46,388 nt of DNA, from positions 1 through 46,388 of the IMG/VR virus record IMGVR_UViG_3300050821_001168; one strand, 5' to 3'. Source of the DNA: a virus. Shown one piece after another: positions 1 through 46,388 of this stretch. The position numbers were made by a program, and so were the translations under genes. Under the pieces are notes generated by a model. That model was not told the DNA's origin and did no database searches. It saw nothing but the letters and a program-made list of their open reading frames with translations. Position 1 is the first letter of the stretch, and each line of letters begins with the position of its first letter.

Positions 1-98
1 GCGAGGCTTGATAATGGGTAAGACAACCTAAATGGAACGGGAATTTTTCACAACTGACGAATTGCTTGCCAAACGCGGCGGTATATTCACGGCTGACG
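1..98. repeat. Terminal direct repeat, left copy (closes the circle)
   Basis: Bases 1-98 are identical to bases 46291-46388. They contain the last 31 bases of the clamp gene and the first 67 bases of the DNA polymerase gene, so the repeat falls inside coding sequence. This is what an assembler leaves at the ends of a circular or circularly permuted genome, and it implies a unit length of 46,290 bp. A true short packaged terminal repeat would more often lie in non-coding DNA, so an assembly overlap is the more likely reading. Confidence 0.95.
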
Positions 99-1915
99 TT
101 GAAAGTTTTCCAAACTATTTTCTCGCGGGTTTTCGTTGTTACGATACACATAAATACGTTTATTTTGAAGCAATAGACGACGAACCGATACCGCGAGATT
201 GGTTAAGTTGGATGCTGGACAATTTTATGATTGTTGGCTTCAATATCAAACGATATGACTTGCTCGTATTGGCTTGTGCGATATGCAATCCGTTCGCTAC
301 CGCGGCAACACTTCACAAGCTCACACACGATATCATCGTTATGGACGCTTCACAGTCAGAGCTTGAAACCGAATACAACTTCAAAGTTCCGCAAACCAAT
401 CATATCGACTTGATTGAAGTTGCACCGCTTCGCGGAAGTTTGAAACTATATGCGGCACGCCTACACTGTAGGCATATTCAGGATTTGCCTTTCGAGCCAT
501 CCACTGTGTTGACGCGCGAACAAATTGCGATAACACGAACGTATAACTTTAATGATCTTGAAAATACCGAATTACTTCTAACATCACTAAATGACTCCCT
601 TAACTTGCGCGCGGCCTTGTCGATTGAATATCGTCAGGACTTACGCTCAAAGTCCGATGCACAGATAGCGGAAGCCGTCATAAGTTCCGAAGTTCAACGG
701 CTAACCGGCAATCGCATTAAGAAACCTAAGATTAATCCCGATGCCGTTTACGCTTATAAAGTGCCATGTTGGTTGACGTTTCAAACGCCAGAATTGCAAG
801 AATTGCTGGCGATCATTGCATCAACTAAATTTGGAACCGACCAACTAGGTCGTATGATTATGCCGCCGCAATTGGAAGGTCGAAGGGTTACTATCGGTAA
901 TGCGGTTTATCGTTTGGGCATAGGGGGGTTGCATAGCTCTGAGCATTGCATTGGTTATCGGGCCGATGATGAAACGTATCTCATTGACCGTGACGTAACA
1001 GGGTATTACGGGAATGTGATTTTGACGCTCGGGCTTTATCCCGCACACATTGGCGAAGTATTCTTGACGGTGTATCGCACCATCGTTGCACGTCGCACGA
1101 AAGCTAAGGAAGATAAAAATTACATCGTATCAGAAGGTCTTAAAATCACGCAAAATGGAGCATTTGGCAAGTTGGGTTCCCCTTATTCGATTTTTTATTC
1201 ACCTGACTTAATGGTGCAAATCACGTTGACCGGTCAACTTGCATTATTAATGCTTATTGAGTTTTTAGAATATTTCGATATCGAAGTAATATCGGCAAAC
1301 ACGGACGGTATTCTATCGCGGGTAAAAAAATATCAGCGTTCAACGTTTGAAACAATAATTAAAGGTTGGGAGCAACAAACCGGGTTTCTGACCGAGGAAA
1401 CGCTATACCGCGCCGTTTATTCTCGCGATGTAAACAACTATATCGCGATCATGGTCGATGGATCATATCCGAAGTTAAAAGGTGCATATAGCAAACCGTC
1501 AGATGACGTGAAGCGTCAAACTTTCATCCTTCAAAAAAACCCTTTCGCATTGGTTGTCATTGACGCGGCGGTTGAACATATCACAAGCGGTAAACCGATC
1601 GAGCAAACGATCTGCGAGTGCCGCGCGTTTGAACGTTTCGTTATGGTTCGCAATGCTACAGGTGGAGCGCAACGCGATGGCCGGTATCTTGGAAAGGTAA
1701 TCAGATGGTATTACGCAACCGGAGTAATCGGTCCAATTGTGCGATGCACGAACGGTGATAAAATCAGCATGTCAGATGGCGGTAAACCGGTGATGACAAT
1801 GCCGGAAGTGTTTCCTAACGATATCAACTATGAGGTATATATTCGTTTATCTGTTGAAATTCTTGAAGATATCGGGTTTCAACCGAAGAAAGGCGAACAA
1901 TTGCGATTTCTATAG
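32..1915 (+). CDS. Family-B DNA polymerase with 3'-5' exonuclease
   Basis: Replicative DNA polymerase of 627 aa. Exonuclease motifs: Exo I D22-V-E24, Exo II N71..D76, Exo III Y171..D175. A YxGG-like GIGGLHS lies near 297-303. Palm motif A is D321-V-T-G-Y-Y, motif B is K371..N375-G-A-F-G, motif C is N423-T-D425-G, and a KLKG motif is at 481-484. The first Asp of the usual DTD is Asn; the metal-binding second Asp is kept. Motifs A and B are only about 50 residues apart, so the fingers are short and there is no room for the TPR1 insertion of protein-primed polymerases. The protein ends in QLRFL, resembling the QL(S/D)LF clamp-binding peptide. The ATG follows the stop of the clamp gene directly across the circular join. 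Polymerase assignment is firm; clamp binding is inferred. Confidence 0.93.
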   Translation: MEREFFTTDELLAKRGGIFTADVESFPNYFLAGFRCYDTHKYVYFEAIDDEPIPRDWLSWMLDNFMIVGFNIKRYDLLVLACAICNPFATAATLHKLTHDIIVMDASQSELETEYNFKVPQTNHIDLIEVAPLRGSLKLYAARLHCRHIQDLPFEPSTVLTREQIAITRTYNFNDLENTELLLTSLNDSLNLRAALSIEYRQDLRSKSDAQIAEAVISSEVQRLTGNRIKKPKINPDAVYAYKVPCWLTFQTPELQELLAIIASTKFGTDQLGRMIMPPQLEGRRVTIGNAVYRLGIGGLHSSEHCIGYRADDETYLIDRDVTGYYGNVILTLGLYPAHIGEVFLTVYRTIVARRTKAKEDKNYIVSEGLKITQNGAFGKLGSPYSIFYSPDLMVQITLTGQLALLMLIEFLEYFDIEVISANTDGILSRVKKYQRSTFETIIKGWEQQTGFLTEETLYRAVYSRDVNNYIAIMVDGSYPKLKGAYSKPSDDVKRQTFILQKNPFALVVIDAAVEHITSGKPIEQTICECRAFERFVMVRNATGGAQRDGRYLGKVIRWYYATGVIGPIVRCTNGDKISMSDGGKPVMTMPEVFPNDINYEVYIRLSVEILEDIGFQPKKGEQLRFL

Positions 1916-1999
1916 CTTTGAACCTATTGACAACGGGATTGCGCCAGTTTACTGGGTTGACCGCCGGAACAAACCGGTCAGAGAAGAAAGGTTCACCAA

Positions 2000-2719
2000 A
2001 TGCCGCTTAACACAATGATGATGTCCACTCTAAAAACCATCGGGGAGGCTTCCGCAATTGACGGTTGGGCTTATGCCAACGCCAAAAGCCCGCCAATCCG
2101 TGCGCTGGTCAAGGAAGGTTTCCTTGAAGGGAACACAGACCAAGTTGACCCGGCAAACGCGGATCGTATCGCGTTCAGGTTGACCGCCAAAGGCCATACG
2201 GAAATTGGCACGCCGGTTGACAACGCCGGTAATCCACCCGTCGCAGGTACTACCGTGACCGACACCGGCCTGACACCGATTCCCCCGAACGTTCAAGTAC
2301 AACGGGTCGCTGCCGGGAAATCCGGCCGCAAGGTTGGCGTTCCCAATGTTGTGCCCACAATCGTTCGCGTTTCGGCCCGTATGGCGGCGTTGCCCGTTGT
2401 AACCGATGGGCGGACAGCTCCGGGCGGCGGTCGCGGGGAAAGCTACCCGTTCGCCAGTCTGCAAGCTCCCGAGGTTCCCGCGACTGCGACAACTGCCGCG
2501 TCCGGCTTCGACTATTTCTTCGTTGCCAATCGCGCACCCTCGCCGGCGAGCGGTGACGTTCCAGCCGATCCGGGTATGCCAAACGCTTATAAGACCGTGA
2601 AAGCGGCGGTATCGAGTGCCAACAAGCGGTATGAGAAGAAAACGCCGCCCGTGCATTTCGTGGCGCGGCCTTATCGGTATGAAGGTGTTGACGGCGCGGC
2701 GGTATTTCGCGACAAGTGA
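2000..2719 (+). CDS. Putative winged-helix DNA-binding protein
   Basis: 239 aa, last gene of the rightward replication operon, 84 bases after the polymerase and just before a strong terminator. The ATG at 2000 has the Shine-Dalgarno AGAAAGG. Residues about 20-70 look like a winged helix with a wing ending in the phrase FRLTAKGHTEI, common in MarR-like or phage wHTH proteins. A long Pro/Ala/Thr-rich linker follows. The C-terminal 70 residues form a second small basic domain (FDYFFVANRAPSP..., then YKTVKAAVSSANKRY). The gene is clearly more GC-rich than the polymerase before it. DNA binding is inferred from fold-like pattern only; the product could regulate late genes or bind DNA structurally. 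Confidence 0.6.
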   Translation: MPLNTMMMSTLKTIGEASAIDGWAYANAKSPPIRALVKEGFLEGNTDQVDPANADRIAFRLTAKGHTEIGTPVDNAGNPPVAGTTVTDTGLTPIPPNVQVQRVAAGKSGRKVGVPNVVPTIVRVSARMAALPVVTDGRTAPGGGRGESYPFASLQAPEVPATATTAASGFDYFFVANRAPSPASGDVPADPGMPNAYKTVKAAVSSANKRYEKKTPPVHFVARPYRYEGVDGAAVFRDK

Positions 2720-2801
2720 CCGGGTTCGGCTTATAGGCCGATTCCCTTCATATTTAAGCCCCTGCCGGTAAATTGATCCGGCATCATAGCCCGAGACGAC
2801 A

Positions 2802-2833
2802 CCGGCCCGGAAAGCGACTTCCGGGCCGGTTTT
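2802..2833 (+). terminator. Intrinsic terminator of the rightward replication operon
   Basis: A perfect 11-bp stem, CCGGCCCGGAA (2802-2812) with TTCCGGGCCGG (2819-2829), loop AGCGAC, followed by TTTT. It lies 83 bases after the wHTH gene and ends the operon that begins at 39108 and passes through the join. The leftward late transcript ends in the same gap, but on that strand no T-run follows the hairpin. The remaining non-coding DNA up to 3002 is GC-rich and shows no gene. Confidence 0.88.
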
Positions 2834-3002
2834 ATGTCAGATCCATTTGTTACGATATCGAAATTATAAGATCTTCCGCCAATGCCATTTCCCGCCCCTC
2901 AGAGATAGGCTACGCGGCTTCTCTGCCGTGGTCGGTAGTACCCTAGCTCCCCCACACCTTGCGCGGGCTGCTGCCCCGGCCCGGCTGGCGAACCTGACCT
3001 GG

Positions 3003-4211
3003 TTAAACGTATTGACCGCCCGAGCCGGTCGTGCCCGCCGACGATCCTGGGAACACGCCGCTTCCCCCGCCGTTCGTATAAATCACACCGTTAACTACCG
3101 CGTTATATTTAACCCCGGTGACTGCCCCCCCTCCCCCGTATGTAAACCCGACGGCATTAATGAAACCGCCGACATTTACGTTAACAAACGATGCTGAAAA
3201 TGTCAGATTATTCGGGATTGAAACCGCCGAACCTTGTATATTCGCGCCACCATTATCAACGCAAGTTATATGTTGCGTTGCCGCTCCCGAAACCGTGTAG
3301 GCTTCCGCGTTGGAATTAAAGAAACCGCCGGATACTGAGTTGACGTGAGAAATCGAACAAGCTCCAAAATTAACGTCACTTCCCAACGATACTTGACCAT
3401 TTAACGATATAGAAATTGCATTGCCATTATTCCCGGTTCCCGACGCTTCAAGCAACACGCCAGAGACTGAAATATTAGCTCCCATTGAAACATTAACACA
3501 ATTGCTATTCGTGACATTAATTGTCGTGGTCGTCGATCCTGCGCCGACAAGTGCAATGGGAATAGTCGTTAGGTTCCCGCCGACAACACTTCCAGCAATT
3601 TGGAAACCAGCCGTATAAGCGCCAGCCAGCAAATTGACCGTGACCGTAAACCCGTTCAAATCGTATGAATTATAAATGACCGCGAAAGCATGTTGCAACG
3701 TGGCAAATGCCGTTCCGGTCGTCAATCCATTAGCTGCGTCACTTCCCGTTGTCGATACATACAGGTTCAAATTACCCGTCAACTTAATGCGCGACGCGGC
3801 AAGTTGTGTTCCAATATTAACCCAACCAGATGAAGTTGCGGTCGGAATGTTCGTATTGTTATCGACCGTATTCAAATACAATCCAAACGGCGCATTTCCC
3901 CCTGCGCTATAACGCACAATTGCATTGATACGATACGAGTAAGGTGTGCCCCCATTATCCGACGTAGTAATAAATTCAGGCGTTCCGTTTTGTTGATAAT
4001 TTTGAAGATTAATCGTAACGTCGCTCAAAAGCGCGTTAAAATTCGTGTAAGTTGGCGACTTCGCTGCCGGGTCAGTCAGCAAATTACGCTGATAATCAAA
4101 CGTCCACCCTTGTTGATAACTTACAAATCCACTTGGATCAGTATCGTTTGGAATTGCGGGGGTTATTGTGCCAGCTTCGCCAAACGAAAAAATATAATAA
4201 TGTTGGTTCAT
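3003..4211 (-). CDS. Tail fibre / receptor-binding protein with beta-helix
   Basis: 402 aa, last gene of the late operon, where the receptor-binding protein of a myovirus often sits. SD GAGGAAGG precedes the ATG. The first ~135 residues look like a baseplate-attachment region. From about residue 150, after LYVSTTGSDAANG, short beta-strand repeats rich in Gly, Asn, Ser and Thr follow, typical of a right-handed parallel beta-helix (pectate-lyase-like, DUF1565 style). The C-terminus is Gly/Ser-rich (GSSAGTTGSGGQYV). I see no clear catalytic triad, so enzymatic activity on a surface polysaccharide is possible but not shown. The receptor-binding role comes from position and fold type. Confidence 0.75.
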   Translation of the reverse strand: MNQHYYIFSFGEAGTITPAIPNDTDPSGFVSYQQGWTFDYQRNLLTDPAAKSPTYTNFNALLSDVTINLQNYQQNGTPEFITTSDNGGTPYSYRINAIVRYSAGGNAPFGLYLNTVDNNTNIPTATSSGWVNIGTQLAASRIKLTGNLNLYVSTTGSDAANGLTTGTAFATLQHAFAVIYNSYDLNGFTVTVNLLAGAYTAGFQIAGSVVGGNLTTIPIALVGAGSTTTTINVTNSNCVNVSMGANISVSGVLLEASGTGNNGNAISISLNGQVSLGSDVNFGACSISHVNSVSGGFFNSNAEAYTVSGAATQHITCVDNGGANIQGSAVSIPNNLTFSASFVNVNVGGFINAVGFTYGGGGAVTGVKYNAVVNGVIYTNGGGSGVFPGSSAGTTGSGGQYV

Positions 4212-4223
4212 GTTAGACCTTCC

Positions 4224-4901
4224 TCACTCGTAAGGCGAAAATCCGCCGTTTCCAAAATTCTCATTGGTCGGTCCAAAACCAAAAACCGGAAATGTTGTAT
4301 CAACAATTGATTGATCAACTCCCGCCGGTCTAGGTAAAAGATCGTATTCAGTTAATATTATATTCAACGCCGATGGAATTGAAAATCCGCAAACCAGTCG
4401 TTGCGTCATATTTAATCCATCAAGCATATAACAAGATCCGTATGTTGGCACAATCAAATCTTTTAGAATTTGATTGGTTTCGGGAATTACCCCTCTTGCC
4501 GTCAGCTTGCGATATCGAAGTCGTAACAGCAATCGTTTTTCCGCCAACGTAAAACCGATTTGCGAGGTTCCCGTGCTTGAAAAATTAGATGACCCGAAGT
4601 TGGATTTATTTGTTACATCAAATCCAAATGGGGTAATGGCATTCGGTAACGGATCAGTTATCAGCGTTGTCGGAAGTCCCAGAATAATTGCCCACACGTT
4701 GCAACCAAATTCGTTAGCCGTTTCTAAATTAAAAACGTTTGAAAACCAATTTGACCAGAAATCTCGTTGATTGGCATCATACCAACTCTGTTTGGCTTCT
4801 AGTATTCCTTGAAGATTTGGAGCTTTGTTATACTGCCACAAAAGCGATTTCAGCAAATTGACTGAAAAATCAAATTGCTCAATTTGATTGTTTGTTGTCA
4901 T
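4224..4901 (-). CDS. Baseplate/tail protein, DUF2612-like
   Basis: 225 aa. Its ATG overlaps the stop of the baseplate-J gene by four bases (ATGA), so the two are probably translationally coupled. The N-terminus has LLWQYNKAPNLQGILE and the middle has a helical basic segment (LAEKRLLLRLRYRKLTARG) followed by TNQILKDL, the pattern I associate with DUF2612 phage baseplate proteins, which take the place of P2 gpI or Mu gp48 next to gpJ. The protein probably forms the outer baseplate wedge and links gpJ to the fibre encoded next. Family assignment is from memory. Confidence 0.7.
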   Translation of the reverse strand: MTTNNQIEQFDFSVNLLKSLLWQYNKAPNLQGILEAKQSWYDANQRDFWSNWFSNVFNLETANEFGCNVWAIILGLPTTLITDPLPNAITPFGFDVTNKSNFGSSNFSSTGTSQIGFTLAEKRLLLRLRYRKLTARGVIPETNQILKDLIVPTYGSCYMLDGLNMTQRLVCGFSIPSALNIILTEYDLLPRPAGVDQSIVDTTFPVFGFGPTNENFGNGGFSPYE

Positions 4902-6100
4902 ACAATTACGACGCTGACATTTGCACCGATTATGGTTGGTTTCTGATAAATCGCCATTGCAATTTCAGCGGGAGCATATATCCCGCTTGAAACAGTCGCG
5001 ATTTCAACATTCTTTACGTATAAACCCTGGCACTCGGATTGAATACCGGCTGCAATTTCAAATGGTGACGCGCTTTGTCCAACTCCGAAGCCTTGCAATC
5101 CGGAAATCGCATTATTTCCAAAATCGACAACCGCTTGCGTAACCGCATCCGTGATATCGCCAACGAAAGTCCCTTGCCTAACCGTCACTTGAACCAAGAG
5201 GGGAACCGGTGTGGGTAAATCCCATTTGACGGTGTAACTCTGTCCGCTGGCAGGGTCTATGACCGCCAAGCTCTGTGCGCCGTTCCAATCTGCCCCTTGG
5301 CTTTTCGTCGCCAACAAGGCCGTGCCGATGTCGGAAGCCGAACCCCCGTCAATGCAAAACCAAACTGATTTTGCAACCATCGTCACGCCGCTTATTGTCG
5401 CGGTAACGTTTTGCACGTTTTCAAGAGCTTGTGATCCTATAACTCCGGAAAGATTATTGATACGCGACAACCCTGCATCCATTAATGCCACGCTTTGCAA
5501 CGCTAATGTTTTGCGTCGTAAAACTGCCAATATCTGATCACTTTGTTGTTCTGTTCCAAGTGTCCCGACGGTGTTATTAGTTACGGTTTCCAAACCCAAA
5601 ACGTCAGTTACAATTGTCCAACTACCTGTCGGCGCGGCAATTGAACCGGCAACTTGTGCCGTATATGTGCCTATTGCAGTTCCGGATACAGGATCGAGCG
5701 TAACCGCTTCGTTCAAATTGAATAAGTCACCCGATGGCGATTTAATTGTCGTTCCCGCCGCGATCGGGCTTCCTTGAACACCGGCAAGAGTGACGTTATC
5801 AATAACCGTGAATGTATCCGCCAATCGCTCCAATCCACTTAACGCGCAAATCGCGTCAAGGAACATACCCGCCGCTTGGTTCGGATTAATCTGATTAGCA
5901 AGCGTCGCGTTATTTTGAGCCACGGAACTACGCGCCGCGACTTCGCTTGCAATCATAATTCCCCCGGGAGTTGAACTATCAAGGTCGAACCCACTTCCGA
6001 ATTGACCAATCCATTCACTTTCAACTTGTGCGAGCAAGGAACTAAGATTTGGAACGATGACGCCGCTAGGCTCAATGTAATTGTATAGCGATCCGCTCAT
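4898..6100 (-). CDS. Baseplate wedge protein J (P2 gpJ / Mu gp47 family)
   Basis: 400 aa. The start matches baseplate-J proteins well: SGVIVPNLSSLLAQVESEW, then DLDSSTPGG and an Asn/Gln-rich helix ending in FLDAICALSGLER. The middle contains GTTIKSPSGDLF and a PASGQSYTVKW region, and the C-terminus has IQSECQGLYVKNVEIATV. These features form the wedge around the baseplate hub that triggers sheath contraction. It overlaps both neighbours by four bases, between the gp25/gp46-like gene and the DUF2612 gene, the usual order in contractile tails. Confidence 0.92.
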   Translation of the reverse strand: MSGSLYNYIEPSGVIVPNLSSLLAQVESEWIGQFGSGFDLDSSTPGGIMIASEVAARSSVAQNNATLANQINPNQAAGMFLDAICALSGLERLADTFTVIDNVTLAGVQGSPIAAGTTIKSPSGDLFNLNEAVTLDPVSGTAIGTYTAQVAGSIAAPTGSWTIVTDVLGLETVTNNTVGTLGTEQQSDQILAVLRRKTLALQSVALMDAGLSRINNLSGVIGSQALENVQNVTATISGVTMVAKSVWFCIDGGSASDIGTALLATKSQGADWNGAQSLAVIDPASGQSYTVKWDLPTPVPLLVQVTVRQGTFVGDITDAVTQAVVDFGNNAISGLQGFGVGQSASPFEIAAGIQSECQGLYVKNVEIATVSSGIYAPAEIAMAIYQKPTIIGANVSVVIV

Positions 6101-6474
6101 GTTGGAATATCCAATGATGCTGAAATTGTCAAAAGTGTCGGGCTATAGGTAGTTAAAATTACAGCAATATAACTAAACACGTCACCGAGTGTTGACATTG
6201 TAAAACTCACAACGCGAATTACACCGCTCATTGCCGTTAACGTGGCACGCGCTTGTGCTGCAAATTTGGCGAAATTCTTTTGCGACCATACATCAGCAAA
6301 CATCAATTGTCCATCTGTCGGCTGTAAAAACATTTCTCCAAATTGAGCTTTCATTCGGTGTTCGCAACTTTGTTGAAGCGACAAAATACCACTTCCCATT
6401 GCCAACCGCCCCGTGTTATCAATGAAAATATCATTTGTTGCGTTTACCTGAATGCTCAGATTGTTTCCGCTCAT
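6097..6474 (-). CDS. Baseplate wedge protein, gp25/gp46-like
   Basis: 125 aa from the ATG at 6474. A TTG at 6489 in the same frame would add five residues and overlap the previous stop; I prefer the ATG. The protein holds LSLQQSCEHRMKAQFGEMFL followed by PTDGQ, similar to the core of Mu gp46 / T4 gp25-type proteins, where the first helix is followed by a loop around the hub. It lies between the spike gene and baseplate J, exactly where gpW/gp25 homologues lie in P2- and Mu-like phages. Function rests mainly on position and size. Confidence 0.72.
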   Translation of the reverse strand: MSGNNLSIQVNATNDIFIDNTGRLAMGSGILSLQQSCEHRMKAQFGEMFLQPTDGQLMFADVWSQKNFAKFAAQARATLTAMSGVIRVVSFTMSTLGDVFSYIAVILTTYSPTLLTISASLDIPT

Positions 6475-6485
6475 TTTATTTCCAA

Positions 6486-7208
6486 TCAAGGAACTGTAAC
6501 CGGAACACCATTGACCCTCAGGGGACCGCCGATAACATCAACCTCGCCGGTCAGGCCAATGATTGCACCGCTCATTTGAAAAATCAAACTACCCACCGTT
6601 GCGGTTAATTGAGTTGCATTTAAGTCAAGTGTGTTGCTGCCAACCTTAGCAATTATATCGGTTTCGTTGACTTCAAATGTGTTCGATCCCGCCGTTATCT
6701 TAACCTTATTCGGCCAAAAGGATATTTTAATCGTTCCGGCTTGATTTTGAATAACGGCACTTGCGTTGTCCTCCCCGGCGATTGTAAAATTTGATCCAAA
6801 ATCAGGATAAAACACACCGTTAGAAAATGAATGCATTATCCCGCTACCGGGAGCGGTCGTATTTCCACTTTGTAAATATAAGGAAATGTCTCTATCGTTT
6901 GCTTTTATCCAACCTTTAGAACCGGAAACAAGCGGAAAATTAATCAGAAATCCGCCCCCTCCCATAGCAAATACCGGCGCGCTTGCAATTGAAGCTCGGT
7001 TAACCAAAGTTCCATCGACAGCAAGCATTTGAATTTGAGGTTGCAATGAGGCAACGTTTTTTGTCCGATCATACGAAATTACGGTCGCCGGTAGGCAATT
7101 ATCCAAATTCTTTTTGAAGTTGTTCAACGCTTGTGCAATTAAACCTTGCAACGTTCCCTGATTGCTTCGATCAAAATCCGGGTTAACGATCGTTTCGCTT
7201 GCACTCAT
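6486..7208 (-). CDS. Baseplate central spike protein (Gp138/gp45-like)
   Basis: 240 aa from the ATG at 7208, which overlaps the stop of the hub gene (ATGA); an upstream in-frame start at 7265 would lie inside the hub gene. The N-terminal part contains PATVISYDRTKNVASLQPQI, the typical opening of the Gp138 N-terminal OB-fold of membrane-piercing spikes. Short repetitive beta segments follow (FEVNETDIIAKVGSNTL, LNATQLTATVG) and the end GGPLRVNGVPVTVP fits a trimeric beta-helix needle. It pierces the outer membrane at contraction. No lysozyme domain is present here; that is in the tape-measure protein. Confidence 0.85.
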   Translation of the reverse strand: MSASETIVNPDFDRSNQGTLQGLIAQALNNFKKNLDNCLPATVISYDRTKNVASLQPQIQMLAVDGTLVNRASIASAPVFAMGGGGFLINFPLVSGSKGWIKANDRDISLYLQSGNTTAPGSGIMHSFSNGVFYPDFGSNFTIAGEDNASAVIQNQAGTIKISFWPNKVKITAGSNTFEVNETDIIAKVGSNTLDLNATQLTATVGSLIFQMSGAIIGLTGEVDVIGGPLRVNGVPVTVP

Positions 7209-8083
7209 GGCGACGAAGCTCCCGCACCTGTCGCGGTTGGCGTATCCGTAACAGCTTTCAGGCACTCGGCCATGTATTGAAATTCCTTACCGCGACTTGT
7301 CAACGCGAAATTGAGCTTGTATATAACATAGGTTCCATTGCAAGTTGGATTGACAATGCTTGTGACATTAATCGCCCCTCCCAACTTGACACCTGAGTTA
7401 TAGAAAAACTCAATTTTTAACCCTTGTTCCGTTATGTTTGGAACACCTAGCATCCCGGTATTGATGCTCAAATTGAGAATATCACCGCTTAACGGTAAAT
7501 ACGCATCTTTCAACACTAATTGAGTGTCATCGACGTAAGCATCTGTCCCGGCATCTTGCAATTTAACAACTTCATCAAGAGCGTTTCCCGAATGAGTGTA
7601 ATTTGCAATTGTCTTATCGGTCGCCTGATTATTCAAACTCAATCCGAGATTGCTTGCAACCCGACTTGCAATCACTGAAAGTTTCTGATTTGACCCTCCT
7701 GTTGCGCTTCCTATCTTACCTTTCATAAAATGTGCCGTTCCACATTTTAACGTTAGCGTAATTTCAGGAGGCGCGGCAACGGTCGCAATTGTAATATCGC
7801 CTTGATACACAAGTGACAAGCCGGTTGATACTCTGCCCGCACGCAACGTTAACGTTTTGGCGGTTCGATTTCGGTTAAATGGCGATGTTTCGCTGATAAT
7901 GTAATTGCGTGTTTTGTCGTCAAGTCCCGCGATACTAACCACACATTCATTCATCAACGCATTCGCGTATTTTGAACCCTTCGCGCTTATCCCAAAATTT
8001 TGATCAAACGAGAATAACTGTCCACTAACCTCGAATGAGACTTGCAAAAGTCTTAAATCAAGTTCATTTGTCGTCCCGCTCAT
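7205..8083 (-). CDS. Baseplate hub protein (gp27/gp44-like)
   Basis: 292 aa. It begins LRLLQVSFEVSGQLFSFDQ and continues with CVVSIAGLDDKTRNYIIS, then beta-rich segments (LTLRAGR, LVYQGDITIA, ITLTLKCGTA) and a GNALDEVVKLQDAG helix, the sequence style of tail hub proteins related to T4 gp27 and Mu gp44. It sits between the plug and the spike, with four-base overlaps on both sides. It would be a trimer joining tail tube to spike. The assignment combines sequence style with order. Confidence 0.8.
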   Translation of the reverse strand: MSGTTNELDLRLLQVSFEVSGQLFSFDQNFGISAKGSKYANALMNECVVSIAGLDDKTRNYIISETSPFNRNRTAKTLTLRAGRVSTGLSLVYQGDITIATVAAPPEITLTLKCGTAHFMKGKIGSATGGSNQKLSVIASRVASNLGLSLNNQATDKTIANYTHSGNALDEVVKLQDAGTDAYVDDTQLVLKDAYLPLSGDILNLSINTGMLGVPNITEQGLKIEFFYNSGVKLGGAINVTSIVNPTCNGTYVIYKLNFALTSRGKEFQYMAECLKAVTDTPTATGAGASSP

Positions 8084-8406
8084 TGATTTGGCACCTTGGA
8101 CGCCGCAACCATTTCTTGATAACCCAAATATACAAGCGTTTGAGTTATTCCAAATTGAGAAGGATCGGGCAATTCATCATTTGCGGTCAACAACAAAAAA
8201 TTACCACCGGTTCCCTGATAACCAAAAAACGGAATTAAAAACGATCCGGGTGTTATGCGTTGTCCGGTCGTCAATTGAACTTCATTCTTCATTACATCGG
8301 ATGCCATGGCACCCGGAATAGTAAAAACGCGGATGACATAACGATCCCCGTCCAACTCGGTTGTAAAAGTCTGGTCGGAAATGTTTGATAATGCCAAAGT
8401 TTGCAT
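8080..8406 (-). CDS. Baseplate plug protein, Pam3 gp18-like
   Basis: 108 aa from the ATG at 8406, chosen for its SD GGGGAG; the longer frame upstream is an overlap with the Dit-like gene. The sequence pattern (TLALSNISDQTF, then DGDRYVIRVF, a late LLTANDELPDPSQFG and LVYLGYQ) matches the small plug domain described for cyanophage Pam3 gp18, which fills the baseplate between tube and hub. It overlaps the hub gene by four bases. Identification is from memory of the family pattern. Confidence 0.75.
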   Translation of the reverse strand: MQTLALSNISDQTFTTELDGDRYVIRVFTIPGAMASDVMKNEVQLTTGQRITPGSFLIPFFGYQGTGGNFLLLTANDELPDPSQFGITQTLVYLGYQEMVAASKVPNQ

Positions 8407-8407
8407 A

Positions 8408-8965
8408 TTATTTCTCCCCGTTTCCGAATAATATGCTGTAGGCAGCACTACTCTCCTGAGTTGTTGTCGTCGCTTGTTCCGTTGTTGTTGGCGATGCTTT
8501 CTGACCGGTTTGATTGCCCACATTGGGCAATGCCGATGTTGATGGCGATACAAAAATGATTTGTTTGAACTTCAAAACCATCGTAATTGTATCAAAATGT
8601 TCCGGGTTTTCTTCGTGCGGCAAATCTTGTATGAACAGATTAGTATATAAATCCGTCATCGTTTGAATTTGAACCGGTGCAACTCCATTGAATATAGCGC
8701 GAATTTCCTGATACGTGTTTTGAAACGTTTGAGGCGTCAACACCATTGCCAAATCAATCGTATATGGCATTATAACCCGATGGTCAGTTATCACCGCGCC
8801 AGTTTCGACAGGATTTTCCGGCAGCTTTTGACCTTCCTTAACGTTGACTTTCAACGGTCTGGCATCGGCAAACAATTGATTGAAATCGGCATCATAAACC
8901 GCCACAACATCAGCGGCAGCACTCGAAGCGTATCCAACCCCATTTAACGATTGAGAAAACGACAT
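8408..8965 (-). CDS. Dit-like baseplate/tail protein
   Basis: 185 aa. The segment VKEGQKLPENPVETGAVITD followed by HRVIMPYTIDLAMVL is the hallmark of the Dit-like phage tail protein N-terminal domain (PVExGxxIxDH). After about residue 150 comes a low-complexity Thr/Gln/Ala tail. The gene lies directly after the tape-measure gene, as Dit-like connectors do. It is probably a ring that connects the last tube ring to the baseplate. Confidence 0.8.
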   Translation of the reverse strand: MSFSQSLNGVGYASSAAADVVAVYDADFNQLFADARPLKVNVKEGQKLPENPVETGAVITDHRVIMPYTIDLAMVLTPQTFQNTYQEIRAIFNGVAPVQIQTMTDLYTNLFIQDLPHEENPEHFDTITMVLKFKQIIFVSPSTSALPNVGNQTGQKASPTTTEQATTTTQESSAAYSILFGNGEK

Positions 8966-8975
8966 TTATTCAACC

Positions 8976-11027
8976 TCAGTATTGAACGCCGTCAGCATAA
9001 TTTGGCATCAATCCGTTGTAATGCTCACTTAAATGATCCAAGAATGTATCGGTAAACGATTTAGGATCGTCAGTTCCGCTATGTAAATGCACATCACCGC
9101 TCATAAGTAGCGAATTTGTGTTTGTTGAATTTCGCGTTGACAATGACGATGACGTTTGCGCCATTAATGGCGTTTTGGTCGAATTTAATATTCCTTTTCC
9201 CGCGTTCAAATTTGCGAGATATTCGGCATATTGACCTGTTTTTAATGCTTCTCCGTTCACATCTGCCGGACGGTCATAAAATCTTGATACCGCCGCACCT
9301 TTGGCCCCCGCTCCATCGGCTGAATGTTGAATGCGGTTCCAAAACGCAGCTTGGGAACCTTTTAACTCGTGTAATACAAAATCAATTTGTTCATCTTCGC
9401 TGCCTTGATCGGGAGCGTGTCCATAGGTCGCATGATAATCGGCTTTACGATCCGCGCTTGTAATTTGCCATAAACCCTGACCAGGACCGCCGCCCATTTC
9501 ATCTCGGTTTGCAATTCCCCCGCTTTCACGAATAGCTCTGGCCGCAAACCCCCATGCTGTCGCGTCATCCATACCCTTAGCAACAAATTTATCGTGAATG
9601 CGTTTAGCGGTTGCATCATGTTCCGCCGATGACGAAGTATCCGGGCCAGAATTGCCGTTACCGCCCCCTGTAAATTTCCCTTTAATCCAATCCCATGCTG
9701 CGGAACCCCCCTCTTTAATATCGGTAGTTCCGCCACCTAACAATAAATCAACCGGATTAAGTTGAACGATTTTTTCTAACGTTTCAACAATCGTTTTCAA
9801 TATCTGACCAAACTTGCCCCAATGAGTATCAAGATAGTTTAAGATTTCATCATTTTTAAGTTTGAAAAAATCCAAAGTTTCCATCACTTTTTTGTAGGCA
9901 AATATTATATCTTCAATTGCCGTTTTGAATAACGGATAACGCTTCATCATTTCGCCAATCGCCGAATTGTGACCAGCGGTAAATGCTTTAATGTCGTCAT
10001 ACAAAAAAGCAAACGCGGCAATCAATAATCCAATGCCAATAATAATCCAGGTTATTGGGTTTGAGAGAAATGCAATATTTAACCTCCACATTGCGAGTGT
10101 TGCAACTGCGATTGCAGCCCCCAACCCGTAAAAAAAACCGACAACCAAGTCCTTATGTTCCCGAAGAAATAAAATGAATTCTTCGACGTATTTCAACATT
10201 CTCCCGAGAATTGGCAAAAATGTTGTGTCGGCTTCAATCATCGCCCCGCGTAAGACTTGTTTAACGTCCATCCATTCAACGTTAAACTTTTTTGCAATCT
10301 CGGTATCCTCTTGTGTGATATTACCGAGCATTTTCTGACGTGCGATTAGTTCCTCAACCTCTTTACCGCCCGCTTGTAATATGCGAATTGTCGCCTCGTC
10401 TAACCCGATGCCGCGCAACATGGCAAAGCTCTGAGCTTTTGGCATGTCTTTAACTTTTTCCGCCAACTTCGGAAACAACTCAAATATGTTATTCAATTCG
10501 TGTTGCGGATCGGTTATCCCCAAAGCCTCAAAGAAACGCTTGCCCCTGAGAGGGGCACCGATCGCCATGCGTTGAAGGGACAGGGTTAGGGTCTGGACAG
10601 ACTGCACGAACCCGTCAGCCGTTCCCCCTTCCCGCCGCACGGCCTGGCCCCACGCATCGAGCATGGTGACGTTAAGCCCGAGTTGCTTTGCCTGTTCCCC
10701 TAAACGTTGCGACGTTTCGGCTTGCTCAAAAAATCTTTCAACTAATTTCTCAACCCCAAGCAACGCCGCGAAACCCGCCGCAATTTCCGCTAAATGCTCG
10801 ACAACTTTTTTACCCATTTCGGCCGCACGGTCGCCGACAACCGCAAATGCCTCGCCTAACTTAGTCGTGTGGGCAGTTGAATTTAAGGTTGCTTCAACCG
10901 TTCGTTCATGGTCTGCAACAACTTTTGCCGCCGTTTGTTCGCTCGCTTGCGTAACGCCCGCGAGTGCAAGTTTTGCCTTGGATGCATCGCCATCAAATAC
11001 GATCAAAAATGTGTCAAGAATTGACAT
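8976..11027 (-). CDS. Tape-measure protein with C-terminal tail lysozyme domain
   Basis: 683 aa from the ATG at 11027; a TTG two codons upstream (11033) is also in frame. The length sets tail length. The first ~290 residues are helical; residues ~298-345 are strongly hydrophobic with transmembrane-like segments (LVVGFFYGLGAAIAVATLAM, then WIIIGIGLLIAAFAFL), as in other tape-measure proteins that enter the inner membrane. Residues ~475-590 form a lysozyme-like domain: RESGG with E501 as the likely catalytic acid, then GGGPGQGLWQITS and IDFVLHEL, as in phage tail lysozymes that open peptidoglycan during DNA entry. It starts seven bases after the end of the frameshifted chaperone frame. A GC-rich island (10541-10680) lies inside codons for residues ~118-164. 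Confidence 0.93.
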   Translation of the reverse strand: MSILDTFLIVFDGDASKAKLALAGVTQASEQTAAKVVADHERTVEATLNSTAHTTKLGEAFAVVGDRAAEMGKKVVEHLAEIAAGFAALLGVEKLVERFFEQAETSQRLGEQAKQLGLNVTMLDAWGQAVRREGGTADGFVQSVQTLTLSLQRMAIGAPLRGKRFFEALGITDPQHELNNIFELFPKLAEKVKDMPKAQSFAMLRGIGLDEATIRILQAGGKEVEELIARQKMLGNITQEDTEIAKKFNVEWMDVKQVLRGAMIEADTTFLPILGRMLKYVEEFILFLREHKDLVVGFFYGLGAAIAVATLAMWRLNIAFLSNPITWIIIGIGLLIAAFAFLYDDIKAFTAGHNSAIGEMMKRYPLFKTAIEDIIFAYKKVMETLDFFKLKNDEILNYLDTHWGKFGQILKTIVETLEKIVQLNPVDLLLGGGTTDIKEGGSAAWDWIKGKFTGGGNGNSGPDTSSSAEHDATAKRIHDKFVAKGMDDATAWGFAARAIRESGGIANRDEMGGGPGQGLWQITSADRKADYHATYGHAPDQGSEDEQIDFVLHELKGSQAAFWNRIQHSADGAGAKGAAVSRFYDRPADVNGEALKTGQYAEYLANLNAGKGILNSTKTPLMAQTSSSLSTRNSTNTNSLLMSGDVHLHSGTDDPKSFTDTFLDHLSEHYNGLMPNYADGVQY

Positions 11028-11034
11028 ATTCAAA

Positions 11035-11579
11035 TTACTTTCGCTTTGAATGTTCCGACGCTAACCATTCGTTGTAACGTTGAACGGCAATCACTTCGTA
11101 AAGGTCTAACGCTTCCTCTAAGGTGTATTCGTATTTAAGTTCTTTAAGCGTAGCCTTATCGCTTCCGACAATTGCAGCAACGAAGGTGTCAACATTGGGG
11201 TAATCGACGCCAGAAAATTCATCCCGATAGTTTTTAAGAAACCCGAGACTACCCCTTGTTGAAAAAAACTTGTATTATACTTCATCATTTCCAGTTCAAT
11301 TTTAATTAACGTTTCATAATCTGGAACGTGATTATCTATTAACGCTTTTGTAGTCAAAGGAATTTCCGCGCCAGATGACGTTCTAACCGCGACATAAGCC
11401 ATGAGTTGAAGCATAACCGCTTCATTGCCCGAATAATCGCCAACTTTAGGAATAGCGGTTAATGGGTATTTTGCAACAATTTCCCGGCCAGCTATGGCCG
11501 GGAATTTTGAAATGATGTAACTTCGCACTTCACCTTTAAGCGTCGTTACTTCAACCTCTTTTGGTTCCAAAAACGCCAT
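11035..11579 (-). CDS. Tail assembly chaperone, -1 frameshift product (gpGT-like)
   Basis: A -1 slip at T_TTT_TTT (11268-11262) joins the first 106 residues of the chaperone to a second frame of 75 residues that ends with TAA at 11037-11035. I translated this frame by hand: it starts [12 protein letters not shown], has [16 protein letters not shown] and ends [20 protein letters not shown] plus a short basic tail. [10 protein letters not shown]...YNEW is typical of the T part of chaperones, which contacts tape measure and tube. The fused product is 181 aa. The open frame fills the whole gap to the tape-measure start with seven bases to spare. A homopolymer sequencing error would look the same, but the seven-T heptamer is in canonical phase. 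Confidence 0.85.
11118..11579 (-). CDS. Tail assembly chaperone, unshifted product (gpG-like)
   Basis: 153 aa. It lies between the tube and tape-measure genes, the conserved place of the tail assembly chaperones. The N-terminal ~100 residues are a compact mixed domain ([23 protein letters not shown], in two parts in the alignment), then codons 104-106 AGT-TTT-TTT form the slippery site. Without a shift, translation ends 47 codons later at 11118. The unshifted tail ([18 protein letters not shown]) is a short amphipathic helix. It is thought to coat the tape-measure protein during tail assembly, as lambda gpG does. Confidence 0.85.
11262..11268 (-). other. -1 ribosomal frameshift slippery heptamer T_TTT_TTT
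   Basis: Seven T residues on the minus strand, phased so that the zero frame reads xxT TTT TTT, the canonical X_XXY_YYZ form. The codon after it is CAA. It joins the two tail-chaperone frames. I did not find an obvious strong hairpin directly downstream by eye. Confidence 0.82.
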
Positions 11580-11581
11580 GA

Positions 11582-12031
11582 TTACGCATCCGATCCCGTG
11601 CGGCTTTCAAACCCGAACATATAAACCTTGGTTTTCAACCGCCCGGCAGACGACAAACTAGCTCCCGGCATACCATCGGTTATGTCACCATTAGCAAGCG
11701 TGACAAGGCTACCATCCGGATATGCAACTGTAATCGTCACAACATCATACGCCAGAATTTTCCCTCGCGCTGGCGTGTTGTTTTGCAATAAAATTGCAAG
11801 ATTTTTGTCGTCGTCGGAACCTTGAATGACCGCGAGATTAAGTTTAATTGGGACCGCCCGCGACCATGTAACCAGATCGCCGTTAACTCCCATTGCATTA
11901 TCACCAATTTTCATTGACGGTAAATCAAACGGATCAACGTCATCGGCAAACTGACTGAGTGTAATACCATTCGGAAACGTGCTACTTGCAACCAAATTAA
12001 CAGTTGCGCCAAAACCAGTAACGTCTTGCAT
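11582..12031 (-). CDS. Tail tube protein
   Basis: 149 aa with SD AGGATT before its ATG. It lies between the sheath and the chaperones, the fixed position of the tube gene. The sequence is beta-rich with [22 protein letters not shown] and a long acidic loop [14 protein letters not shown], followed by [17 protein letters not shown], as in hexameric tube proteins that go with DUF3383-type sheaths. It forms the inner tube that carries DNA. Confidence 0.87.
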
Positions 12032-12052
12032 TGCTTAAATCCTTTGTTTCAA

Positions 12053-13585
12053 TTACACGAGGTCATGTGTTCCGGTAACGGAACGAATTGCATCGTTCTT
12101 TTTGTAAATCAACGTATAATTTGCAGTCCATTCGACCAAATCATCTTCCCCGATTGCACTTGTAAATTGCACGTCAAGCCAATATCCGACAGATTGAACC
12201 TGATTATATGCAAGCGGATCGCCGCTAATGCTGGTAATTACCGCAATTTGCGTTGGCGTCAACTTTGTTCCGGCTGAAATTGTTCCGTTAAACAACGCAA
12301 GTGTAATCACCGATTGAAGAATGTTAATCAATGCGGCGCGACCGGCATTGTTTGTTGAAACTTGATTAACGGCCAGAAAATAAGTCATTAACGCTGCACC
12401 GGCAGCATCTTTGAACCACATTTCGTTAACGTAAATCCCCATATCAGTAGGGGACGATGAAAGCCCCGTTAGCGTTCCTCGTTGATAAAACTCAATAAGC
12501 TGGCCAGCGGTTTGAGTTTCACCGTAATAATTCACGCGAAGCGGATCATATGTATTTGCATCAACGTCATCCGTAACCGTTGGCGTGAAATTTCCGACCT
12601 GATACATATAATTCTGCGAGGCATTGCGGCGCGTATAATCTGTTGCGGCCATAATCATACCCGGCATCAAATATGCAAAATCAAGAGTGATGTTCGAGCT
12701 TAAAGTTATGCCCACACCGGGCAAATTAATCAATCCTTCGGAAACTGCCGAAGCGGTTGCAGTTGTAACCGGAGTTAATTGCATAAACATATTGTTTTGT
12801 GTTGCATTCCAGGTAGCCAGCTCAAGCCATTGTCCCTCGCTTAACGCAGGAACAAACGAATATGAACCAAAATTATTAGACGCAGCCGTTGAAGCAATCA
12901 TTGTATTTGTCAACGATTGCGCTGCCGAACCATTCGAGAAAATAGCCTTGGAACTTTCCCAACCGAGCAATGCGCCAAGATCGGGACTTGTGGCAACTGT
13001 GATTGAAACCGGAGAAGTCGCAGTCGATACCACGCCGCCGACTAAATCAAACGTGCCAGTTGTCGAATTCCATGTGACAGTCGCACCGGTCCACATGGCG
13101 TCGCCGTTTGCAGCTTGAATTTTTGCCTGAATAACTGCGGCAACTGCGGCCATGCTACCGGCACCACCCAAAACAAGGTTGGTCATCGTTTCGCTAATGG
13201 GCGTTCCGCTCGCACTCGCCATATTCAACGTCAGATGATTAACTGATCCGGTCGCAACGAATTGAGCAAGCGTTCCGGTCGCAAGCGGATCACCGAAAAT
13301 CAATGGCATCGTCGCAGCTTCAACCCAACTTGCAAACGACATTTTTTGCGGTTGCGTATTTGTCTTGGAAATGAATGAAAAATATGCCGCTGCGATAGCA
13401 TATTCCTGACTTGCTGATCCAAAATAATTTTCAACATCCGTTGGGCTATCAAATTCGGCAAATGAATTTGTGGGCAACAAATTATTAGTTGTAAACATTC
13501 GCAAAATCAATTCGCGATCACGAACGACCTGACCGGCAATAACCCCGGAAGTAATATCAATATACCTTGTAAATGAAATTGCCAC
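12053..13585 (-). CDS. Contractile tail sheath protein (DUF3383 type)
   Basis: 510 aa. It starts with GTG behind the SD AGGAG. The beginning (FTRYIDITSGVIAGQVVRDR and then LILRMFTTNN) and the segment SPTDVENYFGSASQEYAIAAAYF match DUF3383 sheath subunits, in which sheath residues 40-90 are the most conserved. The middle is a variable outer domain, and the C-terminal part (LTPTQIAVITSISGDPLAYN, then GYWLDVQF) contains the strands that lock neighbouring subunits. It polymerises around the tube and contracts on infection. Its presence defines the phage as a myovirus. Confidence 0.93.
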   Translation of the reverse strand: MAISFTRYIDITSGVIAGQVVRDRELILRMFTTNNLLPTNSFAEFDSPTDVENYFGSASQEYAIAAAYFSFISKTNTQPQKMSFASWVEAATMPLIFGDPLATGTLAQFVATGSVNHLTLNMASASGTPISETMTNLVLGGAGSMAAVAAVIQAKIQAANGDAMWTGATVTWNSTTGTFDLVGGVVSTATSPVSITVATSPDLGALLGWESSKAIFSNGSAAQSLTNTMIASTAASNNFGSYSFVPALSEGQWLELATWNATQNNMFMQLTPVTTATASAVSEGLINLPGVGITLSSNITLDFAYLMPGMIMAATDYTRRNASQNYMYQVGNFTPTVTDDVDANTYDPLRVNYYGETQTAGQLIEFYQRGTLTGLSSSPTDMGIYVNEMWFKDAAGAALMTYFLAVNQVSTNNAGRAALINILQSVITLALFNGTISAGTKLTPTQIAVITSISGDPLAYNQVQSVGYWLDVQFTSAIGEDDLVEWTANYTLIYKKNDAIRSVTGTHDLV

Positions 13586-13597
13586 GCTAAACTCCTG

Positions 13598-14131
13598 TCA
13601 AGAAAATCCTGTTACGGTTTCCGTTGTTGCATCGGTCGATGGAACAATTGAGCTAATCACATCATTGTAAGCAACTGTAAAATCAAACGACGGGGTTGCC
13701 TCAAACTGCCCTTCATCATCCTTAAAATAAGGTTGACGCATTGCTTGAATTCGATAAATTCCAACCCCTTCCGCGAGTAATGCTTGTATTGCCGCGTCGC
13801 TTTGAAGCGCACGTCCAACCGCGCGAACATAATCAGCGGCGGTTGTTTGAGTTGTGTTTGCGGGATTTTGAATTGCAAGCGCATTAATTTGGTATGTAAC
13901 TTCCATTCGTTCGGTTTCGCTATGTGTCATAACGCTATCCGCGAAAATATTCTTGCGACCCGGAAAGCCATACCGAGTTTCGCTCAATTTGAAAATATAT
14001 ACCGTATCGGTCGATGGTGTTCCTTGCGTTGTCGGCTGATATTCTTGCAAAATTGGAACGCTTAACGATTGTGCGGCTAACCCGGCACTAATCGTTGCGA
14101 TTAGTAACGTCATGAGTTGATTGTCGGTCAT
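13598..14131 (-). CDS. Tail/neck terminator protein (LIC_12616-like)
   Basis: 177 aa. It starts with a helix (NQLMTLLIATISAGLAAQ) followed by VPILQEYQPTTQGTPSTDTV and FKLSETRYGFPGRKN, a pattern seen in phage neck terminator or 'gateway' proteins placed between connector and sheath. The MEVTYQINALAIQNP strand and the repeated beta strands after it suit a ring capping tail tube and sheath. The ATG overlaps the stop of the gene before it. Function is from position and family resemblance. Confidence 0.72.
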   Translation of the reverse strand: MTDNQLMTLLIATISAGLAAQSLSVPILQEYQPTTQGTPSTDTVYIFKLSETRYGFPGRKNIFADSVMTHSETERMEVTYQINALAIQNPANTTQTTAADYVRAVGRALQSDAAIQALLAEGVGIYRIQAMRQPYFKDDEGQFEATPSFDFTVAYNDVISSIVPSTDATTETVTGFS

Positions 14132-14493
14132 GCCGTTAACCTAACTGCGATAGGAGAATTCCAACCGTCAATTTGCTTCCAATCCGTTTTGGTTAAACAT
14201 CTATAGCGGTGTGTATTCAAAACGAATTCGTCGGGAGCTTTGTCACGTTCAATATCCGTTGCCGCTTGAGTTGTATAAAACGTGACATATTCTTTTGCAA
14301 AATCCAACCCCAATTGCAAAAACGCGCTTCGCGGAACCGGTTGAAACGATCCGTAAACCGTAATCGGTGCGGCAAACGTTGTAACTTGCAATCCAATTCC
14401 GTTAACTGTGCGACCCGTGGAGCTATACCATTGAACAGCCGTTCGTCCTATAACACCTAACGCCTTATTTAACAGATTTGATCCCGGTATCAT
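14128..14493 (-). CDS. Head-tail connector / collar-like protein
   Basis: 121 aa, overlapped by four bases on both sides. It reads IPGSNLLNKALGVIGRTAV, then WYSSTGRTVNGIGLQVTTF and GSFQPVPRSAF, a pattern I know from small collar or stopper proteins in phages with this head-gene set. A late FYTTQAATDIERDKAPDEFV is followed by TDWKQIDGW, suggesting a small beta barrel. It likely closes the portal channel before tail joining. The precise role is not shown by sequence alone. Confidence 0.65.
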   Translation of the reverse strand: MIPGSNLLNKALGVIGRTAVQWYSSTGRTVNGIGLQVTTFAAPITVYGSFQPVPRSAFLQLGLDFAKEYVTFYTTQAATDIERDKAPDEFVLNTHRYRCLTKTDWKQIDGWNSPIAVRLTA

Positions 14494-14999
14494 GTTGCCG
14501 AACCTTTATTTGCGACAATATGAGTTGCCGTAGCTATCATGTATCCTGTATCATTCAATGGTTTTGCACCCGAATTCGTGCTAGGTTCGCCGCTCGCACG
14601 CCGCCTGTCGCGTGCATCAATGGTTGCCTGTTTTAACGGAGGTTCCCAAACACTTACAATTTGTTTTCGTATTGATCCTTCCGCAACGCCGCCGATCAAT
14701 TCTAACGCATCGTCAAAAGTTCCCTCGCCTCGCAACATGCGTTTTGAAGCATAACTTACCGTCTTTGCCCACAACTGTTGAACTTGCTTAAACATTCCTC
14801 TTAAACCCATACGCGGCGGTATATTGTTCGTTGGGCTTCCAAATTCTTGAATGGCAGCAACGTAAGCCACCTGAGTCCCATTTGGATAGACCGAGCTGGC
14901 AAACCAGCCCACTTGACCTTCGCGGCGGGACACCCCTTCTAGCGCGGTTTCCAGGGGCTTTCTGGCCGGTCCCGGTGTTCGGACTACCCGAGCAGCCAT
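14490..14999 (-). CDS. Neck / head-tail joining protein
   Basis: 169 aa from the ATG at 14999, one base after the stop of the DUF4054 gene; an earlier in-frame start at 15050 would lie inside that gene. The core GWFASSVYPNGTQVAYVAAI and QEFGSPTNNIPPRMGLRGMF is the well-known signature of tail-completion/neck proteins related to HK97 gp10, where (F/Y)G...IPPRP lies on the ring surface. A helical C-terminal part follows. The 5' half sits in one of the GC-rich islands of the genome (14881-15080). Confidence 0.75.
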   Translation of the reverse strand: MAARVVRTPGPARKPLETALEGVSRREGQVGWFASSVYPNGTQVAYVAAIQEFGSPTNNIPPRMGLRGMFKQVQQLWAKTVSYASKRMLRGEGTFDDALELIGGVAEGSIRKQIVSVWEPPLKQATIDARDRRRASGEPSTNSGAKPLNDTGYMIATATHIVANKGSAT

Positions 15000-15000
15000 A

Positions 15001-15468
15001 TCAATAACAGCCTGGCCGGAACACGCCGCCGACACGCCGGAAAGCGGCAAGTTCCGGCGTGCCCCCGACGCTCCAACCGCCAGCCGATCTCACTTGTAAA
15101 AGTGCCAAGAGTTGCTGACCGTATGGCGTCAGATTTAACCACCATTGAAATTGAGATTTAACAGGTGGGGGCATTAACGTCACCTGTATTTTGTCGATAC
15201 GTGCGGCAACCGCCAACCCCGGCGCGGCGTTGTTTTCAGCAACAATGATGTCGTTCAATGCCGCTAAATGTGCCGTCATTTGATACAACGCCAACTGACG
15301 ATTTTTGTTACGCAACCAGCCGCGATTGTATGCGCTTATATACGAAGTTCCCTGAGTGAACCAAAGTTGCAAACTTGCTTCGGTATATGTAATCGTGTTC
15401 GCAAAAAACGGGAACGCCGTTCGGAAATCCGCATCCGTATAAACAAGCGGGTTAGGATAATCCGTCAT
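15001..15468 (-). CDS. Head-tail adaptor protein (DUF4054-like)
   Basis: 155 aa. The N-terminus has [20 protein letters not shown], the typical helix-loop of DUF4054 adaptor proteins, followed by [19 protein letters not shown]. The C-terminus contains [19 protein letters not shown] and [10 protein letters not shown], again characteristic. It binds below the portal as the first connector ring. The stop (TGA) is directly followed by the next start, so the genes are coupled. Codon use becomes GC-rich in the last third. Confidence 0.8.
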
Positions 15469-15484
15469 TTAATCAACCTTTTCG

Positions 15485-15997
15485 TTAAGCGAAGTTATTC
15501 ACAATTCGCGACAACGGCTTTGATCGCGGCATATTTGTTGGGCTGTAACCCGGCCTTCCCCCAACCAACGGCACGACAGTTTTACTCATGTCGCCGCGAT
15601 CTTTTGAAGTTACGTAATCGTTAGCAACCAACGGTGCCGAGCCGTCACGCTGCATCATATCCGCCGCAACGGCATCAGGATCGTCACGCCAGCCGCCCGC
15701 CTTGTGAACGACAACCCAACCGGTTTCAACCAATTTCTTAAATGAGGATTGTGCATTCAAGAAATCCATTTCATCTTGCGTCGCTTCGGTCATAACTCCA
15801 AGCATAGTAATTAATCCACGCTTTTGAGCAATACCGGCACCCCCTTTGATGACAAACCGACGACCCGAAACTGGCAATTGTTTTGGGTCAGCCGGTTGAT
15901 GCCATTCGGTAATGGTTGTTGAATTCGTAATTGTGGAATATAACCGCCATGCCACATTTGAATGTGGTCGGGCCGGTTTAATTGCACTTTTCGCCAC
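15485..15997 (-). CDS. Hypothetical virion protein
   Basis: 170 aa between the capsid and the DUF4054 adaptor. It reads ITEWHQPADPKQLPVSGRRF followed by VIKGGAGIA, then ATQDEMDFLNAQSSFKKLVE and GWVVVHKAGGW. Proteins of this kind occur next to the capsid in related phages. I do not recognise a domain with a known role. The C-terminal ~50 residues are rich in Pro, Gly and basic residues and may be disordered. Placement suggests a minor head or neck component. Confidence 0.6.
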   Translation of the reverse strand: MAKSAIKPARPHSNVAWRLYSTITNSTTITEWHQPADPKQLPVSGRRFVIKGGAGIAQKRGLITMLGVMTEATQDEMDFLNAQSSFKKLVETGWVVVHKAGGWRDDPDAVAADMMQRDGSAPLVANDYVTSKDRGDMSKTVVPLVGGRPGYSPTNMPRSKPLSRIVNNFA

Positions 15998-16054
15998 GGT
16001 GAAAATCCTTTTTATTTTGCGATTAAACGCGGCTACTTAACCGCGTTTATCAAA

Positions 16055-17161
16055 TCAGCAACCGTAATAGCGGATGACCGCATAGGGACGTTTACACATA
16101 ACGCCAGACGTGGCATTTGAATAAACTTCTTCATAACCCTTCGTCAATGTTTGCACGCCACAAACCCGGAATTTGGCCGGAACGCATTGCAACCATGTCC
16201 GCCCATCGTCAGTTGACATATCCGATACGTTTTCAGCGTAAAGAATGGCAACATTCAAGCCGGCATGTGCCCCGTCAAGTTCCGGCGCGGAAACAATACG
16301 AACGCGGGGATAAGTTTTCGTCAACCAATCGCGAACACTCACGCCGAAGTCCGTTGTTACCGTAAGGTAGTCAACAACCGCGGTCGCAAGTCCAAGTGTG
16401 ATTGCAGTTGTTTCAGGATCAACCAAATCTTGAGTTGCGACACGCAACCCCGAAAGCATCGTGCGAATATCTTTCGTGATTTCGATAAACGTTTTGGTTG
16501 ACCATTGAGGGAATGTTGAAGCTCCATTCGGAAATTCAATGTATGCGGGAAGTCCCGGATCATTCAAAAATCCATAAGTCAGATTATCACCGGAATTATA
16601 TCCGAAGAAACCAACCGCATTCCGCTGAATTTCAAGAGCAAGCGTCGCACCTTCACGCTTCGCGGAAGCTGTATTGACCCGCATTCGTGAAGCGCGGGCT
16701 TCCTCCAATGTTCCGACCCGCATTCCCTCTTCAAACCTGACAACGGTTCGCGTGTTAAAATTAACGTTCCATGATGCCAACGGCACGTTACCGTAATCAG
16801 AATAAGGAACGCTTGTTCCGGTGACTTCCATCACACCTTGCACGATTTCTTCATCTTCCCAACTGCCGCTTGTGGTAATCCCCACAAGTTCATCAATTTT
16901 ACGCGGAGCGGTAACAATATTCACAAAACCGGGAAGCCAATTTTGCAGAAATTGAACCGGGGTATTGATCGAACCGGTTGTCAACGTCGGATCAAGTGCG
17001 TCAAATGTCGTGACGGCTTCAATCATGCGCCTGAGTTGAAGCGGGGGAAGTTGAATTCCAATACGCGACAACTCGTTAAAATCGTTCGCATCAAATGTTG
17101 CAAACCTTTTAACTTGTCGCGGTCCAATGTGAGAATGTTCAACGCTTGCAATTGTGGGCAC
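16055..17161 (-). CDS. Major capsid protein (DUF2184 type)
   Basis: 368 aa, starting with GTG behind SD AGGAG. Features: FDANDFNELSRIGIQLPPLQ, the segment RKIDELVGITTSGSWEDEEI, RTVVRFEEGMRVGTLEEARA, and the C-terminal YEEVYSNATSGVMCKRPYAV. This is the pattern of DUF2184 major capsid proteins, which have an HK97-like fold. The gene follows the cement gene, as expected. No separate scaffold gene is obvious; the C-terminal region of the protease (residues ~300-438) may serve as scaffold. Confidence 0.9.
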   Translation of the reverse strand: MPTIASVEHSHIGPRQVKRFATFDANDFNELSRIGIQLPPLQLRRMIEAVTTFDALDPTLTTGSINTPVQFLQNWLPGFVNIVTAPRKIDELVGITTSGSWEDEEIVQGVMEVTGTSVPYSDYGNVPLASWNVNFNTRTVVRFEEGMRVGTLEEARASRMRVNTASAKREGATLALEIQRNAVGFFGYNSGDNLTYGFLNDPGLPAYIEFPNGASTFPQWSTKTFIEITKDIRTMLSGLRVATQDLVDPETTAITLGLATAVVDYLTVTTDFGVSVRDWLTKTYPRVRIVSAPELDGAHAGLNVAILYAENVSDMSTDDGRTWLQCVPAKFRVCGVQTLTKGYEEVYSNATSGVMCKRPYAVIRYYGC

Positions 17162-17193
17162 TGTATTAAACTCCTGCTAAAATTGACCGTTTA

Positions 17194-17895
17194 TTAATCG
17201 GTCAGTTCACAAATGGCGATACCGTTCGCGGCGGATTGGCGAAGAATAACCTTACCGTGCGGAACAAATGATTTTCCGGCTGGCGCTGCGCTTGGACCGG
17301 TCATAACGGTTGACGCAACCGCCGTGATAATATTTGTATTCCAATGCGTCGCGTCAATATTCGTTGTCACAATGGTTCCAGGTGGAACACCGGCCCCGCT
17401 CAAAGGCATTCCGGCGTAAACCGCACCTGACGTAAGTGCGCTGGTTGTCAAAATACCGGTTGTGACCGCGATAACTCCGGTAAATGACGTGATAGGTGCG
17501 ATTGAACCCAACGCGCCAGTTGTATTGTCGTAATAGAGCAAATCGCCAGGATTGGCGATATTTCCCAACAGGAGATTGATTGTTCCCATTGTGACCAATT
17601 CGCCGATTGTATCATCCGGCAGTGTCAATGTCGGCGCAAGACTTCCGCTGAAATTGGCATACGACTTCGGCGCGGCCAGCACACCGGCAAATCCCGTTCC
17701 ACCGCTGCCAGCTTGTGCCGTTCCTGATCCGGTATCGGTTCCGGGGCTGGTAATTGTATAAGCGGTTGCGCCAATGATGTTGGCTTGCGGCGTGGAAATC
17801 AATTGCCACGGGTTTGACCTTACCGGCCCATCGTAAATAATTTCACCTTGCACACCAAATGCTTGTGTGAGGTTCACGGTTTGTTGAAAGCCCAC
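17194..17895 (-). CDS. Capsid cement/decoration protein (gp24-like)
   Basis: 233 aa, GTG start with SD AAAGGA. It is beta-rich with QTVNLTQAFGVQGEIIYDGP and RSNPWQLISTP at the start, TGFAGVLAAPKSYANF, LPDDTIGELVTMG, and LLYYDNTTGALG, the core layout of the 'structural cement protein gp24' family. An extra Thr/Ala-rich stretch (LTSGAVYAGMPLSGAGVPPG) is inserted before the last strands and may protrude from the shell. It lies directly before the capsid gene and likely stabilises the mature head. Confidence 0.8.
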   Translation of the reverse strand: MGFQQTVNLTQAFGVQGEIIYDGPVRSNPWQLISTPQANIIGATAYTITSPGTDTGSGTAQAGSGGTGFAGVLAAPKSYANFSGSLAPTLTLPDDTIGELVTMGTINLLLGNIANPGDLLYYDNTTGALGSIAPITSFTGVIAVTTGILTTSALTSGAVYAGMPLSGAGVPPGTIVTTNIDATHWNTNIITAVASTVMTGPSAAPAGKSFVPHGKVILRQSAANGIAICELTD

Positions 17896-17928
17896 TTTGA
17901 AAGTCCTTTCTTAAATGCTAAGTTTCAA

Positions 17929-19245
17929 TTACGCGGCAACGGGTGCGAGAAACTTGTCAACCGAAGTTGGTTTATTCGGGTCTTTATTGTCCAATGTGTC
18001 AACCGAGAAAGCGGGACGCGGCGGCGTGCGACCATGCAACCATGCGGTAACAGAATTGAATTCCTGACCGTCAGTTGTCGGAATGCCGAGTTTTTCAATT
18101 CCATATTTGGCAACATCGCGGAGCGTCATTGCGCTATGATCAAATGTCCCGACAAACCCGGACAGTTTTGCCGCGAGATTATCGCGTGCGGCAATTTCAG
18201 TAATTGCAACTTTACTTCCGCTGGTTTGCTTCAAAGTTGCAATTTCCGCATTCAACGGTGCAACCGCTGCCGTGACGGCGGCGGTAATTGCACTGTCCAT
18301 GGTTTCCTTCGTAACAGTCTTATCGGTTGTCACAGTTGGGTCCTTTTTGACAAATGGCGGAGCTTTTTTTTGGCGTTTGGCCTTGCCGGTTGCTTCATCC
18401 ATGACCGGATTACCGGATGCGTCCATGACATCTTCATAATCGTCGCCAGTATCATCGGGCGGCGTAACTTGTTCGTTGATTTCCGACAACGATGGGCCAA
18501 TTACGTTAAGAAAATCCTTGATATCTTCAAGAGTAGGGGGAGCGTCGTTTTCTGCCGTTGCAATATCTTCGTCCATTGTGGCAATCGGTTTGCCAACCAA
18601 ACCGTTCTTATTGGTTTGACCGGGCTTTGTCGTATAACGCAAAACCATTGCGTCAACCCATTTCTTATTTTTCGGCATGTGAAAATCCTTACTATCAAAA
18701 GTTGCGGTAATTTCGTTTGCATCCAACACGTAAATGTTATCGCCCATACGACCGTCAGGAACGCCAGCTATATGATTACCTCGCTGATTACGCTGCACGG
18801 CATCATATGGTATTCCGTTCCAAATTCCAGGTGTAAAATCGTAAGTCGATTTGTAACCTAGCGACAACTCCAATTTACCCCCTTGTGTGCGCCGATCGAG
18901 GGTCTGTGACCAAACTTTGATATTGCCATAAACAATACCGTCGTCGGGATTAAAAAAAACTTTGTCCCCAATTACACCGTGAATTGGTCTCGTTTCCGCA
19001 GGAACGTAATTATCACCTATCGCCGGATCACCTAACATAATGTGATTGATAATCAGCGGCGAAAGTCGTAATGAATTCAAAGTTTCCGGCGATGATAATT
19101 CTTCCGGCGGTCGCAGCACTTTGTAAATTTTATCCGCTATTGGCGCATTGATTGAACGGCCCAAATAATCAAATACGCCAACCTGAGTTAAAGGATTAGC
19201 GGGTATTTCAAACCAACCGTTACTGTCGGGAATTCTCGCCGTCAT
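17929..19245 (-). CDS. Prohead maturation protease (DUF2213), possible scaffold fusion
   Basis: 438 aa. The first ~170 residues match DUF2213 proteases: VGVFDYLGRSI, HIMLGDPAIGDNYVPAETRP, IHGVIGDKVFF, then LELSLGYKSTYDFTPG. Likely catalytic residues are the His of INHIML and the Ser of LELSLGY, as in other phage Ser-His prohead proteases; this is by analogy. Residues ~230-340 are acidic and low in complexity, and the last ~100 are helical (TLKQTSGSKVAITEIAARDN), suitable as a scaffolding domain. It lies between the head morphogenesis and cement genes. Confidence 0.87.
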   Translation of the reverse strand: MTARIPDSNGWFEIPANPLTQVGVFDYLGRSINAPIADKIYKVLRPPEELSSPETLNSLRLSPLIINHIMLGDPAIGDNYVPAETRPIHGVIGDKVFFNPDDGIVYGNIKVWSQTLDRRTQGGKLELSLGYKSTYDFTPGIWNGIPYDAVQRNQRGNHIAGVPDGRMGDNIYVLDANEITATFDSKDFHMPKNKKWVDAMVLRYTTKPGQTNKNGLVGKPIATMDEDIATAENDAPPTLEDIKDFLNVIGPSLSEINEQVTPPDDTGDDYEDVMDASGNPVMDEATGKAKRQKKAPPFVKKDPTVTTDKTVTKETMDSAITAAVTAAVAPLNAEIATLKQTSGSKVAITEIAARDNLAAKLSGFVGTFDHSAMTLRDVAKYGIEKLGIPTTDGQEFNSVTAWLHGRTPPRPAFSVDTLDNKDPNKPTSVDKFLAPVAA

Positions 19246-19310
19246 GGATGCAACCTTTTCTTGCGGACCTTGTAAACCGATTCCCTCAAAAAGAAAAGCG
19301 GGTAAATGAA

Positions 19311-20210
19311 CTATTCAACGTCATCCGCATTCTTTTCGTCATCGTCGTCATATTCAACTACCGGTGAAAATGTGCAACGGCAATTAGGTTCATCACCGGG
19401 CATAACCATATTTCCATCGTCGTCGCCAACCGGCGCACCTTCGTTTAAGTCAAACACTTCACCGTCAAAATCTTCGTGTAATTCTCTCGGATGTTGACTT
19501 CCGCCGCTATGCAACCATTCCCCTTTGGTAACGCCAATTTTACGCATTCTCCCGGCATTTAAACCATTAAACGTTTTTCGCGTTTGATCCATCGCGGTAT
19601 TATGCGCCCAATTTGTAATTGAACTTTCTTGTTTATCAAAGAACGCTTCAAGGTCTTTAATTCCGTTGCCGCTCGCAATACTATCGTAAACTTCACTCCT
19701 GACATTATTCATATATCTGTCAGGAATTGACTTAATGAAATCCGTCGAGCGATTAACAGATGCCTTTAATATTTGTTTTGTTGCATCATCCAATTTGCGA
19801 ATATCCAGCGTGAGTTTCGCACCTTCCGACTTCAAATTTGGCATATCGACAACTGACAAGCTCGCTTGCGTAGCTGATGCACGGTTGATATTATCCACCA
19901 TCCAAGGGGACAATCCCATTGCCAATTGACCGAATAATTGATCGTAAGCAGCTTTCAATCGGTTCATTAATATCCGAAGTTGACTTCCAATCCCTTCACT
20001 ATCCATTGTAATAACCGGCTTGCTAATTGCCGCAAAATGATCTTGTGCATAATCCTCATTCATCAAGTCAACAATCTGTTTACGAACGTCAGCAAGCATT
20101 CGCTTAACTGCTTCTCCTATGCGGTCGCGATAATGCATTTGCGTTTGAGCTGGCATCCGTAACGGCTTGCCCACAATGTAGTTGCGCTTTTGCTTACGCC
20201 GCTTCGCCAC
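19311..20210 (-). CDS. Head morphogenesis / minor capsid protein (Mu gpF-like)
   Basis: 299 aa with GTG start, three bases after the portal stop. The C-terminal ~100 residues carry the Mu-F motif: NWAHNTAMDQTRKTFNGLNA, KGEWLHSGGSQHPRELHEDF, and MPGDEPNCRCTFSPVVEY, with the conserved H-x-R-x-x-H and a C-R-C near the end. The N-terminal half is helical. These proteins bind the portal at the prohead vertex. The acidic tail (YDDDDEKNADDVE) is unusual in its run of Asp/Glu. Good confidence from the motif. Confidence 0.9.
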   Translation of the reverse strand: MAKRRKQKRNYIVGKPLRMPAQTQMHYRDRIGEAVKRMLADVRKQIVDLMNEDYAQDHFAAISKPVITMDSEGIGSQLRILMNRLKAAYDQLFGQLAMGLSPWMVDNINRASATQASLSVVDMPNLKSEGAKLTLDIRKLDDATKQILKASVNRSTDFIKSIPDRYMNNVRSEVYDSIASGNGIKDLEAFFDKQESSITNWAHNTAMDQTRKTFNGLNAGRMRKIGVTKGEWLHSGGSQHPRELHEDFDGEVFDLNEGAPVGDDDGNMVMPGDEPNCRCTFSPVVEYDDDDEKNADDVE

Positions 20211-20213
20211 GGT

Positions 20214-21824
20214 TTACGCTCCCGGTGTGGGCTTAACGGCAACGGCGCGAGGCTTTGGCGCTTCAACGTTTTTGGTTGCACCGGCAACGCCACCTTGACC
20301 GCCAGAGCTACCGCCCGCGTCGTCAGCCGGGTCAGGCATGTCGGGTAAATCATCCATCGTTAAACCTGTATAACCGCTATCAGGATCGGCAATGATCCGT
20401 TTCAATTCAGCTTCAGGTTCAATTGCACCGCTGGCAATTAACGTTCCGCCAACTTGAGCATTGGTCAGATTAAGTTGTGCTTGTTCGAGCGATGTCATTG
20501 CGTCAAGTTCATTCCAAACAGGTGTGACGTTACGAAGCTGCAAATTAAACTTCGGGTTAATGTGGGATTTAATCATTAATTGATAATGACGGCGCAACAA
20601 CTTGTTCAAATCGTCGGTCTGTAGGCTTTCCAACGTTTCGTGATACGAACTTTCCTCAAATTCGCCTGTCGAGTTAAACCCTTTCGGTTGCGTTCCAAGC
20701 AATTTGGTTCCCGGCACACCGGCAATTGCGGCAACAATTTGATATTCTGACATCATCAATTCATCAAAACCGGTTAACGATGTTTCAAATTGTTCCAGAG
20801 TGTCGCCAGTTTCGTTAATCTTAACGCCGTAGTTATCGCGAGTATTTACCCACCAGTTCATACGTTCATCGAATTTATCCTGATCAGCTAATGCCTCTTC
20901 CAAACTCGTGTTCAACACTGTTAGGCGTTTCGTCATTGCCAACATCGGACCTTCATTAGCAACCCGTTCCGCCGCATATACACGCTCGTATATAGCTTGG
21001 GGAATGCTAACGCCGCCATAATAATATGACGGTTTTAGAACGTCGGCAACCTGACCGGTTCGATAAATTACCAAATGCGAACGATGAATGCTTTTACCAT
21101 TGATGCGCCAAAACTGCGGCTCGTAAAAATGAATTCCACCCGGCTTCAACGTTTCTTCGCTTGATAACTCCGGAACAATCCAGTATGGGTCAATTTGTGC
21201 AATACCTTTATAGGTATATGGTTGCACACCGTCAATGTTGAACGGTTTCAGATAATAATCAGGGTCGTCACTTTCAACAACGAACTTGCATACGCGAATT
21301 CCGAAGATACGACCAAAGCGAATAAACTCTTGCATGTTAAAGTTTATGTCGTATTTATCTTCATCCATTTCGCGCATATAATCTAGCACGTCCGGTTTGA
21401 GTTTCTGACCGTTATTCAACGTGATATTATAACCCTTTCTCACCGCATCTTTAGCTGGCATCGTGCAAGCCTTATCAATCATCCAATGTTGTGCAAGAAT
21501 GGCACACATTTGATAACCAATAAACCCTTGAGAAGCATACCACATTAATTGAGTTTCGCTAATTCCGGCAACCCCGAGTCCAAATATAGGCTTAACGCTA
21601 TCTTCAACATCGTTTGCGTCAAACGTGGCAACGTCATTCCCCTGTCGCGTGATCCTGACGGGGGCAGGAAGCGTCAAGAGCCTTGCGAGCTTCTCACGTC
21701 GCTTCGCTACCGCCGCGCCGTCCTGACCGCTGAAATCGTCCGCGTGTGTGGAAAAAAGCCCGCTTGACCGTTTGGCAAGTGCCGCGATTGGCGCGGGCTT
21801 CCGCTTGAATAAATTCTTAAACAT
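20214..21824 (-). CDS. Portal protein (DUF1073 type)
   Basis: 536 aa. It forms the dodecameric portal for DNA packaging and tail joining. Features of DUF1073 portals: LMWYASQGFIGYQMCAILAQ followed by HWMIDKACTMPAKDAVRKGY, the SRSHLVIYRTG-like segment here as IHRSHLVIYRTGQV, AIAGVPGTKLLGTQPKGFNS and ATG-like STGEFEESSYHETL. After residue ~470 there is a Gly/Pro/Ala/Asp-rich tail that is probably disordered and more GC-rich in DNA. It lies between terminase and gpF-like genes as expected. Confidence 0.92.
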   Translation of the reverse strand: MFKNLFKRKPAPIAALAKRSSGLFSTHADDFSGQDGAAVAKRREKLARLLTLPAPVRITRQGNDVATFDANDVEDSVKPIFGLGVAGISETQLMWYASQGFIGYQMCAILAQHWMIDKACTMPAKDAVRKGYNITLNNGQKLKPDVLDYMREMDEDKYDINFNMQEFIRFGRIFGIRVCKFVVESDDPDYYLKPFNIDGVQPYTYKGIAQIDPYWIVPELSSEETLKPGGIHFYEPQFWRINGKSIHRSHLVIYRTGQVADVLKPSYYYGGVSIPQAIYERVYAAERVANEGPMLAMTKRLTVLNTSLEEALADQDKFDERMNWWVNTRDNYGVKINETGDTLEQFETSLTGFDELMMSEYQIVAAIAGVPGTKLLGTQPKGFNSTGEFEESSYHETLESLQTDDLNKLLRRHYQLMIKSHINPKFNLQLRNVTPVWNELDAMTSLEQAQLNLTNAQVGGTLIASGAIEPEAELKRIIADPDSGYTGLTMDDLPDMPDPADDAGGSSGGQGGVAGATKNVEAPKPRAVAVKPTPGA

Positions 21825-21836
21825 TCCATCTGACCT

Positions 21837-23414
21837 TTATGAAAATAATCCGAAGCGGCGCGGGGAATACAGCATCATAATCACGTCAGCCAAATTCGGT
21901 GAACGTGTGCCATCGGGCTTTTTGTTTATCAACACTTTACCCAACGTATCCAATTCATACGTTGGTTGCGACAACTCAACCATCAACTTAGAAAACAACT
22001 TCAACTCAGACGAAATTGAAATCAATTGATCCTTATCGTATTCACCTCCATTAATCGCACGGTGTGTATTCTGAAACCGAATTCGTAACGACCACCATGC
22101 TTGCGATTTGCGATTTTTGAAAAAATCTTTATTCTTTCGACCTTTCACCATTTGATGATCCGGTTGTAATACTTCACCCGATCCGCGAAATGCCACAACA
22201 CTGATTTCACGCTGCTGATTATTTTTGCGCCGCTCATTTATCATACGAGCGTCACCGCGAATTGAGCTACCGATACCATCGGCATCGTATTGGAATGCCG
22301 AGCATGAATATTCATCTGATAACGCGAAAGTTCGTTCACAAGTATATAGCGTATCGCTACCTTTACCGCTCCATTCTTCCAGAGCGATCAATTGAATTCC
22401 ATGCTTGACGCCAAAAGCGTTTAAGTCAATACCTTCATCGGCAACATCGAGTGAAGCGTCAACGCCGCCGGTAACTTCAAACGCTAATTTCTTGTGTGCA
22501 TCAACTGCGGCTTGTGCCCATTCGTGCGGTATAACAATGCCTTCAACTGACGCATTATAATTGATGTCGATTTCTTGCGCCAACGTTACCGGGTCGAGGT
22601 CATTTTTCTGTTTTTCATACCATGCATCATCTTTACGCGGATCGTCGCGCCAATGAAATGTGAATGTTTCGATCTTGCCCCCAAATCTTTTTTGTGCAAA
22701 GGGATTATCCATGCCAGCAACGCTAGATATATCCTGACGACAATTCGTTGTCGCACTTAGCGAAGCGTCAACAAGTTGTGGGCGTTCAATGTGAGCAGCT
22801 TCGTCAACAAAGTAAATTGATTTTCGATCCCCGCGACCGATATTATCGCCGCTTTCGCCGGTAATTGAGCTATCCGTGTTCGGAAATAAAATTCGCATGT
22901 GCGGAGCTAAATCAAGGTTCCAATTACCGCGAAAATCAACGGGCAATTTTTTCATAAAAAAGCGAGCTTTCCAAAACAATGATTTAGGATCACCCAACTT
23001 ATCGACGTATTCTTCTTTGCGGGAACCAAAGCCAACCGAGACACCTTCATTAAACAAACAAAGCGTGCAACTTAACGCGACTGCTAACCATGACAACCCG
23101 CCGTCCCGGCTTTTCTCGGTCAACCCGTTTTCCCGTGTGCGCCACTTCCGCAACACATAAGCAATCCATTCTTCCTGTTTATCAAAAAGGACGAAAGGTA
23201 TTGTTGTCGGTAATCCGATATCGGCATTGCGAGGGTCCCATGTGCAACCCCAATGACTTATAAACGCCGCAACCCCGTTTGGACTGTCACGATAATAATC
23301 TCGGAATGCATCAATTGTTTGAGTTTCACGAATTAGCGTAATTAATTTAACGCGCCATTCCCATACCGATGTATAATCGGGTTTTTTGAAATCAAAATCA
23401 AATGGCACAATCAA
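21837..23414 (-). CDS. Terminase large subunit (ATPase-nuclease)
   Basis: 525 aa. It packages DNA into the prohead. The ATPase has the atypical Walker A KSRDGGLSW (101-109) and Walker B YFVDEA (201-206); a coupling motif SSVAGMDNP follows. The nuclease domain begins with GGVDASLDVADEG and continues with FQYDADGIGSS and SPNLADVIMMLY, the three acidic RNase H-like motifs. The TTG start overlaps the stop of the small terminase and has GGGGG seven bases upstream; GTG at 23408 is an alternative. Order small terminase, large terminase, portal is standard. Confidence 0.94.
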   Translation of the reverse strand: MIVPFDFDFKKPDYTSVWEWRVKLITLIRETQTIDAFRDYYRDSPNGVAAFISHWGCTWDPRNADIGLPTTIPFVLFDKQEEWIAYVLRKWRTRENGLTEKSRDGGLSWLAVALSCTLCLFNEGVSVGFGSRKEEYVDKLGDPKSLFWKARFFMKKLPVDFRGNWNLDLAPHMRILFPNTDSSITGESGDNIGRGDRKSIYFVDEAAHIERPQLVDASLSATTNCRQDISSVAGMDNPFAQKRFGGKIETFTFHWRDDPRKDDAWYEKQKNDLDPVTLAQEIDINYNASVEGIVIPHEWAQAAVDAHKKLAFEVTGGVDASLDVADEGIDLNAFGVKHGIQLIALEEWSGKGSDTLYTCERTFALSDEYSCSAFQYDADGIGSSIRGDARMINERRKNNQQREISVVAFRGSGEVLQPDHQMVKGRKNKDFFKNRKSQAWWSLRIRFQNTHRAINGGEYDKDQLISISSELKLFSKLMVELSQPTYELDTLGKVLINKKPDGTRSPNLADVIMMLYSPRRFGLFS

Positions 23415-23902
23415 TTGAGTGCCCCCAATACACTCATAACAATTCGCTCGGCTTCCCGAGGATTGTTACGATCAAACGTCACATTTGACGGTGCAGCATT
23501 GACAGTTAATGACACGGCTTTATCTGACGGTTTGACAACCTCACCGTTTAATTCGCGAATTTCTTTTGAAATCTTCGCGGCAACATCATTGTCCCGTTCA
23601 CTTAACAATCGTTGTTCAAGAATTCTAACTCGCCGTTCTTTACTTAACGGTTTGCCAATAAATCGTTCCTCGCCAAATTCTTCGATTAATTCCTCTTGCA
23701 ACAACGTGACGTAATAATTGCCCACAAGGTGTTCTCGCATTAGCGCCACCTTAACCGGATCACCGCGCGACCATTTCATAATACACAAATCGGCAGCTTC
23801 GCGACTGTGTAAAGCCGCGCCCGCATATTCTTCGATAGCGTCCTGAGTTATCCAGGAAACATCGCGATGAAAGCTATCGTATATTTCAACTCGCGTTCGC
23901 AT
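23411..23902 (-). CDS. Putative terminase small subunit
   Basis: 163 aa from the ATG at 23902 (TTG at 23908 is also open). It lies directly before the large terminase and overlaps it by four bases. Its N-terminal ~70 residues are helical with HSREAADLCIMKWSRGDPVK, suggesting an HTH-like unit, followed by a helical oligomerisation region (KERRVRILEQRLLSERD, VAAKISKEIREL) and a C-terminal tail. It should recognise the packaging site. The assignment rests on position and size; the family is not one I recognise by a motif. Confidence 0.75.
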   Translation of the reverse strand: MRTRVEIYDSFHRDVSWITQDAIEEYAGAALHSREAADLCIMKWSRGDPVKVALMREHLVGNYYVTLLQEELIEEFGEERFIGKPLSKERRVRILEQRLLSERDNDVAAKISKEIRELNGEVVKPSDKAVSLTVNAAPSNVTFDRNNPREAERIVMSVLGALN

Positions 23903-23939
23903 TTTCAATTGCCATAGAAAACAATTTTATCGTGTTATA

Positions 23940-25484
23940 TTAAAATGGCAACGGAACTACAATGTAATTGACCGTTACCATAATCGTGCTATTACCGGTC
24001 GTCGGATTGCCAACTATCGTTCCAACGTAAAGGGCTTTGTTCTCATAAAGAGATATGTTTGCCGCAGAAGTTCCCGTCGGAGCGGAACTATTATAACCAT
24101 TGTTATAAAAATAGTTTCCGGTTGCCGTTATTAACGCCGCCGCTGAACCGGGATCAGCAGCAGGGGTATTGTTGTTGCCATAAAAAATTACGGGTGGATA
24201 ATTGTTTACATAAGCAATCGAGTTAAATAACAAAGCATAAGATGAAGTGATAACCTGTATATAATATCCCGCCCCCGGTGCGGCAACGATCTGGATTGGA
24301 GTTGTGTGCAACGCGAGAATTTGCGCGCTACTGAGAGTTATGGTCGCTTGTGAAATTGCCCCCGCTGCAATTGTGCAACTCGAGCCGAGTGTGCAATTTT
24401 GACCATTTACCGTTGTCGAGGAATTAGCAAGAGATGAATTCGGAACGGATACAAGTCGCGCATTCGGCAATGTTCCCGATGATATATTAGCGGCATTTGT
24501 TGCATCGGTAGTTGCACTCGCCGCGAACGAAACGCCGCCCGTCTTATTGCACGTCATTACCCCCGAATTGGTAATTGTGCAATCGCGCGACATTAAAACG
24601 CCAGTGGCCACATTTGATCCGTTGCCAACGAATATATATCCATTCGTAAGCGTTTGTCCTAATCCGTCAGTTATCCCGTAACCGGCAAGAGTTGTGGGCA
24701 ATCCTGTTAAATCGGCAAACGGAACCGCTGTAACGCCATAACCGGCAAGTGTGGTTGGCGTTGTTCCAATTTGCGACCATGTGATGTTAGTTAACGCCGC
24801 TCCGCTACCCGATGGCGCGAGATAATCCGTTCCGGCAATTGCCGCACTAACCGAAGTTCCATTCCCTTTCAAAATACCGCTTATGTCAACCTCAATTGCA
24901 ATTTGAGGGTTTGTCGATGGACTTGTTACGTTACCGCGAAAGCCATTTAAGTCGGTAATAGAAACGTTCGTAACGGTTCCAGTTCCCCCAATGGGAATGC
25001 AACCAACCAACCCACCGTTGTTATAGACGCCATATCCGAGACCGCAACTCCCGCTAATCGCGGAACCGACCGTTATACCGCTGCCCCCGCCAGTAAATCC
25101 AATCGCACCACTCGCAACATAAATGCGAAGCGTTGTCGGACCTGACAACGATATGCCGCCAATAAATACGTTACTGATACCCGATACGGTAGGAAGTATC
25201 GAAGTTCCGATGCCAGCCGGAACCGGAATGCTGGACAACCCAAATCCGCCGGTAATCGCAACGGCACTCGTATTGCTGCCAAATGCGACAAATGCCTCGT
25301 TTAATCCGACATTGAAAATGTTAACCGTGTTGCATGAACTGCTATAACGCGGCAATTGAATTTTTGAATTTGTCGGCCCAACCGTCAAGGTTGTAACGCC
25401 ACACACCGTTGGAGTTTGAGCTTGCGCCAGCGAACTTAAAATGCACAATAAGCCAGCGAAAAATACAGCCTTAAACTTGTTCAT
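23940..25484 (-). CDS. Signal-peptide-bearing modular fibre-like protein
   Basis: 514 aa from the ATG at 25484, with SD GAGG; an earlier TTG only adds four residues. It opens with a classic type I signal peptide (MNKFKAVFFAGLLCILSSLA then QA cut before QT). Residues ~25-140 form a domain shared with the next gene upstream (CGVTTLTV..., IQLPRYSSSCNTV, TTLRIYVASGAIGFTGGGSG). After it come tail-fibre-type repeats (TPTTLAGYGVT, LPTTLAGYGIT) and GQNCTLGSSCTIAAGAI, then a ~140-residue C-terminal beta domain. Repeats suggest an adhesin or fibre; a signal peptide on a phage fibre is unusual, since tails assemble in the cytoplasm. It may act in the periplasm or on the cell surface instead. Confidence 0.8.
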   Translation of the reverse strand: MNKFKAVFFAGLLCILSSLAQAQTPTVCGVTTLTVGPTNSKIQLPRYSSSCNTVNIFNVGLNEAFVAFGSNTSAVAITGGFGLSSIPVPAGIGTSILPTVSGISNVFIGGISLSGPTTLRIYVASGAIGFTGGGSGITVGSAISGSCGLGYGVYNNGGLVGCIPIGGTGTVTNVSITDLNGFRGNVTSPSTNPQIAIEVDISGILKGNGTSVSAAIAGTDYLAPSGSGAALTNITWSQIGTTPTTLAGYGVTAVPFADLTGLPTTLAGYGITDGLGQTLTNGYIFVGNGSNVATGVLMSRDCTITNSGVMTCNKTGGVSFAASATTDATNAANISSGTLPNARLVSVPNSSLANSSTTVNGQNCTLGSSCTIAAGAISQATITLSSAQILALHTTPIQIVAAPGAGYYIQVITSSYALLFNSIAYVNNYPPVIFYGNNNTPAADPGSAAALITATGNYFYNNGYNSSAPTGTSAANISLYENKALYVGTIVGNPTTGNSTIMVTVNYIVVPLPF

Positions 25485-25492
25485 TTCAAACC

Positions 25493-26800
25493 TCAATTCG
25501 TCGTGACGGTATTTCCAGCGGCAATTAACGTAGCTTTTGCGGTTAACCCCGCTCCGGTTGGCGTCGCAGACGTTCCGGTAATTGTGACCGTGTTGCCGGT
25601 GTAAAGCGTAGTGCCTCCCGTGCCGTTTAATGCGGCAAGAGCGATCAACAAATTGTTTACGCTCGTAACATTCAAGGCGCAGCTTGTAAACGTGACATTT
25701 TTCGTAACTGATTTTAACGATGAACCAATATTGAATGTGACAAGTCCATCGGTATTAAGGTTGAAAGTAAGCGAATTCCCCGAACCGTCATCGCCGATAG
25801 TCTGAATAACTGGCAACTGAACATTAATTAGCGATGTCATATCGTTGATCTTAAAATCACGAACAACGGTATTAAGTCTCGGAAACGATAAAGTAGGAAG
25901 CCCATTCATCGAGCCATTGTAAAAATTTCCAATGACAACCCTTCCGGCGATAGCGAAAAGCGGTAATGAGAGGGTTGTAACAGTGTCACCAAAAGGCCCA
26001 AAAGCACCTGTGCTGCCGGTCGAAGTAAATGCCGGTAAATTAACTGAGATTGCAGCGGTAAAACCTGGGCCAAAATCAGAGATAGAGTTTACAAACGATC
26101 CTAAATTAACTGAGGTTGCAGCGGTAAAGATCGCATAAAAACCACCGTTTATCATTACCAGCGAAGGAAAATTAACCGAGGTTGCAGCGGTAAAGATTGG
26201 AGAGAAATTACTATTAATTGCGACAACCGAACCATAATTAATCGTCGTAACATTGGTTGAAGCGGTTGTATCAGTTGCAATCAACCCGCTGACAGATATA
26301 TTGTCAATTTGGAGCGCACCTTCGTTAATAACGATATTTAGTCCTGTAGGATCACCGGTATAACTAATCGGATTAGTTAACGGTGCGCTCCCGCTCCCAC
26401 CCCCGCCTTTTGACGCAACCGCGCCGTTGCCGAGATAAATACGAAGCGTTGATGCACTCGATCCGGTAATAGCCGCGACGTAAGTTCCGCTACCACTCCA
26501 AACAGATGTGCTTACACCGGGCGGAATGGCTATGCTATTTAAGCCCACACCGGTTGTGTCTGCCGTGACGGAACTTGTGCCGATCGCAACAAATATTTCA
26601 ACCGCGCCATCGTTCAAAAGCGTAATGGTTCTGCAACTCGGGCTGACAGTGGGCAAAACGATACGAGCACTAGAGCTTGTGACCGTTAGTGTGGTCGCTC
26701 CGCATATTACCGAAGCTGGCGGCGGGCTTGGCGGCGGTTGTGCGAGCGTTGCCCCTGTCAGCGCAAGCAATAACGCAATTGCTAACTTAAATTTGTTCAT
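25493..26800 (-). CDS. Signal-peptide-bearing protein with solenoid repeats, paralogue of the next gene
   Basis: 435 aa from the ATG at 26800, SD GAGG placed as in its paralogue. The signal peptide is MNKFKLAIALLLALTGATLA before QPPPSPPP. Residues ~33-140 match the N-terminal domain of the 23940 gene (CGATTLTV, IVLPTVSPSCRTI, STLRIYLGNGAVASKGGGGSG). The rest is a leucine-rich-like solenoid of ~22-residue repeats (TAATSVNFPSLVMI, TAATSVNLGSFVN, TAAISVNLPAFTS), reminiscent of BspA-like surface proteins. It ends with a small NGTGGTTLYTGNTVTI domain. A protein-binding surface is likely; its target is unknown. It overlaps no neighbour and lies in the envelope-directed cluster. Confidence 0.78.
   Translation of the reverse strand: MNKFKLAIALLLALTGATLAQPPPSPPPASVICGATTLTVTSSSARIVLPTVSPSCRTITLLNDGAVEIFVAIGTSSVTADTTGVGLNSIAIPPGVSTSVWSGSGTYVAAITGSSASTLRIYLGNGAVASKGGGGSGSAPLTNPISYTGDPTGLNIVINEGALQIDNISVSGLIATDTTASTNVTTINYGSVVAINSNFSPIFTAATSVNFPSLVMINGGFYAIFTAATSVNLGSFVNSISDFGPGFTAAISVNLPAFTSTGSTGAFGPFGDTVTTLSLPLFAIAGRVVIGNFYNGSMNGLPTLSFPRLNTVVRDFKINDMTSLINVQLPVIQTIGDDGSGNSLTFNLNTDGLVTFNIGSSLKSVTKNVTFTSCALNVTSVNNLLIALAALNGTGGTTLYTGNTVTITGTSATPTGAGLTAKATLIAAGNTVTTN
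26040..26237 (-). repeat. Three 66-bp tandem repeats inside the solenoid gene
   Basis: Copies start at 26040, 26106 and 26172 (plus-strand coordinates). The first ~24 bases, TTAACYGAGRTTGCAGCGGTAAA, are nearly identical in all three, while the rest of each unit diverges. The period equals 22 residues of the encoded leucine-rich-like solenoid. High DNA identity in the core allows copy-number change without a frameshift. Confidence 0.85.
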
Positions 26801-26808
26801 TGTAAACC

Positions 26809-27027
26809 TCATTTTCTACCACATTCCAACACGATGAATTCATTTTGAGCTAAAATTCGTCGTTTTGTTTCATAGCTCAGATTTGCAATATCACTGTCGC
26901 TTAACAAAATTGGCGACAATCCGACGCAAACGCTATCCTTGCTTGAAGTCGGAACGCAACCGCTTATCAACGTCAGCATTACTGAGCCGATCAACGTTCG
27001 TATCAATGCTCTTTTTATCTTCAGCAT
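26809..27027 (-). CDS. Small lipoprotein, candidate Rz1-like outer-membrane spanin
   Basis: 72 aa. SD GAGG before ATG. It has a lipoprotein signal: basic start, hydrophobic LIGSVMLTLISGC with lipobox ISGC (C24). The mature part reads C..LSPILLSDSDIANLSYETK, RRILAQNEFIVLEC, similar to a small lipoprotein family common beside phage lysis genes (pattern CxxxxPIxxSxxDxLSxxTxxxILxxN). Its first ~95 bases overlap the short helical gene 26933-27097 in another frame, as Rz1 overlaps Rz. Rz1 function is a guess from architecture; lipoprotein status is well supported. Confidence 0.7.
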   Translation of the reverse strand: MLKIKRALIRTLIGSVMLTLISGCVPTSSKDSVCVGLSPILLSDSDIANLSYETKRRILAQNEFIVLECGRK

Positions 27028-27097
27028 CTTTAATTTCCTCGTGTGGTCGCTTATTAAGAAAATAATTAGCGATCCAATTCAAAAATTTCCAAAACAT
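26933..27097 (-). CDS. Short amphipathic membrane-associated protein, candidate Rz-like partner
   Basis: 54 aa from the second of two adjacent ATGs (27097; the first, 27100, forms TGATG with the previous stop). SD AAGGA is six bases from the second ATG. It begins with an aromatic-rich hydrophobic stretch FWKFLNWIANYFL and continues as a charged helix ending DRLSNADVDKRLRSDFKQ. Small proteins with this ending often precede the lipoprotein family encoded in the overlapping frame. At 54 aa it is very short for an inner-membrane spanin, so another lysis or membrane role is possible. Confidence 0.62.
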   Translation of the reverse strand: MFWKFLNWIANYFLNKRPHEEIKDAEDKKSIDTNVDRLSNADVDKRLRSDFKQG

Positions 27098-27099
27098 CA

Positions 27100-27291
27100 T
27101 CAATCCTTTGCTTTTGACGGAACAACCTTCAAATCCTTTTGTTTTAGATACCATGTCAGAAAAGCGGTATCTAAATTCAACAAGGGGACCGCGATTGTTG
27201 CCCCTGCGGTAATCGCAACGGCTGGCGCGACACCGCACCGTGCCAGCCCGAGAAGGGCCAGCACGGCACACACCTGGCTAAAGCGTATCAT
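27100..27291 (-). CDS. Small hydrophobic envelope protein
   Basis: 63 aa, overlapping the lipoprotein gene before it by four bases (ATGA) and the next gene by one base (TGATG). It has a hydrophobic N-terminus (FSQVCAVLALLGLA) followed by RCG and a second hydrophobic run VAPAVAITAGATIAVPLL, then a charged tail. The Cys after LAR does not fit a good lipobox because of Arg at -1, so it is more likely a two-segment membrane protein than a lipoprotein. Function unknown; place in the lysis/envelope cluster suggests a membrane role. Confidence 0.65.
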   Translation of the reverse strand: MIRFSQVCAVLALLGLARCGVAPAVAITAGATIAVPLLNLDTAFLTWYLKQKDLKVVPSKAKD

Positions 27292-27659
27292 GCGCCCGAT
27301 GGCACGGAAGCCGCTACCGCTGCCGCGACAGGCGCGGGAACGGTCGCAACCGGGATTGACGACATGACGGAAGCTGACGGCGCGGGAGCGGGAACCGCGC
27401 CATTAACGACTTCACCCGCGACGCTAATCGCGGAACAAGCCGTTGCAACCGCATTTGCTTCGGCATTCGTGACTTTAACGCCGACAACCGCCGCGAACAA
27501 CCCGCCATATTTGCAAACAAGCGTTCCGTCGTTCAATACGTTGGTTGCAACGGTTCCAATCTGAGTTGACGTTGCGGGTGAAATACCGAGACCTTCAAGA
27601 GTTGATACACAACCGGAAAGCATAAACAAACCGGTAATCAAAATTCCAAACTTACGCAT
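27288..27659 (-). CDS. Phage-encoded lipoprotein
   Basis: 123 aa from the ATG at 27659, chosen for GAGG nine bases upstream; an ATG at 27674 adds five residues. The N-terminus MRKFGILITGLFMLSGC is a textbook lipoprotein signal, with lipobox LSGC (C17). The mature protein is Ala/Val-rich, with two further Cys (C49 and C74 approximately) and a Pro/Ala tail (PAPAPSASVMSSIPVATVPA) that may span the periplasm or be disordered. No known domain recognised. It could act in lysis or in changing the host surface. Confidence 0.75.
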   Translation of the reverse strand: MRKFGILITGLFMLSGCVSTLEGLGISPATSTQIGTVATNVLNDGTLVCKYGGLFAAVVGVKVTNAEANAVATACSAISVAGEVVNGAVPAPAPSASVMSSIPVATVPAPVAAAVAASVPSGA

Positions 27660-27909
27660 TTTTGATATCCTCATTTTTCACCGGAACCGGTGAACTGTCA
27701 AAATAGTAAAAATGACCGAGTTTATAATGTTCGATAACCGCAGGATTATCAACCATGACTGTAAACTCGCCCATTGGCGATGCTTTCATAAAACGTCGAT
27801 CTTCCTCAATCCTTTCGTCATAACGAGCTTGAAAACAAAATTCGCGCGCGTCAAAATTCCAGGAAACTTCCTTAATCGAAATCAATTGAAATTTACAACG
27901 AACCTGCAT
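27652..27909 (-). CDS. Conserved phage protein of unknown function
   Basis: 85 aa from the ATG at 27909, which has a perfect GGAGG seven bases upstream. It begins MQVRCKFQLISIKEVSW and contains SPMGEFTVMVDNPAVIEHYK followed by LGHFYYFDSSPVPV. A protein with this shape (first strand MxVRCKFxxxSI, later PxGxxxxxxxNPxA...xxGxxYYxDFxP) is frequent in phages of Gram-negative bacteria near the lysis genes. No function is known to me. Confidence 0.75.
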   Translation of the reverse strand: MQVRCKFQLISIKEVSWNFDAREFCFQARYDERIEEDRRFMKASPMGEFTVMVDNPAVIEHYKLGHFYYFDSSPVPVKNEDIKNA

Positions 27910-27913
27910 CGCA

Positions 27914-28135
27914 TTACCTCCCAATTGCGGCCATAATTGAAGTTACCCCGGTAATTCCGAACATAACCCACTCTTGTCCCGTTGTCGGCAACGTTTGACT
28001 GTGCATCAACGTTCCAAGCGTTGAAAGCACAACCGCGATTGCTGCCCATGTTGAACCGGGCGAACCCATGATATTTGACAATCCGTGTGGCGGAGCTACC
28101 GCAACCGCCGTTGTTTCAATTGGTGTATCTACCAT
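27914..28135 (-). CDS. Candidate holin, small two-segment membrane protein
   Basis: 73 aa from the ATG at 28135, with AAGGAAAA upstream; longer in-frame starts overlap the gene before it. It has two hydrophobic segments, STWAAIAVVLSTLGTLM (about 28-44) and EWVMFGITGVTSIMAAI (about 55-71), joined by a short polar loop. Size, topology and position near the endolysin and coiled-coil membrane gene make it the best holin candidate of this genome. There is no sequence proof of pore formation. Confidence 0.6.
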   Translation of the reverse strand: MVDTPIETTAVAVAPPHGLSNIMGSPGSTWAAIAVVLSTLGTLMHSQTLPTTGQEWVMFGITGVTSIMAAIGR

Positions 28136-28145
28136 GTTATTTTCC

Positions 28146-28484
28146 TTATTTCCAAAATTTGATTTTTTCAATGAAGGTAAAAGCCCCATTGTCGTGTAGG
28201 TTGACAACCGCAACCCATATTGTCGTCACGCCGATGACAATTGCAAACAATATTTTAACCACGCTCACAAATAATCCACCGGCAACGACAATTCTGTTGA
28301 TATTTTCAAGAACCTTTGCGTTAGCCGTTGACTGCGCTAATGTTTGGTCTAGTTGTGACTTCATCAATGCGAGATCAACGATAATTCGACTGTCTTTTGT
28401 TTTGAGGTCAGCAACCTCACGAGCTAAACCTGACGTTACTTCTCGAAGATCGCCAATCGCAGCAATCATATCGTCCCGCGTCAT
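28146..28484 (-). CDS. Coiled-coil membrane protein (XhlA-like)
   Basis: 112 aa. The ATG directly follows the TAA of the small gene before it. Residues 1-65 form a heptad-rich coiled coil (IGDLREVTSGLAREVADLKT, IIVDLALMKSQLDQTLAQS), and one long hydrophobic segment follows (VAGGLFVSVVKILFAIVIGV and TTIWVAVV). The C-terminus is short and basic. This is the layout of XhlA-type proteins that go with phage holins. It is likely an inner-membrane lysis accessory protein. Confidence 0.68.
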   Translation of the reverse strand: MTRDDMIAAIGDLREVTSGLAREVADLKTKDSRIIVDLALMKSQLDQTLAQSTANAKVLENINRIVVAGGLFVSVVKILFAIVIGVTTIWVAVVNLHDNGAFTFIEKIKFWK

Positions 28485-28637
28485 TTAACTCTCGGCAATG
28501 GCTTGAGTAATCGGATTTTCCGTAAGTTTTGGCGCGGCTTCCGCAGTTGAATGATCGAGTTGAACGATTGGTTTTACAACTTCAACCGGAACCGATGATT
28601 TAATCAGGTTCACCGGATAATGTTTGAACGTAGGCAT
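28485..28637 (-). CDS. Small unknown protein (50 aa)
   Basis: A 50-residue frame with ATG at 28637 behind a strong SD (GGGGG, seven bases away) and TAA touching the ATG of the coiled-coil gene. It starts MPTFKHYPVNLIKSSVPVEV and ends in a Pro/Ala/Glu-rich stretch. It has no hydrophobic segment. Tight spacing, good SD and codon use like its neighbours support a real gene. No homologue is known to me. Confidence 0.68.
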   Translation of the reverse strand: MPTFKHYPVNLIKSSVPVEVVKPIVQLDHSTAEAAPKLTENPITQAIAES

Positions 28638-28703
28638 TGAATAACCCCCTTTTCAAAATATCCACTCGCGACTAGCACACCTTCCGCCCGTTTCGCCAGT
28701 AGC

Positions 28704-28733
28704 AAAAAAGCCCGGCTGCGTAGGCAACCGGGC
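28704..28733 (-). terminator. Intrinsic terminator, leftward
   Basis: On the minus strand GCCCGG (28733-28728) pairs with CCGGGC (28715-28710); an inner TGC/GCA pair extends the stem across one mismatch. It is followed by six T residues (28709-28704). It lies between the endolysin gene and the 50-aa gene, so transcription of the small-gene/endolysin block ends or is attenuated here before the lysis and late genes. Confidence 0.87.
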
Positions 28734-28783
28734 AAAGTTTGGCCTGACCGCGGCGCATCACCAATCGACGCCGCTTATATGAT

Positions 28784-29317
28784 TTATGCCTTTTGGGGAG
28801 CTTGTGCAATCATTTTGATTGCTTCCGTTTGCATGTAAACTTCGCGCCGTTTCCAACCATTCAAATACAACGGCGCGTTGCGTAATGCTGAAAGAAATTC
28901 CATATCCGCTGACGCGATTTTCAAAATCAACGTTTCGCTTTCAATCTTACTAATTGCCGCCAGTGTTTTCGGTCCAATCACACCATCGGATGCGCTGCCC
29001 ACAATGCGTTGTAGCAATTCGGCGGCGTGTGTATCGCCCGACAATGTGGCGTCGTTGAATACCATCAGATCAACGCCGATTGGCAAAGCGTCACAGTTAT
29101 TCGCTTCCCAATAGTTAAATTTCAACACCTTTGCAAAATCGGAAACCGGCGCGGCGTTCATATCACCTGACACAAGCCCCGAGTCAACCGCGTCAGCCCA
29201 ACTGTATTGGGTGACACCGTATGACGTTGCAAATTTTTCGCCCGGAGCGGCATCAACACGCACTCCGTCAAAAATCCAAAACGCATTTAAGCAAGCCTCA
29301 AAATTACCTTGTGCCAT
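28784..29317 (-). CDS. Endolysin, GH108-like with peptidoglycan-binding domain
   Basis: 177 aa from the ATG at 29317, with GGAG eight bases upstream; a TTG at 29350 is an earlier but weaker start. The C-terminal part (KVLKFNYWEANNCDALPIGV, LMVFNDA, ELLQRIVG then DGVIGPKTLAAI) is a good match to GH108 plus PG-binding-3. At the N-terminus the family motif EGGYxxDPxDxGGATxxGIT is replaced by F16-D17-GVRVDAAPGEKFATSYGVT: the expected catalytic Glu appears as Asp17. Either the enzyme works with Asp or it uses another residue. It degrades the cell wall at lysis. No signal peptide. Confidence 0.8.
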   Translation of the reverse strand: MAQGNFEACLNAFWIFDGVRVDAAPGEKFATSYGVTQYSWADAVDSGLVSGDMNAAPVSDFAKVLKFNYWEANNCDALPIGVDLMVFNDATLSGDTHAAELLQRIVGSASDGVIGPKTLAAISKIESETLILKIASADMEFLSALRNAPLYLNGWKRREVYMQTEAIKMIAQAPQKA

Positions 29318-29318
29318 T

Positions 29319-29543
29319 TTACCAGCTCCGTGTGAGTTTAGGTTCGCCAACCCGCGACCTACCGTTATGACGTTTTTCGTAATTGCAATCGAGGCACCAG
29401 AACACCCAATTTTTGTTGATTTGTTCTGATCCGTTTTTTCGTTTACGTTTTCGTGTGTGTTGATATGGACGCCAGTTTAATGCTGTTAATGTGTGAATTC
29501 CGGCCGGACATTTTTCAGGTCGCGGCTTTTTGCGCGCGTCCAT
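29319..29543 (-). CDS. Small zinc-ribbon-like basic protein
   Basis: 74 aa. The stop TAA is one base from the endolysin ATG, so the genes are packed. The sequence is strongly basic with C12, H17, and WCLDC (C50, C53), a CxxxxH...CxxC set that could bind zinc. Between them lies HTRKRKRKNG. It could bind nucleic acid. No HNH catalytic His pair is evident, so I do not call it a nuclease. Unknown function. Confidence 0.58.
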   Translation of the reverse strand: MDARKKPRPEKCPAGIHTLTALNWRPYQHTRKRKRKNGSEQINKNWVFWCLDCNYEKRHNGRSRVGEPKLTRSW

Positions 29544-29547
29544 ATGT

Positions 29548-29751
29548 TCACCGATGCTTTATCGTGTGATACTGAATAGCTTCAATTTCCGAAGCCATGT
29601 CGTTAAGCGTTTTCGCCGTTGACGCATAGGTATCTTTTTCCTTTTTCGTTTTGGCAATTGCATATTGAGCAAGAGCCGTGCCAGCTTTTTCACGGATTTT
29701 TTCGACGATTTCATTTCGCGCACCGTCCCGCGTTTTCATTTCCGATAACAT
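29548..29751 (-). CDS. Small helical protein of unknown function
   Basis: 67 aa. ATG at 29751 with AAAGG nine bases upstream; an ATG four codons later (29739) is also possible. It is almost entirely helical and charged (RNEIVEKIREKAGTALAQYA, KEKDTYASTAKTLNDMASEI). Its C-terminal phrase MASEIEAIQY resembles the FRMEIEAIEF of the next gene, so the two may be distant duplicates. Confidence 0.62.
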   Translation of the reverse strand: MLSEMKTRDGARNEIVEKIREKAGTALAQYAIAKTKKEKDTYASTAKTLNDMASEIEAIQYHTIKHR

Positions 29752-29756
29752 TTGAT

Positions 29757-30005
29757 TTAACCTTTCATTGCGTTTGACTGTGAAGCAACCTTAAATTCAA
29801 TTGCCTCAATTTCCATTCGGAACAAACGAAATTCCGTTACCAGTTTATCGGCTTCAACATAAGCCTTACTGCCAACCGGATATTTGTTCAGATCATTCGT
29901 TAAATGCTCAATTTTGTCACGAAACATGGTCAGGATTTCGAGCTTGAATTCAATTCGTGAACGTGCCGCCGATACGGCTGGTGGAATGCTAGTTGCCCGT
30001 GGCAT
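29757..30005 (-). CDS. Small helical protein of unknown function
   Basis: 82 aa from the ATG at 30005 (SD GGTGG); ATG at 30017 also open but has no SD. Two predicted helices: RIEFKLEILTMFRDKIEHLT and AYVEADKLVTEFRLFRMEIE, then AIEFKVASQ. It is similar in style to the 29548 product (shared MxxEIEAIxx), with five bases between the genes. It overlaps the gene before it in another frame. Coiled-coil or dimeric helical protein likely; role unknown. Confidence 0.62.
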   Translation of the reverse strand: MPRATSIPPAVSAARSRIEFKLEILTMFRDKIEHLTNDLNKYPVGSKAYVEADKLVTEFRLFRMEIEAIEFKVASQSNAMKG

Positions 30006-30312
30006 TGTCGCCACCATTAAGCGTTATCGTTTGCGGCGATTGCCACGTTTCCCACTGGTAGGATAAACCCATATATCCATTCTCAAACCTTAACGATCCG
30101 ACATCAACCTGTCGCGTGCGGCGCGCAATCTCACGCGCACCATTCGGTTGATAACGTTTTGACATTGACGCTTTAACAACGCGCCGATCAAATTTCGGTC
30201 GATTTGTTCGTTGTTCGGTTTGATTTTTCGTTGCATGTGCCAACTCAAATATTTTGAACGCTTCTATAATCGCCCGGCTCATTAAGCTCGCATTACCGAG
30301 ACCGTAACGCAT
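29989..30312 (-). CDS. Hypothetical basic protein
   Basis: 107 aa from the ATG at 30312, with AAGGA eight bases upstream and the cassette AAAGGAAAACGACGATG shared by other small genes here. It starts RYGLGNASLMSRAIIEAFKI and has a strongly basic middle (RPKFDRRVVKASMSKRYQPN), ending WETWQSPQTITLNGGDN. Basic composition suggests nucleic acid binding. Nothing recognised. Confidence 0.6.
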   Translation of the reverse strand: MRYGLGNASLMSRAIIEAFKIFELAHATKNQTEQRTNRPKFDRRVVKASMSKRYQPNGAREIARRTRQVDVGSLRFENGYMGLSYQWETWQSPQTITLNGGDNATGN

Positions 30313-30466
30313 CGTCGTTTTCCTTTCCATCAAGGTATTGAGTTAAGTTATGCGCGCGAAGTGCATTCGTGTTTGCAACAGCGCGACTTGCGAGATATCT
30401 TCCTTTCCGAAGATGCCATTTAACCAAAACGGCAATTTCTTCATCGGTCAGCTCAACCTTTTTCAT
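30293..30466 (-). CDS. Small unknown protein (57 aa)
   Basis: 57-residue frame with ATG at 30466 overlapping the stop of the gene before it (ATGA) and its own stop TAA inside the next gene. It begins MKKVELTDEEIAVLVKWHLR and continues KGRYLASRAVANTNALRAHN. The pattern of LTDEEIxxLVxWHLxxG resembles short helical phage proteins. It is a plausible real gene because of coupling and good codon use. Function unknown. Confidence 0.66.
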   Translation of the reverse strand: MKKVELTDEEIAVLVKWHLRKGRYLASRAVANTNALRAHNLTQYLDGKENDDALRSR

Positions 30467-30639
30467 TTTGTTATTTTCTCCACCGCTTCATTCAATATGC
30501 CTCGCATTTCCGGTGCGCTACCATTCTCAATCGCTTTCAAAACTGCGCCATAAAGCAAGAGAAGATCGTCGCGCAATTTTTTCCCCGCGCCAATATGACG
30601 CGCTGACCATTCGTTGACCGAACGAATTGACGCCGCCAT
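30463..30639 (-). CDS. Small helical protein (58 aa)
   Basis: 58 aa from the ATG at 30639, which forms TGATG with the VRR-NUC stop and has GGGGA upstream. The sequence AASIRSVNEWSARHIGAGKK then LRDDLLLLYGAVLKAIENG is helical and amphipathic. It is coupled at both ends to its neighbours. No known family; it may work with the nuclease encoded just before it. Confidence 0.64.
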   Translation of the reverse strand: MAASIRSVNEWSARHIGAGKKLRDDLLLLYGAVLKAIENGSAPEMRGILNEAVEKITK

Positions 30640-31052
30640 CACATTTCCCCTTCGTGTAAGTATGCTTCCAACGTATCTCGCGCATGTTCCCAACCGTAAC
30701 AAACTTGAACCGAGAAACCTTGTTCCTCTAGTTTTTCTTTCCAATACGATTGAGCTTTGCTAGGTATTCCCTGCCGCTTATCGTTGCTTCGCGGTCGCTT
30801 CAATTCGATAAATAACCCGTGGCATTCGTGACGCGGGACCGGTAAACCAATGTCGGGAAAACCGGATTTAGCTCCGGTCGCTTTCATTCGCGTAGCTACG
30901 GCAATGTGTCGATGACCGCCATTCGGAATGGCATACATTAACCTGAGCAATGGTTGTTGATACGCGGCAGTCGAAGCCCAACAAAACAACGCCGATTGAT
31001 GACCGTCCTCGGTTCCCGACTTCGCGAGGTATTGAGGCGTAATGCTAACCAT
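30639..31052 (-). CDS. VRR-NUC domain nuclease
   Basis: 137 aa from the ATG at 31052, which overlaps the end of the gene before it by eight bases. It is a stand-alone VRR-NUC nuclease of the PD-(D/E)XK superfamily: AIPNGG, then KATGAKSGFPDIGLPVPRH with D67, FIELKRP with E83 and K85, and QGIPSKAQSYWKEKL with Q101, followed by GFSVQVCYGWEHA. All expected residues are present. Phage VRR-NUC proteins are thought to act as structure-specific nucleases in recombination or resolution. It lies among small unknown genes, apart from the replication operon. Confidence 0.9.
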   Translation of the reverse strand: MVSITPQYLAKSGTEDGHQSALFCWASTAAYQQPLLRLMYAIPNGGHRHIAVATRMKATGAKSGFPDIGLPVPRHECHGLFIELKRPRSNDKRQGIPSKAQSYWKEKLEEQGFSVQVCYGWEHARDTLEAYLHEGEM

Positions 31053-31239
31053 TGATGAAATCGCGCCGTATGCTGTAATACTCAATCACATCAACGTTAA
31101 CGTGGAGTTCCTTCGCCACACTAACAACGCGATTGACATAATCAACGGCGCTATTCAATTTAATAAATGCACCAAACATTTGATCGCGTATTGGTTCGTC
31201 GCCCAAAAAACCGGAGCAAACAATTTTAACCACATACAT
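31045..31239 (-). CDS. Small unknown protein
   Basis: 64 aa with SD GAGG six bases from the ATG. It starts MYVVKIVCSGFLGDEPIRDQ and continues MFGAFIKLNSAVDYVNRVVS. One Cys, mixed alpha/beta character. The end overlaps the start of the nuclease gene by eight bases, so coupled translation is likely. I recognise no family. Confidence 0.66.
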   Translation of the reverse strand: MYVVKIVCSGFLGDEPIRDQMFGAFIKLNSAVDYVNRVVSVAKELHVNVDVIEYYSIRRDFING

Positions 31240-31252
31240 GACAAGCCTCGTT

Positions 31253-31435
31253 TCAGTTATTCAACTGCACAATAAGTTTATTCAATTCATCTCGAAATTC
31301 CATTACGCTTTTGACCGGAAACAACGCGACGCTAATGACGGTTTCATCCAAAGTAAGAAACGCAATTGCAATTTGACCATCAATGGCCTTACAACCTATA
31401 ATAATATCGTCACCCGGTTTCATTCCGTCTGTCAT
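31253..31435 (-). CDS. Small unknown protein (60 aa)
   Basis: 60 aa from the ATG at 31435, behind SD AGGGG; the open frame continues upstream without a start that has an SD. It begins MTDGMKPGDDIIIGCKAIDG and has two more beta strands (IAIAFLTLDETVISVALFPV), then a short helix. It is the first gene after the leftward terminator at 31728-31750 and after the shared promoter-like element at 31593-31578. Function unknown. Confidence 0.66.
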   Translation of the reverse strand: MTDGMKPGDDIIIGCKAIDGQIAIAFLTLDETVISVALFPVKSVMEFRDELNKLIVQLNN

Positions 31436-31727
31436 GCGTTGCCCCTTTTGGTTGCTCGCACCCTGTAAAGGCCACTCCGGGCGCAAGCCGCCTGGCCGGA
31501 GCGACACATACGAGATTGCCCCAAACCTCAATCCCGCCAGCGTGCGAGCTTGCCAGCTAGGACAGAGCAAACGGATTCCCGTCAACGGCATATTTTGACC
31601 TGGCCCGACATGCCCACAACTGGCTCCCGGCGAGGCTACAGGCCGGTGCGGGCTTGCCAGCTATCAGGGTAGCGGCCAGAGCGGCGCGGCTGGTGTACGG
31701 CACGGCTGGCGCGGATCGTCAGGCAAC
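31436..31727. other. Non-coding GC-rich control segment
   Basis: About 290 bases without a convincing gene on either strand. It is richer in G+C than the flanking genes. It holds the leftward element ATATGCCGTTGACGGG (31593-31578 on the minus strand), placed ~145 bases before the next gene, and two copies of GCTTGCCAGCTA (around 31552 and 31650). It follows a terminator, so it probably restarts leftward transcription. Confidence 0.6.
31578..31593 (-). promoter_or_regulatory. Shared promoter-like element ATATGCCGTTGACGGG
   Basis: Minus-strand copy of a 16-nt element also found at 34137-34152 and 39035-39050 (plus strand). It contains TTGAC(G), a good -35 box, and points to the gene starting at 31435. 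No consensus -10 box is evident at 16-18 bases downstream. Confidence 0.6.
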
Positions 31728-31750
31728 AAAAAACCAGCCCGAAGGCTGGT
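31728..31750 (-). terminator. Intrinsic terminator with UUCG loop, leftward
   Basis: On the minus strand ACCAGCC (31750-31744), loop TTCG, GGCTGGT (31739-31733) and then a T-run ending at 31728. It is a perfect 7-bp stem with the very stable UUCG tetraloop. It follows the 70-aa gene at 31780 and closes the first block of small leftward genes (33369-31780). Confidence 0.9.
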
Positions 31751-31779
31751 CAGTTGTCAGACAAGGGGGCAAGTCGCGG

Positions 31780-31992
31780 TTACATGCCAGCTTCAAGCCT
31801 CGCCAACGCTTCTGTAATATTTTGCCATTCGACTTTGCTCATAATACATCGAAATTCCCCAATTGTGAAACTGTAACACATGGCGTGTCCCTCAATTCCG
31901 CCAATGCCGTCCGGGTATATTCCAATTTCATGGGTTAATGTAGCATCCGCCGCAATTGCCTTGCGCGCACCGCGTTTGATTATAAGCGCCAT
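31780..31992 (-). CDS. Small unknown protein
   Basis: 70 aa. Start ATG at 31992 within the cassette CTGAGAAAGGAAACGACAATG, nearly identical to that of the next gene upstream. It starts MALIIKRGARKAIAADATLT and has EIGIYPDGIGGIEGHAMCYS. It is mainly beta. It ends just before a strong terminator. No family recognised. Confidence 0.66.
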   Translation of the reverse strand: MALIIKRGARKAIAADATLTHEIGIYPDGIGGIEGHAMCYSFTIGEFRCIMSKVEWQNITEALARLEAGM

Positions 31993-32021
31993 TGTCGTTT
32001 CCTTTCTCAGTTTGCAGCGGA

Positions 32022-32228
32022 TCAGAGTTCAAGGGTTGGAATGTGTCGCTTGCCTTCCGCGAACAAGTGCAACTTCCCATCGAAGAATTGAGCCTCAACG
32101 ATGTTAAGCGATTTGCCGGTTGCATCAACCAATACAACCCGACTGTCGCGGAATTTACCAACGATGTTTGCAAGGGCGGATACGCGCAACGTATCGTCGT
32201 TTCGTTCGGGATTGATTGTCGGTATCAT
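32022..32228 (-). CDS. Small unknown protein
   Basis: 68 aa, with ATG in the cassette CTGAGAAAGGGAAACGACGATG. Beta-rich: TLRVSALANIVGKFRDSRVV followed by LVDATGKSLNIVEAQFFDG and KLHLFAEGKRHIPTLEL, suggesting a small barrel. No homologue recognised. Part of the first block of leftward small genes, which may act early against the host. Confidence 0.66.
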   Translation of the reverse strand: MIPTINPERNDDTLRVSALANIVGKFRDSRVVLVDATGKSLNIVEAQFFDGKLHLFAEGKRHIPTLEL

Positions 32229-32243
32229 CGTCGTTTCCCTTTC

Positions 32244-32453
32244 TCAGTCAATCAACTCGATTGTATCAACCTCGGCCAGTTCCTCGGCCAGTCGTAACGT
32301 TTCAACCTGCTGACGTTTGAACTGTTCAACGAGGTTCGGAAAATTGGTTCCGTTAAATGCGTTTGCACCTAGCAAGTCTGCCGTTTCCCCGTAAGCTCCG
32401 GCTGCCGTTTGCAACGCATTAACCAGCGTGTGTCGTGCGATTTTATAAGACAT
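32244..32453 (-). CDS. Small unknown helical protein
   Basis: 69 aa from the ATG at 32453 with AAAGGAAAACAACC upstream; the longer frame has no better start. It starts MSYKIARHTLVNALQTAAGA and ends in a helix KRQQVETLRLAEELAEVDTI. It overlaps the gene before it by 11 bases. Acidic C-terminus. Function unknown. Confidence 0.65.
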   Translation of the reverse strand: MSYKIARHTLVNALQTAAGAYGETADLLGANAFNGTNFPNLVEQFKRQQVETLRLAEELAEVDTIELID

Positions 32454-32649
32454 GGTTGTTTTCCTTTGGTTCATCATAAACACTTCCGGCAAGCGCGAAT
32501 TTGATAACCTTGCCATCCTGGCAGATTACCCAACTATGCCGGAATTCTTTTTGCGATAGCGTTTTAGCGAACGCTATCGCATCTTGCAACTCGGTTTCAG
32601 CTTCTCCGCGTTGCTCGCATGTCACCCCATGGTGAACTGTGTAAATCAT
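32443..32649 (-). CDS. Small unknown protein
   Basis: 68 aa with SD GGTGAAGG near the ATG, overlapping the gene before it by four bases. It reads MIYTVHHGVTCEQRGEAETE, then LQDAIAFAKTLSQKEFRHSW and VICQDGKVIKFALAG, a small alpha-beta domain (helix plus strand-turn-strand). Similar short phage proteins exist, with no known function. Confidence 0.66.
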   Translation of the reverse strand: MIYTVHHGVTCEQRGEAETELQDAIAFAKTLSQKEFRHSWVICQDGKVIKFALAGSVYDEPKENNHVL

Positions 32650-32807
32650 GCCTTCACCTTTGCCGCTGCAATTCGTGCCAGTTCGAGCGTGCGATGAATA
32701 CTCAATCGCGAACCATGCCGATCAATCAGCACGTATTCATTTTCCGCGAAATGTTGTATCCACACTCTACCGCACTTTTCCTCATACAGTCCATTGGGGC
32801 CGCTCAT
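32646..32807 (-). CDS. Small unknown protein (53 aa)
   Basis: 53 aa from the ATG at 32807, with AGGG upstream; an ATG at 32840 is in frame but lies inside the previous gene. It reads MSGPNGLYEEKCGRVWIQHF followed by AENEYVLIDRHGSRLSIHRT and a terminal helix. The beta-then-helix layout is much like that of its downstream neighbour, with which it overlaps by four bases. Confidence 0.62.
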   Translation of the reverse strand: MSGPNGLYEEKCGRVWIQHFAENEYVLIDRHGSRLSIHRTLELARIAAAKVKA

Positions 32808-32811
32808 TCCC

Positions 32812-33081
32812 TTACCCTTTCCAGTTGCGAACAAACACATAACCGTTGTCGTCTAAACCGCCCATGATCCATTCACCATCCCAACCTAAATCACCGGCCA
32901 GGATCATTGCAACCTTCGCGTGAAAAGCCTCAATTCCGCTATGATCGTAATAGCGGGTAATGGTCATTCCCCCGGTTGACGTGGCCTTGATCCGCCCGCC
33001 AAGCCGGTTGGTTGGCCCGAGATAGCGAGTAGTGATTGACTGAGCTACCGTGTAGCCCAAATTGCCGACTGTGCAACTCAT
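32812..33081 (-). CDS. Small unknown protein
   Basis: 89 aa with a good SD (AGGAG) before ATG. It starts MSCTVGNLGYTVAQSITTRY and continues LGPTNRLGGRIKATSTGGMT, then a helix EAFHAKVAMILAGDLGW and GEWIMGGLDDNGYVFVRNWK. Similar proteins occur in other phage early regions (pattern with YLGPTxxxGSRIKA...). I know no function. Confidence 0.68.
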   Translation of the reverse strand: MSCTVGNLGYTVAQSITTRYLGPTNRLGGRIKATSTGGMTITRYYDHSGIEAFHAKVAMILAGDLGWDGEWIMGGLDDNGYVFVRNWKG

Positions 33082-33116
33082 TGGTTCAACTCCTATTGGT
33101 TAACTCTGGTAGTCAA

Positions 33117-33140
33117 GGAAGCCTAGCGAGCTAGACTTCC
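33117..33140. promoter_or_regulatory. Hairpin between two small leftward genes
   Basis: GGAAG pairs with CTTCC and CTAGC with GCTAG around a small loop, with a single mismatch between the two stem parts. No T-run follows on either strand, so it is more likely an RNA-processing or stability element, or an attenuator, than a terminator. Confidence 0.45.
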
Positions 33141-33147
33141 CAAACTG

Positions 33148-33369
33148 TCAGATTTGTGGAACCCGGTAAACTTTGGATACTCCCGCTTCCCGTGCCACCA
33201 TCTCAATCCGCATACGAACAATTTGATCGTTAACCTGATCTTTCGTCATATACGCTACGTTAGGATTAGTGCCAGTTTCGTAATCGAAGATCGCAGCTTT
33301 CAATTGTGCATCGGTAAGTGAAGGAAACTGTCTTTTGTAACCAGGATTTCCGTTTCCGCCAGCGTCCAT
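33148..33369 (-). CDS. First leftward early gene, unknown
   Basis: 73 aa, SD AGGAG before the ATG. It starts MDAGGNGNPGYKRQFPSLTD and contains AAIFDYETGTNPNVAYMTKD, then a basic helix QIVRMRIEMVAREAGVSKVY. It is the first gene leftward from the large divergent control region. Small, mixed charge. No known family. As a first-expressed gene it is a candidate host-takeover factor, by position only. Confidence 0.65.
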   Translation of the reverse strand: MDAGGNGNPGYKRQFPSLTDAQLKAAIFDYETGTNPNVAYMTKDQVNDQIVRMRIEMVAREAGVSKVYRVPQI

Positions 33370-33442
33370 TTCCGTAGCTCCTATGTTTCAACCCGGTTCC
33401 GTTCCGGTAATCAGGGTTAGACCACATTCCCGAACCCAAATG

Positions 33443-33458
33443 GTGACAAATTTGTCAC
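33443..33458. promoter_or_regulatory. 16-bp perfect palindrome GTGACAAATTTGTCAC
   Basis: Perfect dyad, 74-89 bases upstream of the ATG of the first leftward gene (33369). Its TGAC...GTCA halves recall the arms of the operator at 39012-39056, so the same HTH protein may bind both. Likely a repressor or activator site for leftward early transcription. Confidence 0.6.
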
Positions 33459-33534
33459 ACTTTCACGAATTTTCGGGAAATTCGTCCAACCTCGGTTCAA
33501 CCCGTGTTTCTTTATTTGGACGCTCGGGTCGTCA

Positions 33535-33631
33535 GTCTCAAAAACCTCAGTCTCATTAAAAAAGACACGTTTTTCGGGACGATTGAGACGTATCTCAATT
33601 ATGAGACAATCTCCGTATCAGACTGTGAGAT
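33535..33631. repeat. Cluster of six TGAGAY elements with a central palindrome
   Basis: GTCTCA at 33535 and 33550, TGAGAC at 33584, ATCTCA at 33592, TGAGAC at 33602 and TGAGAT at 33626. The third and fourth form the perfect palindrome ATTGAGA-CGTA-TCTCAAT (33582-33599). The first two lie in direct repeats of TCAGTCTCA. ATTGAGACG recurs at 34024. Such spacing suits binding sites of an origin-binding or regulatory protein. Confidence 0.65.
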
Positions 33632-34136
33632 TATGTATGGCTCGATAATTCTAACCTATTGATATCATGTATATATGTGTAATATGTGTGTTATGTGTGT
33701 GTAAGTATGATTGCAATTTAATACTAACATTAGCGAAAAACCGGCCTGGCTCTAGCTAAACAATTATTCCCTGTTATTAACTCTTCAGAAATTGTTAATA
33801 TAATTGTTAGCCACTGTAAACCATACACATACAGACCGAGCGACCCCGCGTATTGCACATTTTAGTCGAGTTCCGAATTTACCTCTTGTCAGGATCAGCA
33901 TCTTTCATTTGTAGGAAGTTTAAGGTTTTTATGCATGGCCCTACATATGATAATAATTTCAAGAGGTTACATTTTGGATTTTCTTGCAACAATCCTGATC
34001 CGGCAACGAATTTTTGAATAAAAATTGAGACGGTTCAACCTCGTATTAAACAACGATACAGTTCCGATATATGTTACCAATTAGCTCCCGAAACACGATG
34101 CCCACATGTGGTGGGGCGACCGATTAAATGATGGTG

Positions 34137-34152
34137 ATATGCCGTTGACAGG
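34137..34152 (+). promoter_or_regulatory. Shared promoter-like element ATATGCCGTTGACAGG
   Basis: Plus-strand copy of the 16-nt element, with the -35-like TTGACA at 34145-34150, 150 bases before the first rightward early gene (34300). Thirteen bases, ATATGCCGTTGAC, are identical with the minus-strand copy at 31593-31581. No clear -10 box. Confidence 0.6.
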
Positions 34153-34299
34153 CTTCCGCGCGAGCTGGCATGGTGGCGAAGATCGGTCAGCCTCATAGAC
34201 CGGTTGCGATGATCGTAAGCCGCGTAGCGATCTAGCGCACACCAGGCGCGGCAACTCTCCCGGCCAGCCTGACACGTCACCAAACAGGAATCCCAAACC

Positions 34300-34695
34300 A
34301 TGTGCGAAGCTCGCAAAAAAAACATAAGCGTCGATATTGATCTAGCAAAAGGTTGGCGAGCAACGTTAAGACGCATAGACGGCATCGAAACTTTAACCAT
34401 TGTTTCATCTGGCATTAGGTTGGATTTAACGCCAGATGAAACCGGACGGTTACGCCATTTGCTTAAACAATTACGCTTTTATGATGATTGGGAGAAATAC
34501 CTGCAAACCATGGACAGGGAATACATCGCGCCGAACGGTGATGTTATTCATATTGGTCCGGCGTTGGGCGAGATAAACAAATGGTATGTCATCCGGCATT
34601 TACACGATAAATTATATCGTGAAATCGGAACTGACGTTAAACCGTTTGATGATTTTGTTGCGGCCAATGCCGAATATGAAAAATGGAGGAAATGA
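34300..34695 (+). CDS. First rightward early gene, unknown
   Basis: 131 aa with SD AGGAA nine bases from the ATG. It starts with SVDIDLAKGWRATLRRIDGI and continues ETLTIVSSGIRLDLTPDETG, a beta-rich domain, followed by a helical acidic/basic part (RLRHLLKQLRFYDDWEKYLQ) and VKPFDDFVAANAEYEKW. It is transcribed away from the 33,370-34,299 control region. No family recognised. Being the first rightward early gene, it may act on the host or on phage regulation. Confidence 0.66.
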   Translation: MCEARKKNISVDIDLAKGWRATLRRIDGIETLTIVSSGIRLDLTPDETGRLRHLLKQLRFYDDWEKYLQTMDREYIAPNGDVIHIGPALGEINKWYVIRHLHDKLYREIGTDVKPFDDFVAANAEYEKWRK

Positions 34696-34697
34696 AA

Positions 34698-34925
34698 ATG
34701 CGCGACAAAGCCAATTGGGCATATGTGATTGATGGTCATGCTGATCCGATTATTGCATCACTGCTGATGACTGAGCTTCGTCATTACCGACACGGATCGT
34801 GGTCAAATGAAGATTTAGAAACCATTGTCGCATTGATTGGTGCGATACGCGAACAATCGGTTGCGCCTCACGCATCGTCGGTAACATATGAACCTAAACC
34901 TGGAAATGTCTACTTCAACCCGTGA
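34698..34925 (+). CDS. Small unknown protein
   Basis: 75 aa from the ATG at 34698, eight bases after GGAGG; two earlier in-frame ATGs (34683, 34692) are placed too close to or before the SD. It reads MRDKANWAYVIDGHADPIIA then SLLMTELRHYRHGSWSNEDL and ETIVALIGAIREQ. Mostly helical. Begins two bases after the previous stop. Confidence 0.65.
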   Translation: MRDKANWAYVIDGHADPIIASLLMTELRHYRHGSWSNEDLETIVALIGAIREQSVAPHASSVTYEPKPGNVYFNP

Positions 34926-34944
34926 CAGATGAAAGGAAACGCCA

Positions 34945-35205
34945 ATGCCGCCGCAGTTGAAAATCGTCAGTCGAAACGAAACGCGACCACTATATGCCAT
35001 CGCGTATGAAATCCAGAAACACCGAATGGATTTGCCCATGTCGGCTTGGCCATATCTTTCCGCCATGTCACAGTTGACAAACTCATATGATTTGTTCGGT
35101 GTCACGCGCGGGCGGGATATTATCGGCAGTTTTCTCGCCAATAGCGGTAAATGGAACACGTCAGCCGCACACCGCATCAAAGGTGAACTTCGCGAAATGC
35201 TGTAA
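34945..35205 (+). CDS. Conserved phage early protein of unknown function
   Basis: 86 aa with the cassette GAAAGGAAACGCCAATG. It reads ETRPLYAIAYEIQKHRMDLP, then AMSQLTNSYDLFGVTRGRDI and IGSFLANSGKWNTSAAHRIK before GELREML. The pattern AMxxLxxxxDxYGxDxxxxIVxxFLxNxxxWxGxxAxxIKxELKxML is one I have seen in several phages. Unknown role. Confidence 0.7.
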   Translation: MPPQLKIVSRNETRPLYAIAYEIQKHRMDLPMSAWPYLSAMSQLTNSYDLFGVTRGRDIIGSFLANSGKWNTSAAHRIKGELREML

Positions 35206-35218
35206 TGGAGGTTGTGTC

Positions 35219-35428
35219 ATGGTCGATTGTCAGGTTCACACAATAACGATTATTGCTATCGCGGTTATTGTTGTCTGTGCGTTGCTGGCGTTGACTAACT
35301 ACACAGCATACAAGGTTGGATTTACGTTCGGTAAACAATCGCGGTTTTTGAACGTAGTTGACGAAATTCTCGACAAAAGGAAGGAATACAAGAATGACAA
35401 AGTTGTTAACCGAAACGGCAGATTATGA
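35219..35428 (+). CDS. Small single-pass membrane protein
   Basis: 69 aa from the ATG at 35219, with GGAGG nine bases upstream. Residues ~7-30 are a strong transmembrane helix (VHTITIIAIAVIVVCALLAL), followed by a cytoplasmic, basic tail (DEILDKRKEYKNDKVVNRNG). It overlaps the next gene by 35 bases in another frame. A phage early membrane protein of this type could alter the envelope or exclude other phages; this is a guess from topology. Confidence 0.68.
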   Translation: MVDCQVHTITIIAIAVIVVCALLALTNYTAYKVGFTFGKQSRFLNVVDEILDKRKEYKNDKVVNRNGRL

Positions 35429-35714
35429 CGAACCCGGTTCATGGGGAAGAATGAGCGAGGGATGGCCATATATAATAGATCGCGCGTATGACCGCTATGT
35501 ATTCGCGAATTGTGTCACGTCAATTCCTTATGGGTCTTATGTTTTTATGGGCGATCGTTTGCGCGTTCATTCCGAATATATAGAACAATTAAACACCGAT
35601 TTTGAAAAGGCCGGTCGTCCCGATAGTCGGGAAAGCGTTAAACGCCGCCAGGAAACAGGTACCGTGCTGCCTTCCGGCAATCACGGTCAGGCTCCGCAAT
35701 GGTGGCACCCGTGA
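35394..35714 (+). CDS. Unknown early protein
   Basis: 106 aa from the ATG at 35394, behind AAGGAAT; a frame start at 35358 has no SD. It reads MTKLLTETADYDEPGSWGRM, then GWPYIIDRAYDRYVFANCVT and SIPYGSYVFMGDRLRVHSEY, a beta-rich domain, and a C-terminal part that becomes GC-rich and Gln/Pro-rich. No family recognised. Its stop overlaps the next GTG start (GTGA). Confidence 0.63.
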   Translation: MTKLLTETADYDEPGSWGRMSEGWPYIIDRAYDRYVFANCVTSIPYGSYVFMGDRLRVHSEYIEQLNTDFEKAGRPDSRESVKRRQETGTVLPSGNHGQAPQWWHP

Positions 35715-35875
35715 ACAGAGAGCCACGCCTGACGGCCAGCTTGCCCGGTTCCCCTGTCTCACGTCGCCAAAAATTCAAAAGCCGTATAGACCCGCTTCAG
35801 GCCCCGGCAATCCACCCGCCGGTATGGCTGGCGATCTTGATCATTGTCGCGATACTGGTAATGTGGGCAATCTGA
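35711..35875 (+). CDS. Small tail-anchored membrane protein (54 aa), GTG start
   Basis: 54-residue frame starting with GTG at 35711, overlapping the previous stop (GTGA) and with GGTGG five bases upstream. The first 35 residues are basic and Pro-rich (LPGSPVSRRQKFKSRIDPLQ); the last ~17 are a strong transmembrane helix (PVWLAILIIVAILVMWAI), with the stop directly after it. This is a tail-anchor layout. Coupling, SD and the clean hydrophobic C-terminus support a real gene. Function unknown. Confidence 0.7.
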   Translation: MNREPRLTASLPGSPVSRRQKFKSRIDPLQAPAIHPPVWLAILIIVAILVMWAI

Positions 35876-35910
35876 TATAAATACGTCAACCAATTGAGGG
35901 GATTGAGTAG

Positions 35911-36153
35911 ATGCCTACACGACAAGAATTCATTGCGGCTTATTCTGACGAATTGAAAAACATTCATTCATGGGCGCGAGATGCCTCACAATTGAATGAA
36001 TTCTTAATCGAAGTCGAACGGGTATTGAATGTGTCAACCGGCATTGCAAAATCACGGTGGAATTATACCGGTAAAGCTGCGTTGCGCGCGTGGCGTAAGC
36101 TCGGCCAGGGAAACCGGATCACTTTGTTAAAGTTGCGAGCGTTGACAGTGTGA
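35911..36153 (+). CDS. Conserved small phage protein of unknown function
   Basis: 80 aa with GAGGGG upstream of the ATG. It starts MPTRQEFIAAYSDELKNIHS and goes on with WARDASQLNEFLIEVERVLN, then ends AALRAWRKLGQGNRITLLKL and RAL. Similar helical proteins with the ending W...GxAAxRAWxxLGxxxxxTLxALRAL are common in phages. It is the last gene of the rightward early block, just before a bidirectional terminator. Confidence 0.72.
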   Translation: MPTRQEFIAAYSDELKNIHSWARDASQLNEFLIEVERVLNVSTGIAKSRWNYTGKAALRAWRKLGQGNRITLLKLRALTV

Positions 36154-36256
36154 GGGAATCGCTTTACCGGTTGCGACGCGCTGCACAGAGCTGATTAGAT
36201 GGTTGCCATTTAACTCGGGAGGTTGTCATGAATCCCGCCCGGCCAAATCCGGGTAG

Positions 36257-36287
36257 AAAACGCCGCTCATTTCTGAGCGGCGTTTTT
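36257..36287. terminator. Bidirectional intrinsic terminator between converging operons
   Basis: CGCCGCTCA (36261-36269), loop TTTC, TGAGCGGCG (36274-36282), with TTTTT on the right and AAAA on the left. It lies between the rightward early block (ending 36153) and the leftward primase-polymerase gene (ending 36292) and can stop transcription from both sides. Confidence 0.9.
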
Positions 36288-36291
36288 GTTT

Positions 36292-38694
36292 TCAGAATTC
36301 AATCGCACATTGTATGCACTTAACACCGTTGCAATCGACGATCTTAAACGCACCATATTTGACTAATGATGACAGCGCATCATCAAACGCCTTACTCGCA
36401 CCCAACCGATGATTGCGAAACGGCGCGAGTTTAACGCAATAACCGCGTATAAGCGCAATCTGAAAATATCCGGCGTTTATCAACTCTTGTTTAACGCCGC
36501 CGTAACTTTGGAAAGCGTGATAGCCACCTTCAACCATTCGCACAACAAGATTTTTGATTTCAATTTCTCGCCTGTCGTCACCTGTTCCGACATCGCCAGT
36601 TTGAACTTTTTTCTGTATCTTATCAATTGTTGGTCGCACAATTGACATTGCTATATTGACGTGTTCCGCTTCGATCCGTGGCACCGGAGCATTGACGCCA
36701 ATTGCAATAAGGCTGGCGATTTGTCTGACGTGATCCTTGGCACGCGACCATATTCCAGCCATGTTTGACCGGCTTTTGTTCGCTTGTTCAATTTCTCTGT
36801 AACAAACATTATCGAACCATTCTAGCTGATCAATAACTGTTTGCGATACGGGTTGCACGTCAACGAATTCATCAGGTCTACCGGTCAACGTTGGCGCGAT
36901 ATTAATTGCCATATCATAAATATATGCAAGTTTTTCCAACAAGTCGGGAGGAACGTCATTAGTGGGTTTAGCGTTGCGCCGCGTCAATCCACCCTCATAT
37001 TCCAGAATGGTAAAGCGCGGCAGAAACCCAGATGTTAACAACGTTGTTGTCATTTCATCGTAAAATTGTTCCGGTGTTCCGGTTGCCAAAATTGTAAGGG
37101 ACGCTGATATGACCGCTTTCCCTTCGTCCGGCGAGGGACCGCGTAAACTATATTTTCGCGGGCGATAAATTCTTCCCGGTCCCGACATTTCCATAAGTCT
37201 TAACAATTCGGATCGTATTTGCGCCAGAAACGCGGGCGGATTGGGTAACGCCATCATTCGGATATGGTCAACATATTCATCGAGCTGCGCCAATGTTGAC
37301 GGTGCATTCATCATATGTTGTGCCAACCCTTGCGCCGATCCGAATTCCGTTGTTATCATTTTTTCCAAGTGATCAGCTCGAGCTTTACCGTCGATTGAAC
37401 GCGGCGGGGGCATCGCACGATACCGCGCGACCAATGCATTAAATCGCGCATCATTCGCCTGATAAGCAAAACTCTTTCCGGTGGATGTTTGCGCCAACAA
37501 TAAAAGATAAAGTGACAATCCCATCGTGCCATGACGGTATGAACGGCTGCACAACAAGCTCATAGTTGAAAGTGCGGATGCGATTGCAGCTTCCGCGACC
37601 TGATGAACGGAACTGCCCCAGGTGTGGGCAACAAGTTCACCCATCAACCCCGGAATTAAAATAGGTTTTTTAGGGTTTGCAAAATCAATCGGACGACCCG
37701 GATCAGCGGTGTAAGTTAATTGCGCCACGGTTGGCGATTGCATCCATTCGGCACTTTGAAAACTACCGAGTTGTGCAAGAGTGAACTTCGGTGCCCACGG
37801 TGTTACCTGATTTGCATCAAACCATGCGCCGTTAACTGGTATGGTGACTGTAGCGGGCATTCGATCAAACGCACGATGCACCATGCGCGACACGTAATCC
37901 CCTCGGTTGGCTTTGGTTCGCTTACCTAATGCACTGGCGCGAAATACACGCATGGTTTGCGTTGCGTTGCGACTATAAAACGCGATGATATTAATAAGCG
38001 CGAAGTCGGCTTCCGATTGGGATTTACCGCCGTAATCGGTTTCCCAATCCCCCGCCCATAATCTATCGAATTTATCACCATTCGCGGCGGTTTGCGCGTG
38101 TTGAATAACTTCAACATCGGTATAGTGTTCCGGTTGTAAGCCGTCATATTCAGTAACTTGTATCTCGGGACGAATTGCGTCGTATAGCTCAGTTACTTCA
38201 ACTTGACGATTTGCAATCGGAACCGGATTGATAACGTTTCCGGTGAACGTAAAAAATCTCAGATTATCGTAACATTCAATTCCGCGTGTTCGATTATTGG
38301 TCCCTATCGCGGAAAGCGACGCTTTGACGATAGTATGAACACCTAACCCGGACGGAGACAATTCCGAATAACTGTTGAGACGTTCGTAAATTAATCTGTG
38401 ATCTTCGGACCTAGCAAAGTCTGACGTTTTGTTGTCGAAATCAAAACCACAATAAGGATCAGACTTGGTAAACACGAAGCCCACACCGCAACCCATTTTA
38501 ACAGCTTGCGATACGGCAACGTCGAAAGATACCCAATCAAGAGGATTAGCGACACTTGCTTTTCTCCCGTCAACCGCGCGTAGCGGAATTTTAGTTGTTC
38601 GTGATGCACCTTTTTCATCGGTCGCAGTTTCATAAGCCCAATTGATCCATTGATCAAAGGCTTTCAATTCGTTTGGAATATTGTTAAACGACAC
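36292..38694 (-). CDS. Primase-polymerase with SF3/AAA-like helicase domain
   Basis: 800 aa with a GTG start. N-terminal primase-polymerase domain, related to phage NrS-1 type proteins: DWVSFDVAVSQAVKMGCGVG, then catalytic G-F-D85-F-D87-N, and SPSGLGVH (113-120) with the catalytic His. Residues ~220-280 (YGGKSQSEADFALINIIAFY ... YVSRMVHRAFDRM) match the NrS-1 helicase-binding domain. Residues ~340-660 form a DUF3987-like ATPase with Walker A AQTSTGKS (401-408) and a Walker-B-like LAQLDEYVD. It would prime and unwind DNA at the origin. It is co-transcribed leftward with the HTH gene, separately from the rest of replication. Confidence 0.88.
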   Translation of the reverse strand: MSFNNIPNELKAFDQWINWAYETATDEKGASRTTKIPLRAVDGRKASVANPLDWVSFDVAVSQAVKMGCGVGFVFTKSDPYCGFDFDNKTSDFARSEDHRLIYERLNSYSELSPSGLGVHTIVKASLSAIGTNNRTRGIECYDNLRFFTFTGNVINPVPIANRQVEVTELYDAIRPEIQVTEYDGLQPEHYTDVEVIQHAQTAANGDKFDRLWAGDWETDYGGKSQSEADFALINIIAFYSRNATQTMRVFRASALGKRTKANRGDYVSRMVHRAFDRMPATVTIPVNGAWFDANQVTPWAPKFTLAQLGSFQSAEWMQSPTVAQLTYTADPGRPIDFANPKKPILIPGLMGELVAHTWGSSVHQVAEAAIASALSTMSLLCSRSYRHGTMGLSLYLLLLAQTSTGKSFAYQANDARFNALVARYRAMPPPRSIDGKARADHLEKMITTEFGSAQGLAQHMMNAPSTLAQLDEYVDHIRMMALPNPPAFLAQIRSELLRLMEMSGPGRIYRPRKYSLRGPSPDEGKAVISASLTILATGTPEQFYDEMTTTLLTSGFLPRFTILEYEGGLTRRNAKPTNDVPPDLLEKLAYIYDMAINIAPTLTGRPDEFVDVQPVSQTVIDQLEWFDNVCYREIEQANKSRSNMAGIWSRAKDHVRQIASLIAIGVNAPVPRIEAEHVNIAMSIVRPTIDKIQKKVQTGDVGTGDDRREIEIKNLVVRMVEGGYHAFQSYGGVKQELINAGYFQIALIRGYCVKLAPFRNHRLGASKAFDDALSSLVKYGAFKIVDCNGVKCIQCAIEF

Positions 38695-38707
38695 GGTTTC
38701 GTCCGTG

Positions 38708-38962
38708 TTAATCGAAGCTCAATGATCTTCCGGTTAATATCTCATATAACGCTTGAACCCGGTCAACATCCGGGCGAGTTAACTTGCCTGATAAATATGA
38801 ATGTATCCAATGCACAGATATTGGTCGGCACTTTGAATTGTCCATCAATTCGGTTATTTTTTCGTAAGTCATATGCCGGGGCCGGTCGCGCAGAAGCCTT
38901 AGCGTTTCGATTTGAAGCGTGCCGCGCGGGGCAGGATCACACTCAGATTTAGGCGCACCCAT
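38708..38962 (-). CDS. HTH DNA-binding regulator (Cro/CI-like)
   Basis: 84 aa from the ATG at 38962, behind AGGGGG; longer frames run back into the operator. The sequence LRDRPRHMTYEKITELMDNS then ISVHWIHSYLSGKLTRPDVD and RVQALYEILTG has the length and spacing of a Cro/CI-type helix-turn-helix (recognition region about 52-66), ending in a helix that often closes such domains. It faces the divergent palindromic operator at 39012-39056 and is followed 13 bases later by the primase-polymerase gene. It likely controls both divergent operons and its own synthesis. Confidence 0.78.
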   Translation of the reverse strand: MGAPKSECDPAPRGTLQIETLRLLRDRPRHMTYEKITELMDNSKCRPISVHWIHSYLSGKLTRPDVDRVQALYEILTGRSLSFD

Positions 38963-39011
38963 TAGATTCCCCCTTGTGTTAAAAAGAGGATACCGCCCAT
39001 AGATATACGCA

Positions 39012-39056
39012 CCGTGACCTGTCAATAGCGCAAAATATGGGGTTGACAGGTCACGG
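39012..39056. promoter_or_regulatory. Divergent promoter/operator with 14-bp inverted repeat
   Basis: CCGTGACCTGTCAA (39012-39025) and TTGACAGGTCACGG (39043-39056) are perfect inverted copies separated by 17 bases. The inner end of each arm is TTGACA reading outward, so both look like -35 boxes of divergent promoters, for the HTH gene (left) and the gene at 39108 (right). Each arm holds TGAC-N2-GTCA, a small dyad. The right arm overlaps the shared 16-nt element (39035-39050). Confidence 0.8.
39035..39050 (+). promoter_or_regulatory. Shared promoter-like element ATATGGGGTTGACAGG
   Basis: Third copy of the 16-nt element, with TTGACA at 39043-39048, ~60 bases before the first gene of the replication operon. 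It is embedded in the divergent operator. Confidence 0.6.
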
Positions 39057-39107
39057 AGCGATTGCGTAGCGCGACACTCTGACCGGGAAATCTGAAAGGG
39101 AATCGCC

Positions 39108-39497
39108 ATGCCTCGCCTTAGCTCTGTCACACGCGGCCTTATCTATGCCGAACGCGCTTCAACCGAACAAAAAACTTTCAACCGGTTGATTGTCTCGTTT
39201 GATCGCGTGATCCGAAAGCGACTAATTCATGGAGTTGAATTCTTCGATACCATTCACGAAGAATTCAACCTCGTGCATCCAAACGATGAAGGAAGCGACG
39301 ACAAAAAGAAATCATCACGTATGACGTTCGGCCAGCTTGGCGAAATCTTTAAGGGAAACCCCTTATTCAAAAACGTCAAATATACAACGACAACGGCAGT
39401 CTTGCCGGTTCTGAGCAAAGGGGACATTAAACCCCATTACACCGGTAAACCGGTCATATTAGTTGAAAAAGCCAAGCGTCACGCACTGGTCGCATAA
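39108..39497 (+). CDS. First gene of the replication operon, unknown
   Basis: 129 aa with AAAGGGAATCGCC before the ATG. It starts MPRLSSVTRGLIYAERASTE and continues with a basic helix FNRLIVSFDRVIRKRLIHGV, an acidic/basic stretch DEGSDDKKKSS, and a C-terminal domain GDIKPHYTGKPVILVEKAKR. The N-terminal basic region could bind DNA. No family recognised. It is followed by a second unknown gene and then the Sak4-like ATPase, so a role in recombination or replication is likely. Confidence 0.68.
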   Translation: MPRLSSVTRGLIYAERASTEQKTFNRLIVSFDRVIRKRLIHGVEFFDTIHEEFNLVHPNDEGSDDKKKSSRMTFGQLGEIFKGNPLFKNVKYTTTTAVLPVLSKGDIKPHYTGKPVILVEKAKRHALVA

Positions 39498-39498
39498 C

Positions 39499-39882
39499 AT
39501 GATCACACGCGCGCAACTCCTGTTTAATTTTCGATTGGCTCAAATTCGGCTTGATGCCGCGAAGGCAATCGAAATGCGTTGGCGTATGTTGGTTACTGCG
39601 ACGTTTGATAACGTGCGAATTGGCGCGAATGTGTCAGATGACGGTGCGGTTAAAATGATTGCGCGAGTTGGAGTTAAACTTGACGATAATCGCGATAAAG
39701 TTAGCGCGGCAATGAGTAAAATTGCGAGCGAATTCCCGGATATTAATTTTAACGATATTGTTGATTGGAAATACACCATTTCTCAAACGGGCTTTCTCGC
39801 GTTGCCTGATGAAGTGCAAACATACCTGTCCGATATTGTGACAATTACACCCGGAACGCCAACCGTGAGCATTGTCGAATGA
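39499..39882 (+). CDS. Unknown replication-operon protein
   Basis: 127 aa from the ATG at 39499, one base after the previous stop; no clear SD, so it is probably coupled. It starts MITRAQLLFNFRLAQIRLDA and continues with a beta-rich domain GANVSDDGAVKMIARVGVKL, a helix RDKVSAAMSKIASEFPDINF and EVQTYLSDIVTITPGTP. The stop overlaps the Sak4-like start (ATGA). Unknown function. Confidence 0.65.
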   Translation: MITRAQLLFNFRLAQIRLDAAKAIEMRWRMLVTATFDNVRIGANVSDDGAVKMIARVGVKLDDNRDKVSAAMSKIASEFPDINFNDIVDWKYTISQTGFLALPDEVQTYLSDIVTITPGTPTVSIVE

Positions 39883-40562
39883 AAGTATTTTATACGAATG
39901 ATGCAAATAACCGCTTTTGGTCAATTTTCATTTATGGATTGGCGGGAGCGGGGAAAACACCATTAGCCGCGACATTACCCAATCCTATCATTGTGACATC
40001 GGAACCGGGGTTAAGATCGTTACAGGATATCAGAATTCCATACATATTCGGTCGTAACAAAAAGGAAGCAATGGACGCATTGCAATGGATTTGTCAAAGC
40101 GCGGAAGCGAGGCAATATCAAAGCGTATTTTTTGATAGCATAAGCGCAAATTCGGAATGGAACCTTGCTGACGAGAAACGCAAATCATCTGATCCGCGCC
40201 GTTTCAGTCCCGCGACAACCGCCGCGACGATGGAAATGGTTATGGCCTATCTCGACATCCCGATTGTCGCGCATAAGCATCTGGTTATGACGTGCAAGGC
40301 AATGAAGAATACCGAACCGACGCCGGGCAGCTTTCCAATTGAACCGCTTACAGTTGTTCCGAAGTTAGGACCCGCCTTGCCGTATCACTTTGACGAGGTT
40401 TTATACCTAAGTCGTCATCGTAACGAACAGCATCAAGAATATGCTGTATTGACGTGTCGAACAAATGACCTTTGTTTGGCACGGGACCGAAGCGGTAAGT
40501 TAGACCTATACGAACCACCAAACTTAACACACATCATCAACAAAACGAACGGAGTTGCGTAA
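39879..40562 (+). CDS. Sak4-like RecA-fold recombination ATPase
   Basis: 227 aa. P-loop GLAGAGKT (20-27) after a strand, then IIVTSEPGLRSLQDI, and a Walker-B-like VFFDSIS (D86). Further conserved: DIPIVAHKHLVMTCKA and VPKLGPALPYHFDEVLYL. This matches phage Sak4-type single-strand annealing proteins (AAA_24 group), which work with an SSB-like partner. Here the partner is probably the DUF669-like gene two positions downstream. Residue 28 after the P-loop Thr is Pro, which is unusual. Confidence 0.82.
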   Translation: MKVFYTNDANNRFWSIFIYGLAGAGKTPLAATLPNPIIVTSEPGLRSLQDIRIPYIFGRNKKEAMDALQWICQSAEARQYQSVFFDSISANSEWNLADEKRKSSDPRRFSPATTAATMEMVMAYLDIPIVAHKHLVMTCKAMKNTEPTPGSFPIEPLTVVPKLGPALPYHFDEVLYLSRHRNEQHQEYAVLTCRTNDLCLARDRSGKLDLYEPPNLTHIINKTNGVA

Positions 40563-40763
40563 ATGGCAGCGATCAAAATCGTCATAAGCGGTGAAAGGGG
40601 TTCGGGCAAATCAATTACCGGTTCCCTGATCGCCGGTATTCTGAGGCGTCACGGCCTGAGCGTGCATCACGAAGATAGCGCGCCAGAAAGTGACCCGTTA
40701 TGGAAACAATTGAAAGCGGTTAATCCAACCGTGACAATTGTTGAACACCAAGATAACACCTAA
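40563..40763 (+). CDS. Mini P-loop protein (66 aa)
   Basis: 66 aa, ATG directly after the previous stop TAA. It begins KIVISGERGSGKSITGSLIA with a perfect Walker A (GERGSGKS, 10-17) and continues GILRRHGLSVHHEDSAPESD, a second strand and VTIVEHQDNT. This is only the first part of a P-loop NTPase: it has no Walker B or sensor. It could bind a nucleotide, but full hydrolysis is doubtful. It may be a remnant of a kinase or an accessory of the Sak4-like ATPase. Confidence 0.72.
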   Translation: MAAIKIVISGERGSGKSITGSLIAGILRRHGLSVHHEDSAPESDPLWKQLKAVNPTVTIVEHQDNT

Positions 40764-40777
40764 CAGGAGCGTAAATC

Positions 40778-41389
40778 ATGGGTTGGTTTGATGCAACACA
40801 GATTGATCCGGCAACGGCTCAATCACAATTTCCGATTGGTCGTCACCCGGTCATCATCAAGAGTTCCGCAAGCCTCGCGGTTAAAGACAAACCAAACGAA
40901 GGGTTACTCGCATTGACGTGCGAAATAATCGACGGTCCATCAAAAGGTGTGACCGGTGTTTACCGGTTAAACTTGTGGAATTCAAATCCGCAAGCGGCGG
41001 AAATCGCCAGCAAGCAATTGTCGGCAATTTGCCACGTCACCGGGGTTTATCAATTGAACGATACCGTTAACCGGTGTTCCGAATTGTTCGGTAAACCGTT
41101 TTGCGTTATCGTATCGGCCCAACAAGCCGACGCGCGCTACACTCAGGTTGATGGCGTAACCGACATGGCGGGCAATCCTCCAGCCAAGGGGAATGTGCCT
41201 TCGCAAGCCGCACCGCACCCGCAGGCAGCGGCAGCGGCACAAGGTTGGCAACAAGCCGCGCCGTCACAAGCACAACCGCCCCAAGGCGGTCCGAGCTGGC
41301 AGCAACCCCCCGCTCAGGCACAACCGAACAACCCGGCACCAGCTTGGGCACAACAACCGAACAACCCGTCGCCAGCTTGGGCGAGGTAA
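40778..41389 (+). CDS. DUF669-like single-stranded DNA-binding protein
   Basis: 203 aa. Residues 1-115 match DUF669: FPIGRHPVIIKSSASLAVKD, then LLALTCEIIDGPSKGVTGVY and RLNLWNSNPQAAEIASKQLS followed by ICHVTGV, an OB-like fold that occurs with Sak4 recombinases. The C-terminal ~75 residues are Gln/Pro/Ala-rich with WQQ and NNPAPAWAQ repeats and end in PAWAR, not in the acidic tip of classical SSB. Likely it protects ssDNA and loads the Sak4-like ATPase. The repeats make the DNA GC-rich here. Confidence 0.78.
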   Translation: MGWFDATQIDPATAQSQFPIGRHPVIIKSSASLAVKDKPNEGLLALTCEIIDGPSKGVTGVYRLNLWNSNPQAAEIASKQLSAICHVTGVYQLNDTVNRCSELFGKPFCVIVSAQQADARYTQVDGVTDMAGNPPAKGNVPSQAAPHPQAAAAAQGWQQAAPSQAQPPQGGPSWQQPPAQAQPNNPAPAWAQQPNNPSPAWAR

Positions 41390-41395
41390 TCGACC

Positions 41396-42247
41396 GTGAT
41401 CCGGTTTAGTGGGCTAGAGCGAAAAGAGTTAGCCGCGTCCATTAAACAGGACATTGACGACGCTTGTGTGCGCCTATTTGATCAAAGTTACCGAGATCAT
41501 TTAGGCGCAAGCGTCATCGGGCAGGAATGCAACCGCCGAATTGTTTACGGCTTCCGTTGGATGCATCGTGAACAATTCGACGGGCGCATGTTAAGGTTGT
41601 TCAATCGCGGACATTTGGAGGAATTGCGGATTGCAAATTGGTTGAAAGCGGCATCAATTGCCGTTTTTGGCGTTTCACAAGATGGTGAACAAATTCGCAT
41701 TTCAGCAAACGAACAACATTATGGCGGATCATTAGACGGTGTGGGCAAGCTCCCGCCCAAATACCAGATTGAAATACCGTTTTTACTCGAAATGAAAACG
41801 CATAACGACAAACGATTTAAGCAACTTGTTAAGAATGGCGTTCGTATCGCGAAGCCGGAACACTTTATCCAAATGTCATGTTATGCCCAAATGTATGAAC
41901 TTCAATATGGCATATATTTTGGTATAAACAAGAATGACGACGATATCCACGTTGAAGTGCTGGAAATGGATTGGCAATTAGGCATTAATCACACGGAGAA
42001 AGCGCGAAATGATATCTACGCTACGCAATTGCCTTCTCGTATTGCAGCAAATCCCGCCTATGGCACTTGCAAATATTGTCCTATGGTTGGCGTTTGCCAT
42101 TTGGGGCACAGCGTGGATATTAACTGCCGTTCTTGCATCAATTCTGTGCCGATAAACGATCAGCAATGGTTTTGTAAACACTGGAATGCCACAATCCCTA
42201 AAGAGGCAATACCGCAAGCGTGTGGTGAATGGAGCGAATTTAGATGA
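41396..42247 (+). CDS. Cas4-like PD-(D/E)XK nuclease with Fe-S cysteines
   Basis: 283 aa. N-terminal LGASVIGQECNRRIVYGFRW and RLFNRGHLEELRIANWL, then GGSLDG with D114 and LLEMKTHN with E132 and K134, the catalytic core of Cas4/RecB-like exonucleases. C45 together with C225-x2-C228-x5-C234 fits the Cys-Xn-Cys-x2-Cys-x5-Cys signature of 4Fe-4S Cas4/AddB nucleases. A second four-Cys set follows (C244, C247, C260, C276), probably zinc. It would make single strands for Sak4-mediated annealing. Stop overlaps the next start by four bases. Confidence 0.86.
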   Translation: MIRFSGLERKELAASIKQDIDDACVRLFDQSYRDHLGASVIGQECNRRIVYGFRWMHREQFDGRMLRLFNRGHLEELRIANWLKAASIAVFGVSQDGEQIRISANEQHYGGSLDGVGKLPPKYQIEIPFLLEMKTHNDKRFKQLVKNGVRIAKPEHFIQMSCYAQMYELQYGIYFGINKNDDDIHVEVLEMDWQLGINHTEKARNDIYATQLPSRIAANPAYGTCKYCPMVGVCHLGHSVDINCRSCINSVPINDQQWFCKHWNATIPKEAIPQACGEWSEFR

Positions 42248-42444
42248 CCCATCCCGAACAAATACAAGAAATGATACGTTTCATTAAGCATACAACGGGA
42301 GAAGATGCCAAGGATGACGTATTTTTACCCGCAAAGGTTATCTGTGCGTTAATAGAAACCGTTGAAAACCAATCTAAAAAAATTGAAAGTTTAATTGACG
42401 ATCTTAACGCATTAATGAAACGAGTTGGACCGCCAATCGTATGA
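42244..42444 (+). CDS. Small coiled-coil protein
   Basis: 66 aa, overlapping both neighbours by four bases (ATGA at each end). It is helical: EQIQEMIRFIKHTTGEDAKD, then VICALIETVENQSKKIESLI and DDLNALMKRVG, with heptad-like spacing. It lies between the nuclease and the helicase and may bridge them. No family known. Confidence 0.68.
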   Translation: MTHPEQIQEMIRFIKHTTGEDAKDDVFLPAKVICALIETVENQSKKIESLIDDLNALMKRVGPPIV

Positions 42445-44060
42445 GCGCACCATTTAATCCTCGTTGGTATCAGACCAAAGCGGTAAAATCGCTTTATGAT
42501 TACTTTGAAAAATTCAACGGCAACCCCTTGATTGCGATGCCCACCGGCAGCGGTAAATCTGGCGTAAATGCGATGTTTATACAAAGCGTGCTATCACAAT
42601 ATCCAAATCAACGAATTTTGTTATCGTCACACGTTAAAGAACTGTTGATTAACAATTATCGCGCGTTAATGCAAATATGGCCTAACGCGCCAGCCGGGAT
42701 ATATTCATCCGGGTTGAAGCAACGGGATTTGTTCGCGCCAATTACGTTTGGCGGTATCGCGTCAATTGTGAAAATCATCGAAGCGTTCGGGCATATTGAT
42801 CTTTTCATAATTGACGAGTGCCACTTGTTAGGTCCGAATTCGGATAGTATGTATATGCGCGTCATTCTCGCGTTGCGCGAACGCAATCCTAAGCTAAAAG
42901 TGATTGGATTAACTGCTACCCCTTGGCGCACCGGTATGGGATTGTTGACAAATGGGGACATCTTTACCGATATCGCATATGATCTTTGCACAATGGATAA
43001 CTATAAACGATTGTTTATGGAAGGTTATTTGGTCAAGCCGGTTCCCAAGCGAGTTGACAATGAGATTGACGTTAGTAATGTGGCTATATCAACTACCGGG
43101 GATTACAGCCAATCGGGCTTAAACGAAGTCACTCGTAATGAAAAAATTACGTGGGCGGCGTTGAACGAAAGTCTTAATAAAAATCCCGATCGGCATTGTC
43201 GCTTGGTGTTTTGCACCGGCATAGAACATGCGTTATTAGCCGCTCAAATGTTGAAATATATCGGCTTGCGCGCGGAAGCCGTTCATAGCAAGATGCCTGA
43301 GAATGACCGGGACGATATTTTTAAGGCATTTTTCGCGGGCGAACTTGATGCACTGACAAACAACGGTATTGCAACAACCGGAATCGACCATCCGCCAATT
43401 GACCACGAAATTATGCTACGCCCAACAATTAGCGTTGGTTTATGGGTGCAAATGGTTGGTCGAGGAATGCGACCATATGAAAACAATGGTTGGGTTAAAG
43501 AGAATTGCATCATCTCGGATCACGCGGGTAACGCGCGACGTTTAGGACCGATTGACGATCCTTATATACCGAAGATGAAAGGGAAAGGAAGCGGCGATGC
43601 ACCTGTTAAAATTTGCCCCGCGTGCGATGCATACAATCATGCGTCCGCGCGAGTGTGCGATTTTTGCGGTGAACCGTTTGAAATTAAAATAGGTTACGTG
43701 CCAAAAGCATATGACGATGTAATTATACGTTCCGACCTTCCGATATATGAGACATATAAGGTTGATCATGTATATTACACGCAACATTTACGACGCGACG
43801 CAACGCCGGAAACCAAACCGACGATTAAAGCCGCGTATCAGTGCGGCATGTTGCGTTTTCAAGAGTTCATTGCAATTGAAGCTCCGGGGTATATTGGAAA
43901 GAAAGCCCGCGATTGGTGGCGTCAACGTTTCTCACAAGAGGGATTTGTCCCGACAACGGTTAATGATGCCATGCAATACATTGACAGATTGGTTGCACCT
44001 AAAGCAATCAAGGTTCACGTCAACAAAAAATATCCTGAAATTGTAGGTTATGATTATTGA
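42441..44060 (+). CDS. Superfamily 2 DEAD/DEAH-box helicase
   Basis: 539 aa. Motifs: Q-like RWYQTKAV (8-15), Walker A PTGSGKS (34-40), DECH (125-128), TAT (158-160), and QMVGRGMRP (337-345) as motif VI. C392-x2-C395 and C406-x2-C409 form a zinc ribbon. The last ~120 residues (TIKAAYQCGMLRFQEFIAIE, then ARDWWRQRFSQEGFVP) resemble the accessory tail of phage helicases of this type. It probably acts in replication or recombination with the nuclease encoded just before it. Confidence 0.92.
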   Translation: MSAPFNPRWYQTKAVKSLYDYFEKFNGNPLIAMPTGSGKSGVNAMFIQSVLSQYPNQRILLSSHVKELLINNYRALMQIWPNAPAGIYSSGLKQRDLFAPITFGGIASIVKIIEAFGHIDLFIIDECHLLGPNSDSMYMRVILALRERNPKLKVIGLTATPWRTGMGLLTNGDIFTDIAYDLCTMDNYKRLFMEGYLVKPVPKRVDNEIDVSNVAISTTGDYSQSGLNEVTRNEKITWAALNESLNKNPDRHCRLVFCTGIEHALLAAQMLKYIGLRAEAVHSKMPENDRDDIFKAFFAGELDALTNNGIATTGIDHPPIDHEIMLRPTISVGLWVQMVGRGMRPYENNGWVKENCIISDHAGNARRLGPIDDPYIPKMKGKGSGDAPVKICPACDAYNHASARVCDFCGEPFEIKIGYVPKAYDDVIIRSDLPIYETYKVDHVYYTQHLRRDATPETKPTIKAAYQCGMLRFQEFIAIEAPGYIGKKARDWWRQRFSQEGFVPTTVNDAMQYIDRLVAPKAIKVHVNKKYPEIVGYDY

Positions 44061-44817
44061 CATGATAGACGTTGAAATAGCTGCACAAATTTCCTCACAA
44101 TTGATCGACGGGGAAGTGATTGAAATCGTTCTTGACGGTGTAACACATGAAAGGAAACTTCTAGAGCATGTGGGCACATACGGTTTATGTGTTCAAGGTC
44201 CGACAAACAAGTTAACCATACCAGTTGAAATGACAACGGCATACAGAAAGGCTGTAGAAATGGCACGTTCACCCTCAATACCGGGCACACCGGCACGTCG
44301 TCCCGGCAGACCTGCAAAGACGGGTCCACAAGCTCCCGTAGTGCATCCTGGCACGCCGCCAGGGGGTTGGTTGCCCCCTGGTAGCACAACCGGCCCTAGC
44401 CTTGCGCGGGACGTGGCAACGGCTGAAATGGCATTCACGCCGCCAGGGGAACAAACCCTCCCTCAGAGCAAGCCCGCGAGTGCCATAATTCCGGCATCGG
44501 TCGAGGTTCCCGTGCAACTCGCGGAAAGCGATGGCGATTGGATTGAAAATGCCGTTGATGAAATGTTTGACGATATGCGATTGAAGTTTAACGCACTGTT
44601 AAATGGAATTAGTGCCCAAATGGGAGCGGTATCCGATCAAAATGCGGAAGTTGCCGCCCAACAACCGAAACTTAGGCAATATACGTGTTTTGATTGTGAA
44701 CACGTTGATATGGACGGAACAGGCAGTTGCGGTAAATTTAAGATGGTTCCTCCAATGAACGTCATCGTTGATCCAAAAACAGAATGCCCCGATTTCTCGC
44801 TTGAATTACCGTTTTGA
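44050..44817 (+). CDS. Unknown protein with AT-hook-like and four-Cys modules
   Basis: 255 aa; start overlaps the helicase gene by 11 bases (ATG at 44062 also possible). Residues 1-75 are a small beta domain (LIDGEVIEIVLDGVTHERKL). RRPGRPAK (83-90) looks like an AT-hook, followed by a Pro-rich, GC-rich-coded linker. The C-terminus has C213-x2-C216-x10-C227-x18-C246, a possible zinc site similar to the second four-Cys set of the nuclease at 41396. DNA binding is suggested by the hook. Function unknown. Confidence 0.65.
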   Translation: MIIDMIDVEIAAQISSQLIDGEVIEIVLDGVTHERKLLEHVGTYGLCVQGPTNKLTIPVEMTTAYRKAVEMARSPSIPGTPARRPGRPAKTGPQAPVVHPGTPPGGWLPPGSTTGPSLARDVATAEMAFTPPGEQTLPQSKPASAIIPASVEVPVQLAESDGDWIENAVDEMFDDMRLKFNALLNGISAQMGAVSDQNAEVAAQQPKLRQYTCFDCEHVDMDGTGSCGKFKMVPPMNVIVDPKTECPDFSLELPF

Positions 44818-44831
44818 TTGGAGTTAGTCAC

Positions 44832-45089
44832 ATGGGAACGAAACTAAAACCAGGTAAATTTGATTGCCATGCCAATGCGTTGCCCGACGAACCAATGTTT
44901 ATATTGTTGGCACGCGATCCTCAATTTGCGGAGCTTGTTCGCAAATGGGCGCAACGTCGCACGCTTGACATTCAATGCGGCGTTTGCCCGGAAAGTGATT
45001 ACGAAATGGTCGAAGAAGCGTTGAAATGCGCGCAAGATGGCGCAAGATGGCGAAAAGACAACATGAACAAATGGCGACTTACGCCATAG
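44832..45089 (+). CDS. Conserved phage protein of unknown function
   Basis: 85 aa from the ATG at 44832, with GGAG seven bases upstream. The phrase KPGKFDCHANALPDEPMFIL then LARDPQFAELVRKWAQRR is typical of a widespread phage family; the end (CAQDGARWRKDNMNKWR) also fits it. Codons near the end contain a tandem 10-bp repeat (45031-45050), which, if contracted, would shift the frame. No function is known. Confidence 0.78.
   Translation: MGTKLKPGKFDCHANALPDEPMFILLARDPQFAELVRKWAQRRTLDIQCGVCPESDYEMVEEALKCAQDGARWRKDNMNKWRLTP
45031..45050 (+). repeat. Tandem 10-bp duplication CGCAAGATGG x2
   Basis: Two exact copies, 45031-45040 and 45041-45050, inside the gene at 44832. Ten is not a multiple of three, so loss or gain of a unit changes the C-terminus. 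Confidence 0.9.
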
Positions 45090-45100
45090 GAGTTAAACCG

Positions 45101-45328
45101 ATGGCACAAATTCACGTCTATACAATCGAACCATATTTCGTTGGTCCCAATCACTCAAAGGTTATGGAACTGACGTTTTTTATTCGTTTTGAAGATGACG
45201 ATGACCAAATCCTAACGCACAGACCGGCAATTGAAGGATATATTAAACGTCACAGAAATTACAAACCGGAGCAAGCCTATCTTGTTTTGCACCCTACACA
45301 TACGTTTACGATGAACTATAAAGGGTAA
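45101..45328 (+). CDS. Small unknown protein
   Basis: 75 aa from the ATG at 45101, with AGGAG nine bases upstream; the frame before it overlaps the previous gene. It starts MAQIHVYTIEPYFVGPNHSK and has MELTFFIRFEDDDDQILTHR and a C-terminal strand YLVLHPTHTFTMNYKG. Beta-rich. It lies directly before the clamp gene. No known family. Confidence 0.66.
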   Translation: MAQIHVYTIEPYFVGPNHSKVMELTFFIRFEDDDDQILTHRPAIEGYIKRHRNYKPEQAYLVLHPTHTFTMNYKG

Positions 45329-45331
45329 ACA

Positions 45332-46321
45332 ATGCCTCGCAAACCAAAACCGGTTTCAGCTCCCGACGATAGATTAAAACTTATCGAAGCGTTGAAGTTT
45401 GCGAGCATTGTAACAAAAGACGCGGAAGGTGTGCAAGAATTTGTCTCCATTAAAGATGGATGGATGTTGGCTGAAAACGATACATTTACAATCGGCATAC
45501 CTGTCGATGTCGCGATTGAATTGTGCCCACACGGAGAACAGTTTCAAGCTGCGCTAAATCAGTGTGGTCCGCAATTTCAATTAACGCAAATTGAAACTAA
45601 AGCTCTGTCAATTAAGAGTGGAAATTTTCGCGCACTTGTGCCAGCAATTGAAACGTCACAATTGCCGCTAGACCCGGATGAACCGGTCGCTATGATAAAT
45701 GATGCATTGGGCGAAGCGTTCAAATCGTGCATCGGCTTTATGAGTAAAGGGGAGCGCATAATCAACACCGCCATATGCGTGCGAGCTAATACAATGGTCG
45801 CCACCAATGGCGGAATGTTAATTGAATATTGGCATGGAATTGACTTGCCGGGACCGTTAAACATTCCAAAAAAAACGGTTGATACTGTGATCAAAGCCGG
45901 GAAACCACTCGCCAAATTTGGCTTCTCTCAATCAAGCGTTACTTTGTATTTTGATGACAACTCGTTCATCAAAACAAGGTTGGTTGCTGGCGATTATCCA
46001 AATTCCGAGCGACTGTTCAATAGCGTTACCGGATCATTCCAATTAATCTGGCCTGAATTTTTTGTTGCACTCAAAGCCATATCGGCATTTGTGCAAAACG
46101 ATTGCATTTTCTTTCACGATAATTTTCTGGCCTCTCATCGCTCGCTTGATCTGGGCGCGAATTATCGCGTTGAAGGTTTGCCCGGCGGGCACACGTTTAG
46201 CGCGGCATACTGGCGCGCTATCGAGCCTCATGTTAAGCGACTGTGCATAGGCGAACATGCAAAGCCGCTGGCGTTCGCGGGCGATCATGCGCGAGGCTTG
46301 ATAATGGGTAAGACAACCTAA
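45332..46321 (+). CDS. DnaN-like sliding clamp
   Basis: 329 aa. It resembles the bacterial beta clamp in its late parts: RLVAGDYPNSERLFNSV (cf. GxFPDYxxVIP), EFFVALKAISAFVQND (cf. LLxALxRVxxLANE), LDLGANYRVEGLPGGHTFSA, and the end PLAFAGDHARGLIMGKT, where bacterial clamps end in YLIMPMRL. The length fits a three-domain monomer. It would form a ring that tethers the polymerase. Its stop TAA lies directly before the ATG of the family-B DNA polymerase through the circular join, so the two are expressed together. Confidence 0.8.
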   Translation: MPRKPKPVSAPDDRLKLIEALKFASIVTKDAEGVQEFVSIKDGWMLAENDTFTIGIPVDVAIELCPHGEQFQAALNQCGPQFQLTQIETKALSIKSGNFRALVPAIETSQLPLDPDEPVAMINDALGEAFKSCIGFMSKGERIINTAICVRANTMVATNGGMLIEYWHGIDLPGPLNIPKKTVDTVIKAGKPLAKFGFSQSSVTLYFDDNSFIKTRLVAGDYPNSERLFNSVTGSFQLIWPEFFVALKAISAFVQNDCIFFHDNFLASHRSLDLGANYRVEGLPGGHTFSAAYWRAIEPHVKRLCIGEHAKPLAFAGDHARGLIMGKTT

Positions 46322-46388
46322 ATGGAACGGGAATTTTTCACAACTGACGAATTGCTTGCCAAACGCGGCGGTATATTCACGGCTGACG
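46291..46388. repeat. Terminal direct repeat, right copy
   Basis: Exact copy of bases 1-98; see the left copy. Confidence 0.95.
46322..46388 (+). CDS. Partial copy of the DNA polymerase gene start
   Basis: The first 67 bases of the polymerase gene (22 codons plus one base), cut by the window end. It is the redundant part of the circular overlap, not a second gene; the full copy is at 32-1915. Confidence 0.93.
   Translation, partial: MEREFFTTDELLAKRGGIFTAD

What the first reader, a model, noticed from the sequence alone, without database searches (positions are those of the whole stretch)
32..1915. Family-B polymerase ending in a sliding-clamp-binding-like peptide, next to a DnaN-like clamp
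The polymerase C-terminus is QLRFL, close to the QL(S/D)LF peptide by which bacterial polymerases (E. coli Pol II ends in QLGLF) bind the beta clamp. The gene directly upstream encodes a DnaN-like clamp, with no gap between the genes. This suggests a phage family-B replicase that runs on its own bacterial-type clamp.
Basis: partly seen in the sequence, partly recalled or inferred. Interest (0 to 1): 0.75.

Follow-up and report, generated by a model that had tools for sequence, protein, structure and literature searches.

The report
Phage polymerase carrying a clamp-binding tail
This virus of bacteria encodes its own DNA-copying enzyme next to its own ring-shaped DNA clamp, and the enzyme ends in a short peptide of the kind that plugs into such rings; [quoted passage not shown]

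Summary
The 627-aa family-B polymerase (32-1915) ends in QLRFL. The record is circular (98-bp identical ends), so the DnaN-like clamp at 45332-46321 lies directly upstream; its stop codon abuts the polymerase ATG. The clamp models as a full three-domain bacterial beta clamp (pLDDT 94.9; Foldseek E 7e-18). The pair is a known, widely annotated phage module (phage 73, DLP1/2, Seurat).

The terminal peptide is real. Among 172 non-redundant relatives, 110 have a clamp gene upstream on the same strand. Of these, 61 carry only a C-terminal peptide (K-Q-[IL]-x-F-F, or ..LF), 35 only an N-terminal D-x-x-G-[LF]-F-W peptide, one both, 13 neither by strict pattern. Of 50 without a clamp gene, 48 have neither. 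So the peptide tracks the clamp and changes ends between clades. The tree holds only about three clamp gains or losses, so independent contrasts are few.

Binding itself is not shown: an AlphaFold2 clamp-polymerase fusion left the peptide undocked. I found no published account of this peptide, though a key 2011 survey was not readable. Best reading: a phage family-B replicase tethered to its own beta-type clamp by a short terminal peptide, the ring probably loaded by the host clamp loader.

The parts
32..1915 (+). family-B DNA polymerase, 627 aa, with intact 3'-5' exonuclease motifs
   Evidence: phrog_1252 E 4e-179; motifs; Foldseek of a relative's model matches archaeal PolBs
1898..1912 (+). 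codons of the C-terminal clamp-binding-like peptide QLRFL
   Evidence: sequence; collinear with Q-[LI]-x-[FL]-F of relatives and with the bacterial consensus QL[S/D]LF
45332..46321 (+). DnaN-like beta sliding clamp, 329 aa, three domains; its last 31 bases also appear as window 1-31
   Evidence: phrog_947 E 4e-47; profile hits to PDB beta clamps; AF2 pLDDT 94.9; Foldseek TM 0.78, E 7e-18
1..98 (.). copy of 46291-46388: overlap showing the record is circular and the clamp abuts the polymerase
42441..44060 (+). superfamily-2 helicase, same operon (helicase upstream of clamp and polymerase is a recurring order in relatives)
   Evidence: PF04851, phrog_16; same order
41396..42247 (+). Cas4-type exonuclease of the replication/recombination module
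   Evidence: phrog_1990 E 5e-90
40778..41389 (+). DUF669 single-strand DNA-binding protein
   Evidence: PF05037, phrog_6015
39879..40562 (+). Sak4-like RecA-fold ATPase (not a clamp loader)
   Evidence: AAA_24, phrog_124
36292..38694 (-). primase/helicase with NrS-1-polymerase-type HBD domain
   Evidence: PF22763, phrog_3022
44050..44817 (+). Cys-rich-ended protein with SSB-like C-terminal tip (..PDFSLELPF); possible partner, function unknown

Best explanation
A phage replicase made of a proofreading family-B polymerase and the phage's own beta-type ring. The clamp encircles DNA, probably as a head-to-tail dimer like bacterial DnaN (inferred from the three-domain fold). The polymerase hangs on it by a flexible tail ending in QLRFL, which enters the cleft between clamp domains II and III as QLGLF of E. 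coli Pol II does on beta. A sister clade does the same with a peptide at the polymerase N-terminus (D-x-x-G-[LF]-F-W). The window shows no clamp-loader gene, so the host DnaX-type loader probably loads the ring. Shown: circular adjacency, both folds, conservation of the peptide, its co-occurrence with the clamp gene, and the change of ends. Inferred: physical binding, gain of processivity, loading by the host.
For: Clamp fold. E. coli DnaN pocket residues T172, G174, L177, P242, V247 align with T158 (88/103 identical), G160 (62/103), L163 (hydrophobic in nearly all), P223 (96/103) and L228 (I/V/L in 89/103); V361/M362 match I324/M325 by eye. Peptide logo from the C-terminus: F 54/54, F/L 52/54, then S/K/T/G, L/I 27/54, Q 24/54, K 24/54, the same register as QL[S/D]LF. 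Contingency: with clamp 97/110 strict, without 2/50; most of the 13 strict exceptions carry variants (RQDLFD, EGLFDE, LGLWW, MFFD). The C+ pattern occurs in 38/516 other long ORFs of these loci, the N+ pattern in 1/516. The clamp is upstream on the same strand in 110/110, median distance 11 nt. Thirty-nine no-clamp records searched whole gave no clamp, while 6/6 positive controls did. The three clamp transitions on the tree usually all go the same way.
Against: The AF2 fusion of a relative's clamp and polymerase left the terminal six residues at pLDDT < 50 and pTM 0.63: no predicted docking, although monomer weights and 18 paired rows make this a weak test. The clamp changes state only about three times on the tree, so the Fisher value (3e-26) overstates independence; the sign test gives p 0.25. 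The C-terminal pattern was fixed after seeing the first relatives. L001-L003 have QLGLF but no phage clamp. L305 has an N-terminal LFWW but no clamp in its 25-kb fragment.
Confidence: 0.82

Rival explanations
1. The polymerase's peptide serves mainly to reach the host beta clamp, and the phage clamp does something else (for example competes with the host replisome).
For: QLRFL resembles the host-type motif; L001-L003 keep QLGLF with the clamp gene missing from the same operon, which looks like use of the host clamp.
Against: The peptide is absent in 48/50 relatives without a phage clamp; the clamp is upstream and close in all 110 loci; clamp-bearing relatives mostly have FF forms rather than canonical QLGLF.
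Confidence: 0.1
2. The terminal peptides bind another protein (primase, helicase or SSB) or stabilise the polymerase fold, and their link with the clamp gene is shared ancestry of the module.
For: Only about three independent clamp transitions; AF2 does not dock the peptide.
Against: Register identical to the known beta-binding consensus; the tail is disordered in the model, not part of the fold; two different ends of the polymerase carry peptides of this type almost only in clamp-bearing clades.
Confidence: 0.07
3. The phage clamp is loader-independent and binds DNA directly, so the peptide only aids assembly (a variant of the loading step, compatible with own-clamp binding).
For: No clamp-loader gene recognised in the window; some loader-less viral clamps are strongly basic (recalled from Kazlauskas and Venclovas 2011, not readable here).
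Against: The clamp has net charge -3 and the family median is -4, unlike basic loader-independent factors.
Confidence: 0.12

Closest known systems
Septimatrevirus-type phage module (phage 73 gp26/gp27, DLP1/DLP2 gp27/gp28, vB_Pae-Kakheti25)
   Same: Adjacent clamp ('replicative clamp' / 'DNA polymerase processivity factor') and PolB, preceded by SF2 helicase, Cas4 exonuclease, DUF669 protein; PolB 46-47% identical; PolB also ends in a hydrophobic tip (ALSFF)
   Different: Those are siphoviruses of about 43 kb; the window phage has a tail sheath; the phage 73 clamp carries an SSB-like DDIPF tail that the window clamp lacks
Queuovirinae module (Seurat, JenK1, Nipunavirus) and BcepGomr
   Same: Same PolB family and clamp family, in the same order
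   Different: PolB has no C-terminal peptide; it has an N-terminal D-x-x-G-[LF]-F-W peptide
E. coli DNA polymerase II with beta clamp
   Same: Family-B proofreading polymerase with a QLGLF beta-binding motif (PMC3716654)
   Different: Pol II is a host repair enzyme using the host clamp; the phage polymerase is shorter, only distantly related and paired with its own clamp gene
T4 gp43 polymerase with gp45 clamp
   Same: Phage family-B polymerase tethered by its C-terminal peptide to a phage clamp (general knowledge)
   Different: gp45 is a trimeric PCNA-like ring with its own gp44/62 loader; here the clamp is of bacterial beta type and no loader gene is seen

Membership tests
Family-B DNA polymerase (phrog_1252 phage group) | Exo I-III and polymerase motifs A-C; PolB fold | tested here: met
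   phrog_1252 E 4e-179; motifs; Foldseek of a relative's model hits KOD, Tgo and P. calidifontis PolB. Motif C reads NTDG, not DTDS.
Bacterial beta sliding clamp (DnaN) | Three-domain clamp fold over the full length | tested here: met
   AF2 pLDDT 94.9; Foldseek TM 0.78 to bacterial DnaN, E 7e-18; profile E 1e-5
Bacterial beta sliding clamp (DnaN) | Hydrophobic peptide pocket residues | tested here: met
   Aligned to E. coli DnaN and largely conserved in 103 relatives; pocket geometry not inspected (coordinates not available)
Bacterial beta sliding clamp (DnaN) | Forms a ring and is loaded on DNA | not testable with these tools
   needs biochemistry
Beta-clamp-binding motif proteins (QL[S/D]LF; QxxLF) | Terminal or exposed Q-L-x-[LF]-[FL] peptide, conserved | tested here: met
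   QLRFL; conserved in homologues
Beta-clamp-binding motif proteins (QL[S/D]LF; QxxLF) | Peptide occupies the clamp cleft | tested here: inconclusive
   AF2 single-chain fusion of relative L094 left the peptide at pLDDT < 50
Septimatrevirus-like replication module | helicase - small ORF(s) - clamp - PolB order on one strand | tested here: met
   window; relatives

The most novel reading that the evidence does not exclude
One phage polymerase family carries its clamp-binding peptide at either the C- or the N-terminus depending on clade, and gains or loses it together with its clamp gene. About a third of the clamps also carry an SSB-type tip that could call in the host clamp loader through its chi subunit. 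The family would then be a self-contained beta-type replicase that borrows only the host loader.
Probability: 0.45. Interest if true: 0.72.

Novelty: new variant of a known kind. Interest (0 to 1): 0.55.

Why it matters
Phage clamp-polymerase pairs of the bacterial beta type are common in genome annotations but, as far as I could find, not dissected. A short peptide that appears with the clamp gene, is missing without it and swaps ends of the polymerase gives a direct handle on how phage replicases attach to a ring, and suggests clean tests (delete five residues, swap ends). It also bears on how a phage clamp without its own loader gets onto DNA, and on why one lineage that lost the clamp gene (L001-L003) ends in the exact QLGLF used on the host clamp.

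Tried and rejected
Chance: rejected by comparison with other ORF ends and internal positions. Clamp simply missed in the no-clamp group: 39 records searched whole with no hit, while 6/6 positive controls were found. Loader-independent basic clamp: net charge is slightly negative. A first fusion alignment (A6) was discarded because clamp-only rows aligned onto the polymerase. C- versus N-terminal peptide as independent contrasts on the tree was uninformative: the two classes are clade-level. Literature searches for phage beta-type clamps with clamp-binding peptides found nothing specific; Kazlauskas and Venclovas 2011 (gkr461) is not held.

Full report
WHAT IS THERE. The ORF at 32-1915 (+) encodes 627 aa and ends in ...EDIGFQPKKGEQLRFL. 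It is a family-B DNA polymerase: phrog_1252 E 4e-179, with weak palm-region similarity to Pol alpha and E. coli Pol II, intact exonuclease motifs (D22-E24, N71/D76, Y171/D175), motif A D321, motif B 371-379, and motif C NTDG in place of DTDS. Bases 1-98 are identical to 46291-46388, so the record is circular. The gene directly upstream is therefore the 329-aa ORF at 45332-46321, whose TAA stop abuts the polymerase ATG. G000 is a virus record. Tail sheath, baseplate, tape measure, portal and terminase genes make it a myovirus. The replication genes lie together: Sak4-like ATPase, DUF669 ssDNA-binding protein, Cas4-type exonuclease, SF2 helicase, small ORFs, clamp, polymerase, and a primase/helicase on the other strand. 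No clamp loader was recognised among the larger ORFs.

THE CLAMP. Sequence search of one protein against PDB found nothing, but family profiles hit bacterial DnaN at E about 1e-5, and the AlphaFold2 model (pLDDT 94.9, pTM 0.89) matches bacterial beta clamps over the full length (TM 0.78, E 7e-18) and other phage clamps. hhalign to E. coli DnaN aligns VATNG with VATDG and YPNSERLF with FPDYRRVL. Positions matching the E. coli peptide pocket (T172, G174, L177, P242, V247; pocket membership partly from general knowledge) are T158, G160, L163, P223 and L228; T158 is identical in 88, G160 in 62 and P223 in 96 of 103 relatives, and L163 and L228 stay mostly hydrophobic. The match of I324/M325 to V361/M362 is my own alignment by eye of the C-termini. 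I could not inspect coordinates. Net charge is -3 (family median -4), which fits a loader-dependent ring better than a basic DNA-binding factor.

THE PAIR IS KNOWN. tblastn finds 438 phage records with a PolB match over most of the query and 274 with a clamp match. In Septimatrevirus, DLP1/2, Loki, Seurat, JenK1, BcepGomr and others the two genes are neighbours or near neighbours and annotated as DNA polymerase and clamp or processivity factor. So a phage PolB next to a DnaN-like clamp is not news.

THE PEPTIDE. From 169 loci I took 85 PolBs below 80% identity. A terminal [LIMFW]F, at most one residue from the end, is present in 62/85, against 6/184 other long ORFs of the same loci and 1% of internal positions. 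Counting back from the end in those ending in F: F 54/54, F or L 52/54, then S/K/T/G, then L/I (27/54), Q (24/54), K (24/54). The consensus K-Q-[IL]-x-F-F is collinear with the bacterial QL[S/D]LF (consensus and Pol II QLGLF as given in PMC3716654). The last two positions are nearly fixed while the linker before them varies (entropy 0 and 0.9 bits at -1 and -2 against 2.2-3.3 further in), as expected of a tethered short motif. QLRFL of the window fits with L in place of the final F.

CO-OCCURRENCE AND A CHANGE OF ENDS. Looking at relatives without the tail, I found that Queuovirinae-type PolBs, which end at '..DIGY', start instead with M-R-x-D-[AS]-x-G-[LF]-F-W-x-D. With further scans the set grew to 172 PolBs below 75% identity. 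With a clamp gene (110): C-terminal peptide only 61, N-terminal only 35, both 1, strict neither 13. Most of the 13 carry looser variants (RQDLFD in phiAxp-1, EGLFDE, LGLWW, MFFD/MTLF starts, TARLI). Without a clamp gene in the locus (50): neither 48, C-terminal 2, N-terminal 0. The other 12 could not be called. Strict tally 97/110 against 2/50, Fisher 3e-26. The same C pattern occurs in 38/516 other ORFs and the N pattern in 1/516. In all 110 the clamp lies upstream on the same strand, median 11 nt from the polymerase, 71 within 150 nt. Searching 39 no-clamp records whole gave no clamp, and six positive controls all rang.

LIMITS. On a FastTree tree built without the tails, clamp presence changes only three times, and the C-, N- and no-clamp groups are largely three clades. 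The Fisher value therefore counts relatives, not events: three independent contrasts, in most pairings all in the expected direction, p 0.25. The C-terminal pattern was chosen after seeing the first relatives. The informative exceptions are L001-L003, which keep the operon but have lost the clamp gene and end in exactly QLGLF, suggesting use of the host clamp, and L305, which has LFWW at its N-terminus but no clamp in a 25-kb fragment.

DOCKING TEST. In relative L094 the clamp and polymerase ORFs are in frame, separated by TAA, so reading that stop as glycine gives a single chain of 1076 aa (a computational device only; no readthrough is claimed). With 18 fused and 42 polymerase-only rows (A7) AlphaFold2 gave confident clamp and polymerase domains but pTM 0.63, and residues 1071-1076 below pLDDT 50. 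The peptide was not docked. This is a weak test (monomer weights, one clamp subunit, shallow pairing) but it must be counted; it shows only that the tail is a disordered tether. Foldseek of this model matches beta clamps and archaeal PolBs.

MECHANISM. Best supported: the tail ties the polymerase to the phage's own clamp, as Pol II is tied to beta or T4 gp43 to gp45. Loading is probably by the host. A side observation bears on this: about a quarter of the clamp ORFs (55/216) end in an SSB-like acidic tip such as EDDIPF, against 4/1500 other ORFs; the SSB tip is a ligand of the chi subunit of the bacterial clamp loader (PMC13213242 abstract). That these tips recruit the loader is my inference.

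NOVELTY. The module and its annotation are known. I found no paper describing the clamp-binding peptide of this family or its change of ends, but the 2011 survey of viral replicases was not held, so priority is unproven.

Noticed in passing
clamp genes of L004, L028, L092, L100, L119, L157 and others: 33 of 107 non-redundant phage clamps end in an SSB-like acidic tip (..EDDIPF); over all loci 55/216 clamp ORFs against 4/1500 other ORFs. It might recruit the host clamp loader via chi, or other SSB partners.
   Followed up: partly
window 44050-44817: 255-aa protein with a Cys-rich end and the tip ..PDFSLELPF; the ORF just upstream of the clamp in L089 (closest clamp relative) ends ..DFTDDFIPF. 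The SSB-like tip may sit on this neighbour instead of on the clamp.
   Followed up: partly
L001, L002, L003: PolBs ending in the exact E. coli Pol II motif QLGLF, with no clamp gene found; in L003 the operon is otherwise kept, with a gap between helicase and polymerase. Possible switch to the host clamp.
   Followed up: partly
L020, L040, L076, L123, L155 and others, polymerase N-terminus: Many PolBs of the C-terminal-peptide clade also begin with MFF[DEN]; a second terminal contact is possible.
   Followed up: no
window 1298-1309 (motif C): The polymerase family has NTDG where family-B enzymes usually have DTDS; one of the two motif-C aspartates is Asn throughout the eight aligned.
   Followed up: no
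window 23940-25496 and 25493-26812 (-): Two large ORFs (518 and 439 aa) next to the terminase with no PHROG match at E 1e-3.
   Followed up: no
L082 4389-7359: A PolB of this family with a C-terminal extension to about 980 aa ending ..DSLF, no clamp in its short contig.
   Followed up: no
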